Assembly (NCBI RefSeq): GCF_029168335.1
Contig: NZ_JARGYC010000024.1
Coordinates: 1 to 63,083, forward strand
Reading direction: 5' to 3'
Origin: Psychromarinibacter sediminicola
GTDB taxonomy: Bacteria > Pseudomonadota > Alphaproteobacteria > Rhodobacterales > Rhodobacteraceae
Length of the DNA stretch: 63,083 nt
The translations under genes were made by a program, and so were the position numbers. The notes beneath the pieces are model-generated. The model saw nothing but the letters and a program-made list of their open reading frames with translations, did no database searches and was not told the origin of the DNA. Positions within the stretch are counted from its first letter, which is position 1, and the number at the start of each line of letters is the position of its first letter. This document shows positions 1 through 63,083 of the stretch, piece after piece.

Positions 1-27
1 GGCCGGAGCGCCCCGCGCGCTCCGGCC
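1..27. terminator. GC-rich stem-loop at left edge
   Basis: Perfect 10-bp inverted repeat (GGCCGGAGCG / CGCTCCGGCC) with a 7-nt loop, ending about 65 nt before glpK. It has no T-run after the stem, so it may be a factor-assisted terminator of the gene to the left or an intercistronic attenuator. It isolates glpK from that gene. Confidence 0.55.
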
Positions 28-94
28 CCCTCCGATCCCCGCATGCCCCGCATCCTGTCCGAAAGCCGCGCCCCGCCGCGCGGAGGAGTTTGCT

Positions 95-1594
<1,500 letters not shown>

Positions 1595-1613
1595 CCCGCC
1601 GTCGCCTCTGATC

Positions 1614-1645
1614 CCGTCTCCCGGGCGTGCAGGAGGGCGAGACGG
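1614..1645. terminator. Shared hairpin between convergent glpK and rpiR-like gene
   Basis: A 7-bp perfect stem (CCGTCTC / GAGACGG) with an 18-nt loop sits in the 75-nt convergent gap. It could serve both genes. There is no clear T-run on either side. Confidence 0.4.
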
Positions 1646-1669
1646 CGTCGTTCGGCGCCCCGGCCGGGT

Positions 1670-2617
1670 TCAGTCCCCCAGCGGTTCCTGGACCTCTCCG
1701 GCGCGGTGGTTCAGCGCGGTGTACTTGATCCGGCGCAGGTTCTCGCGCGCCTTCGGGCCGAGCGCGTAGCCCGTGGCGGCCGACAGCAGGTCGATGATCG
1801 CGAGATAGGCGAACCGCAGCGATGTCGGGGTCAGCGTGTCCTGCGTCTCCGGCACGGCCACGCAGAGCGCGTGGTCCACCGCGTCCGCCAGCGGGCTTGC
1901 CAGCGCGGTGATCGCGATGGTCTGCGCGCCATAGGCGCGGGCGAGCCCCACCGCTTCGATCAGCTCTTCCGTCTTGCCGGAGGCCGAGATGGCAAGGACG
2001 AGATCCCCCGGGCCCAGCGTCGCCGCCGTCATCCGCAGGATGTAGGATTCGGGACAGCAGGAGACGCGGACGCCGTAGCGGAACAGGCGGAACTGCGCCT
2101 CTTCCGCCAGCGTCGCGGCGCTGCCCCCGAGGCCCACGGTGATGACCTGCTGCGCCCCCGCGAGGGCCGCCGCGGCGGGCTGGATGTCCTCCGGCGTGAT
2201 GCGGCGTTCGACCTCGCGCAGGGCGCCGTGCGCGTCGGTCATGATCGGGGTCCAGTAGGCGGGCAGATCGGCGTCCGGGGTCGCCGGTTCGGCATCGGCG
2301 TTCAGGTAGGCCTCGCCCACCACGAGGCATTGCGCCAGCTTCAGCTTGAAGTCGCGCACCCCCCGGCAGCCGATGGCGCGGCAGAAGCGGGTGACGCTGG
2401 GCTCGCTCACCCCGGCCCGGGCGGCGAGGCTCGCGATGTTCTCCTCCACGGCGCGGGGCACGTCGGAGAGCACGATGGCGGCGACACGTCTTTCGGCCGG
2501 GCTGAAGCCGTGCAGCCGGTCCTTCATGAGCGCCACGATATCCGTGAACTGCCCGGCCTCCGCCAGCGTCCCGGGGGCTGAATCGGCCGCCTCAATTCGC
2601 GAGTGGGATGCTGGCAT
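1670..2617 (-). CDS. MurR/RpiR-family transcriptional regulator (HTH + SIS)
   Basis: A 315-residue protein with the usual RpiR layout: an N-terminal helix-turn-helix, containing LAARAGVSEPSVTRFCRAIG, followed by a C-terminal SIS sugar-phosphate-binding domain (TVGLGGSAATLAEEAQFRL, then LAISASGKTEELIEA). RpiR proteins bind phosphosugars or related acid metabolites and control neighbouring catabolic genes. I chose the ATG at 2617 because GAGGA lies 7 nt upstream and a TTG 33 nt earlier lacks a ribosome site. The gene is transcribed divergently from the SDR/peptide-type ABC operon, so that operon is its likeliest target. A role in control of convergent glpK cannot be excluded. The inducer is unknown. 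Confidence 0.9.
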   Translation of the reverse strand: MPASHSRIEAADSAPGTLAEAGQFTDIVALMKDRLHGFSPAERRVAAIVLSDVPRAVEENIASLAARAGVSEPSVTRFCRAIGCRGVRDFKLKLAQCLVVGEAYLNADAEPATPDADLPAYWTPIMTDAHGALREVERRITPEDIQPAAAALAGAQQVITVGLGGSAATLAEEAQFRLFRYGVRVSCCPESYILRMTAATLGPGDLVLAISASGKTEELIEAVGLARAYGAQTIAITALASPLADAVDHALCVAVPETQDTLTPTSLRFAYLAIIDLLSAATGYALGPKARENLRRIKYTALNHRAGEVQEPLGD

Positions 2618-2746
2618 AGGGTGTCCTCGGTCAGTGCGCGATCGTTGCAAAGAGATCGTGAGGGGTCAACATGTAGGAAAATAACATGACTATAGCCCAC
2701 AAAATAAGAGGATCGCCGGATTCTTGTGACCGGCGCAGCGAGTCCC

Positions 2747-2771
2747 TTGACAGAATTGTAACTCAATTACA
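2747..2771 (+). promoter_or_regulatory. Candidate promoter -35 with overlapping dyad for the SDR/ABC operon
   Basis: CTTGACA (a good alphaproteobacterial -35) begins one base upstream of position 2747 and is followed by the inverted repeat TGTAA-N5-TTACA at 2757-2771. The dyad would lie between -35 and -10, where an RpiR repressor could block RNA polymerase. It lies in an AT-rich island of the 322-nt gap between the divergent regulator and the SDR gene. The -10 is not clear. Confidence 0.45.
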
Positions 2772-2939
2772 CAGTTTTCCCAAGCGTCAGCGGCTCTGTC
2801 GCCGACCGGGGGAAACGGCTCAGGATACCTGTCCCTTCATGACATACGCGCGAGACACAGGCAGAAACCGGCGCCGCCCGTCCCCGGCCCATGCCGCCCG
2901 CAGGCCCGGCCGTGCAGCCGAGCGCAAGGAGGGACGCCG

Positions 2940-3716
2940 ATGAGCTACTGTTTCGATCTCTCCGGCAAGCGCGCCTTCATCACCGGCGGCAGCCGTGGGC
3001 TGGGGCGCGAGATGGCGCTGGCGCTGGCGGAGGCCGGGGTGGACATCGCGCTGGTGGCGCGGCCGTCGGAGTCCCTGCAGCGCACGGCCGAGGACATCCG
3101 CGCTTTCGGCCGGACCGCGTGGACGCTGGAGGCCGACCTTGGCTCGATGGAGGAGACCGAGGCGATCTGCAACCGCGCGCTGTCCGAGATCGGGGCCTTC
3201 GACATCCTGCTGAACAACGTGGGCGGGCGGTTCGCGAACATCCCGACGGAAGAGCTCGACCTGGAGACCTGGCGGAAATACATGGATCTGAACCTGACCT
3301 CGACCTTCCTGTGCAGCCGGATCATCGGCAAGGCGATGATCGAGGCGGGCCAGGGCGGCCGGATCATCAACATCGCCTCGATCAACGCGATGATCGCCGG
3401 GCGCGGCATCGGCGGGCGGCATTACGAGACGGCGAAGGCGGGGGTGCAGCAGTTCACCCGCACGCTTGCCGTCGACTGGGCCAAATACGGCATCACGGCG
3501 AACGCGATCTGCCCCGGTCTGTTCGGGACCGCGCAGAACGAGCACTGGAAAGAGGTGAAGCCCGGGATCATCGACGGGCTGATCGCCGATATTCCGATGG
3601 GAACATGGGGCACGCCGAAGGACCTGGGCGCATTGGCCGTCTACGTCGCCTCGGACGCCTCGCGGTTCATGACGGGCGCGAGCCTTGTCATCGATGGCGG
3701 GCTGACCTGCCAGTAA
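2940..3716 (+). CDS. SDR-family NAD(P)-dependent oxidoreductase
   Basis: A classical short-chain dehydrogenase of 258 residues, probably cytoplasmic. The cofactor motif TGGSRGLG is at residues 15-22 and NNVG at 92-95. The catalytic residues are Ser147, Tyr162 and Lys166 (YETAK), and the C-terminus MTGASLVIDGGLTCQ is typical. The family oxidises or reduces hydroxyl/keto groups on sugars, acids or acyl carriers; the substrate here is not predictable. A strong AAGGAGGG ribosome site precedes the ATG. The gene leads an operon with a peptide-type ABC importer only 30 nt downstream, so it probably acts on the imported compound or its product. The divergent RpiR regulator suggests the substrate becomes a phosphorylated or acid metabolite. 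Confidence 0.92.
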   Translation: MSYCFDLSGKRAFITGGSRGLGREMALALAEAGVDIALVARPSESLQRTAEDIRAFGRTAWTLEADLGSMEETEAICNRALSEIGAFDILLNNVGGRFANIPTEELDLETWRKYMDLNLTSTFLCSRIIGKAMIEAGQGGRIINIASINAMIAGRGIGGRHYETAKAGVQQFTRTLAVDWAKYGITANAICPGLFGTAQNEHWKEVKPGIIDGLIADIPMGTWGTPKDLGALAVYVASDASRFMTGASLVIDGGLTCQ

Positions 3717-3746
3717 CCCGAAGAAAAACAACAGGGAGCAAAGACC

Positions 3747-5270
3747 ATGAATCTCAGGAAGCTAATCGGGGGCCTCGCCCTCTCCGCCCTGATGGCGGTG
3801 CCGGTGTCGGCGCAGACGCTGCGCTATGCCACCATCGGCGAGCCGCCCAGCCTCGACGTGCAGATGGGCACGGCGACGCTGGCCTCGACCATCTCGCAGC
3901 ACATGTTCGAGACGCTCTACGCCTTCGACGCCGCGAACGCGCCGCAGCCGTTCCTGGCGACCGGCGAGACGATTTCGGACGACGGCAAGACCATCGTCAT
4001 CAGCCTGCGCGACGGCGTGATGTTCCACAACGGCGACACGATGGATGCCGAGGACGTGGCCGCCTCGCTGTCGCGCTGGGGCGAGCACGGCGCACGCGGC
4101 AAGCTGCTGGATATGGAAAGCGTCGAGGCGACCGGCGAGCTGGAGGTGACGATCTCGCTGGCCGCCCCGAACGGCGCGTGGAAGAGCGTGCTGGCCTTCG
4201 TGAATGGCGGCCCGGTGATCTACCCGGCCGAGATCGTGTCGGAGGCCGCCGGCGAGCCGATCGCGGCCGAGAACTACGTCGGCACCGGCCCGTATCAGTT
4301 CGGCGAGCTGCGTCCGAACCGCTATGTCGAGCTGCTGAAGTTCGAGGATTACAGCGCGCATCCGGACGCCCCCGACGGCGCGGCCGGCGAGCGGGTGGCG
4401 AATTTCGACGCCCTGCGCTTCATCCCGGTGCCCGACGTCGGCACGCGGATGAGCGGCGTGCAGGCCGGCGACTACGACTATGCCGAGTACATCTCGGGCG
4501 ACCTCTACGGTCTGGTGAAGGACGACCCGTCGGTGCAGGTCAAGATCAGCGCCGCGCCGATCTTCGGGCTGATGTTCATGAACTCGGAAGCCGGACCGAT
4601 GGCCACCAACTTCAAGCTGCGGCAGGCGGTGCTGGCCGCGCTGAACATGGAGCAGGCGCTGCAGGTGTCGGTCGGCGAGCCGGAGCTGTTCGAGGCCACG
4701 GGCGCCTATTTCGGCGAGGGCAACATCTGGCACACCGAGGCCGGGACCGACGCCTACAACCAGGGCGACCCGGAGAAGGCCAAGAGGCTGGCCGAGGAGG
4801 CGGGCTATGACGGCACGCCGATCAAGCTTCTGGTCTCGACCAACTACAAGGCGCATTTCGACGATGCGAGCGTCTTCACCCGCCAGCTGGCGGATGCGGG
4901 CATCAACGTGCAGATGGTCGTGGTCGACTGGGCGACGCTGCTGCAGCTGCGCGCGCAGCCGTCGGAGTGGGACATGTTCATGACGCACCACGGCACGGTG
5001 CCAGACCCGGTGCTGCTGACGATGATGAACGACAGCTACCCGGGCTGGTGGCAGACCGAGGAGAAGCACGAACTGCTGGCCGACTTCACCGAGACCTCGG
5101 TGCTGGAGGAGCGTCAGGCGGTGTGGGAAGACCTGCAGGCGCTGATGTACGAGCAGGTTCCGGCGATCAAGGTCGGCAACCTCTACTCCTACGACATCGC
5201 CTCGCCCGACTTGACGACGGCATGGGAATCGGCCCCGGCCTTCCCGTATTTCTGGGGCGCCTCGAAATAA
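3747..5270 (+). CDS. ABC transporter substrate-binding protein, family 5 (peptide/opine type)
   Basis: A periplasmic binding protein of 507 residues with a signal peptide cleaved near VSAQ-TLRYA. The family-5 (SBP_bac_5) hallmarks are visible: LRYATIGEPPSLDVQMG at the mature N-terminus, LRDGVMFHNGDTMDAEDV, and YVGTGPYQF. Family members bind di- or oligopeptides, opines, nickel complexes or some glycosides. It feeds the two permeases and two ATPases that follow directly. A GGGAG ribosome site precedes the ATG. With an SDR enzyme upstream and an RpiR regulator, the ligand may be a sugar- or hydroxy-acid-containing compound rather than a plain peptide; that is inference. Confidence 0.94.
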   Translation: MNLRKLIGGLALSALMAVPVSAQTLRYATIGEPPSLDVQMGTATLASTISQHMFETLYAFDAANAPQPFLATGETISDDGKTIVISLRDGVMFHNGDTMDAEDVAASLSRWGEHGARGKLLDMESVEATGELEVTISLAAPNGAWKSVLAFVNGGPVIYPAEIVSEAAGEPIAAENYVGTGPYQFGELRPNRYVELLKFEDYSAHPDAPDGAAGERVANFDALRFIPVPDVGTRMSGVQAGDYDYAEYISGDLYGLVKDDPSVQVKISAAPIFGLMFMNSEAGPMATNFKLRQAVLAALNMEQALQVSVGEPELFEATGAYFGEGNIWHTEAGTDAYNQGDPEKAKRLAEEAGYDGTPIKLLVSTNYKAHFDDASVFTRQLADAGINVQMVVVDWATLLQLRAQPSEWDMFMTHHGTVPDPVLLTMMNDSYPGWWQTEEKHELLADFTETSVLEERQAVWEDLQALMYEQVPAIKVGNLYSYDIASPDLTTAWESAPAFPYFWGASK

Positions 5271-5280
5271 GCATCCCTGA

Positions 5281-6228
5281 ATGAGCCGTTACGTCATCAG
5301 ACGGACTGGCGCGGCGATCATGACCCTGATCGCCGCGTCCATCGTCATTTTCGCCTTCATCCACCTGATCCCGGGCGACCCGGTCTACGTGATGCTGGGC
5401 GACGGCGCGACGCCGGAGCAGGTCGCGGCCTTGCGCGACCGCCTGGGGCTCGATGAGCCTCTGGTGATGCAATACCTGATCTGGGCGGGCAACGCGCTCC
5501 GGGGCGATCTGGGCGTGTCGATCTTCTTCGAGACGCCGGTGACGCAGGTGATCGCCGAAGGGGCGGAGACCTCGATCCTGCTGGCGTCGGTCACGATGGT
5601 CTGGATCATCCTGATCGGCGTCCCGGTGGGCATCCTGGCCGCGATCCGGCAGGGCACGCTGATCGACCAGGGCCTGTCGGGGCTGGCGATGCTGGCCGCC
5701 TCGCTGCCGACCTTCTGGGTCGGTCTCTACCTTATCCTGATCTTCGCCGCCGGGCTGGGCTGGTTCCCGAGCTCCGGCTACCCCTCGATCTTCGAGGAGG
5801 GCGGGCTGGTGAACCTGCGCTACCTCGTGCTGCCCAGCCTCGCGCTGGCCGCGCCGAACGCCGCGCTGATCCTGCGGCTGACGCGCGCCTCGATGCTGGA
5901 TGTCGCGCGCGAGGACTATATCCGCACCGCGCGGGCCAAGGGCATCCGGCCCACCCGCGTGGTGCTGCGGCACATCCTGCGCAACGCGCTTCTGGCGGTG
6001 GTGTCGGCCTTCGGCTTCACTTTCGCCGCGCTGATCTCGGAGGCGGTGGTGACCGAGACGGTCTTCGCGCTGCCCGGGATCGGGCGGACAGTGGTGCAGT
6101 CGATCCTGCGCCGCGACTACCCGGTGATCCAGGGGGTGATCCTGATCACGGTGTGCCTGTACCTTGTCATCAACCTGATCGTGGACCTGTCCTACCGGTA
6201 CCTCGACCCGCGGGTGGAGCTGGAATGA
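5281..6228 (+). CDS. ABC transporter permease, DppB/OppB type
   Basis: An inner-membrane permease of 315 residues with the DppB N-terminus (YVIRRTGAAIMTLIAAS), a periplasmic loop with LGLDEPLVMQYL, and about six membrane helices. The EAA-type cytoplasmic loop contacting the ATPases is visible at YIRTARAKGI, followed by HILRNALL. The C-terminal YRYLDPRVEL is typical of the subfamily. It starts 10 nt after the binding-protein gene and its stop overlaps the next start (ATGA), so translation is coupled. It forms a heterodimeric channel with the DppC-like protein. Confidence 0.95.
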   Translation: MSRYVIRRTGAAIMTLIAASIVIFAFIHLIPGDPVYVMLGDGATPEQVAALRDRLGLDEPLVMQYLIWAGNALRGDLGVSIFFETPVTQVIAEGAETSILLASVTMVWIILIGVPVGILAAIRQGTLIDQGLSGLAMLAASLPTFWVGLYLILIFAAGLGWFPSSGYPSIFEEGGLVNLRYLVLPSLALAAPNAALILRLTRASMLDVAREDYIRTARAKGIRPTRVVLRHILRNALLAVVSAFGFTFAALISEAVVTETVFALPGIGRTVVQSILRRDYPVIQGVILITVCLYLVINLIVDLSYRYLDPRVELE

Positions 6229-7076
6229 GACAGGTTCTGATGATGCTGCCGACTTCGGCCATCCGCCGGCCGATCACCGCGCTGGGGGTGCTGTTCCTGG
6301 TGGTGATCGTGATCTTCGCGGCGGCCTCGCCGTGGATCGCGCCCTATCCGCCGGACGTGATGGACCCGGTGAACCGGCTGCTTCCGCCCGGCGGCGACCA
6401 CCTGATGGGCACCGACCATTTCGGCCGCGACACGTTCAGCCGCGTGGTCTTTGGCGCGCGCCTCGCGCTTCTGATCGGCGTGGGGGTCGTGGCCTTCGCG
6501 CTGGGCACGGGCGTGCCGATCGGCGTGCTGTCGGCGCTGTTCCCGGCGCTGGGGCGCGTCCTGATGCGGATGGTGGACGTGCTGATGTCGTTTCCGTCGC
6601 TGCTGCTGGCGCTGGGGCTGATCGTGATCCTGGGGCAGGGGGTGTTCAACGCGATCCTGGCCATCGGGCTGATCTATCTGACCACCACGGCGCGCATCGT
6701 CTACGGCGTGGCGCTGCGGCTGAAGGCGGAGCCTTACGTCGAGGCGGCGCGCAGCGCGGGGGCGGGGACGTGGTGGATCGTGACGCGGCATATCCTGCCC
6801 AATATGATCTCGCCGCTGCTGGTGCAGGCGAGCTTCGTCTTCGCCTTCGCGCAGCTCGGCGCGGCGTCGCTCGACTTTCTCGGGCTGGGCGCGCCGCCGG
6901 AGATCCCGTCCTGGGGCAACATGCTGGCCGAGAGCCGGATCTACATCACGCGCGCCTCGTGGCTCTTGCTGTGGCCCGGTCTGATGATCGTGCTGACCGC
7001 GTTCTCGCTGAACCTCGTCGGCGACGCGCTGCGCGACCGGATGGATCCGCGGTTCCGCGAGATGGTGAGGAGATAG
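6225..7076 (+). CDS. ABC transporter permease, DppC/OppC type
   Basis: The partner membrane subunit of 283 residues. The start chosen is the ATG overlapping the previous stop (ATGA), giving MRQVLMMLPTSAIRR. The hallmark HLMGTDHFGRDTFSRVVFGAR, found in nearly all DppC/OppC proteins, is present after the first membrane helix, and ends such as LVGDALRDRMDPRFR are typical. The coupling loop is near PYVEAARSAGAG. It lies between the DppB-like permease and the ATPases in standard Dpp order. Confidence 0.95.
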   Translation: MRQVLMMLPTSAIRRPITALGVLFLVVIVIFAAASPWIAPYPPDVMDPVNRLLPPGGDHLMGTDHFGRDTFSRVVFGARLALLIGVGVVAFALGTGVPIGVLSALFPALGRVLMRMVDVLMSFPSLLLALGLIVILGQGVFNAILAIGLIYLTTTARIVYGVALRLKAEPYVEAARSAGAGTWWIVTRHILPNMISPLLVQASFVFAFAQLGAASLDFLGLGAPPEIPSWGNMLAESRIYITRASWLLLWPGLMIVLTAFSLNLVGDALRDRMDPRFREMVRR

Positions 7077-7079
7077 CGG

Positions 7080-8033
7080 ATGCTGAGCGTGGAAAACCTC
7101 GTCGTCTCGGTCCGCCGCGGACCGGAGATCGTGCGCGACGTGTCGTTCGAGATCGCGCCGGGCGAGATCCTGGGGCTCGTCGGCGAATCCGGGTCGGGCA
7201 AGAGCATGACCTCGCTGGCGCTGATGGGGCTTCTGTCGCCGGGCATCGACATCACCGGCGGCGCGGTCCGGCTGGACGGCACCGACATCACCCATCTGCA
7301 GCCGCATCAGCGCGTGGCGCGGAACTGCGGCAAGGTGGCGATGATCTTTCAGGAGCCGATGACCTCGCTGAACCCGGTGCTGCGCATCCGCGAGCAGCTG
7401 GAAGAGGCGATCAACGTGCACGACCCGCGCGCCGGCCCGGAGCGTGCGCGCGAGCTTCTGGACATGGTGCGCATTCCCGATGCGGGCCACCAGCTGAACG
7501 CCTATCCGCACGAGCTGTCGGGCGGGATGCGGCAGCGGGTGATGATCGCCATCGCGCTGGCCTGCCGGCCGCAGGTGCTGATCGCGGACGAGCCGACGAC
7601 GGCGCTGGACGTGACGGTGCAGCGGCAGGTGCTGGGCCTGATCCGCGAGCTCTGCGACAGCCTGCACATGGGGGTGCTGTTCATCACCCACGATCTGGGC
7701 GTGGTGGCCCAACTCGCCGACAGGGTCGCGGTGATGTATGCGGGCAAGCTCTGCGAGCGGGCGGATGTCGGCCCGCTGTTCCGCGCGCCGCTGCATCCCT
7801 ACACCAACGGCCTGCTGGCCTGTCTGCCCGACCCGGAATCCGGCAATGCGGCCTTCGAGACCATCCCCGGCGCCGCGCCGCGCCCCGGCGCGATCCCCGA
7901 GGGCTGCCCGTTCTCGCCGCGCTGCAACCGGGCGCAGGAGACCTGCCGCTCCGGCCCGGTGCCGGAGGCGCACGGGCCGGAGCGGCAGGTGGCCGTCTGC
8001 CACTTCCCGGTTCGCCAGGAGGCCCCCGCATGA
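7080..8033 (+). CDS. ABC transporter ATP-binding protein, DppD/OppD type
   Basis: A cytoplasmic ATPase of 317 residues. Walker A is GESGSGKS, the Q-loop region is [16 protein letters not shown], the signature is LSGGMRQR and Walker B is [14 protein letters not shown]. The C-terminal oligopeptide-transporter extension contains the conserved cysteines in [14 protein letters not shown], which in this family can ligate an iron-sulfur cluster. It starts 3 nt after the DppC-like gene and overlaps the next ATPase gene by 4 nt. It pairs with that ATPase to power the importer. Confidence 0.95.
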
Positions 8034-8995
8034 CCGCCGCCGACGACATCCTGCGCATCGACGACCTGGAAAAGGTCTTCACGGTCCGGCGCGGCGGCAA
8101 ATCCCACGAGCTGCGGGCGATCAACGACGTGTCGCTGAGCGTCCACCGGGGCGAGACGCTGGGCATCGTCGGCGAGTCCGGTTGCGGCAAGTCCACGCTC
8201 GCCCGCGTGCTGATGGGCCTGACGGGCGCCAGCGGCGGGAGCATCACGCTGGACGGCGACGACTTGCTGCAACGCTACCGCAGCCATTCGGCCGAAACCC
8301 GGCTGAACATGCGGATGGTGTTCCAGGACCCCTATGCCTCGCTGAACCCGCGCCGGTCGATCGCGGATTCAGTGGCCGAGACCGGCGACATCCACGGCAT
8401 CTTCAAGGGCCGCGCCGACCGGCGGCGGCGGGTTGAGGAGGCGCTGGACCGCGTGGGGCTGGGCGCCGTCTTTGCCGACAGCTACCCGCACGAGCTGTCC
8501 GGCGGGCAGCGGCAACGGGTGGGCATCGCCCGCGCCATCCTGCCGGAGCCGAAGCTGGTGATCGCGGACGAACCCGTCTCGGCGCTCGACGTGTCGATCC
8601 AGGCGCAGGTGCTGAACCTGCTGGAGACCCTCAAGGAGCGTCTTGGCCTGACGCTGATGTTCATCAGCCACGACCTTGGGGTGGTGGCCAAGATCTCGGA
8701 CCGGGTGGCAGTGCTCTATATGGGCGACGTGGTGGAGCTGGGGCCGGCGCGCGACCTGTTCACCGACCCGCGCCATCCTTACACGCAGCTCCTGATCGAG
8801 GCGATCCCGCGCCCCGACCCGGCGACGCGCATCGCAGGGGGCATCGATGTCAGCGAACCGCCCAGCCGGATGCGCGACCGCGTCGGCTGCCCGTTCCGCG
8901 ACCGCTGCCCGGCGGCCACCGCGATCTGCGCCGACGAGACGCCGAAGCCGCGCGCGCTGTCGGAGGTGCGGCAGGTGTCCTGTCACCACGCCTGA
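8030..8995 (+). CDS. ABC transporter ATP-binding protein, DppF/OppF type
   Basis: The second ATPase of the importer, 321 residues, starting at the ATG that overlaps the previous stop. Walker [11 protein letters not shown]-loop MVFQDPYASLNPRRS, signature LSGGQRQR and Walker B LVIADEPVSALDVS are intact, and the C-terminal tail has the family cysteines (VGCPFRDRCPAAT). It closes the SDR-ABC operon; a strong dyad lies 27 nt after the stop. Confidence 0.95.
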   Translation: MTAADDILRIDDLEKVFTVRRGGKSHELRAINDVSLSVHRGETLGIVGESGCGKSTLARVLMGLTGASGGSITLDGDDLLQRYRSHSAETRLNMRMVFQDPYASLNPRRSIADSVAETGDIHGIFKGRADRRRRVEEALDRVGLGAVFADSYPHELSGGQRQRVGIARAILPEPKLVIADEPVSALDVSIQAQVLNLLETLKERLGLTLMFISHDLGVVAKISDRVAVLYMGDVVELGPARDLFTDPRHPYTQLLIEAIPRPDPATRIAGGIDVSEPPSRMRDRVGCPFRDRCPAATAICADETPKPRALSEVRQVSCHHA

Positions 8996-9021
8996 CACAG
9001 GGCGACGTCGACGACCGGCGT

Positions 9022-9050
9022 GGCGCGCCCGCGCCGGTGCCGGGCGCGCC
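9022..9050. terminator. Bidirectional hairpin between ABC operon and amidohydrolase
   Basis: A perfect 9-bp stem, GGCGCGCCC / GGGCGCGCC, with an 11-nt loop fills the 57-nt gap between two convergent genes. It is positioned to end both transcripts. There is no T-run. Confidence 0.6.
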
Positions 9051-9052
9051 GC

Positions 9053-10204
9053 CTAAGCCGGCACTTTGCCGGCCTCCCTGAACCACTTGCCGCCGATGAC
9101 GCAGCCCTCGGCGAAGATCCGTTTATCCGTCGTGACGGTCTCGCCCAGCACGTCCTCCAGCTCGAACGCGCCCTCCTGCAGCGACAGGATCGAGGCATCG
9201 CCCGGCGTGCCGACCTTCAGCGAGCCCAGCTCGGGCCGCCGCACCGCTTTCGCGGGGGTCTCGGTCGAGGCGCGGACGATCTCGGGCAGGCTCATGCCGA
9301 GGGGCAGGAACTTCGACAGGGTGGTCACCTGGTCGTAGGCCGGCCCGTCGATGCAGAGCGCGTGGACGTCGGACGAGATCACGTCCGGCGCGAAGCCCTG
9401 CGCCATCATCCCGCGCGCGGTGCGCCAGCCGAACGATCCCTTGCCGTGGCCGATGTCGAACATGACGCCCCTGTCGCGGGCCCGCTGAACCGCGGGCTTC
9501 ACCGTTCCGTCGCCGGCCAGCGGCGCGTTCGGGAACGGGCGGAAGCAATGGGTCAGCACATCGCCCGGGCGCAGCAGGTCGACGACCTCCTCGTAGGAGG
9601 GCGGCGGCTCGTCGATGTGGCACATCAGCGGCAGGCCGGTCTCGTCGGCGACCTGCAGCGCGACGGTCAGCGGGTGGATGCCGGTGGGGCCGGAGGCATG
9701 GCGGCCGACCCGCACCTTGATGCCGATGATAGTGTCGGGGTCCGACACCGCGACCTCGGCCGCATCGCGCGCCGCCAGGAGCCGCCAGTCCTGGCTTTCG
9801 CCGATCATGATCCGGTTTGAAAAGGCGAATATCCCCGCGAACGAGACGTGCAGGTAGGCGAGGATCCGCGCCGTGGCGGGCTCGATCACGTGCTTGCGGA
9901 AGCCCGCGTAGTTGCCGGGCCCGGCGCTGCCGGTATCCACCGCCGTGGTCACGGCGGAGCTGCGCGCGAAGTCGTCGGCGTCGATGCCGAGCGAGGTGCC
10001 GCCCCAGTAGACATGGGTATGCAGGTCGATCAGCCCGGGCGTGACGATCAGGCCCGACACGTCCGAGACCTCCGCCGCCTCGCCGGAGATCGACGGGCCG
10101 ATCGCGGCGACCTTGCCGTCCTTGAATGCCAGGTCCTGTACGCCGTCGAGCCCCTGGGCGGGATCAATGACCCTGCCGTTGCGCAGCAAAAGGTCGAAAC
10201 TCAT
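9053..10204 (-). CDS. Amidohydrolase/deacetylase-family metallohydrolase
   Basis: A 383-residue cytoplasmic amidohydrolase of the dihydroorotase-like group often annotated as 'amidohydrolase/deacetylase'. The N-terminal FDLLLRNGRVIDPAQGLDG and PGLIDLHTHVYWGG are diagnostic; His62 and His64 are the first metal ligands. Further candidate ligands are in LMCHIDEPPP and ISSDVHALC. To my knowledge, characterised relatives deacetylate N-acetylated or O-acetylated acids, so this enzyme could process a ligand brought in by the convergent peptide-type importer; that is inference. The ATG at 10204 has AAGGAAACAGGA upstream; a start 81 nt earlier would add a non-conserved leader. Confidence 0.85.
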   Translation of the reverse strand: MSFDLLLRNGRVIDPAQGLDGVQDLAFKDGKVAAIGPSISGEAAEVSDVSGLIVTPGLIDLHTHVYWGGTSLGIDADDFARSSAVTTAVDTGSAGPGNYAGFRKHVIEPATARILAYLHVSFAGIFAFSNRIMIGESQDWRLLAARDAAEVAVSDPDTIIGIKVRVGRHASGPTGIHPLTVALQVADETGLPLMCHIDEPPPSYEEVVDLLRPGDVLTHCFRPFPNAPLAGDGTVKPAVQRARDRGVMFDIGHGKGSFGWRTARGMMAQGFAPDVISSDVHALCIDGPAYDQVTTLSKFLPLGMSLPEIVRASTETPAKAVRRPELGSLKVGTPGDASILSLQEGAFELEDVLGETVTTDKRIFAEGCVIGGKWFREAGKVPA

Positions 10205-10373
10205 TCCTGTTTCCTTCTTGTTGTCACCTGGCCCCGGAGTCCGGGCGTCGATCGAAGCATAGGCCACGGCGACGGCGCTTGCCAAACCGCATGTCGCCCT
10301 GCGCGCGGCCCGGCCGCTGGCGGTGACACCTCGACGAGATGGCCGTGAAGATCAACGGCGCGGGGGCGATAGT

Positions 10374-10390
10374 GTCGACGGGCCGTCGAC
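10374..10390. promoter_or_regulatory. 17-bp palindrome in gene-poor stretch
   Basis: GTCGACGG-G-CCGTCGAC is a perfect 8-1-8 dyad, about 170 nt upstream of the amidohydrolase start. The one-base centre fits a protein-binding site better than a hairpin. The rest of the 10205-10514 stretch has no gene I can support; one reading frame just before the dyad reads VKINGAGAIVS, faintly like an SDR N-terminus, and then hits stops. Confidence 0.3.
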
Positions 10391-10514
10391 CATGATGGCG
10401 ACCTGCCGGAGAGCTTTGTTGCAGGGACAGGGGGCGGGATGACGGCGCCCGGGGTCGCAAACAAGGCGATGCGAAATCACGGACAGCCCGAGGGCGCAGG
10501 GACGGCCGCGCGCG

Positions 10515-10724
10515 TTGGTCCGTGCCGGGCTGCCGAAACTCGCCAGCAGCGACCGCTATGTCGACGGCAGGCCGACGCTCGACGACGTCGCGTACTTCGT
10601 ACAGCGCGAGCTGAAGGGACCCCTCAGCCGGGACGAGACCAGCCGCCTGCGCCAGTCCGAGGACTTCGCCGAAGGCGTCCAGGCGTTCCACGAAAAGCGC
10701 AAGCCGGCGTTCAGGGGACGCTGA
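10515..10724 (+). pseudogene. Probable C-terminal remnant of an enoyl-CoA hydratase (crotonase)
   Basis: A 69-codon frame beginning at a TTG with no ribosome site. Its last 40 residues resemble the C-terminal helix of enoyl-CoA hydratases: RQSEDFAEGVQAFHEKRKPA followed by FRGR fits the family pattern S-x-D-x-x-E-G-x-x-A-F-x-E-K-R-x-P-x-F. Nothing upstream in the same frame resembles the crotonase core (no oxyanion-hole motif), so only about one sixth of a gene is left. It sits between the amidohydrolase and the LysR gene and suggests decay of a former beta-oxidation locus. It could be a chance match, but the motif spacing is good. Confidence 0.5.
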
Positions 10725-10784
10725 GGCTCGTCGCGGGAACCCCCGGCCGGCGGGTCGCCGTGCGAAAGCGGCCCGCCGGATGTC

Positions 10785-11717
10785 CTACGCAGCCGGGCCG
10801 GGGGAGCGGTCGGAGTCGGATCGCACGAAGGCGACGAAGCGGTCGCGAAGGCGACGTATCTGGGGCAGGTCGTGCTTCGCCGCCGCGGTCCAGATCGCCA
10901 CGTTGCGCTCCGGCAGCACGCAATCCACGCGCACCTCTCCAAAGCGTTTCCGGCTCGGAAGCAGCTCGACGAGACGGCGCGGCAATACGCACATCACGTC
11001 GGTCGAATTGAGCAGATGCAACGCCATGGTCGCGTCGCCGCTGAAATTCATGAAGACGGCCTCGTGCTCCAGTCCCAGGAGTTCCAGCACCTCCCGGGTC
11101 GAGCCGCGCAGGCCCGATACGGCGCCCATCGCGATCCACTTCTGGCCGGCCAGAGCCGCGTTCGGTACGATGCCCCGGCGCTTCGCCAATGGATTGGTGG
11201 CGCCGGCATAAAGGGCGATCCTGTCTTCGAACACGACCTCCTGCCGCAGCCTGGCCTGTGCGCGGTTGATCCGGGACGGGGCGAACACGACATCCAGGTC
11301 GTCCCGATCCAGGCGCCGGATCAGCTCTGCCACCGACCCGACCTCGATCCGCAACGCCGTGGACCAGTCCGGCTCCAGCGCGGCTTCGAGGAACCGCCCC
11401 ATCAGGGCCACTGCCAGGACCGGGCCGACCCCGACGCGCAACTCCCGCGTCAGCCCGAGGCGCCACTGATCGACGGCATCGTCGGCGCGCAGCACGCGGT
11501 CGGCGATGACCCGGCCCTCCGCGGCCAGCCGCTCGCCGATCTCGGTCGGCGCGACGCCGTAGCGGTCCCGCCTCAGAATGGTCGAGCCGACCTGGTCCTC
11601 GAGAAGCCGAACCATCCGGCTTAGCGTCGGTTGGGTCACGTTCAGCCGCTGCGCGGCCCGGCTCATCGAGCCGAGATCGACGATCATGGCGAACTGATAC
11701 AGATGCTTGGGGTCCAT
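10785..11717 (-). CDS. LysR-family transcriptional regulator
   Basis: A 310-residue LTTR. The N-terminal winged HTH is classical: YQFAMIVDLGSMSRAAQRLN followed by VTQPTLSRMVRLLEDQVG and FxR-like ILRRDRYGVAPTEIG. The C-terminal part is a periplasmic-binding-like effector domain. It is transcribed divergently from the TAXI-TRAP/sulfatase operon, the usual geometry for an LTTR and its target, so it probably activates that operon in response to the imported compound. The ATG at 11717 begins right before the conserved HTH; an ATG 15 nt earlier is possible. Neither has a clear ribosome site. Confidence 0.92.
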   Translation of the reverse strand: MDPKHLYQFAMIVDLGSMSRAAQRLNVTQPTLSRMVRLLEDQVGSTILRRDRYGVAPTEIGERLAAEGRVIADRVLRADDAVDQWRLGLTRELRVGVGPVLAVALMGRFLEAALEPDWSTALRIEVGSVAELIRRLDRDDLDVVFAPSRINRAQARLRQEVVFEDRIALYAGATNPLAKRRGIVPNAALAGQKWIAMGAVSGLRGSTREVLELLGLEHEAVFMNFSGDATMALHLLNSTDVMCVLPRRLVELLPSRKRFGEVRVDCVLPERNVAIWTAAAKHDLPQIRRLRDRFVAFVRSDSDRSPGPAA

Positions 11718-11819
11718 CAGGTATGCATCCATGCATGGAAAGGCGCGAATCCGAATTTTACTCAAGACCTGACGCAAGGCAAACTGCGCCAAAGCATCAG
11801 ATCATCAGGGAGGAGAACG
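11718..11819. promoter_or_regulatory. Divergent control region, LysR gene / TAXI-TRAP operon
   Basis: A 102-nt gap holding the start regions of both divergent units. A perfect 10-bp palindrome CCATGCATGG lies at 11729-11738 next to the LysR start. LTTRs bind dyads with a T-N11-A core in such gaps; I cannot single one out. GGGAGGAG at the right end is the ribosome site of the TAXI gene. Confidence 0.5.
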
Positions 11820-12794
11820 ATGAAACTGATCCATGCACTGGCCCTCGGCGCCGGGCTCGCCGCGGCGCCCGCAGCCCATGCCCAGACACTCACGGTCGAA
11901 ACGGGAACGCCATCGGGGCTGACCACCCTGGCGATGCAGGTCATCGCGACCTACGGCGATCTCGACCTGCAGATCAACTCGGGCCAGACGCTGACCCGGG
12001 CCTGCCTGAAGGCGGGGCAGGGCGACATCGACGTGGCGATCTGCCCGCCGCCGGCGATGAGCGCCATGGCGAACGGCGTCGGCCCCTACAAGGACGTCTC
12101 GGACAGCGCGAAAGAGGCCCATGGCAACCTGCGCGGGCTGTTCGCCTTCTCGGCCGGCTTCTTCCACCCGATCGTCAAGGCCGACAGCGGGATCGAAAGC
12201 TGGGACGACACGTTCGGCACGCGCATCTTCACCGGTCCCCCGGCAGGCGCCGCGAACAATCAGAGCCAGGCGATCATCCGCGCCGCCTCGGGCATGGAGC
12301 CGGGCGAGGACTACGAGGCGGTCAACCTGGGCTGGGGCGCCGGTCTTCAGGCCTTCCAGGACGGGCAATTCGAAGTCTTCATGCGGCCCGCCCCCATCGG
12401 CGTCTCCGTGATCGAACAACTCGGACCGATCCGCCTGCTGGGCCTTTCGGAAGAGGCGCGGGAGTCGGAAGCCTGGAAGAACTACACCGCGCAGGAAAGC
12501 CGGTTTGCCGGGACCATTCCGGCCGGCACCTACTCCAACGCGGTGAACGAAGAGGACGTGACCGTCGCGGAGTACTCCATGCAGGCCGGCGTTCACGCCG
12601 ACATGGACGAAGAGACGGCCTATCAACTGACCAAGCAGTTCTGGGAGAACCTCGACGCCGCCAAGGCGGACATCAAGGTCCTGGCGGGTATCAACCCGGA
12701 GCAGCCGTTCATCGGGATGAACCTGCCGCTGCATCCCGGCGCGATCCGCTACTACAAGGAGATCGGCGTCGAGATTCCGGACGCGCGCATGTGA
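11820..12794 (+). CDS. TRAP transporter solute-binding protein, TAXI family
   Basis: A periplasmic binding protein of 324 residues. The signal peptide is short, cleaved near PAAHAQ-TLTVE. The mature start LTVETGTPSGLTTLAMQVIA and the later FTGPPAGAANNQSQAIIRAA correspond to the TAXI (TRAP-associated extracytoplasmic immunogenic) fold; these proteins bind glutamate, 2-oxoglutarate or other acids. GGGAGGAG stands 5 nt before the ATG. It is followed by the fused membrane subunit and a sulfatase-family hydrolase, so the ligand may be a sulfated, sulfonated or phosphonate-ester compound, or the product of such cleavage. The divergent LysR gene probably regulates it. Confidence 0.9.
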   Translation: MKLIHALALGAGLAAAPAAHAQTLTVETGTPSGLTTLAMQVIATYGDLDLQINSGQTLTRACLKAGQGDIDVAICPPPAMSAMANGVGPYKDVSDSAKEAHGNLRGLFAFSAGFFHPIVKADSGIESWDDTFGTRIFTGPPAGAANNQSQAIIRAASGMEPGEDYEAVNLGWGAGLQAFQDGQFEVFMRPAPIGVSVIEQLGPIRLLGLSEEARESEAWKNYTAQESRFAGTIPAGTYSNAVNEEDVTVAEYSMQAGVHADMDEETAYQLTKQFWENLDAAKADIKVLAGINPEQPFIGMNLPLHPGAIRYYKEIGVEIPDARM

Positions 12795-12804
12795 TGTGAT
12801 GCAC

Positions 12805-12829
12805 CGGGGCCGGGGGCGACGCGCCCGGC
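12805..12829 (+). terminator. Intercistronic hairpin after the TAXI gene
   Basis: An 8-bp stem GGGCCGGG / CCCGGCCC with a 9-nt loop, between the binding-protein and permease genes. Such hairpins commonly lower expression of the membrane subunit relative to the binding protein. Confidence 0.55.
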
Positions 12830-12854
12830 CCGCGGACTGGCCGAGGACATCGCC

Positions 12855-15299
12855 ATGAACGCCCCGGAAACGGACCCTGTCCGCGCACGGCTTGCCCCGC
12901 GCTCGTTCGCGTGGGGCGCGCTGGCCATGGCGGCCGCGGCCATCGAGATCATCATCGCGTTGAAATTCAACCTGCTGCGCTATCCGGAGATTCCGCTGGG
13001 GATCGCCGATATCACCTGGGCGCGCGCGCTTCTCCTGATCTCGCTGGGCCTGTTCGCAGGCGCGCTGGCCCGCTATCGCCGCGTCGAACCGACGGCCGCG
13101 CGCGGGCTGGCCTTGGCCGTCTTGGGCCTGGTCGCAGCCGCCCTGGACGCCGTCTTCGGCTTCGACTTCGCCCGGTTCGCGGCAGAGAGCAGCGCTTCGC
13201 TCGACCCGTCGATCCTGCGGATCGGAGAGTTCAATCTGCGGGTCATCCCGTGCCTCGCGCTCCTCTGTATCTTCCTCGCCCTCGCGCTGACCGAGCGGGA
13301 CAGCGACGGCAATCCGCTCCGGCGCTGGAGCGTGGTCGGCGGGCTGGCGATGGGGATCATCGGTATGCTCGCGGTGCTCCCCGGCCTGCGCTTCGAGTAT
13401 ATCGGCATCGGCGGTTTCAACGTCCGCGACCTGTTCGCCGACCAGAACCGCCTGTTCCGCGGCAGCTTCCAGATCGGACCGGCCAGCCCCACCCATGTCT
13501 TCTATGCCGGCATGTTCCTTCTGGCCTCGTTCATCACCGTGCTGACCCTCGGCTCGGACGAGAAGGACGACGAGGGCGCGACGCGCCACCACCTGATGTG
13601 GCTCGACTGGGTCGCGCTGGCCGCCGTCGCCTGGTCGGTCTTCCAGTACATCTATGTCGGGATCGAGAAGATGAGCTTTTCGGTCTTCGACGCCAATACG
13701 GCCGTCATCGGCTGCGTCTCGATCCTCTATCTGTGCTACCGCGTCTACGGCGCCGCACTGGCGATCTGCGGGCTGGTCGCCTTTGCCTACTTCTTCGTCT
13801 GCGGCTACCTGCCCGGCATCTTCAACGCGGAATACGGCGGCTATGTTTCGGTCGCCGAGAACCTCTGGTTCAACAACAACAAGGCGGTGCTGGGCAGCAA
13901 GCTGGGCATCCTTCTGAACAACGTGCTGCCATTCATCGTCTTCGGCGCCCTGCTGTCGGCGACGGGTGCGGCGAAGTCGCTGATCAAGCTGTCCTTCCTG
14001 TTGATGCGCAACACCAAGGGCGGGCCGGCGCATGCGGCGGTTCTGGCCTCGGGGCTGTTCGGCTCGGTCTCCGGCTCGGCGGTGTCGAACGTCGTCGGCA
14101 CGGGCGTCATCACCATCCCGATGATCAAGCGCCGGGGCTACACCGCCGAATTCGCGGGCGGGGTGGAGGCGACGGCCTCGACCGGCGGGCAGATCATGCC
14201 GCCGATCATGGGGGCCGCCGCCCTGGTCATGGCGGACCTGACGGGCACCGCCTATCTGAACATCATGATCGCGGCGCTGGTGCCGGCCCTGGCCTATTAC
14301 CTGTCGCTGTTTGTCACGGTCGTGTTCGAATCCCGCCGGATGGGCATGGAGCCGCAAGCGCTGGACGACCTGGAAGAGGTGTCGCGGCAGGACACGGTGA
14401 ACGTCGTCCTGCTGGTGCTCGTCCCGCTGGCCATCGTGATCTGGCGCCTGATCCAGGGCGCCTCTCCGGCCGGATCGGCGGTCACCGCGATCCTGGCGCT
14501 GATCCTTCTGTCGGCGGTCAGCCCGACGGTGCGCGAGCGGCCCGTCGTCCTTCTGCGCGCCATCGCGGCGGGGGGCGTGACCTTCGGCCGCCTGCTGATG
14601 GTCGTGGGGGTCGTCGGCATCATCGTGGGCGTCATGTCCACCACGGACCTGCCATCGAAGCTCGGACGCGAGATCAGCGACGTCGCCTCTGTCGCGCTGG
14701 TCCTGACACTCGCGATCGCCGCCGTCGTGTCGCTGCTCCTGGGCATGGGGATGCCGACGCTGCCGGCCTACCTGACGGTGATCATCATCCTGGGCCCGGC
14801 CCTGAACTCGCTCGGCCTGTCGGTCATGGCCTCGCACATGTTCGTGTTCTACTACGGCGTCGCATCCGCGATCACGCCCCCCGTCGCGGTGGCGGCCTTC
14901 GCGGCGGCTGCGGTGGCGGAAGCGAAGCCCGTCGCGACCGGCGTGACGGCCGTGCGCATCGGCATCGTCATCTTCGCCGTGCCGTTCATGTTCGCACTCA
15001 ACCCCGACATGCTGATCGTGCCGGAAGCCTTCGAGGACGGCGAGGTCTTCTCTCCGCTCGGCCTTCTCTCTGTGCTGCTGAGAACCGCCGGCATGATCTA
15101 TCTCTTCGCCAGCGCCACCAGCCGCTTCGACCGGGTCAGAATGCCGAATTGGGAGATCCTCGTGCGCTTCGGCCTCGCTCTGCTTCTGGTCTCTCCGAGC
15201 CTGCTGATCCACGGGCCGGCGGCCGCGGCGGCCATCGCGATCGTCGTTTTCCACTACATCCAGGGACAGACCTTGAAACAGAAGCAAAACATCGCATGA
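12855..15299 (+). CDS. TRAP transporter fused permease (4TM + 12TM)
   Basis: An 814-residue inner-membrane protein in which the small (DctQ-like) and large (DctM-like) TRAP subunits are fused, the normal state for TAXI-type systems. The N-terminal part has several hydrophobic helices; the large domain begins near residue 340 and contains the characteristic ASGLFGSVSGSAVSNVVGTG and GGQIMPPIMGAAALVMADLT motifs, and later LLGMGMPTLPAYLTVIIILG and ITPPVAVAAFAAAAVAEA. It works with the TAXI binding protein as a Na+- or H+-driven importer of an organic anion. Its stop overlaps the sulfatase start (ATGA). Confidence 0.94.
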   Translation: MNAPETDPVRARLAPRSFAWGALAMAAAAIEIIIALKFNLLRYPEIPLGIADITWARALLLISLGLFAGALARYRRVEPTAARGLALAVLGLVAAALDAVFGFDFARFAAESSASLDPSILRIGEFNLRVIPCLALLCIFLALALTERDSDGNPLRRWSVVGGLAMGIIGMLAVLPGLRFEYIGIGGFNVRDLFADQNRLFRGSFQIGPASPTHVFYAGMFLLASFITVLTLGSDEKDDEGATRHHLMWLDWVALAAVAWSVFQYIYVGIEKMSFSVFDANTAVIGCVSILYLCYRVYGAALAICGLVAFAYFFVCGYLPGIFNAEYGGYVSVAENLWFNNNKAVLGSKLGILLNNVLPFIVFGALLSATGAAKSLIKLSFLLMRNTKGGPAHAAVLASGLFGSVSGSAVSNVVGTGVITIPMIKRRGYTAEFAGGVEATASTGGQIMPPIMGAAALVMADLTGTAYLNIMIAALVPALAYYLSLFVTVVFESRRMGMEPQALDDLEEVSRQDTVNVVLLVLVPLAIVIWRLIQGASPAGSAVTAILALILLSAVSPTVRERPVVLLRAIAAGGVTFGRLLMVVGVVGIIVGVMSTTDLPSKLGREISDVASVALVLTLAIAAVVSLLLGMGMPTLPAYLTVIIILGPALNSLGLSVMASHMFVFYYGVASAITPPVAVAAFAAAAVAEAKPVATGVTAVRIGIVIFAVPFMFALNPDMLIVPEAFEDGEVFSPLGLLSVLLRTAGMIYLFASATSRFDRVRMPNWEILVRFGLALLLVSPSLLIHGPAAAAAIAIVVFHYIQGQTLKQKQNIA

Positions 15300-16858
15300 C
15301 CGATCGCCCCGATTTCCTTTTCATCATGACCGACCAGCACCGCGCCGACTGGCTTGGATGCTACGGGCATCCCGTCGTGCGGACCCCGAACATCGACGCC
15401 ATCGCGGCGGAAGGAACCCGCTTCGACCAGTTCTTCGTGGCCACCCCGGTCTGCATGCCGAACCGCGCCAGCTTCATGACCGGCCGCTATCCGAGCGTGC
15501 ACGGCCTGCGCTACAACGGCTGCCTCCTGTCGCGCCGGGCCAACACCTTCGTGGATGTGCTGCGCGCCGCCGGCTATCGCACCGCCGCGATCGGCAAGTC
15601 GCATCTGCAGCCCTTCACCGACAGCGAACCCTTCGCCCGCGACCCGTTCGAGACCGGACCGATCGAGGAGGCGTGGAAGCCCGACGGGCTGGACTATACG
15701 GTCGAGGAGCCGGCCCGGTACAGCGACGGCGACCGGTTCGAGGTGCCGACGCCGTATTACGGGTTCGACCATGTCGACATGGTGACCGGGCACGGCGACA
15801 AGGCGGGCGGCCACTATCGCCAGTGGTTTCGCGAGACCTACCCGGACTGGCAGGAGCTGACCGACCCGGCCAACGAACTGCCCCACAACTACACCTGCCC
15901 GCAGGCCTTTCGCACGCCGATCCCGGAAGACGCCTACCCGACGGCCTATATCCGCGACCGGGCCGCCGCCTATCTGAAGGACAACGCCGACAGCGCCGCG
16001 CCGCTCTACACCTTCGTGTCCTTCCCGGACCCGCACCACCCGTTCAACCCGCCGGGGCGGTACTGGGACATGTACGACCCCGACGATTTCGAACTGTCGG
16101 TCCGCTACGAAGACCACGAGAACCCGCCCCCGCCGCTGGCGCATGCACGGCGCGAATACGAGGCCGGCCGGATGCCGAAGGTGCGGCAGATCAGCTTCAT
16201 GGCCTCGGACGACCACATCCGCGAGGCGATGGCGCTCTCGGCCGGCATGGTCACGATGATCGACGACGCGGTCGGCGCGATCGTCGACGCGCTCAAGGCG
16301 AGCGGCCGGTACGAGAACACCGTCATCGTGTTCAACTCCGACCACGGGGACTACCTGGGCGACTTCAACCTGATGCTGAAGGGGGCTTGGCCGAAGGACG
16401 CGATCACGCGCGTTCCGATGATCTGGTCCGACCCGTCCCGGCGCCAGGGGACGGCGACGCAGGCGCTCGCCTCGACCGTCGACCTCGCACCGACGATCCT
16501 GGAGCGCGCCGGGGTGCGCCCGTATTTCGGCATGCAGGGCGAAAGCTTCTCCTCCGCCCTTGGCGGCGGCCCCGGCGAACGCGACAGTGTCTTCATCGAA
16601 TACAACGACGGCGGCAAACGCATGGGCTTCGATCCGCCGGCGCGGGTGCGGACGCTCGTGACGCCCGACTGGCACCTTTCGGTCTACAAGGATCTCGACT
16701 GGGGCGAGCTTTACGACCGACGCGCAGATCCACACCACCTTCGGAATCTCTGGTCGAGCCCCGCACATGCCGACGTCAAGGCGGCCCTGATCCAGTCCCT
16801 CACGCATGCCCTCATCGCCCAGATGGACGAAAGCCCACGGTCCAAACGCCTGGCCTAG
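15296..16858 (+). CDS. Sulfatase-superfamily hydrolase (aryl/alkyl sulfatase or phosphonate monoester hydrolase type)
   Basis: A 520-residue alkaline-phosphatase-superfamily hydrolase with no signal peptide, so probably cytoplasmic. Metal ligands are expected in MTDQHRADW (Asp13) and NSDHGDYLGD (Asp349, His350). The active-site block VCMPNRASFMTGRYPSVHG contains the C-x-P-x-R motif (Cys53, Pro55, Arg57), in which the cysteine is converted to formylglycine in sulfatases and phosphonate monoester hydrolases. A maturase would have to be encoded elsewhere. Translational coupling to the TAXI-TRAP permease argues that the importer delivers its substrate, a sulfate or phosphonate ester. The exact ester class cannot be told from sequence alone. 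Confidence 0.88.
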   Translation: MTDRPDFLFIMTDQHRADWLGCYGHPVVRTPNIDAIAAEGTRFDQFFVATPVCMPNRASFMTGRYPSVHGLRYNGCLLSRRANTFVDVLRAAGYRTAAIGKSHLQPFTDSEPFARDPFETGPIEEAWKPDGLDYTVEEPARYSDGDRFEVPTPYYGFDHVDMVTGHGDKAGGHYRQWFRETYPDWQELTDPANELPHNYTCPQAFRTPIPEDAYPTAYIRDRAAAYLKDNADSAAPLYTFVSFPDPHHPFNPPGRYWDMYDPDDFELSVRYEDHENPPPPLAHARREYEAGRMPKVRQISFMASDDHIREAMALSAGMVTMIDDAVGAIVDALKASGRYENTVIVFNSDHGDYLGDFNLMLKGAWPKDAITRVPMIWSDPSRRQGTATQALASTVDLAPTILERAGVRPYFGMQGESFSSALGGGPGERDSVFIEYNDGGKRMGFDPPARVRTLVTPDWHLSVYKDLDWGELYDRRADPHHLRNLWSSPAHADVKAALIQSLTHALIAQMDESPRSKRLA

Positions 16859-17392
16859 ACGGATGGCGCCGCCATTCGCCAGGCCGGCGCCGGCGCCGAC
16901 CGTCGGCTGGTCCGCGAGGCCGACATCGGCCGTACGGTGGGCGGTCGCGGCTTGGCCTTTCTGGCTCGATGACCGTGTCCAAGGTGGATTTTGTCGTGGA
17001 GGCGGTGGACAATCCGGCGCGGATCGCACCAAGCTGTGCGCACGAGTATCGCGTCGAGACCAGTATCGCCCGCTTCAACGCAATCCGGACCTCCGAGGAT
17101 TTTCTGGCTTCATGACGGATCGCAGGGTCTCTTTCCAGACAGACGTCGAACGGCCCGCCGGCGGATCCGCGGCGCCGATCCGGCCGGGGGTGACCGATTG
17201 CAAGGCGGGTCTGGTCAATCCCGGTCCGGCGACCTATGCATCGGGTAAGGGCCGTTGGGATTGCCGCGACCGGTCGCCAGGGCGCGTGCGACGACAGCCG
17301 CGGCAGCGCGGCCGGGCCGGCGATCCTCACCTTCACCGCGCGGCCGCCCGGCCGGTCTGACCCGCCGGGGCAAGACCAACAGGAATGACCCA
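16859..17392. other. 534-nt region without a secure gene
   Basis: Separates the sulfatase from the monooxygenase operon. Two dyads with a common GCCGA core stand near its left end: GCCGAC-c-GTCGGC at 16895-16907 and GGCCGA-ca-TCGGCC at 16918-16931. Two short frames are coupled by ATGA, 16969-17115 (48 residues) and 17112-17360 (82 residues), but neither resembles a family I know and third-position GC of the first (about 70%) is lower than in neighbouring genes, so I do not call them. The promoter for the operon starting at 17393 must lie here. Confidence 0.4.
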
Positions 17393-18859
17393 ATGACGAA
17401 CGAGACTGCATCCATGATCGACGGCCGGGGCCTGCCGGCGCTGGAGGCGCGACTGCGCGAGGACCTGAAGTTCCTGTGCTGGCCCGGCAAGGATTGGGTG
17501 CCGGCCCGCGACGGCGTCACCGACGTGGTGATCATCGGCGGCGGCATGTGCGGGATGCTGGCATGGCTCGCGCTGAAGACCGGCGGCATCCACAACATGC
17601 GCGTCCTCGACCGGAGCCCGCAGGGGCTGGAAGGGCCGTGGCTGACCTATGCCCGCATGGAGACGCTGCGCTCGCCCAAGGAGCTGACCGGGCCGGCCTA
17701 CGGCCACGGTGCGCTGACCTTCCAGGCGTGGTTCCGGGCGCAGTTCGGCACCGAAGCTTGGGAGGAGCTGGACAAAATCCCGCGGCCGATGTGGATGGAT
17801 TACCTCAAGTGGTACCGGGAAGTTCTTGATATTCCGACAGAAAACGGGGTCTCGGTCGACCTGGTCGAGCCCGAGGGTGACCTCTTGCGGCTGCACCTGT
17901 CGGGCGCGGCGGAGGCGTCGATCCTCACCCGCAAGCTCGTCTTCGCCACCGGCCGCGAGGGCACGGGGCAGCCGAACATCCCCGATTTCGTGGCCGACCT
18001 GCCGCGCAAGTACTGGGCGCACAGCGCCGACGAGATCGACTTTGCTGCGCTGAAGGACAAGCGGGTGGCGGTGATCGGCGTGGGCGCCTCCGCCGTCGAC
18101 AACTCGGCCGAGGCGCTGGAGCATGGCGCCGCCGAGGTCCGCCACCTGATCCGGCGCAAGGAGATGCCGACGATCAACAAGATGATGGGGATCGGCTCTT
18201 ACGGGTTCACCGCCGGCTACGCCAACCTGTCGGATGCTTGGCGCTGGCGTTTCATGCAGTATTCCTTCGCCACCCAGACCCCGCCGCCGCACGGGTCGAC
18301 GAAGCGGGTCAGCCGCCACGACAACGCCTATTTCCATTTCGGAAAGGCCGTGGAATCGACCGTCGAGACGGACGGCGCGGTGCAGATCGGCTTCACCGAC
18401 GGCTCCTCCTACGAGGCCGACTTCGTGATCCTGGGCACCGGGTTCAGCATCGACCCGATGTCGCGCACCGAGTTCGGGGAGGCCGCCGGCGACATCCTGC
18501 TGTGGGAGGATGTGTACACCCCGCCCGAGGACGAGCCGTCGCGCGATCTGGGGCGCTTCCCCTATCTCAACGACGACTTCACGTTCCGCGAGAAGGTGCC
18601 CGGCACCGCCCCGTGGCTGTCCAATGTCTACTGCTTCAACTACGGGGCCTCGGCGAGCCTGGGCAAGGTGAGCGGCGACATTCCGGGCATCTCGGATGGG
18701 GCCAGCTGGCTGACCCGCGCGATCGCGGCCACGCTCTATGCCGAGGACGTGGAGACCCACTGGCAGGGCATGCTGGACTACGCCAAGCCCGAGCTCGACG
18801 GCAGCGAATGGGAGCCCTCCGAGCTGGGGGACGCGCAAAAGAGAGGGAAGGTCGCCTGA
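17393..18859 (+). CDS. FAD/NAD(P)-dependent monooxygenase-like oxidoreductase
   Basis: A 488-residue two-dinucleotide-binding flavoprotein. The FAD Rossmann motif VVIIGGGMCGMLA is near residues 45-57. LEGPWLTYARMETLRSPKEL corresponds to the region around the flavin in flavin-containing and N-hydroxylating monooxygenases. A second Rossmann motif, VAVIGVGASAVDNS, for NAD(P)H starts near residue 224, and ILGTGFSID lies near the C-terminal third. It probably hydroxylates or oxidises an amine, sulfur or ketone substrate. The ATG chosen starts MTNETASMIDGRG; an upstream in-frame extension has no conservation I recognise. It heads an operon with two AhpD-fold proteins, an opine dehydrogenase and a polyamine-type ABC importer. 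Confidence 0.85.
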   Translation: MTNETASMIDGRGLPALEARLREDLKFLCWPGKDWVPARDGVTDVVIIGGGMCGMLAWLALKTGGIHNMRVLDRSPQGLEGPWLTYARMETLRSPKELTGPAYGHGALTFQAWFRAQFGTEAWEELDKIPRPMWMDYLKWYREVLDIPTENGVSVDLVEPEGDLLRLHLSGAAEASILTRKLVFATGREGTGQPNIPDFVADLPRKYWAHSADEIDFAALKDKRVAVIGVGASAVDNSAEALEHGAAEVRHLIRRKEMPTINKMMGIGSYGFTAGYANLSDAWRWRFMQYSFATQTPPPHGSTKRVSRHDNAYFHFGKAVESTVETDGAVQIGFTDGSSYEADFVILGTGFSIDPMSRTEFGEAAGDILLWEDVYTPPEDEPSRDLGRFPYLNDDFTFREKVPGTAPWLSNVYCFNYGASASLGKVSGDIPGISDGASWLTRAIAATLYAEDVETHWQGMLDYAKPELDGSEWEPSELGDAQKRGKVA

Positions 18860-19338
18860 TGGCACTGGAGACGACCGCATTGACCGCGGCGGGCATCAGG
18901 CCCGGAACGGCGCTGGACGAGGCGGTCCAGACGCGCGCGGGGATATTCGAGATGACGCAGGATGCCGAAGCCTCGGTGCTGCGCCCGCAAGACCCGGGGC
19001 CGTGGAGCCACGCCCTGCGCGCGGCGCTGGCGGCCCGCATAGCCACGCTGAACGCCGAGGCCGGGCTTGCCGCGCGCTATGCCGCCGATGCGGGCGACTT
19101 TGCCGGCCTGGCCGATCCGGGCAGCGACGGGTCGGAGCAGGGGGTGACCGAGGTCGTCGCTTTCATGGACAAGGTCGCGGCCAAGACCCGGGACGTGAGC
19201 GGGGCGGACATCTCGGCCCTGCAGGCGGCCGGGGTGGCCGATGCCGACATCGTTCGCCTGTGCGAGCTGAACGCCTTCCTCGCCTATCAGATCCGGGTCA
19301 TTGCCGGGCTGCGCCTGATGGGGGGAGTATCCGCGTGA
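18859..19338 (+). CDS. CMD/AhpD-fold domain protein (Avi_7170-like)
   Basis: A 159-residue protein, mostly alpha-helical. The C-terminal segment (VAFMDKVAAKTRDVSGADIS to LCELNAFLAYQIRVIAGLRLM) resembles carboxymuconolactone-decarboxylase-like helices, but the protein lacks the CxxC pair of AhpD peroxidases; its single cysteine is in RLCELNAF. I recognise it as the usual partner of the next gene, a pair known from TIGRFAM models as Avi_7170 and Avi_7169 families. The start overlaps the previous stop by one base (TGATG). It may be a structural or regulatory partner of the CxxC protein; function unproven. Confidence 0.72.
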   Translation: MALETTALTAAGIRPGTALDEAVQTRAGIFEMTQDAEASVLRPQDPGPWSHALRAALAARIATLNAEAGLAARYAADAGDFAGLADPGSDGSEQGVTEVVAFMDKVAAKTRDVSGADISALQAAGVADADIVRLCELNAFLAYQIRVIAGLRLMGGVSA

Positions 19339-19928
19339 GCACTGTCGTCAGGAAGTTTACCCGCACGGTCCCGCACTGGCAGCCCCGCGTGACGCCGATG
19401 GATCTGGAGCAGGCGACGCAGGAGCAGCTCGATGCGCTGCAGGTGACGCCGTCCAATACCAAGGTCTCCGACTACGTCCTGACGCTGGCGCATGACGTCG
19501 AAAGCCTGAAGGTCCGTTCGCCGCTGTTCAACGCGATCATGTACGACAAGGGCGGGATGAGCCGGGCCGAGCGCGAGCTGGGCGCGCTCGCCGCCTCGAT
19601 GGTCAACCATTGCATCTACTGCGCCGCCGTCCATGCCATGCGCCACGCGCAACTGGAGAAATCGACCGAGGTCACGGACAACCTGTTCCGCGACGGCAAG
19701 CAGGCGGAGCTGAGCCCGCGCGACCAAGCGATCTTCGACTTCGCGGTGGCGCTGTCGGACTGCCCGTCGACCGCCGGGCCGGAGCATATGGCCGCGCTGC
19801 GCGAGGCCGGGCTGGACGAGGCGGAGATCCTGGATCTGATCCTGTCCGCGTCGCTGTTCGGCTGGGCCAATCGCCTGATGCACGTCCTGGGCGATCCGGT
19901 GCGCAAGGACGAGGCCGGGGCGTCATGA
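19335..19928 (+). CDS. Alkylhydroperoxidase-like (AhpD) domain protein (Avi_7169-like)
   Basis: A 197-residue AhpD-fold protein. The redox motif NHCIYCAAVH gives Cys93, Cys96 and His100, with acidic residues near 79-81 (ERELGAL), the layout of the AhpD proton-relay site, so it can act as a thiol-dependent peroxidase or disulfide reductase. I take the GTG at 19335 as start because it overlaps the previous stop (GTGA) and gives MSTVVRKFTR, a normal family start. Together with the preceding CMD protein it probably protects from, or reduces, peroxide or hydroperoxide made by the flavin monooxygenase at the head of the operon; that link is inference. Confidence 0.82.
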   Translation: MSTVVRKFTRTVPHWQPRVTPMDLEQATQEQLDALQVTPSNTKVSDYVLTLAHDVESLKVRSPLFNAIMYDKGGMSRAERELGALAASMVNHCIYCAAVHAMRHAQLEKSTEVTDNLFRDGKQAELSPRDQAIFDFAVALSDCPSTAGPEHMAALREAGLDEAEILDLILSASLFGWANRLMHVLGDPVRKDEAGAS

Positions 19929-20027
19929 CGGAGTTGCGGTTCGACGGCGGTTGCGCCGCCACGTTGCGTGCTGCGACAGTTCGCCATAGCATTGGTGGGC
20001 GGGCGCGAACCGGCAGGAGGGGATAGC

Positions 20028-21128
20028 TTGGGGACGAAAGTCGGACTTGCAGGCGCAGGCTCGATCGCCTTCGGAACGGCGGCGGTTCTGCACGAGCGGG
20101 GCCACGATCCCATGCTCTGGTCGCCCTCGGGCGCGGGCACGGCCGAGCTGGCCGACGGCGCGTCGCTTTCCGCGACCGGCGCGGTCGAGACCACGTTCAC
20201 GCCGCGCATCGCGGTGAGCGCCGAGAGCCTGGCGCGGGACAACGACGTGCTGATGATCACGCTGCCCGGCTACGGCCACAAGACGGTGATGGACGCGTTC
20301 GCCCCGCATATCGAGCCGCGCCATCGGGTGATCGTCTCGTCCCATGCCTCGCTCGGGGCGATCTATCTTGCGCAGCTGCTGGCCGAGCGCGGCGTCGCGG
20401 TTCCGATCATCGCCTGGGGCACGACGATCTGCACGGGCCGGCGGCAGTCCGGCACCGAGGTCACGGTCAACACCGTCCGAAGCCGCGTCGACCTGTGTAC
20501 CGTGCCGGCCGAGCGCTCGGACGAGGCGCTGTCGCTGTGCCGCGAGCTGTTCGGCGACCGCTTCCAGCCGCGCGACGGACTTCTGGCGATCTCCCTGTCG
20601 AACCTGAACCCGCAGAACCACATGGGGATCGCGCTGGGCAACATCACCCGGATGGAGCGGGGCGAGACCTGGTCGCAGGGCCAGAACGTCACGCCCAAGG
20701 TGGGGCGGTTGCTGGAGGAGCTGGACCAGGAGCGCCTGGCCATCGCCTGCGCGCTCGGGCTGGAGGTCAAGACGATCTTCGAGCATTTCCACCTGTCGTT
20801 TCACGTCCCTGTGGCCTCGATCTCCGAGATGAACCAGCAGATGCACGCCCAGGGCAACGGCGGCACCGGGCCGGCCACCGCCGACAGCCGCTATGTGACA
20901 GAGGACGTGCCCTACGGGCTTGTGCTGACCGCCGCGCTGGGGCGGTTGACGGGCCGTCCCGCCGTGCTTCACGAGGCGGGGATCCGCATTTTCTCGGCGA
21001 TGTACGGGCGCGACTTCGAGGCGGAGAACGAGATCCTGCAGGCCCTCGATCTGGACCGATACGCGCTGGACGACCTGAAACGCGCCGCGCAGAGCGGGCT
21101 GTTGCGGCATCCCGAAAGCGCCGCCTGA
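20028..21128 (+). CDS. NAD/NADP octopine/nopaline dehydrogenase family protein (opine dehydrogenase)
   Basis: A 366-residue two-domain oxidoreductase. The N-terminal Rossmann motif GLAGAGSIAFGTAAVLHERG is followed by DNDVLMITLPGYGHKTVMD; the C-terminal helical domain (NPQNHMGIALGNITRMERGE and FEHFHLSFHVPVAS) is that of opine dehydrogenases, which interconvert an opine with an amino acid plus a 2-oxo acid. A TTG start at 20028 is supported by AGGAGG 7 nt upstream; an earlier in-frame start gives an unlike leader. It lies between the AhpD-like gene and a polyamine/opine-type ABC importer, suggesting oxidation of an imported N-substituted amino acid. Native substrate unknown. Confidence 0.83.
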   Translation: MGTKVGLAGAGSIAFGTAAVLHERGHDPMLWSPSGAGTAELADGASLSATGAVETTFTPRIAVSAESLARDNDVLMITLPGYGHKTVMDAFAPHIEPRHRVIVSSHASLGAIYLAQLLAERGVAVPIIAWGTTICTGRRQSGTEVTVNTVRSRVDLCTVPAERSDEALSLCRELFGDRFQPRDGLLAISLSNLNPQNHMGIALGNITRMERGETWSQGQNVTPKVGRLLEELDQERLAIACALGLEVKTIFEHFHLSFHVPVASISEMNQQMHAQGNGGTGPATADSRYVTEDVPYGLVLTAALGRLTGRPAVLHEAGIRIFSAMYGRDFEAENEILQALDLDRYALDDLKRAAQSGLLRHPESAA

Positions 21129-21186
21129 TCCGGCGGACCGATATAACAAGAAGACCCAACGACGGAACCAACAAGGAGAGACCAAA

Positions 21187-22296
21187 ATGGCAAAACTGAT
21201 CTACAACCGCCGCCGTTTCCTCGGCACCGCCGCCGCCACCGGCGCGGCGCTTGCGTCGCCGGCCTACCTGCGCCGTGCCGCGGCACAGTCGGGCGGCGAG
21301 GTCAACATCTGGACCTACAACAACTTCGTGCCCGAAGCCTTCAAGGAGCAGTTCGAGGCCGAGACCGGGATCAAGATCAACATCCGCCTCGTCGACGACC
21401 AGGGCAAGCAGTTCAACCTGCTGGCCGCGGAACAGCCCAACCCCACCGTCGACATCATGACGGTCGCCGGCCACCGCTTCCTGCAGTTCATCGACAGCGA
21501 GCTCCTGGCGCCGCTCGACACCGACCGGCTGTCCAACTGGGGCAACATCAACCCCACCTTCTCGGAGTCGGACTGGGCGACGATCAACGGCCACAAGTGG
21601 GGCGCGCCGATCCTGTCGGGCATGGAGGTGCTGTCCTACAACACCGACTATGTCACGCAGGAAGAGGCGATGACCTGGCAGACGCTGTTCAGCGAGGAAT
21701 ACGCCAACCAGACCGCCTATATCATCCAGGACATGATGAGCATCGTCATGCTGATGAAGGGCTATGACGGCAACATGGTCGCCTACATGGACGACCCCGA
21801 CAAGGCCGCCGCCATCGTCGAGGAAGCCAAGAACTTCCTGATCGAGCACAAGCCGCTGGTGCGCAAGTACTATGACAGCGGCGCCGAGTTCCAGCAGATG
21901 ATGATCAACCAGGACATCGTGCTGGGCCACTCCTGGAACGGCCCCGCCGCGGCTCTGATCAACGACGGCTTCCCGCTGGGCATGACGATCCCGAACGAGG
22001 GTTCCTACGGCTTTGTCTACACCTACAACATCGCCAACAACGCGCCCAACCCGGACAACGCCTATACCTTCCTCGACGCGATCCTGGCCTCGCCCGAGAT
22101 CGGCGCGGCGATGACCAAAGCGTCGGGCTTCATCTCGACCTACAAGGGCGCCGACCAGTACCTGACGGAGCTGGAGAAGAAGTCGACCTCGTTCCCCGAG
22201 GAGCAGCTGGCCAACCTGCAGTTCTTCCGGGCCGAGGCGAACGAGCTGAAATACAGCCTGGTCGACCCGGCCGTCGAGGCCATCAAGGCGGCCTGA
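21187..22296 (+). CDS. ABC transporter substrate-binding protein, PotD/PotF-like
   Basis: A 369-residue extracellular binding protein. The N-terminus carries a twin-arginine-type signal (NRRRFLGTAAATGAALASPA) with cleavage near RRAAAQ-SGGEV, so it may be exported folded. The mature start VNIWTYNNFVPEAFKEQFEA and LAAEQPNPTVDIMTVAG fit family-1 proteins of the spermidine/putrescine group, which also bind opines and other cationic amines. An AAGGAGAG ribosome site is present. It is followed by a hairpin and two permeases plus an ATPase. Confidence 0.9.
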   Translation: MAKLIYNRRRFLGTAAATGAALASPAYLRRAAAQSGGEVNIWTYNNFVPEAFKEQFEAETGIKINIRLVDDQGKQFNLLAAEQPNPTVDIMTVAGHRFLQFIDSELLAPLDTDRLSNWGNINPTFSESDWATINGHKWGAPILSGMEVLSYNTDYVTQEEAMTWQTLFSEEYANQTAYIIQDMMSIVMLMKGYDGNMVAYMDDPDKAAAIVEEAKNFLIEHKPLVRKYYDSGAEFQQMMINQDIVLGHSWNGPAAALINDGFPLGMTIPNEGSYGFVYTYNIANNAPNPDNAYTFLDAILASPEIGAAMTKASGFISTYKGADQYLTELEKKSTSFPEEQLANLQFFRAEANELKYSLVDPAVEAIKAA

Positions 22297-22314
22297 TCCG
22301 CGCACGCAATCCGT

Positions 22315-22343
22315 CCCTGTCCCGCCGGGCGCGCGGGGCAGGG
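22315..22343 (+). terminator. Intercistronic hairpin after the PotD-like gene
   Basis: A 10-bp stem (CCCTGTCCCG / CGGGGCAGGG, one G-U pair) with a 9-nt loop in the 75-nt gap before the permease genes. Likely to favour binding-protein expression by attenuation or 3'-end protection. Confidence 0.55.
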
Positions 22344-22371
22344 CCCTCTGCTTCTTCCGAAAGACGACCGC

Positions 22372-23358
22372 ATGACCTATGACGCATCCACGCGGCGCGA
22401 CGGACAGTCCGCGGGGAGCACGGCCGCCGACCGCACATTCTGGGGACGGCTGTCCGCGTGGGGGCCGTACCACGCGCTGATGCGGCTGACGACGGCCTCG
22501 CCGCGGCGGCAGTTCCTGATCCTGGCGGCGTTTCCGATCCTCTGGGTGCTGACCCAGCATCTGGGCCCGATGCTGCAGATGCTGCGCGTCAGCCTGACCG
22601 ATGCCTACCCGGTGGCGCCCGGGGTCGAGCAGAGCTTCACGCTGGACAATTACGCCCGGTTCTTCGGCGACAGCATCTTCTGGATGCCGTTCTTCCGGAC
22701 GCTGACCTTTGCCGGCGTGTTCACCTTCTGCACGCTGATCATCACCTATCCGGTCGCCTATTTCCTGGCCCGGCATGTCAGCCGCAAGAACCAGATGCTG
22801 TTCCTGCTGCTTCTGCTGATCCCGTTCTGGGTGGGCGAGATCGTGCGCACCTACGCGATCATGATCCTTCTGGGCAATACCGGCGCCGTGAACCTGGCGC
22901 TGAAGACGCTGGGCCTGATCGACCGGCCGATCCCGTTCATGTACACGAGCTTTTCCATGGGCGTGGGCATCGTCTATCTGACGGCGCTCTACATGCTGCT
23001 GCCGCTCTACTCGGCGCTGGAGAAACTGCCGCAGAGCATGAACGAGGCCGCCGCCGACCTTGGCGCGGGCGCCTGGACGCGGTTCCGCCGCGTCTCGCTG
23101 CCGCTGACGATCGAGGGGATCTCGTCGGGCTGCACGCTGGTCTTCCTGATCTCCACCGGGTTCTATGCGACGCCGGTCCTGCTGGGCGGGCCCTCCACGA
23201 CGGTCTTCGCCGAAACCATCGCCGGTTTCTTCCACGTCGCGGGCGACGAATGGCCCACCGGCGCGGCCTTTGCCACGATCATGTTCCTCGCCGCGCTGAT
23301 CATCACCACGGTGTTCCAGCGGCTGATGAAGATGCTGCGCAAGGGAGAGAGCGCATGA
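22372..23358 (+). CDS. ABC transporter permease, PotB type
   Basis: A 328-residue inner-membrane permease. After a hydrophilic N-terminal 50 residues there are about six helices; the coupling loop SMNEAAADLGAGAWTRFRRV is the EAA motif contacting the ATPase. LLLIPFWVGEIVRTYAIMIL is typical of PotB/PotH proteins. Its stop overlaps the next start (ATGA). Confidence 0.93.
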   Translation: MTYDASTRRDGQSAGSTAADRTFWGRLSAWGPYHALMRLTTASPRRQFLILAAFPILWVLTQHLGPMLQMLRVSLTDAYPVAPGVEQSFTLDNYARFFGDSIFWMPFFRTLTFAGVFTFCTLIITYPVAYFLARHVSRKNQMLFLLLLLIPFWVGEIVRTYAIMILLGNTGAVNLALKTLGLIDRPIPFMYTSFSMGVGIVYLTALYMLLPLYSALEKLPQSMNEAAADLGAGAWTRFRRVSLPLTIEGISSGCTLVFLISTGFYATPVLLGGPSTTVFAETIAGFFHVAGDEWPTGAAFATIMFLAALIITTVFQRLMKMLRKGESA

Positions 23359-24158
23359 ACGACCGTCCCGAACTGTTCCGCGGTAACCGCATCTTCCTGG
23401 CCTGCATCTACTGGGCCTTCGTCCTCTACGTCTTCGTGCCGCTGATCCTGATGGTGCTGATGGGCTTCAAGGACTCGCGGTTCATCGGCTTTCCCATCCG
23501 CTCCTGGACCCTGGAGTGGTATACCGGCGTCTTCGCCGATACCGAGGTGCTGTCGACCTTCGGCTACTCCATCGCCATCGCGGTGCTGTCGACGCTGATC
23601 TCGATCCTGGTGGGAACCTGGATCGCGGTCCTGCTGGAGGGGCGCAAGTTCGCCGGCCGCGGCCTGACCTTCGGGCTGACGCTCCTGCCGGCGCTGGTGC
23701 CGGGCATCATCTCGGCCATCGCCTTTCGCATCTACGCCCGCTGGCTGGGGATCGAGCCGGGCATGGGCGCCATCGTCTGGGCCCACGCCGTTCACAACGT
23801 GCCCTTCGTGGTGCTGGTGGTGATGGCGCGCCTGTCGACCCTGCCGAAAAGCCAGATCGAGGCGGCGCGCGACCTGGGCGCCGATCCGCTGATCACCTTT
23901 CTCCGGATCACGCTGCCCTACCTGGTGCCGGCGATCCTGGGGGCGTCGATCTTCTGCCTGCTGCTCAGCTTCGACGACTTCGTCCGCTCGTTCTTCCTGG
24001 GTGGCTACGAGCCGACGCTGCCGGTGATGATCTTCGCCATGCTGCGCTCGGGCATGTCGCCCGAAATCAACGCCATCGCCACCGTTGCGCTGGTCCTGAC
24101 GGCCGCGATAGGCCTCTGGGCCGAGCGCTTCACGCGACGCATGAACAAGGAACGCTGA
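23355..24158 (+). CDS. ABC transporter permease, PotC type
   Basis: A 267-residue inner-membrane permease of the PotC/PotI group, starting at the ATG overlapping the PotB-like stop. The short N-terminus, FVPLILMVLMGFKDSRF, the motif WTLEWYTGVFAD and the EAA loop SQIEAARDLGADPLITFLRI are characteristic. It pairs with the PotB-like subunit. Confidence 0.93.
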   Translation: MNDRPELFRGNRIFLACIYWAFVLYVFVPLILMVLMGFKDSRFIGFPIRSWTLEWYTGVFADTEVLSTFGYSIAIAVLSTLISILVGTWIAVLLEGRKFAGRGLTFGLTLLPALVPGIISAIAFRIYARWLGIEPGMGAIVWAHAVHNVPFVVLVVMARLSTLPKSQIEAARDLGADPLITFLRITLPYLVPAILGASIFCLLLSFDDFVRSFFLGGYEPTLPVMIFAMLRSGMSPEINAIATVALVLTAAIGLWAERFTRRMNKER

Positions 24159-24161
24159 GAC

Positions 24162-25247
24162 ATGACCGATCCCGAACCGCTGGTCCGCATCGAGGGTCTG
24201 ACCAAGCATTTCGGCGAGACCGTCGCGCTGGACGACCTGACGCTGGACATCGCGCGGGGCGAGTTCGTGACCTTCCTCGGCCCGTCGGGCTGCGGCAAGT
24301 CCACGACCCTGCGCATCCTGGGCGGGTTCGAGCGACCGACCCGCGGCCGGGTGATCCTCGACGGCGCGGATGTCACTAACCAGCCGCCGGAAAAGCGCCA
24401 GGTGAACATGGTGTTCCAGGATTACGCGCTGTTCCCGCACATGACGGTGGCGCAGAACGTGTCGTTCGGGCTGGAACTGAAGGGCATGGGCAAGGCCGAG
24501 ATCAAGCGCCGCTCGGACGAGATCCTGTCCTTTCTCGAACTCGAGAGTTACGGCAGCCGCTATCCGATCCAGCTGTCGGGCGGGCAGCGGCAGCGGGTGG
24601 CGCTGGCGCGGGCCCTGGCGCCGGACCCGGCGCTTCTGCTGCTGGACGAACCGCTGGGCGCGCTCGACGCCAAGCTGCGCGGGCAGGTGCAGCAGGAACT
24701 CAAGTCGATCCAGCGGCGCACGCACAAGACCTTCTTCTTCGTCACCCACGACCAGGAAGAGGCGCTGACCATGTCCGACCGCATCGTCGTCCTGAACCAC
24801 GGCAGGGTCGAGCAGGACGGCACGCCGGAAGAGCTGTATTTCCGCCCCGCGAGCCGGTTCGTGGCCGAGTTCATCGGCGAGACCAACCTGCTGTCGGGCC
24901 GGGTCCGGGGGAAAGAGGACGACAAGATCGTCATGGACTGGCACGGCCAGACCCTGCGCGGTCTCGCGCCGCAGGGCAGCCCCGATCAGGGAGAGCCGAT
25001 CACCGCCTCGGTGCGCCTGGAAAAGCTGCAGTTCCATTCCGAGCGCCCGGAGATGCCGAACGCGGTCCGCGGCCGGGTGGTGGGCAAGACGTTCCTGGGC
25101 AGCCGAATGGCCATGGAGATCGCGGTGGACGACGTGGAAGACGCGATGCTGCGGGCCTATGTCGACGCCGAAACCGGTGCACGGGTCGGGTCCGATCCGG
25201 TGTGGATCGGCTGGGACGTGGACAGCATGGCGATGCTGACCGACTGA
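24162..25247 (+). CDS. ABC transporter ATP-binding protein, PotA type
   Basis: A 361-residue ATPase with Walker [11 protein letters not shown]-loop MVFQDYALFPHMTVAQN, signature LSGGQRQR, Walker B LLLLDEPLGALD and H-loop FFVTHDQEEA, followed by a C-terminal TOBE/OB regulatory domain of about 110 residues. It completes the importer of the monooxygenase/opine-dehydrogenase operon. It begins 3 nt after the PotC-like gene; a terminator-like hairpin lies 50 nt after its stop. Confidence 0.95.
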   Translation: MTDPEPLVRIEGLTKHFGETVALDDLTLDIARGEFVTFLGPSGCGKSTTLRILGGFERPTRGRVILDGADVTNQPPEKRQVNMVFQDYALFPHMTVAQNVSFGLELKGMGKAEIKRRSDEILSFLELESYGSRYPIQLSGGQRQRVALARALAPDPALLLLDEPLGALDAKLRGQVQQELKSIQRRTHKTFFFVTHDQEEALTMSDRIVVLNHGRVEQDGTPEELYFRPASRFVAEFIGETNLLSGRVRGKEDDKIVMDWHGQTLRGLAPQGSPDQGEPITASVRLEKLQFHSERPEMPNAVRGRVVGKTFLGSRMAMEIAVDDVEDAMLRAYVDAETGARVGSDPVWIGWDVDSMAMLTD

Positions 25248-25296
25248 TCCCGGCGGCCGGCCCGGTCGTTCGCAACGTCTGCGGCCCCGGCGGGAC

Positions 25297-25312
25297 GGGC
25301 GCGAGAGCGCCC
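25297..25312 (+). terminator. Hairpin with GAGA tetraloop after the Pot-type operon
   Basis: GGGCGC-GAGA-GCGCCC, a 6-bp GC stem closed by a GNRA tetraloop, in the gap between the convergent ATPase and citrate-synthase-like genes. An alternative pairing uses the flanking ACGGGC and GCCCGT. Confidence 0.5.
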
Positions 25313-25426
25313 CGATCCGGCCCGTCTAGATACTGTCAGGACGTCGCGCGGGATCATCCGTCTCGCGATGTATGTCCGTGTCCCGCCTTCGCGTCTACGC
25401 CGCGCCGCGGGACACCATCCCCGCGG

Positions 25427-26662
25427 TCAGTCACTCATGGGCGGGTGGCCGACATAGAGCGACGGGGGGCGGGGAAGCGGCTGCTCGTTGTTGTATTGCT
25501 CGATCGCATGGGCCGCCCATCCGGCCGTGCGGCCGATGGCGAAGATCATGTCTCCGGATCCGCGGACCATCCTGGCGACATAGGCCAGTGCCGAGATCGC
25601 GAAGCCGATATTGGGCTCCGGCAGACCGCGCTTGTGCTGCATTTCGAGGAACTCGGACAGCTTGTCCACTCGGTCGGAGGCAAACCCGGCCCCGGCCAGC
25701 TTTTCCAGGATCAGGGCCGCGCGCGCGTCGCCCTTGCTGAATCGGGGATGGCCGAAGCCCGGGATCGACTCTCTCTGCCGCAGGCGCTCGCCCACGATCT
25801 CGCCGATGCTGCGGTCGTCGAACGTGCCGAGATAGGATTCGATGGCGAGCGACGAGGCGTATTGCACGGCGCCGCCGCTGCTGTGCATCCCGGCACCGAT
25901 GACCGAATAGATGTCGCTGCCGACCGATGCGGCATAGCGCGCCGCGACCGTGGTCGGCGACATCACGTCCGCGTCGGCCGTCAGGATCAGGGCGGCGTTG
26001 AGAACCTCGAGCTGCGACTCGCTCGGCGTCGCGGGGCACAGGGCGGACCACAGCCATTGCGCGAAGCCGAAGCGCGTATCGGGTAGGGTGCCGCGCTGTT
26101 CCGACGAGGCCAGCGCCGCGGCCAGCGTGGCCATCAACGCGGGCACGCGGTCGACGACGGACGCCGTGTTCAGATCGTGCCGCATCGGGTCCAGCGTTGC
26201 CGCCAAAGGTACGAATGCGCGGACACGGTCGAAGGGCAGGGTCTCGGCGGGAAGCAGGCTGCCCCAATGGGCGAGCCGTTCGGCGACCTGCCGGTTCGGG
26301 ACGAACCCGTCGCCGAGGTCCAGGCGGTCGAGCCACAACAGATGCGCCACGTTCTCGAACGTCTCCGTCCGGGCAAGGCGACAGGCGCGGTGGCCGCGAT
26401 AGTAGAATTCGTCGTTGTGCAGCGTGGTGATGGCGGATCGGAAGGTGGGTGTCGTGCGCCCCGGCCGGCGCCCCTTGCGGCTGCGGCCTGCAAGACGCTC
26501 CACCTCCATGGCGTCGAACAGGCTGCCGTCGATCCCGGCCAGCGTCTTGCGCTGCAACAGGCCGCGACTGACATAGGCATAGACCGTCGCCCGTTTGACG
26601 TTCAGCCGCTGGGCGACCTCCTCGGCAGTCATCAGACCGCGGGTATCCTCGTTCTCGTTCAT
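25427..26662 (-). CDS. HTH-citrate synthase fusion; probable regulator without catalytic residues
   Basis: A 411-residue protein. Residues 10-55 form a small HTH (MTAEEVAQRLNVKRATVYAY), and residues from about 70 to the end form a citrate-synthase fold, ending in MIFAIGRTAGWAAHAIEQYN. In true citrate synthases the triad is His (GPLHGGA), His (GxGHxxY) and Asp (PNVDF). Here only the second is kept (PGFGH, His305); the first position is Ser262 (HSSGGA) and the Asp is Gly353 (PNIGF). The HADHE motif is also changed to TADAD. The fold is therefore probably a ligand sensor for a CoA or acid metabolite. Start chosen for its GGAAGGA site; an ATG 51 nt upstream lacks one. It is divergent from a peptide-type ABC operon, the likely target. 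Confidence 0.85.
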   Translation of the reverse strand: MNENEDTRGLMTAEEVAQRLNVKRATVYAYVSRGLLQRKTLAGIDGSLFDAMEVERLAGRSRKGRRPGRTTPTFRSAITTLHNDEFYYRGHRACRLARTETFENVAHLLWLDRLDLGDGFVPNRQVAERLAHWGSLLPAETLPFDRVRAFVPLAATLDPMRHDLNTASVVDRVPALMATLAAALASSEQRGTLPDTRFGFAQWLWSALCPATPSESQLEVLNAALILTADADVMSPTTVAARYAASVGSDIYSVIGAGMHSSGGAVQYASSLAIESYLGTFDDRSIGEIVGERLRQRESIPGFGHPRFSKGDARAALILEKLAGAGFASDRVDKLSEFLEMQHKRGLPEPNIGFAISALAYVARMVRGSGDMIFAIGRTAGWAAHAIEQYNNEQPLPRPPSLYVGHPPMSD

Positions 26663-26724
26663 CAGTCCTTCCGCCTTGTGTCCGGCGCCCCGGCCGAGCG
26701 CTTGGGAGCTCATTACAGCTCAAT

Positions 26725-26755
26725 GTTGATTTAAGATCAACTATTGACGATTAAC
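26725..26755. promoter_or_regulatory. Operator-like dyad in the HTH-citrate-synthase/ABC divergence
   Basis: The AT-rich start region between the divergent genes contains GTTGAT-N5-ATCAAC (26725-26741), a perfect 6-5-6 dyad, followed by TTGACG (a possible -35 for the ABC operon) and a third half-site-like ATTAAC at 26750-26755. This is a strong candidate binding site for the HTH-citrate-synthase protein. Confidence 0.5.
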
Positions 26756-26884
26756 TTTTCGCGGACAATGCTTCGAATACCGCCGGGGGCGTCGTGCAGG
26801 GAGGACTGCCGAGGCCGGAGGCGGAAACGGGGGCGCGACGCGGGCCGACGGCTCGCCGCCACCCCACCAACTGGGAGGAGTTCA

Positions 26885-28489
26885 ATGACTTTATTGGTAA
26901 CCGACGCTTCGGTCGCAGCGAGACGCATTGCGACCAGGGGCGCCCGCGCCGCCTTGCTGGCCGCCAGCTTTGCCATCGGGGTGGGCGCAGTCGCGCAGGC
27001 GCAGGACGTTCAGCGCGGGGGCACCGTGGTCCTCGCCGAATGGCTGGCGGTGCCGTCGCTGGATCCGCACCTGTCCAACTCGATCGTCGGATCCACCTGG
27101 AGCAATATCTTCGACTCGCTCTTCACCTATATTCCGCCGCAGGAGGACGGCGAGGGATATGACATCGGGCCGGGCCTGGCCACGTCCTTCGAGCGGCTCA
27201 GCCCGACCGAGATCGAACTGACGCTGCGCGAAGGCGTGACGTTCCACGACGGAACCCCGCTGGATGCCGAGGCCGTAAAGTGGAACCTCGAACGGGCGCG
27301 CGACAACGAGATCTCGACGCGCAAGCAGACGGTCGAGAGCCTGACCGATGTGACGGTGGTGGACGACCACACGCTGCGGCTGAAGTTTTCCGTCCCGCAG
27401 CCGCTGTTCGACGTGCTGATGTCGCCCGCGAACCCGGCCAACATCTATTTCGTCTCGCCCACGGCGGTCGAGGAGATGGGCGACGAGGCCTTTGCCCGCG
27501 CGCCGGTGGGCAGCGGCCCGTTCCGGGTGGTCGAATGGGTGCCGGACGACAAGCTCGAGCTGGAAGCGGTCGAGAACCACTGGCAGACCGGTGTCGACGG
27601 CGAGCCCCTGCCGTATGCCGACGAACTGGTGATCCGGTTCATTCCCGACCAGACGGTCGGGGCGCTGGAGCTGCGGGCCGGGACGGTTCATGTCACGACG
27701 CTGCTGCCGCAGGATATGGCGGCCCTGCGCAACTCGCCCGACATCGGGCTCTACAGGGTTCCGCTCAGCGACAAGGCCTATCCGAGCTTCTACATCACCT
27801 CGAATCCAGACTCGGACTCGCCCTTTGCCCACGACGTGCGTCTGCGCCAGGCGGTCCAGTACGCGATCAACCGCGAAGCGATTGCCAAGGTGGTCGGCGG
27901 CGAGGCGGAGCCGCATTACTACTGGGGCTGGTATCCGGGTGTGCCCGGCTATGACGAGAGTCTGCCGCATTACGAATACAACCCGGAAAAGGCCAAGGCG
28001 CTCTTGGCCGAGGCCGGTTACGCCGACGGGATCGACCTGGAGGTCAAGGTTCCCAACCGCCCGCTCGACGTGCAGCCGCTGGAGATCATGCAGGCGATGC
28101 TGGGCGAAGTCGGCATCCGTCTGAAGATCTCGGTCATGGACCGCACGCCCTGGGTGGATGCGGGCCGCTCCGGCAACTTCGAGGCGCTGTCGCACGGCAA
28201 CACGGCGAATATCGACCCGCTGATGCGGCGCCAGACCGACTCGGAAAGCTCGTCCAACTGGGCGCGTTACTTCAAGCCCGAGGTCGATGCGCTGTGGGAC
28301 GAGGCGGAGATGGCGACGAGCACGGCCGAGCGGGCCGACATCTACCGCGAAATGCAGCGGATCATGTACGAGGACGCCTTTCACATCATAGCGTATCGCA
28401 GGCCGATCGTGCTGGGCTACTCGAAGAAGCTGCACAACATCGAGCGTAGCTACGGCCAGAACATGCGTTACGTCTGGCTCGAGCAATAA
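26885..28489 (+). CDS. ABC transporter substrate-binding protein, family 5 (second peptide-type system)
   Basis: A 534-residue periplasmic protein with a long signal peptide (cleavage near AVAQAQ-DVQRG). Family-5 hallmarks include GGTVVLAEWLAVPSLDPHLS, LREGVTFHDGTPLDAEAV, and PVGSGPFRVVEW. The chosen ATG has GGGAGGAG 5 nt upstream. It differs clearly from the family-5 protein at the left of the window, so the two importers serve different ligands. Downstream come two permeases, two ATPases and two FAD oxidoreductases. Confidence 0.94.
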   Translation: MTLLVTDASVAARRIATRGARAALLAASFAIGVGAVAQAQDVQRGGTVVLAEWLAVPSLDPHLSNSIVGSTWSNIFDSLFTYIPPQEDGEGYDIGPGLATSFERLSPTEIELTLREGVTFHDGTPLDAEAVKWNLERARDNEISTRKQTVESLTDVTVVDDHTLRLKFSVPQPLFDVLMSPANPANIYFVSPTAVEEMGDEAFARAPVGSGPFRVVEWVPDDKLELEAVENHWQTGVDGEPLPYADELVIRFIPDQTVGALELRAGTVHVTTLLPQDMAALRNSPDIGLYRVPLSDKAYPSFYITSNPDSDSPFAHDVRLRQAVQYAINREAIAKVVGGEAEPHYYWGWYPGVPGYDESLPHYEYNPEKAKALLAEAGYADGIDLEVKVPNRPLDVQPLEIMQAMLGEVGIRLKISVMDRTPWVDAGRSGNFEALSHGNTANIDPLMRRQTDSESSSNWARYFKPEVDALWDEAEMATSTAERADIYREMQRIMYEDAFHIIAYRRPIVLGYSKKLHNIERSYGQNMRYVWLEQ

Positions 28490-28558
28490 ACCCAACCTAT
28501 CCGACGACGGCACGGCGTGGTTCCGCCGTGCCGTCCCTCGGCACACGGCGGATCTCCC

Positions 28559-29509
28559 ATGTCACGGTATCTTTGGCGGCGGTTGCTGACCGCCCTGGTC
28601 GTCCTGTTTCTGGTGAGCGTCATCACCTTCCTGATCGTCTTTGTCCTGCCAGGCGACACGGCGGCAGCGGTTCTTGGCGAAGACGGCGGTCTTGACCCCG
28701 AGGCCTACGAGGCGCTGCGCGAGCGGCTCGGCCTGAACAAGCCTCTGGCGGTGCGCTATTTCGACTGGATCAGTGGCGTCCTGACCGGCGATCTGGGCGT
28801 GTCGCTGCGCACCAAGGAGGAGATCGGGCCGGCCCTTCTCCGCCGCGCCGGCCCGACCTTTCAACTGGCCTTCATGGCGATGCTGATCGCGATCATCATC
28901 GCGGTGCCGGTCGGTGTCGCGGCTGCGGTGCACCACAACACCTGGGTCGATGCGGCAAGCACGGTCTTCGCGCTCGGCGGTATTGCCATTCCGGGCTTCT
29001 GGCTGGGGATCATGCTGATCCTGGTCTTCGCCGTATGGCTGCGCTGGCTGCCCCCCTCGGGCTATGTCCCCCTGTGGGAGGATCCGGTGCAATCCATCCG
29101 GCTGATGCTGATGCCGGCCGTTGCACTGGCGACCGCGCTGTTCGGCGTGACGATCCGACAGGTCCGGACCTCGGTCCTCGAGGTGCTGGGCGAGGATTAC
29201 ATCATCACCGCCCGCAGCAAGGGGATCACCGAGCGTCGCGTCATCTATCGTCATGCGCTGCGCAACGCGCTGCTGCCGGTGGTGACGGTGATCGGGCTTC
29301 AGATGGGGCATACGCTGGCCGGTGCGGCCACCGTCGAGGTGGTCTTCTCGCTGCCGGGGCTGGGGCGGCTGGCGGTGGATTCGATCTTCTTCCGCGACTT
29401 CACGATGCTGCAGGCGGTGATGCTGCTGTTCGCCACCATCGTGCTGACCGCGAACCTGGTCACAGACCTGATCTACGCACGGCTCGATCCGCGGATCCGC
29501 TACGACTGA
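28559..29509 (+). CDS. ABC transporter permease, DppB/OppB type (second system)
   Basis: A 316-residue permease starting MSRYLWRRLLTALVVLF; the ATG at 28559 is preferred to one 42 nt earlier because family proteins begin here. LGLNKPLAVRYFDWISGVLTG and the coupling loop DYIITARSKGITERRVIYRH followed by ALRNALLPVVTVIG are typical, as is the end LIYARLDPRIRYD. It forms the channel with the next gene product. Confidence 0.95.
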   Translation: MSRYLWRRLLTALVVLFLVSVITFLIVFVLPGDTAAAVLGEDGGLDPEAYEALRERLGLNKPLAVRYFDWISGVLTGDLGVSLRTKEEIGPALLRRAGPTFQLAFMAMLIAIIIAVPVGVAAAVHHNTWVDAASTVFALGGIAIPGFWLGIMLILVFAVWLRWLPPSGYVPLWEDPVQSIRLMLMPAVALATALFGVTIRQVRTSVLEVLGEDYIITARSKGITERRVIYRHALRNALLPVVTVIGLQMGHTLAGAATVEVVFSLPGLGRLAVDSIFFRDFTMLQAVMLLFATIVLTANLVTDLIYARLDPRIRYD

Positions 29510-29545
29510 TCCCTTCCCGACACATCGCAAAGAGGAAAAAGGCAC

Positions 29546-30382
29546 ATGAGCGGTTACATGGTCCGGGATTTCCTGTCTTCGCCGCTGCGGATTCTGGCGC
29601 TGGTCCTCGTGGCGGGGGCGCTGTTCCTGGCGATCTTCGCCGACGTCATAACGACCTACAGCCCCTATTCCCAGGACTACGACGCCGTCCTGGAGCCGCC
29701 GTCGAGCGCACACTGGCTGGGCACCGATCACCTGGGCCGCGATCTGCTGTCCCGGATCATCCACGGCAGCCGCATCGCCATCGTCGTCGGCATCGCCGCG
29801 GTCGGGTTCGCGGTGACCGTCGGCTCGCTGTTGGGGCTGGCGGCGGGATACTCGCGCGGCATTCTGGACGAAGCGATCATGCGCCTGGTCGACGCGATCC
29901 TGGCCTTTCCGTCGGTCCTTCTGGCGCTGGGGATCATGGCGGCCCTCGGCCCGAGCCTGACGACGATCATCATCGCCATCGCCATCGGCGACATGCCGGT
30001 CTTTGCCCGCCTGACGCGCAGCCAGGTCCTGTCGGTGCGCGAACGCGATTTCGTCGTCGCGGCACAGGCGATGGGCGCCCGGGTGCCGCGGATCATCTTC
30101 AGCCATGTCTGGCCGCACGTGACGGGACCGATCCTCGCCATGGCCACGCTGCATGTCGGTCTCGCGATGCTGACCGAAGCCGGGCTGTCCTTTCTGGGGC
30201 TCGGGGTGCAGCCGCCCACGGCGAGCTGGGGCGCGATCCTGCGCGGCGGCTTCGGCTACATCGAGGTGGCGCCCTGGATCTCCTTCTTCGCCGGCCTCGC
30301 GATCTTTTTGACGGTTCTGGGCCTGTCGCTGATGGGCGACGCGATCCGGGACCTGCGCGATCTGCGCACTGCGATCTCATGA
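29546..30382 (+). CDS. ABC transporter permease, DppC/OppC type (second system)
   Basis: A 278-residue permease with the family hallmark HWLGTDHLGRDLLSRIIHGS after the first helix and the coupling loop ERDFVVAAQAMGARVPRIIF. AGLSFLGLGVQPPTASWGAI and the C-terminus LMGDAIRDLRDLRTAIS are typical. A 37-nt gap separates it from the DppB-like gene and a GAGGAAAAAGG ribosome site is present. Confidence 0.95.
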   Translation: MSGYMVRDFLSSPLRILALVLVAGALFLAIFADVITTYSPYSQDYDAVLEPPSSAHWLGTDHLGRDLLSRIIHGSRIAIVVGIAAVGFAVTVGSLLGLAAGYSRGILDEAIMRLVDAILAFPSVLLALGIMAALGPSLTTIIIAIAIGDMPVFARLTRSQVLSVRERDFVVAAQAMGARVPRIIFSHVWPHVTGPILAMATLHVGLAMLTEAGLSFLGLGVQPPTASWGAILRGGFGYIEVAPWISFFAGLAIFLTVLGLSLMGDAIRDLRDLRTAIS

Positions 30383-30419
30383 CTTCGACTGAGCCGGAAG
30401 CCCACGATGGAGCAAGACA

Positions 30420-30578
30420 ATGAGCGTTCAGTTAGCGACCGTCACCACGACGGTGTTCGATCCGGCGATGACACGGCGGGGCCGCGGGTCCGGTCCGACC
30501 GGATATCATGCGGCGGCGAAGGAAAAGCCGGTCGGCGAACGGCACGGGATGGGCTCGGCGAAAGGGAGGCCGGCATGA
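30420..30578 (+). CDS. Small ORF between DppC- and DppD-like genes; unknown
   Basis: A 52-codon frame in the 192-nt gap of the ABC operon. It has a GGAG 7 nt before the ATG and its stop overlaps the DppD start as ATGA, the coupling used elsewhere in this window. The product (MSVQLATVTTTVFDPAMTRR, then a basic Gly-rich tail) has no membrane segment or motif I recognise; third-position GC is about 76%, lower than in its neighbours. It may be a short coupling leader, the remnant of a lost gene, or chance. Confidence 0.3.
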   Translation: MSVQLATVTTTVFDPAMTRRGRGSGPTGYHAAAKEKPVGERHGMGSAKGRPA

Positions 30579-31663
30579 GCGCTCCCTTGCTGCAAATAAC
30601 CGATTTCCATCTCGGCTTCCGGACCCGGCGCGGCACGGTGCAGGCCGTCGACGGCGTGGACCTGGTGGTGAACGAGGGCGAGACCGTCGGCCTGGTCGGC
30701 GAATCCGGCTGCGGGAAATCCGCAACCGTGCGGTCGATCCTGCGGCTGTTGCCGGACAAGGTCGCCCGCTATGGCCCCGGCGAGATCCGGCTGAACGACC
30801 GCAATGTCCTGGACCTGCCGGAAGCCGAGATGCGCCGGATCCAGGGCGGCGACGTGGCGATGGTCTTTCAGGATCCGATGACCTCGCTGAACCCGGTGAT
30901 GACGGTGGGCGATCAGATCACCGAGTATCTCGCGGCCCATACCGACCTGGACCGCGCCGCGATGAGGGCACGGGTCATCGAGCTCTTGTCGATGGTGGGC
31001 ATTCCGGTTCCCGAAGAGCGGATGACATGGTTCCCGCATCAGCTGTCGGGCGGGATGCGGCAGCGGGTGATGATCGCCATGGCCCTGTCCTGCGAGCCGC
31101 GGCTTCTGCTGGCCGACGAGATCACGACGGCCCTGGACGTGACCCTGCAGGCGCAGATCCTCGATCTGCTGCATGCGCTGTCGGAGCGGCTGAACACCGC
31201 GACCCTGCTGATCACCCACGATCTCAGCGTCGTCGCCGGCATGACGCGGCGGGTCTATGTCATGTATGCCGGACAGATCATCGAAGAGGCGGAGACCGAC
31301 GCGCTCTTCGCCGCGCCGGCGATGCCCTATACCTGGGGCCTGCTGCGCTCGGCCCCCAGCCTCGACGCCCCGCTGACCGAGGATCTGACGCCCATCGAGG
31401 GGCTGCCGCCCGATCTGGCCGCGCCGCCCCCCGGCTGCCGCTTCGCGTCGCGCTGCCCGTATCGGCGGGAGATCTGCCAAAGCCGCATGCCCGATCTTCG
31501 TGCGGCCCCGGATGGCGGCACGCACCGGGTCCGCTGCTGGGGCGCGCAGGATGTCCCCGAAGGCGGCTGGCTGATCGGAACCGATTGGCGCGAGGATACC
31601 GGCGATCCCCGGATCGTCGCCGACATCCGCGCCGCCTCGGCCATGGCGGGGACCGAGTCATGA
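30575..31663 (+). CDS. ABC transporter ATP-binding protein, DppD/OppD type (second system)
   Basis: A 362-residue ATPase starting [13 protein letters not shown] at an ATG with GGGAGG upstream. Walker [10 protein letters not shown] has Ala where Ser/Thr is usual after the KS pair, within normal variation; Q-loop [16 protein letters not shown], signature LSGGMRQR and Walker [15 protein letters not shown] (Ile for the usual Pro) follow. The C-terminal cysteine block [14 protein letters not shown] is present, and an unusual extra tail of about 40 residues follows it. Confidence 0.93.
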
Positions 31664-32661
31664 GCGGGACCGGCACACATGATGCGGCGCCGCTGCTGCA
31701 GGTGACCGACCTGCGGGTGTCGTTCGGCGCCGTCAAGGCGGTCGACGGCGTCAGCTTCGACCTGCGGCCCGGCGAGATCCTGGGGCTGGTGGGGGAATCC
31801 GGCTCGGGCAAGTCCACGGTGGGGCGGGCGGTGCTACGCATCAACCGGGTCAGCTCCGGCTCCATCCGGTTCGAAGGGACGGAGGTCACCGGGTTGTCGC
31901 CGCATGCCCTGCTGCCGCTGCGGCGGCGTATGCAGATGATATTCCAGGATCCGCGCGGCTCGCTCGACCCCCGGATGAAGGTGGGGCGCCTGCTGGCCGA
32001 ACCGCTGGAGATCCATGGCCTGCTGGATCGGCAGGGGCGGCGCGCGCGGGTCGCCGAGCTGCTGCGGCTGGTCGGGCTGGCCCCCGAGGCCGCCGGCCGC
32101 TATCCGCACCAGTTCTCGGGCGGTCAGGCGCAGCGGATCGCGATCGCGCGCGCGCTGGCGCTGGACCCGGCCCTGATCGTCGCGGACGAGCCGATCTCTT
32201 CGCTCGACGTGTCGATCCAGGCGCAGGTCATCAACCTGCTCGCCGAGCTGCGCCGCTCGCTGCAGGTCGCGATGATCTTCATCGCGCACGATCTCTCGGT
32301 CGTGCGCCACATCGCCGATCGCGTCGCGGTCATGTATCTGGGCCGCATCGTCGAGATCGCGGACAAGGCCGACCTCTACACGCGGCCCGGCCATCCCTAT
32401 ACCCGGTCGCTCCTGTCGGCCGTGCCGCTGCCCGATCCGGTCAAGGAGCGGCAGCGCAGCCGGACCATCCTGAAGGGCGAGCTGCCCAGCCCGGAAAATC
32501 CGCCGAGCGGGTGCTGTTTCAGCACCCGTTGTCCCCTGCGCGCGAGCCTCGGCGACCCTCCGGAATGCACCGCGACGCGACCGCAGCTGAACGAAACCGG
32601 CGGTGGCCACCGGATCGCCTGCCATTTCGCCGACCCGGCGGCGACCCCCGCATCCGTCTGA
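31660..32661 (+). CDS. ABC transporter ATP-binding protein, DppF/OppF type (second system)
   Basis: A 333-residue ATPase whose ATG overlaps the preceding stop. Walker [11 protein letters not shown]-loop MIFQDPRGSLDPRMKV and Walker B LIVADEPISSLDVS are intact. The signature reads FSGGQAQR rather than the common LSGGQRQR. The tail has the cysteine block CCFSTRCPLRASLGDPPEC. It ends 28 nt before the FAD oxidoreductase genes and belongs to the same transcription unit. Confidence 0.94.
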   Translation: MSGTGTHDAAPLLQVTDLRVSFGAVKAVDGVSFDLRPGEILGLVGESGSGKSTVGRAVLRINRVSSGSIRFEGTEVTGLSPHALLPLRRRMQMIFQDPRGSLDPRMKVGRLLAEPLEIHGLLDRQGRRARVAELLRLVGLAPEAAGRYPHQFSGGQAQRIAIARALALDPALIVADEPISSLDVSIQAQVINLLAELRRSLQVAMIFIAHDLSVVRHIADRVAVMYLGRIVEIADKADLYTRPGHPYTRSLLSAVPLPDPVKERQRSRTILKGELPSPENPPSGCCFSTRCPLRASLGDPPECTATRPQLNETGGGHRIACHFADPAATPASV

Positions 32662-32689
32662 ACGAATGTATGAAATCAAGGAGAAAGAC

Positions 32690-34090
32690 ATGTCCAATTC
32701 ACTCTCTCATCGACATCACGATGTCGTCGTGATCGGTGGAGGTTCCGCAGGGATCGCGGCGGCCTCGGCGGCCGCCTCCAACGGTGCGGACACGCTTCTG
32801 GTCGATGCCGGGCCCATGGTCGGCGGCGAATTGCTGTCGGGCATCCCCATCGACGGCTGTCTCAACACCCGGGGCGAGTGGATTGTCGGCGGCTTTCTGA
32901 ATTCCCTGCTGGACGATCTCAAGAAGATGGGCGGCTTCGTCGGCGCCTTCTTCGACTGGCGGACGATCTGGGTGGTCTGCGTGGATCCCGAGCGGATGAA
33001 GCTCGCCGTCGCTCATCGCCTGCGCGAGGACGGCGCCAAGCTGCTGCTCAACAGCTTCGTGGACGAGGTGGTGACCGATGGCGACCGGGTCACCGGCATC
33101 GTCGTTCTGAACAAGTCGGGGCGCACGCTGATCACCGCGGACATCTTCCTCGACTGCTCGGGCGACGGCGACGTGGCCGCGGGGGCCGGAGCCGATTATC
33201 AGCGCGGCGACGGCAAGGGCGTATTCCAGCCGGTGTCGATGGTGTTCCGGATGGCGGGCGTCGATACCGGGAGGCTGCTGGATTTCGCGCGGGACCATCC
33301 CGACAATCTGGCGCTGGGCGAAAACGAGTGGCTGAACAAGTCCCGCGAGGAATGCCTGCGCGAGCTGATCGCGCTGGGCTATCCCAAGGTCTTCCTGAAG
33401 GCGGACGGCCCGCTGATGTCGAAATCCATCGCCGAGGGAGAGCTGTATCCCACCGCTCTGCTGGCGGTGATCCCGGTTTCGGCCGACCTGCGTGTCGTCG
33501 CGATCAACTCCACCCGGGTCGCCAATGTGGACGCCACCGATACCGGCGCGCTCAGCGCGACGATGCCGTCGTTGATCGACCAGGTGTGGAACTGTCAGAG
33601 CTTCGTTCAGAAACGGGTGCCGGGCTTCGAGGAGGCCGCCTTTGCCGGCATCGCGCCGCGCATCGGCATCCGTGAAACGCGGCGGATCGTCGGCGAGGAA
33701 ACGCTGCAAGGCGACGACGTGCTGAACGCGGTCAAGCGCGACGACGGCGTCGCCAAGGGCGGGCATCACGTCGATGTCCACGGCGACGGGACCGATCAGC
33801 TTCGCCGCCCGGTCCGCGACGGCGGGTCCTATGACATTCCGCTGGGCTGCCTGCTGCCGAAGGGGATCGAGAACATGGGCGTCGCCGGACGCTGCCTGTC
33901 GGCGGACCGTGTCGCGCATGGCTCCGCCCGCGTCATGGGCACCTGCATCGCGATGGGGCAGGCCGTCGGCACCGCCGCGGCGATGGTCTGCGAAAGCAAC
34001 GTGCCGAAACCGGTCCTGGGCGATGTCCCGCTGCCCGCCCTGCGCGACCGGCTGGTGTCGCAGGGCGCGATCCTGGACGGCACGCACTAG
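32690..34090 (+). CDS. FAD-dependent oxidoreductase (FAD_oxidored type), first of tandem pair
   Basis: A 466-residue cytoplasmic flavoprotein. The FAD Rossmann motif VVVIGGGSAGIAAASAAA is followed by Asp39, the acidic residue that normally holds the adenosine ribose. The C-terminal half (GGSYDIPLGCLLPKGIENMG, VAGRCLSADRVAHGSARVMG) matches the FAD_oxidored family, a group with few characterised enzymes. The start MSNSLSH has AAGGAGAAAG upstream. Being last but one in a peptide-type ABC operon, it probably oxidises or dehydrogenates the imported compound. Its neighbour is a full-length paralogue of exactly the same length. Confidence 0.86.
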   Translation: MSNSLSHRHHDVVVIGGGSAGIAAASAAASNGADTLLVDAGPMVGGELLSGIPIDGCLNTRGEWIVGGFLNSLLDDLKKMGGFVGAFFDWRTIWVVCVDPERMKLAVAHRLREDGAKLLLNSFVDEVVTDGDRVTGIVVLNKSGRTLITADIFLDCSGDGDVAAGAGADYQRGDGKGVFQPVSMVFRMAGVDTGRLLDFARDHPDNLALGENEWLNKSREECLRELIALGYPKVFLKADGPLMSKSIAEGELYPTALLAVIPVSADLRVVAINSTRVANVDATDTGALSATMPSLIDQVWNCQSFVQKRVPGFEEAAFAGIAPRIGIRETRRIVGEETLQGDDVLNAVKRDDGVAKGGHHVDVHGDGTDQLRRPVRDGGSYDIPLGCLLPKGIENMGVAGRCLSADRVAHGSARVMGTCIAMGQAVGTAAAMVCESNVPKPVLGDVPLPALRDRLVSQGAILDGTH

Positions 34091-34091
34091 C

Positions 34092-34136
34092 CATGCCGCC
34101 CAAGAGCGGGGCCGGGCTTCGGGCTCCCCGGGCATG
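34092..34136 (+). terminator. Hairpin between tandem FAD oxidoreductase genes
   Basis: Outer arms CATGCC / GGCATG and inner arms CGGGG / CCCCG around a TTCG-containing loop, in the 99-nt gap between the paralogues. It could attenuate transcription so that the second gene is made in a different amount. Confidence 0.4.
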
Positions 34137-34189
34137 CGAAATCAAGACGTTAGAGCGCTTCGGCACGACTCCAACAAGGATAACACAAG

Positions 34190-35590
34190 ATGAACTGGCA
34201 AATGACAGAGACTGAGACCGACGTTCTGGTCGTGGGCGGCGGGGCCGCCGGCATCGCGGCGGCGACGACGGCTGCGCGGAACGGCGCGCGGACGATTCTG
34301 GTGAACGCCGGCCCGATCCTGGGCGGCGAGCTCAACTATGGCGCCCCCGTGGACGGCTGCCTGACCGCGCGGGGGGAGTGGGCGGTGGGTGGCTTTGCCC
34401 GCGACTTCTTTGCCGCCTGCGAGAAGTACGACGGATATATCGGCCCGGTCTGCGACTATCGCGCGCTGAACCTGGTCTGCATCGACCCGGAGGCGGCCAA
34501 GCTGGCCGCGATCGACCTGGTCTCGCGCGCCGATGTCCAGGTGCTGATGTACACTTTCACCGACCAGGCCGTCGTCGACGATGACGGCCGGATCCAGGGG
34601 GTCGTCGTCCGCAACAAGCGTGGCCGCACCTTCATTCGCGCGAAGACGGTGATCGACGCGACGGACGATGGCGACATCGCCGTCGCGATGGGCTGCGAGA
34701 TGATGGTGAGCGACGCCGCGAACGGATCGGCGCAGTCCGAGTCGCTCCTGTTCCGCATGTCGGGCGTCGACACCGGGCGGCTGCTCGATTTCGTCAAGAG
34801 CGCACCGGAGAACTTCGGCGCGATGGAGTATCCGGGATTTGCCGAGGACGCGGCCGCCGCCATTGCCGGCCTGGTGAAACAGGGGCAGCCAAAGGTGCTG
34901 CTGACCTCCGATGGCCCGCTCCTGCGCGATGCGGTCGCCGACGGGCGGATGTATCCCACATCCTGGGTCGCCGTGTCTCCGACCTCCACGGCACGCCGCG
35001 AGGTCAGCATCCACACGACCGTGGTCCCCGACGTGGACGCGACCGAGATCGCGCGCGAGGGCGTCGCCTTCGACAGCCTGCACGAGCAGATATCCATGTG
35101 CGCCGACTTCCTGCAACGCAGCCTGCCCGGGTTCGAGGAGGCGGGCCTGTCCGCCATCGACCCGTTCGTCGGTATCCGTGAGACGCGCCAGGTCGTGGGC
35201 GACTATGTCCTGACCGGCGCCGACGTGCTGTCCGGCAAGAAGAGCGAGGACGGGGTGGCGAAGGGATGTCACGAACTCGATGTCCACGACACCGCCGGCC
35301 ACAGACGCGAGAATGTCAAGGACGGCGGGTCGTATGACATCCCGTTCGGATGCCTCGTCGCGCGCGACGCCCGCAACCTGCTTGTGGCCGGCCGCAGCCT
35401 GTCGGCCGACAGAGAGGCGCACAGCACCGCGCGCGCGATGGGCTCCTGCATGGCGATGGGGCAGGCTGCGGGCACCGCCGCGGCCATGCTGAGCGAGCCC
35501 GGTTCGGTGTCGGATCTGCGCGGGATAAACCTGGCAGGTCTGCGGACGCTGCTGAAGGAGCAGGGCGCCGTGCTGGACGGCATTTCGTAG
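34190..35590 (+). CDS. FAD-dependent oxidoreductase (FAD_oxidored type), second of tandem pair
   Basis: A 466-residue paralogue of the preceding protein, alignable end to end almost without gaps: both have NGA at 31-33 and the FAD motif at the same positions. Here the residue at the end of the second beta strand is Asn39 (ILVNAG) instead of Asp39, which may change cofactor affinity. The end LVAGRSLSADREAHSTARAM is well conserved. AAGGA lies 10 nt before the ATG. Either the two form a heteromer or they act on related substrates or successive oxidation steps; the sequence does not decide. Confidence 0.86.
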   Translation: MNWQMTETETDVLVVGGGAAGIAAATTAARNGARTILVNAGPILGGELNYGAPVDGCLTARGEWAVGGFARDFFAACEKYDGYIGPVCDYRALNLVCIDPEAAKLAAIDLVSRADVQVLMYTFTDQAVVDDDGRIQGVVVRNKRGRTFIRAKTVIDATDDGDIAVAMGCEMMVSDAANGSAQSESLLFRMSGVDTGRLLDFVKSAPENFGAMEYPGFAEDAAAAIAGLVKQGQPKVLLTSDGPLLRDAVADGRMYPTSWVAVSPTSTARREVSIHTTVVPDVDATEIAREGVAFDSLHEQISMCADFLQRSLPGFEEAGLSAIDPFVGIRETRQVVGDYVLTGADVLSGKKSEDGVAKGCHELDVHDTAGHRRENVKDGGSYDIPFGCLVARDARNLLVAGRSLSADREAHSTARAMGSCMAMGQAAGTAAAMLSEPGSVSDLRGINLAGLRTLLKEQGAVLDGIS

Positions 35591-35644
35591 GAATGGCGTC
35601 GTGCCGCTTCGGCATGTCCGTAGGGCGTGCAACTCGCCTGCGCA

Positions 35645-35719
35645 TCTTGGTCGCCGGACCCCGGCAGGTCTTCCTGCCGGCCCTCCGGGGTCGTTGCATC
35701 AACTCGGCGGCGACCAAGA
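35645..35719. terminator. Nested 75-nt hairpin element in convergent gap
   Basis: Outer perfect 12-bp arms TCTTGGTCGCCG / CGGCGACCAAGA, then directly inside GACCCCGG / CCGGGGTC (35657-35664 with 35685-35692), which competes with a tight hairpin CCGGCAGG-TCTT-CCTGCCGG at 35661-35680. It starts 55 nt after the second FAD gene and may end both convergent units, or be a structured RNA or small mobile repeat. Confidence 0.65.
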
Positions 35720-35733
35720 GGAACGCGGCGCGA

Positions 35734-35764
35734 GGCGGGGCAGGGGCGTCCGTCGCGCCCCGCC
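35734..35764. terminator. Second hairpin in convergent gap
   Basis: A perfect 8-bp stem GGCGGGGC / GCCCCGCC with a 15-nt loop, 15 nt after the nested element. Probably part of the same termination region. Confidence 0.5.
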
Positions 35765-35773
35765 ATGACCCGA

Positions 35774-35797
35774 TCCCAACCGTCCATGGACTTGGGA
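35774..35797. repeat. Near-perfect palindrome, possible operator or third hairpin
   Basis: Arms TCCCAA and TTGGGA flank the perfect palindrome GTCCATGGAC, with two extra C bases in the left arm. It is the third dyad within 130 nt. The remaining 35798-36005 stretch of this 415-nt convergent gap shows no gene or further structure that I can support. Confidence 0.45.
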
Positions 35798-36005
35798 CAG
35801 CGTTCCTGGCCCAACGAAGACCGGGTCTCACCGATTTGACCGCATCGGCGTCTGGCATCCTCCACGTCATTCTGTGCTTCCGCTCGGACCCGCTTCTGGC
35901 CTGGGCCCGGTCGCGCGGGATTCGGCGGGGTCGGAACCGGATCGGGATACTGTCATGCGACCAGGTCAGCGAAACCTGTTACCGGACACGTTTCTACGAG
36001 AACGC

Positions 36006-36389
36006 TCATGCGCCCGCCCGGTCGGCATGCTTCTCGCGCGCCTCGCAGATGGCGCGGTGGTTCTCGTCGGCCCAGAGGGTGAGCTGCTTCATCGGCACGA
36101 GAAAGGAGCGGCCGAGATCGGTGAGGTCGTATTCCACGCGCGGCGGAACCTCGGGGTAAAGCGTGCGCCTGATAAACCCGTCTTCCTCCAGATGCTTCAG
36201 CGTTTTCGAGAGCATCTGCTTGGAGATATCGCCGATCGCGCGGTGGATCGCGCTGAACCGCATGGTTCCGTGCTCCAGCACCTGCAACACGAGCAGGCTC
36301 CATTGATCCCCGATCCTGTCGAGGACATCGCGGATCGGACAGGGCTGTTCGAACACGAAGGGAATTGGAACGAGGTCGTCCTGGTTCAT
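36006..36389 (-). CDS. HxlR-family transcriptional regulator
   Basis: A 127-residue winged-helix regulator. CPIRDVLDRIGDQWSLLVLQ followed by GTMRFSAIHRAIGDISKQML and the wing region VPPRVEYDLTDLG are diagnostic of HxlR. Cys17, just before the first helix, matches the N-terminal cysteine used for thiol- or quinone-sensing in relatives such as YodB. It is divergent from an NmrA-like gene and a DsbA-family gene, a common arrangement in which HxlR represses a small redox-defence operon. The ATG at 36389 has AAGGAG 11 nt upstream; a start 84 nt earlier would add a non-conserved leader. Confidence 0.9.
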   Translation of the reverse strand: MNQDDLVPIPFVFEQPCPIRDVLDRIGDQWSLLVLQVLEHGTMRFSAIHRAIGDISKQMLSKTLKHLEEDGFIRRTLYPEVPPRVEYDLTDLGRSFLVPMKQLTLWADENHRAICEAREKHADRAGA

Positions 36390-36492
36390 TGCGGGGCGCT
36401 CCTTGGCTGGACGGTCATCCGGCGGTGACCTGATCATCCGAAAATGACGTCTTGCGGCGCGGTCTCGATACAATAAGTACCGGCAACGGCAA

Positions 36493-36511
36493 AGGTCTAT
36501 TTCTTGGACCT
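36493..36511. promoter_or_regulatory. Operator-like dyad between HxlR and NmrA-like genes
   Basis: AGGTC-N9-GACCT lies in the divergent gap, about 50 nt before the NmrA-like start and about 105 nt before the HxlR start. It is a candidate HxlR binding site; nearby AATAAGTACC could be part of a -10. Confidence 0.35.
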
Positions 36512-36563
36512 AGTCGAAGATCGGCACCATCAGAACAGACATCGCACCGAAAAGGGACTGAAA

Positions 36564-37175
36564 ATGGCAAGAATCGCTCTCATCGGCGCGTCCGGCAATG
36601 CCGGGTCGCGCATTCTCAAGGAACTCTCGGATCGCGGCCACGACGTGACCGCCATCGCCCGCAGCCCCGAAAAGATCGCCGCGCTGCCGGGCGCCACGGC
36701 CATTGCGGGCGATGCCCAGGACGCCGAGTCGCTGGCCGGGCTGGTGCAGGGGCATGACGCCGTGATCAGCGCGCTGCGCTTCACCGGCACCGATCTTTCG
36801 ATCATCGTCGAGGCCCTGCGCAAGGCCGGTGTCGCGCGCTATCTGGTGGTCGGCGGCGCCGCCAGCCTGGAGGTGGCGCCGGGACAGCGGCTTCTGGATC
36901 AGCCCGATTTCCCCGAGGCCTACAAGGAAGAGGCCACCAACGGCGCCGCCACGCTGGACTACCTGCGGGGCCAAGACGATATCGAATGGACCTTCCTGTC
37001 GCCCTCGGCGATGTTCGTTCCCGGCGAACGCACCGGCACGTTCCGGCTCGGCAAGGACGAATTGCTGAGCACCGAGACCGGGTCGAGCATCTCCTTCGAG
37101 GACTATGCCATCGCCATGGTGGACGAGGTCGAAGACCCCAAGCACATCCGCCAGCGCTTCACCGTCGGCTACTGA
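36564..37175 (+). CDS. NAD(P)-binding NmrA/atypical-SDR protein
   Basis: A 203-residue atypical SDR with the N-terminal motif IALIGASGNAGSRILKELSD, followed by HDVTAIARSPEK, DAVISAL and RYLVVGGAASLEV. It lacks the YxxxK pair of classical SDRs, as do most NmrA/YwnB-like proteins, which act as redox-state sensors or quinone/flavin reductases. The ATG after GGGACTGAAA is the natural start. It is divergent from an HxlR regulator and followed by a DsbA-family gene, a small redox-stress unit. Exact reaction unknown. Confidence 0.86.
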   Translation: MARIALIGASGNAGSRILKELSDRGHDVTAIARSPEKIAALPGATAIAGDAQDAESLAGLVQGHDAVISALRFTGTDLSIIVEALRKAGVARYLVVGGAASLEVAPGQRLLDQPDFPEAYKEEATNGAATLDYLRGQDDIEWTFLSPSAMFVPGERTGTFRLGKDELLSTETGSSISFEDYAIAMVDEVEDPKHIRQRFTVGY

Positions 37176-37234
37176 CGACCCGGGGCGGGGGCGCAAGCCG
37201 CCGTTCCCGTCCCCCCAACGAGAACCGAAAAACC

Positions 37235-37879
37235 ATGTCCGAGACCATCCACCTCACCTATTTCTTCGATCCGCTCTGCGGCTGGTGCTATGGCGCATCG
37301 CCGTCCGTCGAAAAGCTGATGCAGCAGGACGACATCACCGTCACCGCAAGGCCCTCCGGGCTGTTCGCCGGGTCCGGGGCCTTCGCGATGAATGCCGGTT
37401 TCGCCGCGCATGCCTGGGCGGCCGATCAGCGCATCGCCCGGCTCACCGGCCAGGCCTTTACCGAGGCCTATCGCCGCAACGTTCTGGAAAGCGGTGCCGG
37501 GGCGGTCGATTCCGGCCCCGCCACCCTGGCGCTGACGGCGGTGTCCCTGACCGCGCCCGAGCGGGAGTTCGAGGCGCTGACCGCCATCCAGCGCGCCCGC
37601 TATGTCGACGGGCGCAACAACGGCGACGCCGCGGTCGTCGGCGCCGTGCTGACAGATCTGGGGCTGGATGCGGCGGCCGGGCGCCTTGCCGATCCCGATG
37701 AAGACCTGCTGGCCGTCAATCGGAATCGGATCGAGGCCGCGCAGGCGGAGATGCGCCGTTTCGGCGCCAGGGGCGTGCCGACCCTCGTGCTGGGCGAGGG
37801 GGCGGAGGCCCGCGTCGTCAGCTCGAACGCGCTCTACGGCCAGGCCGACTCGCTGATCGCGGCGCTGCGCGCCGCCTGA
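37235..37879 (+). CDS. DsbA-family (FrnE-like) thioredoxin-fold protein
   Basis: A 214-residue cytoplasmic protein with no signal peptide. The N-terminal strand and active site TYFFDPLCGWCYGASPSVEK holds the redox pair Cys15-Gly-Trp-Cys18, and a cis-proline-like segment GARGVPTLVLGEG is in the C-terminal third, with a helical insert between, as in FrnE and 2-hydroxychromene-2-carboxylate isomerase relatives. Likely a disulfide reductase or isomerase supporting the NmrA-like protein under oxidative or electrophile stress. It follows that gene by 59 nt and a good terminator comes directly after. Confidence 0.87.
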   Translation: MSETIHLTYFFDPLCGWCYGASPSVEKLMQQDDITVTARPSGLFAGSGAFAMNAGFAAHAWAADQRIARLTGQAFTEAYRRNVLESGAGAVDSGPATLALTAVSLTAPEREFEALTAIQRARYVDGRNNGDAAVVGAVLTDLGLDAAAGRLADPDEDLLAVNRNRIEAAQAEMRRFGARGVPTLVLGEGAEARVVSSNALYGQADSLIAALRAA

Positions 37880-37888
37880 GCCGGAGAA

Positions 37889-37923
37889 GGACCCGAGACC
37901 GCGCGTCGCCGCCTTTCGGGTCC
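37889..37923 (+). terminator. Terminator-like hairpin after the DsbA-family gene
   Basis: A perfect 8-bp stem GGACCCGA / TCGGGTCC with a 19-nt loop, beginning 10 nt after the stop. No T-run. Confidence 0.55.
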
Positions 37924-38040
37924 CGGGCCATGTCCGCAAATCAGACCACGGCGCGCACGCCTACCCGGAGCCGTGATTCCGGTCCGGCCCCGGGCCTTCG
38001 AATGGAAATCGCGTCTCAAAATCTCACCAGCGCCCCGAAA

Positions 38041-38100
38041 ATCTGACTATAAATTGTGCAGTCGTACGATGTTGCCCGGTAAATGTGCAACCGCGACCCC
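38041..38100 (+). promoter_or_regulatory. Possible control region of the second Pot-type operon
   Basis: An AT-richer patch before the ATPase gene with two related elements 30 bp apart (AAATTGTGCA at 38051 and AAATGTGCAA at 38081) and the dyad GTTGC-N11-GCAAC at 38071-38091. No regulator gene is adjacent. CTATAAAT could be a -10. Confidence 0.3.
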
Positions 38101-38160
38101 CTCCGTCTTGAACCGCAAGCGCCGGTGCGGCTCCTTTCAGGGCGAATTCGGGGGATGCAG

Positions 38161-39159
38161 ATGACCAAAGCCCAGGCTGTCGAACTGGCCGCAGTCACCA
38201 AGCGGTATGGCGACGCGCTTGCCGTCGACGCCATCAGTCTCAAGGTAAAGGCCGGCAGCTACTGCTGTCTGCTCGGGCCGTCGGGCTGCGGCAAGACCTC
38301 GACCCTGCGTATGATCGCCGGGCACGAAAGCGTCACCGACGGCGACATCCTGATCGGCCACACGGTCGTCAACGAGGATCCGCCGGCGCAGCGCGGCACG
38401 GCGATGATGTTCCAGAGCTACGCCCTGTTCCCGCATCTCAGCGTGGCCGAGAACGTGGCGTTCTCGCTTCGGATGAAGGGGGTCGGGCGCGACCAGCGGA
38501 TCTCGCGCGCCAAGGAGCTGCTCGACCTGGTGTCGATGGCGGACTACGCCGACCGCAAGCCGAACCAGCTGTCGGGCGGCCAGCAGCAGCGCGTGGCGCT
38601 GGCCCGGGCGCTGATGACCGAGCCGTCGGTGCTGCTTCTGGACGAGCCGCTCTCGGCGCTGGACCCGTTCCTGCGGGTGCGGATGCGCTCCGAGCTGAAG
38701 CGGATCCAGAAAGAGCTCGGCATCTCCTTCATCCATGTCACCCACAGCCAGGAAGAGGCGATGGCGCTGGCCGACCTCGTGGTGGTGATGAACGACGGCC
38801 GGATCGCCCAGGCGGGTCCGCCGCGAGAGATCTACAACGCCCCGCGCACGCCCTTCGTCGCCCGCTTCATCGGCGGCCACAACATCATCGAGGAGGGCGG
38901 CCGCACCATCACGCTGCGCGCCGACGAGGTGTCGCTGATGCCGCCGGGCGAGGCGCCCGAGAGCCACCGCGCGGCCAAGGTCAGCGACATCGAATATCGC
39001 GGCCCCGACGTGCGCGTGTCGCTCGAAACCGAGCGCGGCGAGGAGCTGACCGCGGTGCTCGGCGAACGCGCCTTCTTCGACCGCCCGCTGGACATCGGCT
39101 CCGCCGTGGCGGTGGGCTGGCGCCCCGAGGCGGTTCACGAGCTTTCGGCCGAGGGCTGA
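38161..39159 (+). CDS. ABC transporter ATP-binding protein, PotA type (second Pot system)
   Basis: A 332-residue ATPase with Walker A GPSGCGKTS, Q-loop MMFQSYALFPHLSVAEN, signature LSGGQQQR, Walker B LLLLDEPLSALD and H-loop IHVTHSQEEA, then a TOBE domain that is short for the family. Here the ATPase leads the operon, unlike the first Pot-type cluster in which it is last. I chose the ATG with GGGGGA 5 nt upstream; an ATG 6 nt earlier is equally readable. Confidence 0.94.
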   Translation: MTKAQAVELAAVTKRYGDALAVDAISLKVKAGSYCCLLGPSGCGKTSTLRMIAGHESVTDGDILIGHTVVNEDPPAQRGTAMMFQSYALFPHLSVAENVAFSLRMKGVGRDQRISRAKELLDLVSMADYADRKPNQLSGGQQQRVALARALMTEPSVLLLDEPLSALDPFLRVRMRSELKRIQKELGISFIHVTHSQEEAMALADLVVVMNDGRIAQAGPPREIYNAPRTPFVARFIGGHNIIEEGGRTITLRADEVSLMPPGEAPESHRAAKVSDIEYRGPDVRVSLETERGEELTAVLGERAFFDRPLDIGSAVAVGWRPEAVHELSAEG

Positions 39160-39196
39160 GCGCCCCGGCCCGGCAAGTCCCAACAGGAGAGAGAGA

Positions 39197-40468
39197 ATGA
39201 CAGACATGTTCCGAAAGTCGAACCCGACCCGGCGCGGGGTGCTGAAAGGCGGTGCGGCGATGGCCGGCGCGGCGGCCTTCCCGGCGCCCTTCGTCCACGC
39301 GCAGGAGGCGGTGACCCTGCGCTACCTGTCGACGGCGGTGAACCAGTCGCCCGCGATCGCCGAGAAGGCGAGCGAAGAGCTCGGCATCAACATCGAGTAT
39401 ATCGCGGTCAACACCGACGAGGTGCCGCGCCGGGTCATCACCCAGCCGAACTCCTTCGACCTCGTCGACTCGGAGTATTTCTCGCTGCCGAACCTCGTGC
39501 CGTCGGGCAACATGAAGGGGATGGACGCGAGCCGGATCGACCGCATCGACGAGCTGGCGAGCGTCATCGCCGAGGGCACCGTCAACGGCGAAAAGGTCGG
39601 CTGGGACGGCACCGCGCCGCACGAGGTTCTCTACCTCGAAGGCCAGGACGCCACCGCCTTCGCGTCCGAGCCGACCGACTGGATCACGCTGATCCCGACG
39701 ACCTACAACGCCGACACGCTCGGCATCCGCCCCGACCTGATCGACAAGGAGATCTCGTCCTGGGCCTCGCTGCTGGATCCGGAATTCGCGGGCAAGTCGG
39801 CGATCCTGAACATCCCCTCCATCGGCATCATGGACGCGGCGATGGCGCTGGAGGCGCGCGGCGACATCGCCTATGGCGACAAGGGCAACATGACGCGCGA
39901 GGAGATCGACTTCACCATCGAGAAGCTGATCGAGGCGAAGCGCGCCGGCCAGTTCCGCGCCTTCTGGTCGAACTTCCAGGAATCGGTGAACCTGATGGCC
40001 TCGGGCGAGGTGGTGATCCAGTCGATGTGGTCGCCGGCGGTCACCGCCGTGCGCACCCAGGGCATCCCTTGCGTCTACCAGCCGCTCAAGGAGGGCTACC
40101 GCGCCTGGGCGTCGGGCTTCGGCCTGCCGCAGACCATCGACGGGCGCAAGGAAGACGCGGCCTACGAGTTCATCAACTGGTTCCTGTCCGGCTGGGCCGG
40201 CGCGCACCTGTCGAAGCAGGGCTATTATCCGGCCGTGCTGGAGACCGCGAAGGGCTTCATGGAGCCCTACGAGTGGGATTACTGGTACGAGGGCGAACCG
40301 GCGGCCGAAGACATCTATTCGCCCGACGGGCGCCTGCTCGAAGAGGCCGGCGCGGTGCGCGACGGCGGCTCCTACTGGGAACGGATGGGCGCCGTCGCCT
40401 GCTGGAACGCGGTCATGGACGAGAACCAGTACATGGTCCGCAAGTGGAACGAGTTCATCGCGGCGTGA
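39197..40468 (+). CDS. ABC transporter substrate-binding protein, PotD-like (second Pot system)
   Basis: A 423-residue extracellular binding protein with a twin-arginine-like signal (NPTRRGVLKGGAAMAGAAAF) and cleavage near FVHAQ-EAVTL. Mature features (LRYLSTAVNQSPAIAEKASE, SFDLVDSEYFSLPNLV, and SIGIMDAAMALEARG) fit the family-1 group serving polyamine-like or other small organic ligands, though it is longer than PotD. GGAGAG precedes the ATG. The Asp/Glu racemase and GNAT genes downstream hint at an amino-acid or hydantoin-like ligand. Confidence 0.9.
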   Translation: MTDMFRKSNPTRRGVLKGGAAMAGAAAFPAPFVHAQEAVTLRYLSTAVNQSPAIAEKASEELGINIEYIAVNTDEVPRRVITQPNSFDLVDSEYFSLPNLVPSGNMKGMDASRIDRIDELASVIAEGTVNGEKVGWDGTAPHEVLYLEGQDATAFASEPTDWITLIPTTYNADTLGIRPDLIDKEISSWASLLDPEFAGKSAILNIPSIGIMDAAMALEARGDIAYGDKGNMTREEIDFTIEKLIEAKRAGQFRAFWSNFQESVNLMASGEVVIQSMWSPAVTAVRTQGIPCVYQPLKEGYRAWASGFGLPQTIDGRKEDAAYEFINWFLSGWAGAHLSKQGYYPAVLETAKGFMEPYEWDYWYEGEPAAEDIYSPDGRLLEEAGAVRDGGSYWERMGAVACWNAVMDENQYMVRKWNEFIAA

Positions 40469-41418
40469 GCGACGCGGTCGAAGCCATCGCGGAGGCCCGG
40501 GAGACCCGGGCCTCCGGCCGCGCCCCGCGCCGCCGCGCGCGGCGCGAAGGGCACGGTGCCGCGCCATATCTGCAGGCGGCGCCGATGGCGCTGGTCTTCC
40601 TGATCTTCTTCGTCCTGCCGCTGGCGGCCACGATCGTGGTGAGCTTCTGGCAATACACGCAGTATTCCATCGAACCCGCCTTTACGTTCCAGAACTACGG
40701 CGACGTGTTCTACGGCTGCCTGCGCGATCTGCCGGACCTCTGCACGACGTTCGTGACCTATCTCTCGACGCTGAAATTCTGCCTGATCGTCTGGGCCTGC
40801 ACCCTGACCATCGGCTTCACCGTCGCCTATTTCCTCGCCTTCCACGTCCACACGCTGAAGGTGCAGGTCATCTTCTTCCTGCTCTGCACGATCCCGTTCT
40901 GGACCTCGATCGTGATCCGCATGATCTCGTGGATCCCGCTGCTCGGCCGGAACGGTCTGGTGAACCAGACGCTTGTCGGCATGGGCGTGATCGACACGCC
41001 GCTGGAGGGCTTGCTCTATTCCGATTTCTCGGTCGTCCTGGCGCTGACCCACCTTTACACGCTGTTCATGGTGGTGCCGATCTTCAACTCGCTGATGCGC
41101 ATCGACCGCGCGCTGATCGAGGCGGCGCGGGATTCCGGCGCGAGCGGGCTGCAGACGCTGACCGCCGTGATCATCCCGCTGGCCCGGCCGGGCATCCTGA
41201 TCGGGTCGATCTTCGTGGTGACGGTGGTGATGGGCGACTTCCTGACCATCGGCATCATGGGCGGGCAGCAGATCGCCTCGGTCGGCAAGGTGATCCAGAC
41301 GCAGATGCAGTTCCTGCAATTCCCGCTGGCCGCCGCCAACGCGGTGATCCTGCTGGCCGCGGTGCTGGCCGGGGTCTGGGCGCTGCTGCGGCTCGTCGAC
41401 ATCCGCAAGGAGCTTTGA
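40465..41418 (+). CDS. ABC transporter permease, PotB type (second Pot system)
   Basis: A 317-residue permease beginning at a GTG that overlaps the previous stop (GTGA). An Arg-rich cytoplasmic N-terminus of about 40 residues precedes six helices. FLLCTIPFWTSIVIRMISWI and the coupling loop ALIEAARDSGASGLQTLTAV are typical of PotB. No alternative ATG starts near the conserved region, so the GTG is preferred. Confidence 0.92.
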   Translation: MSDAVEAIAEARETRASGRAPRRRARREGHGAAPYLQAAPMALVFLIFFVLPLAATIVVSFWQYTQYSIEPAFTFQNYGDVFYGCLRDLPDLCTTFVTYLSTLKFCLIVWACTLTIGFTVAYFLAFHVHTLKVQVIFFLLCTIPFWTSIVIRMISWIPLLGRNGLVNQTLVGMGVIDTPLEGLLYSDFSVVLALTHLYTLFMVVPIFNSLMRIDRALIEAARDSGASGLQTLTAVIIPLARPGILIGSIFVVTVVMGDFLTIGIMGGQQIASVGKVIQTQMQFLQFPLAAANAVILLAAVLAGVWALLRLVDIRKEL

Positions 41419-41422
41419 GCCC

Positions 41423-42295
41423 ATGGACACCCGCCCCCGCTCCTTCTACGTCCTCGCCGGCTTTTTCGCGCTGTTCCTGCTGTTTCTCTACGGGCCGATG
41501 ATCTCGGTCCTCGTGCTGTCCTTCCAGGGGCCGGAGGGCGGGCTCGTCTTCCCGATGAACGGGGTCTCCACCCACTGGTTCGACAAGCTGTGGCAGGGCG
41601 GCGGCCAGGTCGAGATCGGGGGTGCACTGCGCCGGTCGCTGAAGCTGGCGCTGCTGGTGATGGTGCTGACGGTGACGATCTCGGTGCTGGCGGGGCTTGC
41701 CTTCCGCCGCCGGTTCCGCGGCGCGACGCTGCTGCTCTACGTCGCCATCGCCAGCCTGATCGTGCCCTCGATCGTCGTCTCCCTCGGCATCGCGCTGGAA
41801 TTCCGCCTGATCGACGACGCGATCAAGGCGATCGGCATGGACCTGGGGATCGAATGGATCCAGAATGATTTCGTCTCGGCGCTCGGGCCGTTCAGTTCCG
41901 GCCTCGGCGCGCATCTCACATGGACCCTGCCGTTCGGGCTGCTTATCATGTTCGCCGTGTTCAACCGCTTCGATCCCGCCTACGAGGAGGCCGCCCGCGA
42001 CCTCGGCGCCACGCCGTGGCAGACGTTCCGGCACGTAACGCTGCCGATGATCGCGCCGTTCCTTATCGGTGTCGCGGTGTTCGGCTTTACCCTGTCATGG
42101 GACGAGCTGGCCCGCTCCAGCCAGGTGATGGGCGCGGACAACACGCTGCCCATGCAGCTCGCCGCCAAGACGACCACCGTGACCGACCCGGAGATCTACG
42201 CGCTGGGCACCGCGACGACGGGCGGGTCGATCCTGCTGGTGATCATGATGTTCACCCTGGCCTCGCTGCTGCAGCGGAGGCGCCAGCGCGGCTGA
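41423..42295 (+). CDS. ABC transporter permease, PotC type (second Pot system)
   Basis: A 290-residue permease; helices alternate with the PotC hallmark LYGPMISVLVLSFQGPEGG near the N-terminus and the EAA loop AYEEAARDLGATPWQTFRHV near residue 190. Its last base is the first base of the racemase start, so translation is coupled. Confidence 0.93.
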   Translation: MDTRPRSFYVLAGFFALFLLFLYGPMISVLVLSFQGPEGGLVFPMNGVSTHWFDKLWQGGGQVEIGGALRRSLKLALLVMVLTVTISVLAGLAFRRRFRGATLLLYVAIASLIVPSIVVSLGIALEFRLIDDAIKAIGMDLGIEWIQNDFVSALGPFSSGLGAHLTWTLPFGLLIMFAVFNRFDPAYEEAARDLGATPWQTFRHVTLPMIAPFLIGVAVFGFTLSWDELARSSQVMGADNTLPMQLAAKTTTVTDPEIYALGTATTGGSILLVIMMFTLASLLQRRRQRG

Positions 42296-43002
42296 TGCAC
42301 CTGCATGTCGTCAATCCCAACGCCAGCGCCGAGATGACGGCGGGCATCGCCCGCGCCGCCGAGGCGGCCGCCCCCGCCGGCGTCACCGTCACCGTGACCG
42401 GCGCGGCCGGTGGTCCGCTCTCCATCGAGGGGCCCGTCGACGGGGCGATGGCGGTGCCGTGGATGCTGCAACGGATCGAGGAGGCCGAGGCGCAGGGCGT
42501 GGACGCCCATGTGATCGCCTGCTTCGACGACACCGGCCTGGACGCCGCGCGCTGCGTCGCTCGCGCGCCGGTCGTCGGCATCGGCGAGGCCGCGGCGCAT
42601 TGCGCCACGCTGGTGGCGGACCGCTTCGCCGTGGTCACCTCGGTCCCCGAGGCGCTGCCGGTCTTGCGCGGCAACCTCGCCCGCTACGGGCTGGCGGCGC
42701 GCTGCGCCGGGCTTCGGGCGGCCGGTGTTCCCGTACTCGACATCGACGCGGGCACGCCGGAGGCGCTGGCGGCGATCCGGCGCGAGACCGCCGCGGCGCT
42801 GGACGACGACGGGGCGGACGCCATCGTGCTCGGCTGCGCCGGCATGGCGTCGCTCGCCGCGAGCCTCTCCGAGGAGTTCGGCTGCCCCGTGATCGAGGGG
42901 ATCGCGGCGGGCCTGTCCCTCGCGGCCGCGCTCGCCGGGGCGGGGCTGCGCACGTCCAAGCGCGGCGGCTATGCCTTTCCCCGGAAGACGGCCGCGTCTT
43001 GA
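42295..43002 (+). CDS. Asp/Glu/hydantoin racemase-family protein
   Basis: A 235-residue protein of the Asp/Glu racemase superfamily. The family's two catalytic cysteines are visible: Cys76 in HVIACFDDTG and Cys181 in IVLGCAGMASL. HVVNPNASAEMTAGIARAA at the N-terminus is typical of the hydantoin racemase branch, which inverts a chiral centre by a two-base mechanism and needs no cofactor. It is the first enzyme after the ABC importer, so it probably racemises the imported compound (an amino acid, hydantoin or related acid). The start shares one base with the permease stop. Confidence 0.87.
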   Translation: MHLHVVNPNASAEMTAGIARAAEAAAPAGVTVTVTGAAGGPLSIEGPVDGAMAVPWMLQRIEEAEAQGVDAHVIACFDDTGLDAARCVARAPVVGIGEAAAHCATLVADRFAVVTSVPEALPVLRGNLARYGLAARCAGLRAAGVPVLDIDAGTPEALAAIRRETAAALDDDGADAIVLGCAGMASLAASLSEEFGCPVIEGIAAGLSLAAALAGAGLRTSKRGGYAFPRKTAAS

Positions 43003-43835
43003 CCGGTACGGTCCGCAGGATGACGCCCACCGACCTCGACCTCGTTCTGTCGTGGGCCGAGGCCGAGGGCTGGAATCCCGGCATCGCGGATGCCGCGGCG
43101 TTCCGCGCCGCCGATCCGGAGGGCTTCCTGGTGTCGGAGGTGGACGGCACCCCGGCCGCCAGCCTGTCCATCGTCCGGTTCGGCGACGCGACCGCGTTCC
43201 TCGGCCTCTATATCTGCGGCCCCGACTTTCGGGGGCAGGGGGTCGGCTATGCGCTCTGGCAGGCGGGGATGGCGCGTCTCGCGCCGCGCACCACCGGGCT
43301 GGACGGCGTGCCGGCGCAACAGGCCAACTACGCCCGCTCCGGCTTTGTGCTGTCGCACCGCAACCTGCGGTACTCCGGCGTCGTGGCGCCGGCCGGGCCG
43401 GACGAGACGGTGCCCCTGGCCGCCGGACATATCGACGCCGCGCTTTCACTCGACCGCGCGGTGACCGGCTACGACCGCAGCGCCTTCTTGCTTAACTGGC
43501 TTACCGGCGATCCCAGCCGGCAGGCCCGCGCGCTGATCCGCGACGGGGCGCTGGCAGGACTCGGCGTCCTGCGGCGTTGTGTGCAGGGCCATAAGGTCGG
43601 CCCGCTTTTCGCCCGGGACCGGGCGGCGGCCGAGGCGGTGCTCGACGGTCTCGCGGGGCTGGCCGCCGGCGAACGGCTGAGCCTCGACGTTTCCGAACCG
43701 AACGACGACGCGCGCGCGCTGGCCGAAGCGCGCGGTCTCGCCCCCGACTTCGAGACCGCGCGGATGTGGCGCGGCCCCGCGCCGCAGCAGGACCTCGCCC
43801 GCACCTTCGGGGTCACCACCTTCGAACTCGGCTGA
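42999..43835 (+). CDS. GNAT-family N-acetyltransferase
   Basis: A 278-residue acetyltransferase. The N-terminal GNAT domain starts RRMTPTDLDLVLSWAEAEGW, with the CoA-binding region GPDFRGQGVGYALWQAG (R/Q-x-x-G-x-G/A type). A second C-terminal domain of about 130 residues follows, as in GNAT proteins with an Acetyltransf_18 extension. I take a TTG that overlaps the racemase stop (TTGA) as start; an ATG 21 nt later is the alternative. It probably acetylates an amino compound related to the importer's ligand; target unknown. Confidence 0.82.
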   Translation: MTGTVRRMTPTDLDLVLSWAEAEGWNPGIADAAAFRAADPEGFLVSEVDGTPAASLSIVRFGDATAFLGLYICGPDFRGQGVGYALWQAGMARLAPRTTGLDGVPAQQANYARSGFVLSHRNLRYSGVVAPAGPDETVPLAAGHIDAALSLDRAVTGYDRSAFLLNWLTGDPSRQARALIRDGALAGLGVLRRCVQGHKVGPLFARDRAAAEAVLDGLAGLAAGERLSLDVSEPNDDARALAEARGLAPDFETARMWRGPAPQQDLARTFGVTTFELG

Positions 43836-43848
43836 ACAGGAGCGACCC

Positions 43849-44268
43849 ATGAGCGATGACCCGGTGGCCGAGGCGAAGCGCGTGGTGGAGGCCTACCTCG
43901 ACCGCTCGATGGCGCGCGACGTGGACGGCGCGCGCCGCTACATGGCGCCCGACTGCCGTATCGTCTTCACCGGCGGGCGCGAGATGGCTGGCCCCGGCGA
44001 CCCGCCGGCCTTCAACGCGAAGCGTTACGGCTGGGTGAAGAAACGGTTCCTGCGCACCGACGCGGTACTGAATCCGGAGACCGGCGACGTGCATGTCTGG
44101 AACACCGGCCACCTCTACGGCGAGTGGCCCGATGGCGAGGCGTTCGACGGCAACCGCTATGTCGACTTCTTCGCGGTGCGGGACGGGCTGATCGTCCGTA
44201 CCGAGGTCTGGAACGACAGCGCGGAGATTCTCCTGGCGAAGGCGGGGCTTGCGGAGGCGCCGTTGTGA
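43849..44268 (+). CDS. NTF2-like/SnoaL-family protein
   Basis: A 139-residue single-domain protein with the NTF2-like fold signature: a long N-terminal helix (EAKRVVEAYLDRSMARDVDG), then YMAPDCRIVFTGG, and a beta-sheet end DFFAVRDGLIVRTEVWNDS. Family members include small cyclases, isomerases and hydrolases as well as binding proteins, so no reaction is assigned. It closes the second Pot-type operon, 13 nt after the GNAT gene, with a CAGGAG ribosome site. Confidence 0.8.
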   Translation: MSDDPVAEAKRVVEAYLDRSMARDVDGARRYMAPDCRIVFTGGREMAGPGDPPAFNAKRYGWVKKRFLRTDAVLNPETGDVHVWNTGHLYGEWPDGEAFDGNRYVDFFAVRDGLIVRTEVWNDSAEILLAKAGLAEAPL

Positions 44269-44414
44269 TCCTGGCGTCCGCGGCCGCTCCGGCTGCCGCC
44301 CGATGACGTAGTCGATAGACTTCACGTGGCCCCGGGGCGGCCCGCCCCGAAATGCTCGATAGCGCCGAACGGCCGCCGGTCCACAGGGATCGCGGGCGCG
44401 TTTTCCGACAAATA

Positions 44415-44481
44415 CCTGAGTAAAACGCTCTTGATGGAGCGGGCGAATGCCTGTAGCGAGCGTCCGACCATATTACTCAGG
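44415..44481 (+). promoter_or_regulatory. Paired 9-bp inverted sites before the FecB-type gene
   Basis: CCTGAGTAA (44415-44423) and its exact complement TTACTCAGG (44473-44481) stand 49 nt apart in the 227-nt leader of the transporter operon; the right copy is next to the GGAGG ribosome site. They may be two operator sites or the arms of an mRNA structure that masks translation. Both copies are preceded by CCGACMA. Confidence 0.5.
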
Positions 44482-44495
44482 AATGGAGGCTCAAC

Positions 44496-45503
44496 GTGCC
44501 GACCAACTCAACCCTGGCGTTCGCAAGCGCGGCACTGATGCTCGCCGGCACGGCCCTGCACGCCGATACCAGCTATCCCCTGACGATCGAGAATTGCGGG
44601 CAGACCGTCACGTTCGAGAACGCTCCGCAGAACGCCGTGGCCCTGGGGCAGAACAGCGCGGAGATCATGCTGCTGCTGGGGCTGGAGGACCGCATGGCCG
44701 CAACCGCCTTCTGGCCCAACGACGTGCTGCCGGAACTGGCCGAGGCCAACAGCGAGGTCGAGGTTCTGTCGGTGGAATTCCCGTCGCTGGAGGCGGTGCT
44801 GTCGCAACAGCCCGACTTCGTCGCCGCGATGCTGACGACGCTGCTCGGCCCCGACAGCAAGGTTGCCAAGCGCTCGGACTTCGAGTCGCTGGGAATCCCC
44901 ACCTACCTCTCGCCGAGCGCCTGTTCGACGACGCTGGATGCGGGCGACGCCTATGGGTCGCGCGACGAGCTCTGGAGCATGGACCTGCTCTACAAGGAGA
45001 TCGAGGACTTGTCGCGGATCTTCGACGTGGCCGAGCGCGGGCAGGCGCTGATCGCGGATTTCAAGGCGCGCGAAGCGGCCCTGCGCGCGCAGTTCGGCGA
45101 GAACGAGGATCTGACCTTCGTATTCTGGTTCTCCAGCCCGTCGCCCGCGGATGACGCCTATCTCGGCGGCGGTTACGGCCCGTCGGGCTACATCGCGGAC
45201 ATCCTCGGCGGAACGAACGCGATCCAGACCGAGGCCGACTGGCCGGCCCTGGGATGGGAAGGCATAATGGCCGCGGATCCGACGGTCTTCGTGGTGGCGC
45301 AGGTGGACCGCAATCGCTGGGACCTGGATACCGCGGAGAACAAGATCGACTTTCTGACCTCCGACCCGACCGTCAGCCAGATGGAGGCTGTTCAAGAGGG
45401 GCGTATCGTGGTCATGAGCGGGGCGGCGATGAACCCGAGCATCCGCACGCTCTACGGCGCCGAGCAGGTGGCCGAGCAGCTCGAGGCGCTCGATCTGCCG
45501 TGA
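44496..45503 (+). CDS. ABC transporter substrate-binding protein, FecB/BtuF (class III) type
   Basis: A 335-residue periplasmic protein beginning at a GTG with GGAGG 6 nt upstream. The signal peptide ends near TALHA-DTSYP. YPLTIENCGQTVTFENAPQN is the standard start of iron-siderophore, haem or cobalamin binding proteins, and LVALGQNSAEIMLLLGLEDR-like spacing continues the fold. Ligand: probably a metal chelate; siderophore is the commonest case, but the sequence does not exclude cobalamin or another metallophore. No TonB-dependent receptor is in the window. Confidence 0.88.
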   Translation: MPTNSTLAFASAALMLAGTALHADTSYPLTIENCGQTVTFENAPQNAVALGQNSAEIMLLLGLEDRMAATAFWPNDVLPELAEANSEVEVLSVEFPSLEAVLSQQPDFVAAMLTTLLGPDSKVAKRSDFESLGIPTYLSPSACSTTLDAGDAYGSRDELWSMDLLYKEIEDLSRIFDVAERGQALIADFKAREAALRAQFGENEDLTFVFWFSSPSPADDAYLGGGYGPSGYIADILGGTNAIQTEADWPALGWEGIMAADPTVFVVAQVDRNRWDLDTAENKIDFLTSDPTVSQMEAVQEGRIVVMSGAAMNPSIRTLYGAEQVAEQLEALDLP

Positions 45504-46540
45504 CGGCGAAGGCTGACCGGCAGGGCGAGGCTGGCCGCCTCGCCCTTGTCCTTTTCCTGTCCCTGCTGGTCCTGATCCTCGCCGTCGCCGCCGCGACGGC
45601 GATCGGCGATTACAGCATCGCGCTGGGCACGGTCTTTCTGGCCGTCACCAACGAGCTTGGCCTGACCGGGGCGGACGTCGCGCCGATCGAGCAGAGCGTG
45701 GTCTGGAACCTGCGCCTGAGCCGCGCGCTGGTGGCGGCGCTGGCCGGCGCCGGGCTGGCGATCTGCGGCGCGATCCTGCAGGCGCTGTTGCGCAACCCGC
45801 TGGCGGAGCCCTTCGTGCTGGGCGTCTCGGCGGGGGCCTCCACCGGGGCGGTCTGCGTGATCGTCCTGGGGATCGGGGCGGGCAGCCTGTCGCTGTCGCT
45901 GGGGGCGTTCGCCGGGGCCTTCGCCGCCTTCGCGCTGGTGGCGCTCCTGTCCAACGGGGCGACCAGCGGACCCAATCACACGATCCTGGCCGGCGTGGCC
46001 GCGTCGCAGCTGTTCAACGCGCTGACCTCCTACATCGTCACGACCTCGGGCAATGCCCAGCAGGCGCGGGACGTCATGTTCTGGCTGCTGGGCAGTTTCG
46101 GCGGCGTGCGCTGGCCGGACTTCCAGCTGCTGCTGCTGGTCGTCCTCCTCAGCCTGACGATCTGCATCCTGATGGGCCGCGCGCTCGACGCCTTCACCTT
46201 CGGCGACGAGGACGCGGCGGCGCTCGGCGTGCCGGTGGGGCGCATCCGGCTGGTGCTGTTCGGGGTGACGGCGCTTTTGACCGCGACCATCGTCAGCATG
46301 GTCGGGGCCATCGGCTTTGTCGGCCTCGTCGTGCCGCATGCGGCGCGCTACGTCGTGGGGCCCTTGCATCTGCGCCTTCTGCCCGCCTGCGCCGTCGTGG
46401 GGGCGGTGTTCATGGTCATCGCCGACATCGTCTCGCGGGTGGTCGCGGCGCAGCAGACGGTGCCGATCGGCGTGGTCACGGCGCTGGTCGGCGTGCCCTT
46501 CTTCGCCATCATCCTCTATCGGGCGAGGCCCCAGGCATGA
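45500..46540 (+). CDS. FecCD-type ABC transporter permease
   Basis: A 346-residue permease with about ten helices, encoded from a GTG overlapping the preceding stop (GTGA). WNLRLSRALVAALAGAGLAI, ILQALLRNPLAEPFVLGVSA and GAIGFVGLVVPHAARYVVGP are the FecCD/BtuC hallmarks. As in many such systems one gene supplies both halves of a homodimer. Confidence 0.95.
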   Translation: MTAKADRQGEAGRLALVLFLSLLVLILAVAAATAIGDYSIALGTVFLAVTNELGLTGADVAPIEQSVVWNLRLSRALVAALAGAGLAICGAILQALLRNPLAEPFVLGVSAGASTGAVCVIVLGIGAGSLSLSLGAFAGAFAAFALVALLSNGATSGPNHTILAGVAASQLFNALTSYIVTTSGNAQQARDVMFWLLGSFGGVRWPDFQLLLLVVLLSLTICILMGRALDAFTFGDEDAAALGVPVGRIRLVLFGVTALLTATIVSMVGAIGFVGLVVPHAARYVVGPLHLRLLPACAVVGAVFMVIADIVSRVVAAQQTVPIGVVTALVGVPFFAIILYRARPQA

Positions 46541-47301
46541 GCGTGGTCGCCGAGAACCTGCACTGGGGCGTCAAGCGCAAGACCATCGTGACGGACGTGT
46601 CCCTGTCGGTCGCGCCGGGCGAGACGCTGGGCCTGATCGGTCCCAACGGGTCGGGCAAGTCGTCGCTCCTGCGGCTGCTGGCCGGGTTGAAAAGGCCGCT
46701 CTCCGGGCGGGTCGAGATCAACGGGCAGGACATCGCGCAGGTGTCCCGGAGGGCGCTGTCGCGGCAGGTCGCCTTCGTGCAGCAGAGCGCGGCGACCGAC
46801 ACCAATGTCTCCGTCCGCGATGTCGTGCGCCTGGGGCGGACGCCGCATCGCTCGGCCCTGGCGGGCTGGTCCGAGGCGGACGAGACGGCGGTGAGCACGG
46901 CACTTGCGCGCGTCGACATGACCGGGCACCGGGCCCAGGCTTGGCAGACCCTGTCGGGGGGCGAGCGTCAGCGCGTCCATATCGCGCGGGCGCTGGCGCA
47001 GACGCCGCAGGTGATGTTCCTCGACGAGCCGACCAACCACCTCGACATCCATCACCAGATCGAGATCCTGCGCATGGTGCGGGATCTCGACCTGACGAGC
47101 GTGGTCGCCCTGCACGACCTCAACCTCGCGGCGATGTTCTGCGACCGGATCGTGGTGCTGGACGAGGGCGCGGTGCGGGCCTGCGGCACGCCGGACGCCG
47201 TGCTGACGCGGGCGCTGTTGCGCGAGGTGTTCCGGGTTGCCGCCGATATCACCGGGCTGTCCGATACCGGCCGGCCGCATATCCGGTTCAGACCGGAATG
47301 A
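46537..47301 (+). CDS. FecE/BtuD-type ABC transporter ATP-binding protein
   Basis: A 254-residue ATPase overlapping the permease gene by 4 nt. Walker A GPNGSGKSS, the Q residue in VAFVQQSAATDTNVSVRDVV, signature LSGGERQR, Walker B VMFLDEPTNHLDIHHQ and H-loop VVALHDLNLAA are all of the FecE type. It completes the metal-chelate importer. Confidence 0.95.
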   Translation: MSVVAENLHWGVKRKTIVTDVSLSVAPGETLGLIGPNGSGKSSLLRLLAGLKRPLSGRVEINGQDIAQVSRRALSRQVAFVQQSAATDTNVSVRDVVRLGRTPHRSALAGWSEADETAVSTALARVDMTGHRAQAWQTLSGGERQRVHIARALAQTPQVMFLDEPTNHLDIHHQIEILRMVRDLDLTSVVALHDLNLAAMFCDRIVVLDEGAVRACGTPDAVLTRALLREVFRVAADITGLSDTGRPHIRFRPE

Positions 47302-47346
47302 GGGGGCCGTTCCCTGCCGGCCCGCCGGGGGCTGCGCATGCCTGGC

Positions 47347-47372
47347 GGTCGGACACATCCGGTGTGCCGGCC
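47347..47372. terminator. Imperfect hairpin after the FecE-type gene
   Basis: GGTCGG-a-CACA / TGTG-CCGGCC with a 5-nt loop; ten pairs, one G-U and one bulged A. It lies 45 nt after the stop in the 183-nt convergent gap and is the best terminator candidate there. Confidence 0.45.
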
Positions 47373-47484
47373 GATCTGCACGACACCCGGCCCGCGCCAT
47401 GCGCTCGACGTCGCGTTTCGGGACGCCGGGGGCGACCCGCGCCGGGCCTGACGGGTATTGGTCGGTTGGCGGTCTTTCGCCCGC

Positions 47485-48546
47485 CTACTCGATTCTGGCC
47501 CCGGAATCGGGATCGAAAAAATGCACCTTGTTGGAGGGCACCGAAAGGCCGACGGTCTCTCCCTCCCGGAGCGCCAGGCGTTCGTGGAACAGCGCGGTTA
47601 TCGGCTCCCCTCCGAGGTCGAAGTTGATCAGCAGGTCGGCGCCGGTCGGCTCGATAAGGCGAATGGTCGCGGGCGTCCCGCCATCCGCTATGGTGAAATC
47701 CTCCGGACGGAGACCCAGGACGGCCTGGCGCCCCGGCGCGGGCGACACCGCCTCGGAAAAGGCGATATCGGCACCGTCGTCCGTGGTGAACGAACGTCCA
47801 TCCTCCGAGACCCGCCCGTGCAACAGGTTCATGGCCGGCGACCCGATGAACCCGCCGACGAACATGTTGGCAGGCCTGTCGTACAGCTCAAGCGGCGAGC
47901 CGATCTGCTCGACCCGGCCGTCCCGCATGACGACGATCTTGTCGGCCATCGTCATCGCCTCGATCTGGTCGTGCGTGACGTAGACGATGGTCGTCCGGAG
48001 CGCCTTTTGCAGCTCGCGGATCTCTGCGCGCATCTGCACCCGGAGCTTGGCGTCGAGGTTCGACAAGGGCTCATCGAACAGAAAGACCTTTGGATCGCGC
48101 ACGATCGCGCGCCCCATCGCCACGCGCTGCCGCTGGCCGCCGGAGAGCTGGCGCGGATATCGGTCGAGCAGGTCGGTCAGCCCGAGGATCCCGGCCGCTT
48201 CGCGAACCTTTCGGTCCTGCTCGGACTTGCCCACATCCCGCATCCGCAGAGAGAAGCCCATGTTCTCTGCCACCGTCATATGCGGGTAGAGCGCGTAGGA
48301 CTGGAACACCATGGCGATGTCCCGGTCCTTCGGATGCAGTCGGCTGACCACCTTGCCGTCGATCAGGATGTCGCCCGAGGTGATGTCCTCCAGCCCCGCG
48401 ATCAGCCGCAGGAGCGTCGACTTCCCGCAGCCCGACGGCCCCACGAGAACGACGAACTCGCCGTCCTCGATGTCGACGTCGACGCCGTGCAGGACCTGCA
48501 CGGACCCGAAGGACTTGGTCGCCTGCCGAACGGTCAGAGGTGCCAT
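47485..48546 (-). CDS. ABC transporter ATP-binding protein, UgpC/MalK type
   Basis: A 353-residue ATPase with Walker [11 protein letters not shown]-loop [17 protein letters not shown], signature LSGGQRQR, Walker [18 protein letters not shown], and H-loop [14 protein letters not shown]; a C-terminal MalK-type regulatory domain of about 120 residues includes VLGLRPEDF. It is the last gene of a CUT1 carbohydrate-type operon; substrate is set by the binding protein. Many genomes name this gene ugpC, but glycerol-3-phosphate specificity is not implied. Confidence 0.94.
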
Positions 48547-48595
48547 GTTCTCATTCTCCGGAGCATGTCGCGGTCGGTCCTGTGCGTGTCGTAAC

Positions 48596-49435
48596 TCATC
48601 CCTTCACCGCCCCCGCGGTCAGCCCGCGGACCAGGTGCCGCTGGAGCACCAGCATCACCAGGACGATGGGCAGCATGATCCCGATCGCACCGGCCGCGGA
48701 AAGCGACCAGGCCGATATGTCCTCGCCCCCGAACGAGGCGATTGCGACCGGCAGCGTCTTGGTCGTCGTCCCCGTCAGGACAAGGGCGAAAAGGAACTCG
48801 TTGTAGGACAACAGCAGGCTGAACAGGGCGGCAACCGTCATCCCCGGCCGGGCAAGCGGAAGGATCACGATGCGGAACGCCTGCCAGCTGGTGCAGCCGT
48901 CGATGGCGGCGGCCTCGTCCAGGTCGCGCGGGATTTCGAGGAAGAACCCGTGCATCAGCCAGATCGTGAAGGGCTGGTTGATGGCGACCAGCGCAAGGAT
49001 CAGCAGCGGATAGGTGTCGATCATGCCAAGGAAGGTACCCATCACGAAGAAGGGAATCGCCAGCAGCATGTGCGGGAACATCCGGATCGTGAAGAGCGCG
49101 CTCAGGATCGGTCCGGCGCTTCGCCGCGGGATCCGCGACAGGGCATAGGCCGCCAGGCTTCCGGCCGGAACCGAGACCAGCACGGTGCCGAGCGAGATGA
49201 TCAGGCTGTTCTTGAGATAGCGGAAGAAGTCGTTCTCGAACCAGACCTCGTAGTGATACTCGAGCGTCGGCTCGAAGATGATCGTCGGCGGGATCGTGAA
49301 GGCGTCCCGCGGATCCTTGAGCGAGGTCAGCACCGCCCAGATCAGCGGCGTCAGGTTGATGAAGGTGAAGACGCAGAGCGCGATGAAGATCAGATAGGTG
49401 TCGCGCTGGCGCCGGCTGACGGCATCGACGCTCAT
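48596..49435 (-). CDS. ABC transporter permease, MalG/UgpE type
   Basis: A 279-residue permease of the CUT1 family with six helices. PRDAFTIPPTIIFEPTLEYH, ending in the conserved coupling loop RDLDEAAAIDGCTSWQAFRI and C-terminal LVRGLTAGAVKG, identifies the MalG/UgpE subgroup. It begins within the stop of the MalF-type gene (ATGA). Confidence 0.94.
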   Translation of the reverse strand: MSVDAVSRRQRDTYLIFIALCVFTFINLTPLIWAVLTSLKDPRDAFTIPPTIIFEPTLEYHYEVWFENDFFRYLKNSLIISLGTVLVSVPAGSLAAYALSRIPRRSAGPILSALFTIRMFPHMLLAIPFFVMGTFLGMIDTYPLLILALVAINQPFTIWLMHGFFLEIPRDLDEAAAIDGCTSWQAFRIVILPLARPGMTVAALFSLLLSYNEFLFALVLTGTTTKTLPVAIASFGGEDISAWSLSAAGAIGIMLPIVLVMLVLQRHLVRGLTAGAVKG

Positions 49436-50307
49436 CGGTCACCTCCCCTGTAGGTCTTGTTCAGGGTGCGGTTGATCGCCAGCAGAAGCGCGGCAACCAG
49501 AACGAGGGTGATGACGCCGAGCGCCGAGGCCTTGCCCACTTCCAGCATCCGGAAGCCGAGCTGATAGGTGTACATCGTGATGGTCTCGGTCGCCGTGCCC
49601 GGGCCGCCGCCGGTGAGCACGTAGATGATGTCGAAGAACCGAAAGACGTCCATCAGGCGCACCGAGATCGTGAAGATGATCGCCGGGATGAGCGACGGGA
49701 TGATGACGTGCCGCAGGATGCGCCAGTTGCTTGCCCCGTCGATCTGCGCGGCCTCGATCAGCGAGGTGTCCAGCCCCTGCAACGCCGCGTAGAGCACCAT
49801 CATGATCAATGGCGTGAAGACCCAGGCATCGGCCAGGATCACGCTGACCTTCGCCCAGAAGGGGCTGCCGAGCCAGTCCTGCGGCTCGATGTTGAAGGTC
49901 AGAAGCGTCGCGTCGATGAACCCCCAGTTCGATGCGAGCATCCATTTCAAAAACAGCGCCGCGACGACGGGGGTCACGATATGCGGCAGAAACAGAAGCA
50001 CCGAGAAGACCTTGGCGCTTCGATGCAGGCGGTAGAGCGCCAGCGCCAGAGCGAAGCCGACGACGAATTCCAGCCCGACCGAACCGAAGGCGATCAGCAT
50101 CGTCGTCCACATCGACCGCCACAGCCGCGTCTCCGACAGCAGGTCGGCGTAATTGCCCAGGCCGATGAAGGTGCGGGCGTCCGACCCCAGGTAATAGTCG
50201 AAGAAACTCAGGTAGATGGCGTAGCCCAGCGGCCAGAGCAGGACGACGGCCAGCAGGCCGAAACTCGGTAGGAAAAAGAGCCAAAGCCCCCGCTGCCAGC
50301 GCACCAT
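49432..50307 (-). CDS. ABC transporter permease, MalF/UgpA type
   Basis: A 291-residue permease; short N-terminus, then six helices. FLPSFGLLAVVLLWPLGYAI, TFIGLGNYADLLSETRLWRS and coupling loop SLIEAAQIDGASNWRILRHV, with DIIYVLTGGGPGTATETITM, are hallmarks of MalF/UgpA. It forms a heterodimer with the next gene product. GGAGG precedes its ATG. Confidence 0.95.
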   Translation of the reverse strand: MVRWQRGLWLFFLPSFGLLAVVLLWPLGYAIYLSFFDYYLGSDARTFIGLGNYADLLSETRLWRSMWTTMLIAFGSVGLEFVVGFALALALYRLHRSAKVFSVLLFLPHIVTPVVAALFLKWMLASNWGFIDATLLTFNIEPQDWLGSPFWAKVSVILADAWVFTPLIMMVLYAALQGLDTSLIEAAQIDGASNWRILRHVIIPSLIPAIIFTISVRLMDVFRFFDIIYVLTGGGPGTATETITMYTYQLGFRMLEVGKASALGVITLVLVAALLLAINRTLNKTYRGGDR

Positions 50308-50345
50308 GCCTGGAGGTCTCCTTATCCTCGGGCCGAAACGGACGA

Positions 50346-50374
50346 CGCCCGCGATCCGCCCGGGATCGCGGGCG
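50346..50374 (-). terminator. 12-bp attenuator hairpin between binding-protein and permease genes
   Basis: A perfect 12-bp stem CGCCCGCGATCC / GGATCGCGGGCG with a 5-nt loop. It directly follows the binding-protein gene on the minus strand, the classical site for an attenuator that keeps binding-protein mRNA in excess of permease mRNA. Confidence 0.75.
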
Positions 50375-50383
50375 CCTCTGCGT

Positions 50384-51634
50384 TCACTGGTCGTAGTAGC
50401 CGCGCGAGGCCAGGAGTTCCTCGGTCTCGGCCGCTGCCTGGTCCAGCGCCGCCTTGACCTCGGCCTCGCCGGTCACCGCGCGCAGGATGTGCCGCGTCAC
50501 GATCTCGCCCACGTCCAGGAAGTCGGGCATCGCCGGGAACGGCTTGCCGCTTTCCAGCGCGTCGCGCGCCGCCGGGTACCAGCGGAACTCTTCGGCCAGG
50601 TCGGGATCCTCCAGCAGCGAAAGCCTCGGCGGCATCGCGAATTTCGCCCCCTCGCGCATGCTCTCCCGGCTGGCGGCCTCGGCCAGCATCTTGAACACCT
50701 CTTCCTTGTCGGCGCTCGAGAACTTCGAGATCGCGAAGCCGTCATTGGCGACCCGCGCGCCCCCGCCCGGAGGTGCGACCCAGTGGATCTTGCCCACGAC
50801 GCGGGACTGCTCGGGGTTGTCCATCGCCGCGGCGCGGGTGAACCACTGCAGCCCCATCGCGGCCAGGCCTTGCTGAAGGTTGATCGTGGACTCGTCGTTG
50901 GCATGCGAGGTGAAGCCGCGCGGCGCGTATTCCGACATCTCCTTGAGCATCGTGATCGCCTCGACGCCCGCCTCGTTGTTGAAGATCGGGCGCCAGTCCT
51001 CGTCGAACCACCCGTCGCCGATGGCGTTCATGTACCAGTGCGCCTCGTTCAGCGCGGCGTCGACCGGCTTCAGCGACATGATGGTGCCGGCCATGCGCGG
51101 CGAGTCCAGTTCGGCCGCCGCGTCCATGTACTCGCTCATCGTCGAAGGCGGCGCGATGCCGGCCTCGTCCAGCACGTCCTTGCGGTAGAAGAACAGCTCG
51201 GTGTTCGTCAGGATCGGCATGGAATAGATATGTCCGTCATAGCTGACGGCATCGACGACCGACTGCGGGAAGTCGTCAAGGTCGTACTCGTCCTTGTACT
51301 TCTCCCAGAGATCGTCCAGCGGTTCCAGCCAGCCGTTTGCAGCGAAACGCTTGAACGCCGAGTCGTTCAGATAGACGACGTCGATCGCGTCGGACTCGGA
51401 CGACATCGTGATCGACGCGAGTTCGAGCTCCTTGTCGATCGGCATCAACTCGATCGTCACCCGGCCCTCGGGGAGGGCGTCGACCATCTGCTCGGTGTAG
51501 TATTCCAGCGCCGGCTGCCGGTGGCTGATGACCCGTATGGCGTCCTGCGCGGCGGCCGAGGTGGCAAACGTCCCGAGAACGAGCGCGGGGAGCGCCCCTG
51601 CCAGGACGGTACTCGATTTCCAGCGGTCTTTCAT
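50384..51634 (-). CDS. ABC transporter substrate-binding protein, CUT1 sugar type
   Basis: A 416-residue periplasmic protein; signal peptide ends near TSAAAQ-DAIRV. A family-1 solute-binding fold is indicated by VTIELMPIDKELELASITMS, AIDVVYLNDSAFKRFAANGW, and LFFYRKDVLDEAGIAPPSTM. The CUT1 context implies a mono-, di- or oligosaccharide, polyol or glycoside. AGGGAGGAAG precedes the ATG. Upstream lies an ArsR-like regulator of unusual length whose promoter shares a motif with this gene's promoter. Ligand unknown. Confidence 0.92.
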   Translation of the reverse strand: MKDRWKSSTVLAGALPALVLGTFATSAAAQDAIRVISHRQPALEYYTEQMVDALPEGRVTIELMPIDKELELASITMSSESDAIDVVYLNDSAFKRFAANGWLEPLDDLWEKYKDEYDLDDFPQSVVDAVSYDGHIYSMPILTNTELFFYRKDVLDEAGIAPPSTMSEYMDAAAELDSPRMAGTIMSLKPVDAALNEAHWYMNAIGDGWFDEDWRPIFNNEAGVEAITMLKEMSEYAPRGFTSHANDESTINLQQGLAAMGLQWFTRAAAMDNPEQSRVVGKIHWVAPPGGGARVANDGFAISKFSSADKEEVFKMLAEAASRESMREGAKFAMPPRLSLLEDPDLAEEFRWYPAARDALESGKPFPAMPDFLDVGEIVTRHILRAVTGEAEVKAALDQAAAETEELLASRGYYDQ

Positions 51635-51693
51635 TTCTTCCTCCCTTTTTCACTTGTTGATGCCGGCCGGGGTGGCCCCCGGCAAATCAGCAT

Positions 51694-51721
51694 TTTGGAT
51701 ATAAATCTACTTTGAGGATAT
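51694..51721 (-). promoter_or_regulatory. Candidate operator of the sugar-type operon (GGATAT repeats)
   Basis: On the plus strand TTTGGATATAAATC is followed 19 bp further by a second GGATAT, in an AT-rich patch about 60-90 nt upstream of the binding-protein start. The first copy is nearly the same as a site in front of the regulator gene, so it is a likely target of that regulator. Confidence 0.5.
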
Positions 51722-51789
51722 TGAGGCAATGGGCGCGCCGTCGTCAAGCGGCTTGGAGGGCCGCGCAGGCAGCGGGGGCCAGGGGCCGG

Positions 51790-52719
51790 TCAGGTCCGCC
51801 GTCGCAGGCGCAGCAGGATGTCCTGATCGTAGTTCCCGAACCCGCGCCCGAAGATATTTATCCCCCCGGGGTGCTGAGCGTCCGCCTTGACCTCGATTCG
51901 AACGCGAACGGAGCGGTGCTCTGTCAGATCGAGATCGCGGATGGACACGTCGGAGATCCGGACCCCGTCGACGAAGGTGCCCGCGCGCGTGACCGACCAT
52001 GTCTTCAGCATGCCGTACTGGGATCCTCTGAGCTTCCACCAGTCCGGCGTCAGCTGTCCGCGCTTGTCGCCGTAGTCGCCGGGCGAGGTCCAGACTCCCA
52101 GCTCTGTGCCGTTGAAGGAGACCGAGATGTCCGAAGGCCAGTCGGCATTGGTGCCGGGAACTTCCGAGCTGACCTCCATCGACAGGTCGACCGCTTCAAG
52201 ATCGGCGCCCAGTACCTTGGCGTTGTTGGGGAATTGGTACTCCACGAAACCGCTCGTGAACCACAGGAGCGACGCCTTCATGCGGTCCGGTTCGAGAAAC
52301 GTCGACGGCACGTCCAGAAGGCCGATGATGCCGTCGGGCGCGCAGATGCCGCAAGGTCCCGTTACCTCGCACTGCGAGTAGAGGCCCAGCGGCATCGACA
52401 CCTCGATGGTGCGGTCCGCGGTCTCGGCAACGTCCCGGTTGAAGGCGATGACCAGCTCGTCATAGATCGCCCGGCAGATCTTCTGCGTGCCTTTCCGGGC
52501 CTTGCGCGCCTCGGTCTGCACCAGCCCCGCGTCTTCCAGCATGCGCACGCTGGTCGACACCGAGGATTGCGGCAGGCCGAGCCTTTCGGCAATCACGTTG
52601 ACGTTCGTGGGCCCGTTTTCGCGAAGGAGAGTCAGGATGCTGACCCGCGTTGGAGACGCGAGCCCTTTCAGGATCGCAAAGTCCTTCACGGGGTCCACGA
52701 CGATGAATTTGCCGTTCAT
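51790..52719 (-). CDS. ArsR-like winged-helix regulator with large C-terminal sensor domain
   Basis: A 309-residue protein. Residues 10-75 form an ArsR/MarR-like winged helix (ILKGLASPTRVSILTLLREN and LPQSSVSTSVRMLEDAGLVQ). The remaining 220 residues are a mostly beta domain, and one segment has three closely spaced cysteines (CEVTGPCGICAPDG) that could bind a metal; the part after it resembles carbohydrate-binding jelly-roll proteins in its Trp/Gly pattern, but I cannot name it. Such long ArsR-like proteins occur with CUT1 sugar operons in Alphaproteobacteria. Same strand and 155 nt upstream of the binding-protein gene, so it is probably the local sugar-responsive regulator. Confidence 0.82.
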   Translation of the reverse strand: MNGKFIVVDPVKDFAILKGLASPTRVSILTLLRENGPTNVNVIAERLGLPQSSVSTSVRMLEDAGLVQTEARKARKGTQKICRAIYDELVIAFNRDVAETADRTIEVSMPLGLYSQCEVTGPCGICAPDGIIGLLDVPSTFLEPDRMKASLLWFTSGFVEYQFPNNAKVLGADLEAVDLSMEVSSEVPGTNADWPSDISVSFNGTELGVWTSPGDYGDKRGQLTPDWWKLRGSQYGMLKTWSVTRAGTFVDGVRISDVSIRDLDLTEHRSVRVRIEVKADAQHPGGINIFGRGFGNYDQDILLRLRRRT

Positions 52720-53112
52720 TACGCTCGACCCGAGTTACGATATATATCCGAAATACCGATACTGTCGGGCGACAACAACTGAAAACTTGAGGAAAGGGAT
52801 CGATCGGTCGCGCGCTGTCGCCGAAATTCACGCGACGTAACTAGATCTGATCAGGGCCGGTCCCTTCGTGCCCGACCGTGAGATGTCGCGCGGGACGACG
52901 GGCGGGCGGTACTGGCGCGGGACGAATGTGTTGATGAGCATCAAGATCGTGATGCGCCTACCGGATTGGTATCGCAGCGTGTTCTGTCGCCAGAGGTCTC
53001 TTGTCCGAATGTCCGTCCGCGTGGGTCGGTCAAGGCGCGGCCGTACCGCGACGGGCTGGCGACGGGGCAGGGCGGACGATCCCGCCCCCGCGTTTGACGA
53101 ATTGGGCGGCTT
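52720..53112. other. 393-nt region without a secure gene
   Basis: Lies between the LacI gene end and the ArsR-like gene start, both on the minus strand. It contains the ArsR-like promoter at its left end and a perfect 14-bp palindrome TTGATG-AG-CATCAA at 52931-52944, whose CATCAA half also occurs in the LacI-leader repeat. Short frames here show no recognisable protein. There is no hairpin strong enough to call as the LacI terminator. Confidence 0.35.
52739..52753 (-). promoter_or_regulatory. Candidate operator in the ArsR-like gene promoter
   Basis: GATATATATC (52739-52748) is a perfect palindrome; read on the minus strand the site is TTTCGGATATATATC, matching TTTTGGATATAAATC in front of the sugar binding-protein gene at all but two positions. 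It lies about 20-30 nt upstream of the regulator start, consistent with autoregulation. Confidence 0.5.
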
Positions 53113-54138
53113 TCACTCCGGCGGCATGTTCTCCGAAAGATACAGCTCTGCCGTCACCACCGGCGGAGTTCCCTTGGTCGCCGCAAGAACGGCGGCCTCG
53201 AACAGCGCGTCCGGATCCTGCGTGATCACCGCGTCCATCGTTCCGTCCGCCAGCATCGCGCGTGTGTCGCGGGTCAGCCCATGTCCGACGAAGGTGATGT
53301 CCTGTGCGCGCCCGCTCTCTCGCAGCGCCCGGCCGATCCCGTCGGACGACCCGCCGACGTTGTAGAGGCCGATGATGTCGGGATGCTTGTCGAGAAGCCG
53401 GCGGGTGTGCTGGTAGTTCTCGTCCCGGTCGTCGTGCCCCTCTCGGGTGGCGGACACCGAAAGGCCCGGGAACCGTTCCTCGACCAGCCCCAGAAAGCCG
53501 ACTTCGCGCTCCATGTGCGCGCGGTAGATCCGGCTGGCGGCGATGAGCGCGACGCGCCCCTCGCGTCCGCCGTTGAAACGCCCGAGGATCAGGGCGGCTG
53601 TGCGCCCGGCGGCGAAGTTGTCGATGCCGACATAGGCATGGCGGCGCGAGGTGGAGATGTCCGAGATGAAGGTGATCGCCTGCTTGCCGGAGGCGACGAT
53701 CTCGTCCGTGGCGGCGCGGACCTTCGGGTGGTCGATGGCCATGAAGATCACGCCATCGGCGCGTCGCGCGAAATGGCGGATCGAACGGGCGAGTTCGTCG
53801 GGGTCGAACCCGTCGATGAAATAGCTCTTCACCCGCGCATCGCGGCGGTTGCGCTCGACGAAGGCATGGGCGCGGTGGTTCACGAGGGCCAGATAGGGGT
53901 TCGTGCCGCGCGGCAACAGGAAGGCGAGGGTCAGCGGCTCGGACTCGCTGAGCCGTTCGACGTCGGAGGATGTCACGTAGCCCAGCGAGAAGGCGGCATC
54001 CAGAACGCGGCGCGAGGTGCTTTCGCGGACGGGCGTGCGGCGGTTCAGCACCCGGTCCACCGTGGCGGTGGAGACACCGGCAGCGCGGGCGATTTCGGGG
54101 ATCGTGGTCAAGCTGCGGCCGGCCCTCTCAGAAGACAT
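53113..54138 (-). CDS. LacI-family transcriptional regulator
   Basis: A 341-residue regulator. The N-terminal LacI HTH and hinge are clear: TTIPEIARAAGVSTATVDRV followed by LNRRTPVRESTSRRVLDAA. The remainder is a periplasmic-binding-protein-like ligand domain (LTLAFLLPRGTNPYLALVNH and RHAYVGIDNFAAGRTAALIL). These proteins usually repress sugar or acid-sugar catabolism. It is divergent from the TRAP/RLP/kinase operon and is its probable repressor. The ATG at 54138 is used; the preceding codon is TTG. No Shine-Dalgarno is visible; instead a 15-bp repeat covers the start region. Confidence 0.93.
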   Translation of the reverse strand: MSSERAGRSLTTIPEIARAAGVSTATVDRVLNRRTPVRESTSRRVLDAAFSLGYVTSSDVERLSESEPLTLAFLLPRGTNPYLALVNHRAHAFVERNRRDARVKSYFIDGFDPDELARSIRHFARRADGVIFMAIDHPKVRAATDEIVASGKQAITFISDISTSRRHAYVGIDNFAAGRTAALILGRFNGGREGRVALIAASRIYRAHMEREVGFLGLVEERFPGLSVSATREGHDDRDENYQHTRRLLDKHPDIIGLYNVGGSSDGIGRALRESGRAQDITFVGHGLTRDTRAMLADGTMDAVITQDPDALFEAAVLAATKGTPPVVTAELYLSENMPPE

Positions 54139-54244
54139 CAAAAACCATCATGATCGAACCCTGTATCGAAGCCGCGTTGCGAAATACTCTCGAAAGCATG
54201 GGTTTTTCTGGCGCCGCTGTAAAGCGCTCCATCAAAAACCATCA
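54136..54244. repeat. 15-bp direct repeat flanking the LacI/TRAP divergence
   Basis: CATCAAAAACCATCA occurs at 54136-54150, over the LacI start codon and leader, and again identically at 54230-54244, 17 nt before the TRAP binding-protein start. A reverse-oriented relative, CATGGGTTTTTCTGG, lies at 54197-54211. Two identical sites next to both start points are what an autoregulating LacI repressor with looping or dual-site binding would need. Confidence 0.6.
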
Positions 54245-54260
54245 CCCTGGGAGGAGATAC

Positions 54261-55271
54261 ATGCTCGACTTCATCACCAAGGCGCCGCTGCGCCGGACCG
54301 TCTCTGCCGTCGTGGTCGCCGCCAGCATGGCAGGCGCCGCCTACGCACAGGACATCACCCTGCGCTACGGACATATGAACGCGCCGAATTCCATTGCCGG
54401 CATGCAGGCGGACTGGCTGGCCGAGGCCATCGCCGAGAGGACCGACGGGGCCATCGAGGTGCAGGTCTTCCCGTCGTCGCAGCTCGGCAAGCTGCAGGAA
54501 CTGGCCGAGGGGGTGTCCACCGGCACCATCGCGCTGTCGCACAATACGGCCGGGGCCATCGGCTCGCTGCACCCGCCCTTCGCCGCCTTCGACACGCCGT
54601 ATTTGTATCGCGACGTGGATCACCTGATGAAGGTGGTGGATACCGACTCGCCGGTGATGCAGCAGCTCAACGAAGAGCTGATCGAGGCGGCCGGCGTGCG
54701 CGTGCTCTACGCCTTCTACTTCGGGGCGCGGAACCTGACGGCCGACCGGGCCATCAAGACGCCGGCCGACCTCGAGGGGGTCAAGATCCGCTCGATCCCG
54801 TTCCCGATCTACACCGCCGCGGTCGAGGGGCTCGGCGCCGTGCCGGTGCCGATCGACTGGTCCGAGGTGCCGACCGCGCTCGCGACCGGCGTCGTCTCCG
54901 GCCAGGAGAACCCGGTGAACGTGGCGGTGGCGCACAAGCTCTACGAGGTGCAAAGCCACATGATGGAGACCCGGCACATCGTCGCGGCCGAGGTCGTCCT
55001 GATCAACGAGGACACCTGGCAGGGCCTGTCGGACGAGCACAAGGCGGCGCTGCAGGCGGCGGCCGAGGAAGTGCGCCAGAAGGCGACCGAATACGTGATC
55101 GCCTCGGAGACCGAGGACAAGGCCAAGCTGGAAGAGCTGGGCATGACGATCATCGGCCCCGAGGACGGGCTGGATGTCGAGGCCTTCCGCGCCTCGGTCG
55201 AAGAGCGCATCGACGCGGAGTTCGGCGACCAGTACGGCGACTTCTACGAGCAGGTCGAAGCCGTCGAGTGA
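54261..55271 (+). CDS. TRAP transporter substrate-binding protein, DctP family
   Basis: A 336-residue periplasmic protein; signal peptide ends near GAAYAQ-DITLR. ITLRYGHMNAPNSIAGMQAD, QVFPSSQLGKLQELAEGVST and the conserved Arg in GVKIRSIP (Arg177), which forms the carboxylate salt bridge in DctP proteins, are present, so the ligand is expected to be a carboxylate such as a sugar acid. GGGAGGAG stands 7 nt before the ATG. The downstream acid-sugar kinase and RuBisCO-like protein point to an apionate-, isoapionate- or other branched aldonate ligand (inference). Confidence 0.94.
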   Translation: MLDFITKAPLRRTVSAVVVAASMAGAAYAQDITLRYGHMNAPNSIAGMQADWLAEAIAERTDGAIEVQVFPSSQLGKLQELAEGVSTGTIALSHNTAGAIGSLHPPFAAFDTPYLYRDVDHLMKVVDTDSPVMQQLNEELIEAAGVRVLYAFYFGARNLTADRAIKTPADLEGVKIRSIPFPIYTAAVEGLGAVPVPIDWSEVPTALATGVVSGQENPVNVAVAHKLYEVQSHMMETRHIVAAEVVLINEDTWQGLSDEHKAALQAAAEEVRQKATEYVIASETEDKAKLEELGMTIIGPEDGLDVEAFRASVEERIDAEFGDQYGDFYEQVEAVE

Positions 55272-55302
55272 TCGACGGCCGCCGGGGGAGGAGAGCGAAG
55301 CG

Positions 55303-55806
55303 ATGGCCGAGACCGGTGTGATCGCCACCCTGCGTGGGGCACTCGGTGCCGTCGCCCGGGCCGGGCTCTGGATCTCTGTCCTGCTGCTGGTGGCGATCTC
55401 CGCGCTGGTGGCAGGGCAGGTCGTGGCCCGGAACGTCTTTTCCCTCGGTCTGCCCTGGGCGGACGAGCTGGCGCGGTGGTTCGGCATCGCGCTCGTCTAC
55501 CTGACCATTCCGCACCTTCTCGACCGCGGTTCCCACATCGCGGTCGAATTCCTGCCGGACCGACTCGCCGGCAAGGCGCGGGCGGCGGTTCTGGCGGTGT
55601 CGGACCTGTCCGTTGCGGCCTTCGCCGGGATCAGCCTGGTCGCATTCGCCGGCTTTCTGGACCGCGCGGCGCGGTTCAAGACGCCGGCGCTGGGGATCCC
55701 GAACATGATCTTCTACATCCCTGCGCTTCTGGGGATCGTCCTTTTGGGACTGGTCGCGATCCTGCGGCTGGCCGAACTCGTGCGCGGAGGCGAACGGCGC
55801 GCATGA
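55303..55806 (+). CDS. TRAP transporter small permease, DctQ family
   Basis: A 167-residue membrane protein with four helices. ARNVFSLGLPWADELARWFG with the following ALVYLTIPHLLDRGSHIAVE is the typical DctQ core. It overlaps the large subunit gene by 4 nt and follows the binding-protein gene by 31 nt, with GGGGGAGGAG upstream. Confidence 0.93.
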   Translation: MAETGVIATLRGALGAVARAGLWISVLLLVAISALVAGQVVARNVFSLGLPWADELARWFGIALVYLTIPHLLDRGSHIAVEFLPDRLAGKARAAVLAVSDLSVAAFAGISLVAFAGFLDRAARFKTPALGIPNMIFYIPALLGIVLLGLVAILRLAELVRGGERRA

Positions 55807-57080
55807 CCCTGACGCTTCTGCTTCTCTTCGGTGCCGGGCTGGTCCTGGGCGTGCCGGTCGCGGTCTGCCTCGGCCTGTCCTCGGCGATCACGATCCTGAT
55901 CCATGACCTGCCGCTGAACGTGCTGGCGCAGCGCAGCGTGAACGCGCTCGACTCGACGCCGCTCTTGGCGGTGCCCCTGTTCATCTTCGCCGCCACGCTG
56001 CTGAGCGCCACGGGCGTCACCAATCACCTGTTCGAGCTGATGCGGATGATCGTCGGCCGGCTGCGGGGCGGGGTGGCGCAGGTCAACGTCCTGGTCAGCC
56101 TGGTGTTCTCCGGCATGTCCGGCGCGGCGCTCGCCGATATCGGCGCGCTGGGCGGCATCCAGATCAAGATGATGTCCGAGCAGGGCTATTCCAAGCGCTT
56201 CGCCGCGGGCATCACCATCGCGGCGGCCACGATCGGTCCGATCTTTCCGCCCTCGATCCCGCTGATCATCTTCGCCACCGCGGCCGAGACCTCTGCCGTG
56301 CGCGCGCTTTTGGCCGGCGTGGTGCCGGCGCTCGTCGTGACCGTGGCGCTGATGATCCAGATCGCGGTGATGGCGCGGCTGCGCGATCTGCCGCGCGACA
56401 CGGTGAGGCCGTCGGCCGCGGCCTTCGCCCGCAAGTTCACGATTTCCCTGCCGGCGCTGCTGGCCCCTGTCCTGATGATCGCCGGTCTGCTGAGCGGGTA
56501 CTTCGGCCCGACCGAGGTGGCCGGGGTGATCGTGGCCTATTCCGTGCTGATCGGCATCGTCGTCTATCGCACGCTGACGCCGCGGCGCTTCTTCACCGCC
56601 GCTGTCGAAACGGTCGAGGCCACGGCCAACATCCTGTTCGTCGTGGCGACCGCGGCGCTCTTCGCCTGGGTGCTGACGATCGGTCGGGTGCCGGCGCTGG
56701 CGGGCGAGTGGCTTCTGGGCGTGTCCAGCGACCCGCTGGTCCTGCTGCTGATCCTGAACGTGGTTCTGCTGGTCGCCGGCATGTTCCTGGAATCCATCGC
56801 CGCGATCCTGATCATCGCGCCCATCGTCGCGCCGACGATGCTGCTGGCGGGCGTGCCGCCGGAACAGCTGGGCGTCGTCTTTGTCCTGAACCTGATGATC
56901 GGCCTGCTGACGCCGCCTATCGGCATGAGCCTCTACATGGTGTCGGTCATCACCAAGATGGACTTCAGCGAAGTGGTGCGCGGCGTGCTGCCCTTCTACA
57001 TCCCCCTTTTCGTGGCGCTGGCCGTGGTGACGCTCTTTCCCGGGCTCTCCACCTGGCTGCCCGAACTCATCATGAATTGA
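55803..57080 (+). CDS. TRAP transporter large permease, DctM family
   Basis: A 425-residue membrane protein with 12-13 helices. VPLFIFAATLLSATGVTNHL, VFSGMSGAALADIGALGGI, IGPIFPPSIPLIIFATAAET and LNLMIGLLTPPIGMSLYMVS are DctM hallmarks. It couples substrate uptake to a sodium gradient in characterised family members. It ends 7 nt before the VOC gene. Confidence 0.95.
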   Translation: MTLTLLLLFGAGLVLGVPVAVCLGLSSAITILIHDLPLNVLAQRSVNALDSTPLLAVPLFIFAATLLSATGVTNHLFELMRMIVGRLRGGVAQVNVLVSLVFSGMSGAALADIGALGGIQIKMMSEQGYSKRFAAGITIAAATIGPIFPPSIPLIIFATAAETSAVRALLAGVVPALVVTVALMIQIAVMARLRDLPRDTVRPSAAAFARKFTISLPALLAPVLMIAGLLSGYFGPTEVAGVIVAYSVLIGIVVYRTLTPRRFFTAAVETVEATANILFVVATAALFAWVLTIGRVPALAGEWLLGVSSDPLVLLLILNVVLLVAGMFLESIAAILIIAPIVAPTMLLAGVPPEQLGVVFVLNLMIGLLTPPIGMSLYMVSVITKMDFSEVVRGVLPFYIPLFVALAVVTLFPGLSTWLPELIMN

Positions 57081-57087
57081 GGTACCC

Positions 57088-57624
57088 ATGAGCAGACTTC
57101 TCGGCGAAATCCGCCAGCTTGGCTATGTCGTGCCGGATATCGAGGCGGCGATGGACCACTGGTCCCGCGTGATGGGGGTGGGCCCGTTCTTCTACAACCC
57201 GCGCGTGCCGATCGAGGGGTATCACTACGGCGGCGAGCCCTTCGAGGTGGAGAATTCCGTGGCGCTCGCGAATTCCGGGTTCATACAAATCGAACTGATC
57301 CAGACGCGGAACGACGCCCCCTCGATGTACCGCGATTTCATGCAGGCCGGGAACATGGGGCTGCAGCACGTGGCTTTCTGGACAAAGGCGTTCGACGACG
57401 ATCTCGCTCTCATGCGGAAGCAGGGGTTCAAGGTACAGATGGAAGGCTGCGTGGGCGAGAACGGGCGTTTCGTTTATTTCGACCGCGAGGCGCATCCGGG
57501 CACGGTGATCGAGCTGTCGGAGGTCGTCGGACCCAAGGGCCGCATGTTCGAGATGATCCGCGCCGCCAGCGAAGGCTGGGACGGATCCGATCCCGTCCGT
57601 CCCTTCCCGTCGCTCGAGGCCTGA
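57088..57624 (+). CDS. VOC-superfamily (glyoxalase/epimerase-like) protein
   Basis: A 178-residue protein with two beta-alpha-beta-beta-beta units typical of the vicinal-oxygen-chelate fold. RQLGYVVPDIEAAMDHWSRV at the N-terminus and GLQHVAFWTKAFDDDLALM in the second half each supply a likely metal ligand (His in HVAFW), with Glu in GTVIELSEV as a third. It resembles methylmalonyl-CoA epimerase and glyoxalase relatives, so it may epimerise or isomerise an alpha-oxy acid. It lies between the TRAP importer and the RLP gene (1-nt gap to the latter), suggesting a step just before or after the RLP. Not part of the apionate pathway as I know it. Confidence 0.84.
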   Translation: MSRLLGEIRQLGYVVPDIEAAMDHWSRVMGVGPFFYNPRVPIEGYHYGGEPFEVENSVALANSGFIQIELIQTRNDAPSMYRDFMQAGNMGLQHVAFWTKAFDDDLALMRKQGFKVQMEGCVGENGRFVYFDREAHPGTVIELSEVVGPKGRMFEMIRAASEGWDGSDPVRPFPSLEA

Positions 57625-57625
57625 G

Positions 57626-58882
57626 ATGATCGGCGCCCGCTATCTTCTGGAGACGCCGCTCGACCCCGAAAAGGTCGCGGCGATGATGGCCGGAGAGCAG
57701 AGCGCGGGCACCTTCGTCCGCGTTCCGGGAGAGACGGACGAACTCCGCGAGCGCCATGGCGCGCGGGTAAGATCGGTGCGGGTGGTGGAGGAGCGCGATG
57801 CGCCGACGCTGTCGAGCGCCTACCTTGAGCGCAAGGGCCAGGCCGGTCTCTGGCGTCGTGCGGAAGTGGAAATCGACTACCCCGAGGAGAATGTCGGCGC
57901 CAACCTGCCCACTCTTGCCGCGGTGGTCGCCGGCAACCTGTTCGACCTCGGCGAGATCACGGCGCTGAAACTCATGGACGTGACGGTCACGCCGGACTAC
58001 CGCGCGCGTTTCGCGCGTCCGGCCTGCGGGATCGCGGGCACGCGCAAGGCGCTCGGCGTGGACGAGCGCCCGCTGTTCGGCACGATCATCAAGCCGAATA
58101 TCGGCATGTCGCCGGATGAGATCGCGGCACTGGTGAAGACCCTCTGCGAGGCCGGAGTGGACTTCATCAAGGACGACGAGATCGTGGGCAACCCCGCCTG
58201 CGCGCCGGTGGCCGAGCGGGTTTCGGCGGTGATGGATGTGGTGCGGCGCCACCGCGACAAGACCGGCCGGAGCGTCATGATCGCGTTCAACGTCACCGAC
58301 GAGGTGGACGCGATGCGCCGACATGCCGATCACGTCGCGGCCGAGGGCGGCAGCTGTGTGATGGCCTCGCTGAACTGGTGCGGGCTCTCGGGTATCGAGA
58401 CGCTGCGCCGGCACACGCCGCTTGCGATTCACGGGCACCGCAACGGCTTCGGCGCTTTCGGCCGCCACCCCGCGCTCGGCATCGCCTTCCCGGCCTGGCA
58501 GGTCCTGTACCGGCTCGCCGGCGTCGATCACCTGCACGTGCATGGCATGGGCGGCAAGTTCGCGGACCCGACCGAAGAGGTGGCGGACGCCGCACGCCGC
58601 TGCCTGACGCCGCTGGGCGACACGGACGACCGGGTGATGCCGGTGTTCTCGTCGGGGCAATGGGCCGGCACGCTCGGGCTGACCTACGACCGGATCGGGC
58701 AGGCGCGCGACTTCATGTTCCTGGCCGGAGGCGGCATCCTCGCGCATCCCGACGGGCCGGGCGGCGGCGTCGAGAGCCTGCGCGCCGCGTGGGAGGCGGT
58801 GTCGGCCGGCGCGGATCTGTCCGAGCATGCCCGCCGGTCGAAGGCGCTCGCGATGGCGCTCGAAACCTTCGGCGGGCGCTGA
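57626..58882 (+). CDS. RuBisCO-like protein (form IV; OiaX-like candidate)
   Basis: A 418-residue RuBisCO large-subunit homologue. Active-site equivalents kept: Asn104 (GNLF), Lys156 (IIKPN), the carbamylated-Lys/metal block Lys182, Asp184, Glu185 (FIKDDE), His271-Arg272 (HGHRNG), His304, Lys311 (HVHGMGGK), Ser343 (SSGQ) and the phosphate loop GGGILAHPDG (368-377). Lys177 of true RuBisCO is Asn158, so CO2 fixation is not expected. An acid-sugar kinase gene follows at once, as in D-apionate clusters, where the RLP OiaX cleaves 3-oxo-isoapionate 4-phosphate (transcarboxylase/hydrolase). An MtnW-type enolase role is possible but no methionine-salvage genes are nearby. Confidence 0.88.
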   Translation: MIGARYLLETPLDPEKVAAMMAGEQSAGTFVRVPGETDELRERHGARVRSVRVVEERDAPTLSSAYLERKGQAGLWRRAEVEIDYPEENVGANLPTLAAVVAGNLFDLGEITALKLMDVTVTPDYRARFARPACGIAGTRKALGVDERPLFGTIIKPNIGMSPDEIAALVKTLCEAGVDFIKDDEIVGNPACAPVAERVSAVMDVVRRHRDKTGRSVMIAFNVTDEVDAMRRHADHVAAEGGSCVMASLNWCGLSGIETLRRHTPLAIHGHRNGFGAFGRHPALGIAFPAWQVLYRLAGVDHLHVHGMGGKFADPTEEVADAARRCLTPLGDTDDRVMPVFSSGQWAGTLGLTYDRIGQARDFMFLAGGGILAHPDGPGGGVESLRAAWEAVSAGADLSEHARRSKALAMALETFGGR

Positions 58883-58884
58883 CC

Positions 58885-60126
58885 GTGCCGCCCGCCTATG
58901 TCTTCGTCGCCGACGACTTTACCGGCGCGACCGACACGCTGGCGACGCTGGCGCGGGCCGGCCGGTCCGTGCGGCTGTTCCTCGACGTCCCGTCGCCGGA
59001 CGAGGTGCAGGGGCTCGACGCCTTCGGCATCGCGACCGGGGCGCGTGCGCTGGACAACGAGCGCCTCGACGCGCTGATGGAGCGGATCGGCAACCGCCTT
59101 GCGCCGCATCGGCCCGACATCCTGCACCTCAAGATCTGTTCCACCTTCGACAGTTCGCCCACGACCGGCAACTTCGCCCGCAGCATGGCGGCCTTGTCCC
59201 GGGCCACGGGCATCGCGCGGCAAGCCATTGTCGGGGGGCAGCCGAGCCTCGGGCGCTACTGCATCTTCGGTCATCTGTTCGCGCGGGCCGCCGACGGCGG
59301 GGTGCATCGGATCGACCGCCACCCGGTCATGCGGGTCCATCCCGTCACGCCGATGACGGAAAGCGATCTGGCGTTGCACTTCGCCGGGCTCGGCGGCGCC
59401 CGTCCGGCGCGTGTCGATCATTCGTCCCTGAACGCGGATGCGCCGTGGTCGGAGTCAGGCCCGGTGCTTTTCGACGCGCTGGAGGCGGACGACATCGAAA
59501 GGATCGGAAGGCATTTGCGCCGGGCGGCGCCGGTTCTTGCGGCCGGCGCGAGCAGCGTCGCGGAGGCCGTTATGGGGGCGGCGGCGCCACGCCCTGTCGC
59601 CAGACAGCGGCTGAGAGCGCCGGTCCTCGCCTTCGCCGGAAGCCGCTCCGCGGTCAGTGCGGAACAGGTGGCCAGGGCCGGCGCGTTCGCGCGCCTCCCC
59701 GTTCCGCCCCGGTCGCTTCTCGACCCCACGGAGCACCGGACAATCGGGGCCGAGGCGGCCGCAGCCCTGGCCAGCGGCCAGCACGTCCTTCTGTCTCTCG
59801 AAGACACCACAGGGGACGCCAACGCGCCGCACGAGTTGGCGCGCCTGTCCGCAGACCTCGTCTCCGACATCCTGGGCGGCGGCGACGCCGGGGCGCTTCT
59901 CGTTGCCGGCGGCGACACGTCCAGCGCCATCCTGCGGCGTCTGGCGCCTCATGCCATCGCCTACGAGGGCGACATCGACCCCGGTGTCTCCCTGTGCAGG
60001 GCCGATTTCGAGGACGCGCCGTCCTTGCCGATCGTGCTGAAGGGGGGGCAGGTGGGCAAGCTGTCGCTGTTCGACGACATCGTCGGGCAGGTCCTTTGCT
60101 TTGCGCCCGGGCGCAAGACACAGTAG
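58885..60126 (+). CDS. DUF1537 four-carbon acid sugar kinase family protein (OiaK-like candidate)
   Basis: A 413-residue cytoplasmic kinase. The N-terminal substrate domain starts YVFVADDFTGATDTLATLAR; the ADDFTGA motif is diagnostic. The C-terminal nucleotide domain contains LLVAGGDTSSAILRRL and the Gly-rich VLKGGQVGKLSLFDDI. Family members phosphorylate erythronate, threonate, denominate or 3-oxo-isoapionate. A GTG 2 nt after the RLP stop is the only sensible start. Its pairing with the RLP suggests it makes the phosphorylated substrate that the RLP cleaves. It is the last gene of the TRAP/VOC/RLP operon. Confidence 0.88.
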   Translation: MPPAYVFVADDFTGATDTLATLARAGRSVRLFLDVPSPDEVQGLDAFGIATGARALDNERLDALMERIGNRLAPHRPDILHLKICSTFDSSPTTGNFARSMAALSRATGIARQAIVGGQPSLGRYCIFGHLFARAADGGVHRIDRHPVMRVHPVTPMTESDLALHFAGLGGARPARVDHSSLNADAPWSESGPVLFDALEADDIERIGRHLRRAAPVLAAGASSVAEAVMGAAAPRPVARQRLRAPVLAFAGSRSAVSAEQVARAGAFARLPVPPRSLLDPTEHRTIGAEAAAALASGQHVLLSLEDTTGDANAPHELARLSADLVSDILGGGDAGALLVAGGDTSSAILRRLAPHAIAYEGDIDPGVSLCRADFEDAPSLPIVLKGGQVGKLSLFDDIVGQVLCFAPGRKTQ

Positions 60127-60399
60127 CCGGACGCTGAGCGCCGGGCGCAGGGCCAGCTCTGCAAACACCCGCATCGCATCTCAAATGCGACTGTGTCGCG
60201 TCCTATGGGGATGGGTCGGGCAGGGGCGAAAGGCGCGAGAGATCGGTATTCCGTGTCATGACATGATCTTCCTGGCGGTCTCGGCCGCCGATTGTCAGGG
60301 CGTCAGGTCGCCCGGAGATCACGCACGGAATTTCACGACCAACAACCGAATCCGTCATGTCAGTCAAACAGGCGGATGATGTTCGCGGAAGGACGTGTA
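60127..60399. other. Convergent gap after the kinase
   Basis: Part of a 310-nt gap between the kinase and the minus-strand binding-protein gene. It holds a perfect 10-bp palindrome TGTCATGACA at 60254-60263 and a weak GCAT-N5-ATGC dyad near 60178. A short minus-strand frame here has no recognisable content. I see no gene. Confidence 0.35.
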
Positions 60400-60428
60400 T
60401 GTGCTCCGGGCGGAAAGCCCGGAGCACA
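60400..60428 (-). terminator. 12-bp hairpin after the amino-acid-type binding-protein gene
   Basis: TGTGCTCCGGGC / GCCCGGAGCACA, perfect over 12 bp with a 5-nt loop, starting 8 nt after the minus-strand stop. No T-run follows, but the stem is very stable. It may serve the convergent kinase operon too. Confidence 0.75.
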
Positions 60429-60436
60429 CGGGTGTT

Positions 60437-61297
60437 TTAGGGATTGATCTCGATCGACTCCAGGGCGAGCGCGCCGACATCGTACTTGTCCAGGATTTCC
60501 TGGTAGGTGCCGTTCTCGACGAGTTGATCCAGGGCGCCGTCAATCGCCTCGGCGAGGTCGGAATGCGCCTTGCCCGTTGCGATGGTCAGGTTGCCGGTTT
60601 TCCAGTTGTCGCCTTCCATGTTGACCAGCTTGGCCTGGCCGTCCAGCGCCACGATGATCGCCGTAAGCTCGACCGCCGTGTGAAGCCAGGCGTCGACGGC
60701 GCCCGATTGGAACGCGGCGAGCACGCCGGCATTGCCGGAGTATTGCTGGATGGTCAGTTTCTCCAGCCCGGCCTCTTCGCAGCGGTCCGCAGCACCGTTG
60801 GCCAGCTCGACGAACCAGCTTGCCTGAACCGCGCCGACGCGCTTTCCGCACAGCGTGGTGTCGTCGCTGGTAATGTCGGTGTTGTCCACAGGGACCAGAA
60901 CGGAAATGGCATCCTTGATGTACGGCATCATGTTCAGGATTTCCTTGCGCTCTTCGCGGAAGCTGATCATCCCCATGGACAGGTCGATCGCACCGCTTTG
61001 CAGGCCGGGAATGATCCCTGGCCACTGCATGTCGCGGAAATCGAAGGTGACGCCCAGGATCGGTTCCATGGCGTGCGCCAGTTCCACGGCGACACCCGTC
61101 AGTTCGTTATCCTCGAGATAGACGTGCGGCGGGATCGTGCGCGGCGCACCCACCTTGATGACTCCCGATTCCACGATTTGTTCGGGGAGCTTGGCAACCA
61201 GGTCCGCATCCGGTTCCGCCACGGCGGCGGTCTGCCATGTGCCGGCAATCAAAGCACCGATTGCAAGCGCCCCCATCTTGTTTATTGTGTTTAGCAT
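60437..61297 (-). CDS. Transporter substrate-binding protein, family 3 (amino-acid type), without permease genes here
   Basis: A 286-residue periplasmic protein; signal peptide ends near TAAVA-EPDAD. GVIKVGAPRTIPPHVYLEDN, LTGVAVELAHAMEPILGVTF, and WPGIIPGLQSGAIDLSMGMI are standard SBP_bac_3 features, and a cysteine pair (LCGKRVG and RCEEAGL) may form a disulfide. Ligands are polar amino acids, opines or small acids. The ATG at 61297 has GGGAG 7 nt upstream. No permease or ATPase is adjacent within the window; the gene stands alone between two hairpins. It shares direction with the FAA-hydrolase-family gene but is separated by 380 nt with a terminator, so it is probably transcribed alone. Confidence 0.88.
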   Translation of the reverse strand: MLNTINKMGALAIGALIAGTWQTAAVAEPDADLVAKLPEQIVESGVIKVGAPRTIPPHVYLEDNELTGVAVELAHAMEPILGVTFDFRDMQWPGIIPGLQSGAIDLSMGMISFREERKEILNMMPYIKDAISVLVPVDNTDITSDDTTLCGKRVGAVQASWFVELANGAADRCEEAGLEKLTIQQYSGNAGVLAAFQSGAVDAWLHTAVELTAIIVALDGQAKLVNMEGDNWKTGNLTIATGKAHSDLAEAIDGALDQLVENGTYQEILDKYDVGALALESIEINP

Positions 61298-61333
61298 CGT
61301 AATCTCCCTTGCTTGGCTGGGCTTTTGTCCCAA

Positions 61334-61382
61334 GCAGATGTTATCTGCGCCGCCTTCGTGACCCATCACATCGCCTTGTGAC
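61334..61382 (-). promoter_or_regulatory. Operator-like dyads upstream of the family-3 binding protein
   Basis: GCAGAT-GTT-ATCTGC (61334-61348) is a perfect 6-3-6 dyad 37 nt before the start codon. Nearby GTGAC is repeated directly at 61358 and 61378 (20-bp spacing, one side of the helix) around TCACA. Either could be a regulator site. The rest of the 61298-61590 gap shows no gene. Confidence 0.45.
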
Positions 61383-61590
61383 ATTCGGGAAACGGCGCGG
61401 CGTCGCCTGGCTGGCCTGGCCCGTCTGGCGGGGCGCTCGCCGGGCCCGATGCCATCCACGAGCTGCCGGTGCGGCATGCCCCGGAGGCGATCCCATCGTC
61501 ATGCGAAACGCCAGGATTCGGGACGCCGGTACGCCGTCTCGAAATCGTCGATTGTACGGGAGGTCATGCCCGGCTCCAGAGTCCTGTCCT

Positions 61591-61632
61591 CTGTGCCGCG
61601 GCGCCTTCCGAGAAGGGGGCGCCACGGCACAG
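61591..61632 (-). terminator. Hairpin after the FAA-hydrolase-family gene
   Basis: CTGTGCCG-c-GGCGCC / GGCGCC-a-CGGCACAG, 14 paired bases with one C-A mismatch and a 12-nt loop, 46 nt after the minus-strand stop. It separates this gene from the binding-protein gene. Confidence 0.65.
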
Positions 61633-61677
61633 CGGAATGAGAGGTCGGGAGGCTCCGGGGTCGGTAGCGGGCGTGCG

Positions 61678-62559
61678 TCAGCTGTCCTCGACGACGGTGT
61701 TCTTCAGAACGCCGATACCGCTGAGGTCCACTTCCACGACATCGCCCGGCTTGAGGAAGATCGGCGGGTTGCGCTTGAACCCGACGCCGGCCGGGGTGCC
61801 CATTGCAATCACGTCGCCCGCTTCGAGGTCGATGAACTCCGACAGGTGATTGATGATGAAGGGCACGTCGAAATACATCGACGCGGTGTTGTCCTTCTGC
61901 ATCTGCTCGCCGTTCACGCGCGTGACGATTTCGACATTGTGCGGATCCTTGAGTTCATCCGCCGTCACGATCACCGGTCCGAGAGGGCCCGTGGTCCGGA
62001 AGTTCTTGCCCGCGATGTACTGGGTCGTGCGGAACTGGTAGTCGCGCACGGTGATATCGTTGAACGCGGTGTAGCCGAAGACATGATCCATCGCGTCTTC
62101 GACGGCGATCTGGCCCTTGTGCGGCTTGCCGATCACGACGGCCAGCTCGCCTTCCCAATCCAGCTGCTCGGACACCTTCGGGTATAGGACGTTCTGCCCG
62201 GAGCCGATCAGTGTGGCGTTGTAGCGGTTGAACATGATCGGGTTGGGGCTCATCTCGAACCCGGCTTCCTTCGCATGCTCGACATAGTTCCGCCCGATGC
62301 AGAAGAACTTGGGCGGGCGCGGCACGCTGGGAAGCAGTTCGACATCCGCAGGGGTGCGGTGCGCCGCGGGATCGGCATTGGCAGCCATGGCCTTGATGGT
62401 CTCCATGAGTGCCGGCCCACGTTCGATCAGCTCGACAACGGACGCCGGTGCGCCGCTGGTTCCGCTGGTCTGATATAGCGCAGGGATGTCGATGATGCCG
62501 GACTCTTGCCAGACACCAAAGCTTGGAATTCCCTGAGAAATATAGCTGGCCAGTTTCAT
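61678..62559 (-). CDS. Fumarylacetoacetate hydrolase-family protein
   Basis: A 293-residue FAH-superfamily enzyme. The metal site is visible: Glu136 and Glu138 in DWEGELAVVIGK and Asp168 in AFNDITVRDYQ. KFFCIGRNYVEHAKEAGFEM and IAMGTPAGVGF are conserved family blocks. Members hydrolyse or decarboxylate 2,4-diketo acids or dehydrate sugar acids (for example 2-keto-3-deoxy acid or hydroxypentadienoate metabolism). AAGGAG lies 7 nt before the ATG. It is divergent from a CMD-family gene; together they could act on an aromatic ring-cleavage or diketo acid product, but the rest of the pathway is outside the window. Confidence 0.9.
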   Translation of the reverse strand: MKLASYISQGIPSFGVWQESGIIDIPALYQTSGTSGAPASVVELIERGPALMETIKAMAANADPAAHRTPADVELLPSVPRPPKFFCIGRNYVEHAKEAGFEMSPNPIMFNRYNATLIGSGQNVLYPKVSEQLDWEGELAVVIGKPHKGQIAVEDAMDHVFGYTAFNDITVRDYQFRTTQYIAGKNFRTTGPLGPVIVTADELKDPHNVEIVTRVNGEQMQKDNTASMYFDVPFIINHLSEFIDLEAGDVIAMGTPAGVGFKRNPPIFLKPGDVVEVDLSGIGVLKNTVVEDS

Positions 62560-62661
62560 CTTTTCTCCTTATGTTCGATATACGGTGAGACATGTCCGAT
62601 TTTAGGGATTCATCACCGCCGACTCAAGCCAAATGGCACATGCAGCAAGAAGGAGTTCTTC
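62560..62661. promoter_or_regulatory. Divergent control region, FAH-family / CMD-family genes
   Basis: A 102-nt gap with both ribosome sites (AAGGAG on each strand). CGGTGA (62583-62588) and TCACCG (62613-62618) form an inverted pair 24 nt apart; an AT-rich patch TTCGATATAC lies next to the FAH leader. A shared regulator is plausible but no regulator gene is visible on either side. Confidence 0.4.
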
Positions 62662-63057
62662 ATGACCGACACATCCTCGGCAGGTGAGCGTTTCGACGAC
62701 GGGCTCGCGACTCGCAAGGCGGTCCTCGGCGACGAATATGTCGAGAAATCGCTCGCCAACGCAGGCGAGTTCGGCTGGCCTCTGCAGAAACTGACGACCG
62801 AGTACTGCTGGAACGAGATCTGGAACCGGCCGGGCCTGGACCGCCGCGCGCGCTCTCTGCTGAACCTCGGCATGATCGCGGCTTTGAACCGGCCACACGA
62901 GTTCAGAATCCACGTGAACGGAGCCCTCAACAACGGTCTGTCCAAGGAGGAGATCCGAGAAGCCATTCTTCAGATTGCCTTCTACTGCGGCGGGCCGGCC
63001 GCGCTGGACGCCAACCGGATCTTGACGGAAGTGCTCAAAGAGCGAGGTGAGCTTTGA
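62662..63057 (+). CDS. Carboxymuconolactone decarboxylase-family protein (PcaC-like)
   Basis: A 131-residue protein matching gamma-carboxymuconolactone decarboxylases in length and layout: RFDDGLATRKAVLGDEYVEK at the N-terminus, LDRRARSLLNLGMIAALNRP, EFRIHVNGALNNGLSKEEIR and IAFYCGGPAALDANRI. Unlike AhpD it has no CxxC pair. It may decarboxylate a ring-cleavage lactone or act on a similar acid in a pathway with the FAH-family enzyme. AAGGAG stands 7 nt before the ATG. Its operon probably continues past the right edge. Confidence 0.86.
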   Translation: MTDTSSAGERFDDGLATRKAVLGDEYVEKSLANAGEFGWPLQKLTTEYCWNEIWNRPGLDRRARSLLNLGMIAALNRPHEFRIHVNGALNNGLSKEEIREAILQIAFYCGGPAALDANRILTEVLKERGEL

Positions 63058-63083
63058 GAACGGCGGCGTCAGAACGATCCCCC

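Follow-up and report, generated by a model that had tools for sequence, protein, structure and literature searches.

The window examined here, a 63,083-nucleotide stretch of Psychromarinibacter sediminicola DNA, contains a discrete unit of seven genes (positions 53113–60126, Table 1), in which a divergent lacI is followed by dctP, dctQ, dctM and the genes of a VOC protein, a RuBisCO-like protein (RLP) and a DUF1537 kinase. This seven-gene cassette is common to many bacteria. Its probable role is the uptake of a branched sugar acid that is already oxidised, and the breakdown of this acid by the isomerase-like VOC protein, the kinase and the RuBisCO relative. Gene content, conservation, operator, regulon size by motif, clade membership, catalytic residues and a swap of two of the enzymes are established at the level of sequence. 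Few functions have been assigned to RLPs, and the clade found in the cassette already has a crystal structure (PDB entry 3nwr). With an importer and three enzymes the cassette is minimal, which makes its chemistry directly testable with one binding protein, the VOC protein, the kinase and the RLP. Solving it would add a reaction to the RuBisCO superfamily, assign a function to one subfamily of VOC proteins and identify a sugar acid imported by many environmental bacteria.

Organization and conservation of the cassette

The operon of the original prediction (LacI, DctPQM, VOC, RLP and DUF1537 kinase, with gaps of 1–7 nt) is present as described, and coordinates and Pfam assignments agree. All seven proteins pass their Pfam cut-offs. 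The gaps measure 7 nt between dctM and the VOC gene, 1 nt between the VOC and RLP genes and 2 nt between the RLP and kinase genes.

Table 1. Genes and predicted operator copies of the cassette (positions in the window).
Feature	Position	Strand	Description
lacI	53113..54141	-	LacI-family regulator with Peripla_BP_4 sensor domain; Pfam LacI + PF13407; divergent from operon
Operator copy 1	54136..54150	+	CATCAAAAACCATCA, direct repeat of CATCA; overlaps lacI start; predicted
Operator copy 2	54230..54244	+	same 15 bases as CATCAAAAACCATCA; 16 bp before dctP; predicted
dctP	54261..55271	+	TRAP solute-binding protein; PF03480; nearest solved structures 4pc9, 4nq8, 4p9k
dctQ	55303..55806	+	TRAP small permease; PF04290
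dctM	55803..57080	+	TRAP large permease; PF06808; TIGR00786 above cut-off
VOC	57088..57624	+	VOC protein, predicted metal-dependent isomerase/epimerase; PF13669
RLP	57626..58882	+	RuBisCO-like protein, form IV, N158 clade with PDB 3nwr; PF00016/PF02788, NCBIfam, tree, residues
Kinase	58885..60126	+	DUF1537 (four-carbon acid sugar) kinase; PF07005 + PF17042; GTG start

The VOC, RLP and kinase genes occur together in 80/80 named loci, which are the 80 with the most similar RLPs among 295, and lie on one strand in 96/96 loci (a set in which at least 5 places are counted twice), with median gaps of 4 and 1 nt. This constancy, the common strand and the short gaps indicate that the association of the genes is not due to chance. 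A LacI homologue is found in 78 of the 80 named loci, the remaining two being truncated by contig ends. Protein identities across the cassettes are 66–89% for the VOC protein, 60–79% for the RLP and 39–59% for the kinase; among the three enzymes of the named loci, the VOC protein shows the highest conservation. The VOC gene had been regarded as an insertion, and a survey of its synteny with RLP and kinase in other genomes had been proposed. In the named loci it turns out to be a constant member rather than a stray, and it is kept also where RLP and kinase are swapped or lost. Apart from Thalassospira synteny, common ABC ATPases and DctM-like genes, no additional conserved neighbour gene was found in the 80 loci.

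Operator and regulon

A shared palindromic LacI operator was sought in the upstream regions and none was found in common. An initial pattern of 14 bases, shifted out of register, was of no use; a 15-base direct repeat worked. It occurs exactly in 53/80 upstream regions and with at most one mismatch in 77/80, the best match in shuffled regions having 3 mismatches; the pattern was derived from the same regions that were later scored, with one shuffle per region. Shuffles for the window alone gave two or more sites with at most two mismatches in 11 of 100 cases. The genome-wide count is the stronger test: in the 5-Mb genome of the window (G000), a scan allowing one mismatch yields just two sites, both at the cassette. 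Judged by this motif, the small regulon holds for G000 and not for all cassette genomes, as G637, G685, G687 and G696 give 11–17 hits at the same threshold. The 31 genomes contain 26 exact sites, at least one of which lies outside the cassette (G697:C1:909594). The exact sites of G687 and G688 were not traced to the cassette, L073 and L079 having no exact site, and none is present in L157, L178, L180, L277 and L279. Since the operator in G000 is found only at the cassette, no dehydrogenase is seen in its regulon. A regulon confined to the cassette agrees best with the import of an already oxidised acid, one of the two possibilities originally raised.

Family and catalytic residues of the RLP

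The RLP contains the motifs GTIIKPNIG, FIKDDE (K182/D184/E185), HGHR, HVHGMGGK and SSGQ/GGG, and keeps the RuBisCO positions K175, K201, D203, E204, H294 and R295 together with the loop-6 lysine. Residue K156 aligns with RuBisCO K175 and N158 with K177; motif and alignment comparison thus bears out the predicted FIKDDE block and the asparagine at the Lys177 position. N158 is present in all 27 tabulated RLPs of the VOC-cassette clade and in 3nwr. Outside this clade the position is occupied by S or C in the other tabulated RLPs, by K in carboxylating RuBisCO rows and by Q in a very distant RuBisCO row (L220). The position of H306 is mostly N in other RLPs.

The best NCBIfam model for the RLP is OiaX (NF042437), with 416.6 bits against a cut-off of 700, whereas a true OiaX (L046) scores 754.8 bits and is 39% identical to the window RLP. 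By identity the latter is closer to the RLPs of D-apiose-type loci (43–52%), which are OiaT-like by context. In the tree it lies outside the OiaX branch, a separate branch of L046, L224 and L225 (support 100/94) of which L046 alone was scored with the OiaX model. Its clade, which includes PDB entry 3nwr, is also distinct from the RLPs of D-apiose-type loci (support 98/100), a group assigned to OiaT by the context of L234 and not by an OiaT reference sequence in the tree. By model score, and for OiaX also by its place in the tree, the window RLP is neither MtnW nor OiaX. Carboxylating RuBisCO (forms I–III) was rejected on the basis of N158 at the K177 position, the form III score (227.1 against 497.45 bits) and the tree.

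The VOC protein and the kinase

Residues Q10, E69, H94 and E142 of the VOC protein, the four predicted metal-ligand positions picked by eye from alignments, are invariant in 52/52 aligned sequences; this Gln/Glu/His/Glu set presumably matches the metal ligands of human glyoxalase I. The predicted structure (pLDDT 94.6) has its best fold matches in 3gm5 and methylmalonyl-CoA epimerases. Identity to these proteins is 17–28%, and the VOC protein differs in having Gln at the first metal His. Membership of the methylmalonyl-CoA epimerase family was rejected, as the score on TIGR03081 is 19.8 bits against a cut-off of 114.95. Non-cassette VOC proteins gave no functional hint, none adjoining an RLP in 11 loci (49–55%), 3 loci (36–39%) and 8 loci (54–63%). 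Three loci (L281–L283) combine a sister VOC with TRAP genes and an OiaK-like kinase, without an RLP, and two of them contain PdxA.

The kinase belongs to the DUF1537 kinases, both domains being above cut-off (SBD_N 139 bits, NBD_C 75.2 bits). It reaches 167 bits on the OiaK model (NF042436, cut-off 700) and 106 of 350 bits on the 3-oxo-tetronate kinase model NF043035. The pairing of RLP and DUF1537 kinase had been likened to OiaX/OiaK; the resemblance to the oxo-isoapionate type stands, but with both proteins far below 700 bits it is not the OiaX/OiaK pair. The distance of the kinase from OiaK and the unusual N158 and H306 of the RLP suggest that the substrate may differ.

A swapped cassette and possible importer ligands

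In one lineage (L161), the only one in which the RLP/kinase swap is known, lacI, operator and TRAP genes (78–80%) are kept and the VOC protein is nested in the cassette VOC clade. Its RLP is of the D-apiose-locus type (69% identical to that of L042) and falls with the RLPs of those loci, and its kinase is of OiaK type (550.9 bits, still under the cut-off of 700). An RLP of this type in L234 lies in a D-apiose-type locus, about 7.8 kb from a kinase named OiaK by RefSeq, for which reason the group is read as OiaT. The swap suggests that the pathway joins D-apiose catabolism at the level of 3-oxo-isoapionate or an analogous compound.

The window DctP is close to 4nq8 and 4p9k, which we take to be the pantoate- or erythronate-bound TRAP proteins. 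With the 4oan-like DctPs found in other cassettes it shares only 25–31% identity, so that hints from 4oan, whose ligand is presumably (S)-2-acetolactate, carry over only indirectly. A TRAP protein was assigned 2-acetolactate in a screen covered by a review (PMC5812351), and binding proteins with bound pantoate or erythronate are mentioned in PMC11668362.

Proposed pathway and alternatives

We tentatively favour, at a little under an even chance, a self-contained LacI-controlled catabolic cassette for the uptake of an oxidised sugar acid, probably 2-C-branched, and its degradation by VOC protein, kinase and RLP. The acid taken up by the TRAP transporter would be one of the 3-oxo-isoapionate class. 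Inside the cell the first enzyme to act would be the VOC protein, as a metal-dependent isomerase/epimerase with a methylmalonyl-CoA-epimerase fold; its product, a 3-oxo (beta-keto) acid, would then be phosphorylated by the kinase on the terminal hydroxymethyl group. Decarboxylation of the resulting phosphate by the RLP, at a putatively carbamylated K182, would leave a metal-bound enediolate. The enediolate may be protonated, or OiaT-like recapture of CO2 and cleavage may give 3-phosphoglycerate and glycolate, products that would need no further dedicated gene. More speculatively, and rather doubtfully, the VOC protein could be a new redox-free ketol-acid isomerase. It would correspond to the isomerase half of ApnO, detached from the rest and re-created with a glyoxalase fold, and would shift a hydroxymethyl or carboxyl group of a branched oxo acid between C2 and C3. 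A branched 2-oxo acid, once imported, would then reach kinase and RLP without a dehydrogenase, and the N158 clade would represent a distinct RuBisCO-like activity tuned to that acid. The sister VOC of L281–L283, which occurs without an RLP, has no obvious fit with a VOC protein making a 3-oxo acid.

An ordinary D-apionate-type pathway, with an accessory VOC protein and a dehydrogenase encoded elsewhere and not co-regulated, is unlikely. An SDR gene does lie inside some cassettes (L180, L277 and L278, from Neorhizobium and two genomes of the family of G504), relatives of this SDR at 41–57% identity occur elsewhere in 11 cassette genomes, and PF16896, a domain that we take to be borne by ApnO, is present in 8/31 cassette genomes and absent from 23/31. 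Addition of an SDR in some cassettes would, however, be expected if the others import the oxidised form. The predicted lack of an ApnO-type dehydrogenase is confirmed, PF16896 being absent from the operon and from the whole of G000 (99.99% complete), where no relative of the operon-type SDR is found at E≤1e-45 either. The restriction of the operator in G000 to the cassette and the conservation and retention of the VOC protein likewise speak against this pathway; an unrelated dehydrogenase elsewhere in G000 may exist. The import of a linear 2-oxo-aldonate is about equally improbable. The VOC protein would tautomerise it from the 2-oxo to the 3-oxo form, as OtnI does in tetronate breakdown, and kinase and RLP would phosphorylate and decarboxylate the linear 3-oxo-aldonate. 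The epimerase-like fold and glyoxalase-like metal set suit enediolate chemistry, and the match to NF043035, although low, and the proximity of DctP to 4nq8 and 4p9k are in line with it. Against it, the L161 swap points to a branched acid, and the characterised RLPs of this group are reported to act on branched or pentulose-type compounds (PMC6302742, PMC8914248).

Still less probable is an oxygenase, with O2 splitting the phosphorylated intermediate into 3-phosphoglycerate and glycolate. An RLP oxygenase of the D-hamamelose pathway, cited in PMC8914248 and PMC10176493, sets a precedent, and the RuBisCO positions listed above are kept; but none of the seven genes encodes a sugar dehydrogenase or a lactonase, and the RLP tree contains no hamamelose RLP. 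A methionine-salvage enolase (MtnW) or other sulfur RLP is hardly credible, despite the shared superfamily and weak model matches: the MtnW model (TIGR03332) gives 157.8 bits against a cut-off of 513.6, far below the OiaX score, and the RLP has kinase, TRAP and VOC neighbours. The clustering within MtnW or another assigned clade that had been named as a refutation is absent, for MtnW by model score, the tree having no MtnW row.

Relation to known systems

The OiaT/OiaK branch of D-apiose catabolism, reportedly described by Carter and co-workers in 2018, resembles the cassette in combining an RLP with a DUF1537 kinase of the same superfamilies, a pair of this type being used in L161. In contrast to that branch, G000 has no PF16896 gene and the operon no Gfo/Idh gene, while the cassette possesses a VOC protein and its own LacI and TRAP genes, and its N158/H306 RLP forms a separate clade. 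The OiaX/OiaK branch, with OiaX as 3-oxo-isoapionate-4-phosphate decarboxylase, shares the RLP and DUF1537 kinase, but differs in the RLP placement and model scores given above. The OtnK/OtnC/OtnI and DtnK/PdxA2 tetronate pathways likewise employ a TRAP importer, a DUF1537 kinase and then a decarboxylating enzyme, whereas the cassette has RLP and VOC protein in place of aldolase or PdxA and OtnI. The abstract of Zhang and co-workers (2016) is said to list DUF1537/RuBisCO neighbourhoods and to solve only the PdxA and aldolase ones. The original study of the OiaT/OiaK branch (Carter et al. 2018) is cited in PMC6302742. PDB entry 3nwr belongs to the same supported clade as the VOC-cassette RLPs, its molecule name (rubisco-like protein) giving no function. 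Among the Pseudomonadota, many marine, halophilic or plant-associated members carry an RLP of this clade.

Organization and distribution of the cassette

The operon has the composition described, with dctP, dctQ, dctM, VOC, RLP (RuBisCO-like protein) and DUF1537 kinase genes on the + strand, ending at position 60126; every encoded protein passes its Pfam cut-off. The kinase gene starts with a GTG at 58885, two bases past the RLP stop codon. The three right-hand neighbours are flank, outside the cassette, and a single stray homologue of them (CMD, in L110) occurs near the best 80 of 295 relatives. The top NCBIfam match of the flanking FAH-family hydrolase is 2,4-didehydro-3-deoxy-L-rhamnonate hydrolase, far under the cut-off.

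When the RLP was used as query against 295 genomes of the window's family, matches were obtained in 94. Besides the window, six genomes contain RLPs of 63–65% identity, all six with lacI, dctPQM, VOC, RLP and kinase genes in unchanged order. A distinct set shows 39–54% identity, and VOC was found in none of ten loci drawn from its 39–52% range; both kinds co-occur in G137 and G263. Named genomes were scanned as well, and among the best 80 of 295 relatives, a set that overlaps with the six above, every locus combines VOC, RLP and kinase genes. The regulator gene lacI is present in 78; the remaining two loci end at contig ends. Another TRAP system, with detected parts 28–30% identical, occurs in four of the 80 loci (L102, L114, L117 and L123, from Bosea and a Hyphomicrobiales MAG). 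The VOC, RLP and kinase genes are co-stranded in 96/96 loci (at least five places entered twice), with median gaps of 4 and 1 nt, and no further neighbour gene is common to the 80 named loci beyond single genera.

Plasmid records include 18 with a 60–80% match and 281 with a weaker one. The cassette is annotated, with one TRAP permease gene instead of two, on plasmid records of Azospirillum brasilense Sp7, Roseomonas and Neorhizobium, and is also contained in an unannotated Variovorax record. The window RLP groups first with Litchfieldella (76%) and other Halomonadaceae, and its VOC likewise with Litchfieldella (88%), Paracoccus-type members of its own family following later in both cases, which makes spread by horizontal transfer likely.

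Among 248 genomes of the family of G504, nine of ten VOCs at 68–73% identity lie beside RLP and kinase genes, as do all seven at 69–74% in a 398-genome sample, L161 (see below) being included in both. None of the VOCs at 54–63% (0/8), 49–55% (0/11) or 36–39% (0/3) lies beside an RLP and kinase pair. The VOC context was viewed in 10 of 25 other matched genomes.

A separate RLP clade

The window RLP scores 416.6 bits against NCBIfam OiaX (cut-off 700) and 157.8 against MtnW (cut-off 513.6), and the kinase 167 against OiaK (cut-off 700). A true OiaX (L046, 754.8 bits) is 39% identical to the window RLP. In a 74-sequence tree of RLPs and RuBisCOs, in which the RuBisCO outgroup is split rather than on one side of a branch and L220 is a distant row on a very long branch, 27 of 28 VOC-cassette RLPs and PDB entry 3nwr form a single clade (98/100). 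This clade, which includes the window RLP, is apart from the OiaX branch (L046 and two unscored rows, 100/94) and from the further groups of RLPs from D-apiose-type loci, which together with OiaX form the sister side (98/91).

The D-apiose-type loci read contain Gfo/Idh, a PGDH_C domain which we take to be that of ApnO, and a ~600-aa protein without Pfam match, taken for ApnL. Because of this gene content, and because a Paraburkholderia sprentiae RLP of this type lies ~7.8 kb from a kinase named OiaK by RefSeq, these RLPs are treated as OiaT-like by context.

The K177 position (RuBisCO numbering) is occupied by N, together with an HVHG motif, in 3nwr and in every one of the 27 cassette-clade rows. 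In the remaining RLP rows this position is S or C, and the HVHG motif is replaced by HVNG, HVSG (L182) or, in the OiaX branch, QING/QVNG. K175, K201, D203, E204, H294, R295 and the loop-6 lysine are conserved in the RLP. A carboxylating-type RuBisCO large-subunit gene with a TTKPK motif lies on a separate contig of the window's genome (G000:C204:32851-33993, L217).

Operator and regulon

A direct repeat, CMTCAAAAMMCMTCA, spotted by eye, is common to the lacI-dctP gaps. Exact sites number 62 in the window plus the 79 named loci whose dctP was scored, every one of them on the + strand and no more than 260 bp upstream of dctP. Over the 80 regions, the best upstream site is free of mismatches in 53 and has at most one in 77; shuffled regions (one shuffle each) never gave better than three mismatches. 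Since the pattern was derived from the same regions, the genome-wide count is the independent test. With at most one mismatch, G000 contains two sites; because both are at the cassette, the LacI regulon of this genome would, as far as the motif tells, be the cassette alone. Counts range from 1 to 17 across the 31 genomes searched. The exact operator also occurs in variants L158, L160, L161, L162, L272-L276, L278 and L280, and was not found in L157, L178, L180, L277 and L279.

Exchange of genes and possible function

L161 (G504) has lacI, the operator, a TRAP system 78–80% identical to that of the Azospirillum cassette, and a VOC that nests within the cassette VOC clade. The RLP of this locus, by contrast, groups with those of the D-apiose type (69% identical to that of L042; S158/N306), and the OiaK model gives its kinase 550.9 bits, under the cut-off and above four scored kinases of D-apiose-type loci (475–513). 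Mainly because of this locus, from one lineage, the cassette and D-apiose-type RLP/kinase pairs may have identical or closely related roles. An SDR is added to the operon in L180, L277 and L278, those of the latter two being 77–78% identical to that of Neorhizobium.

No ApnO-type domain (PF16896) was found in G000 (99.99% complete); it is absent from 23 and present in 8 of 31 cassette genomes. The operon-type SDR has no relative in G000 at E≤1e-45 and has relatives outside such operons in 11 other cassette genomes.

The nearest solved structures to the window DctP are 4pc9, 4nq8 and 4p9k. Azospirillum-type cassettes have a distinct DctP, 57–64% identical to 4oan, and the DctPs of VOC-less SDR/RLP/kinase loci (L181, L228, L229) belong to this 4oan-like group (50–55% identical to that of L178). 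The ligand modelled in entry 4oan is reportedly (S)-2-acetolactate, which as a 2-hydroxy-2-methyl-3-oxo acid is a deoxy analogue of 3-oxo-isoapionate. The 4-phosphate of the latter is similar to the six-carbon intermediate of carboxylation by RuBisCO, a likeness that would account for its handling by RLPs. A 2016 study reportedly mentioned DUF1537/RuBisCO/TRAP neighbourhoods before, so the novelty does not lie in the neighbourhood.

According to a review, a ligand screen assigned 2-acetolactate to some TRAP protein (PMC5812351). Agrobacterium and Xanthobacter RLPs are described as catalysing decarboxylation and transcarboxylation/hydrolysis of 3-oxo-isoapionate 4-phosphate (PMC6302742), and the hamamelose pathway ends in 3-phosphoglycerate and glycolate (PMC8914248). 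An OiaT-like outcome, which we infer along with the substrate and the VOC step, would suit a cassette that encodes no further enzyme. The cassette is real and widespread, a new variation on the pairing of an RLP with a DUF1537 kinase, and no assigned function for it was found in the open-licence PMC literature searched. Within that literature, the new elements are the invariably present VOC, an RLP clade apart from the other RLPs, the regulon of a single cassette proposed for G000, and the L161 exchange.

Related loci

Coordinates of the regulator gene, the flank and variant or related loci
Feature	Position	Strand	Content
lacI (window)	53113-54141	-	regulator gene of cassette
Right flank (window)	60437-63057		lone SBP_bac_3 protein, FAH-family hydrolase, carboxymuconolactone decarboxylase-like gene
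L160	7030-14712		polar-amino-acid-type ABC importer (type read without family search) in place of TRAP; operator kept
L280	6644-11135		partial cassette: lacI, operator, dctP, VOC, then MFS-like gene
L281	8375-16538		sister VOC locus, 4oan-like TRAP, OiaK-like kinase
L282	2674-9665		sister VOC locus, 4oan-like TRAP, OiaK-like kinase
L283	6536-14505		sister VOC locus, 4oan-like TRAP, OiaK-like kinase
L301	2489-9912		4oan-like TRAP, two SDRs, OiaK-type kinase, OiaT-type RLP
L182	1663-12631		haloarchaeal plasmid: TRAP, SDR, RLP, DUF1537 kinase, PGDH_C, 281-aa protein without Pfam match
L230	7172-11525		RLP-kinase pair within plant-polysaccharide locus
L231	8992-13683		RLP-kinase pair within plant-polysaccharide locus

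RLP and kinase genes were not found in the 18 kb of L280. The sister VOCs of L281-L283 are 59–62% identical, with OiaK-like kinases at 448–450 bits (two scored); PdxA is encoded in L281 and L283, L281 adds a DhnA-type aldolase, and all three loci lack an RLP. They would represent another sugar-acid locus, not obviously fitting a route from an imported oxidised branched sugar acid through VOC, kinase and RLP. The genome of L301 (G1122) carries a VOC cassette (L274) as well. In the hosts of L230 and L231, Croceibacterium and Rufibacter, arabinofuranosidase, GH28 and pectinesterase are annotated alongside the RLP-kinase pairs, and these loci are possibly linked to rhamnogalacturonan sugars.
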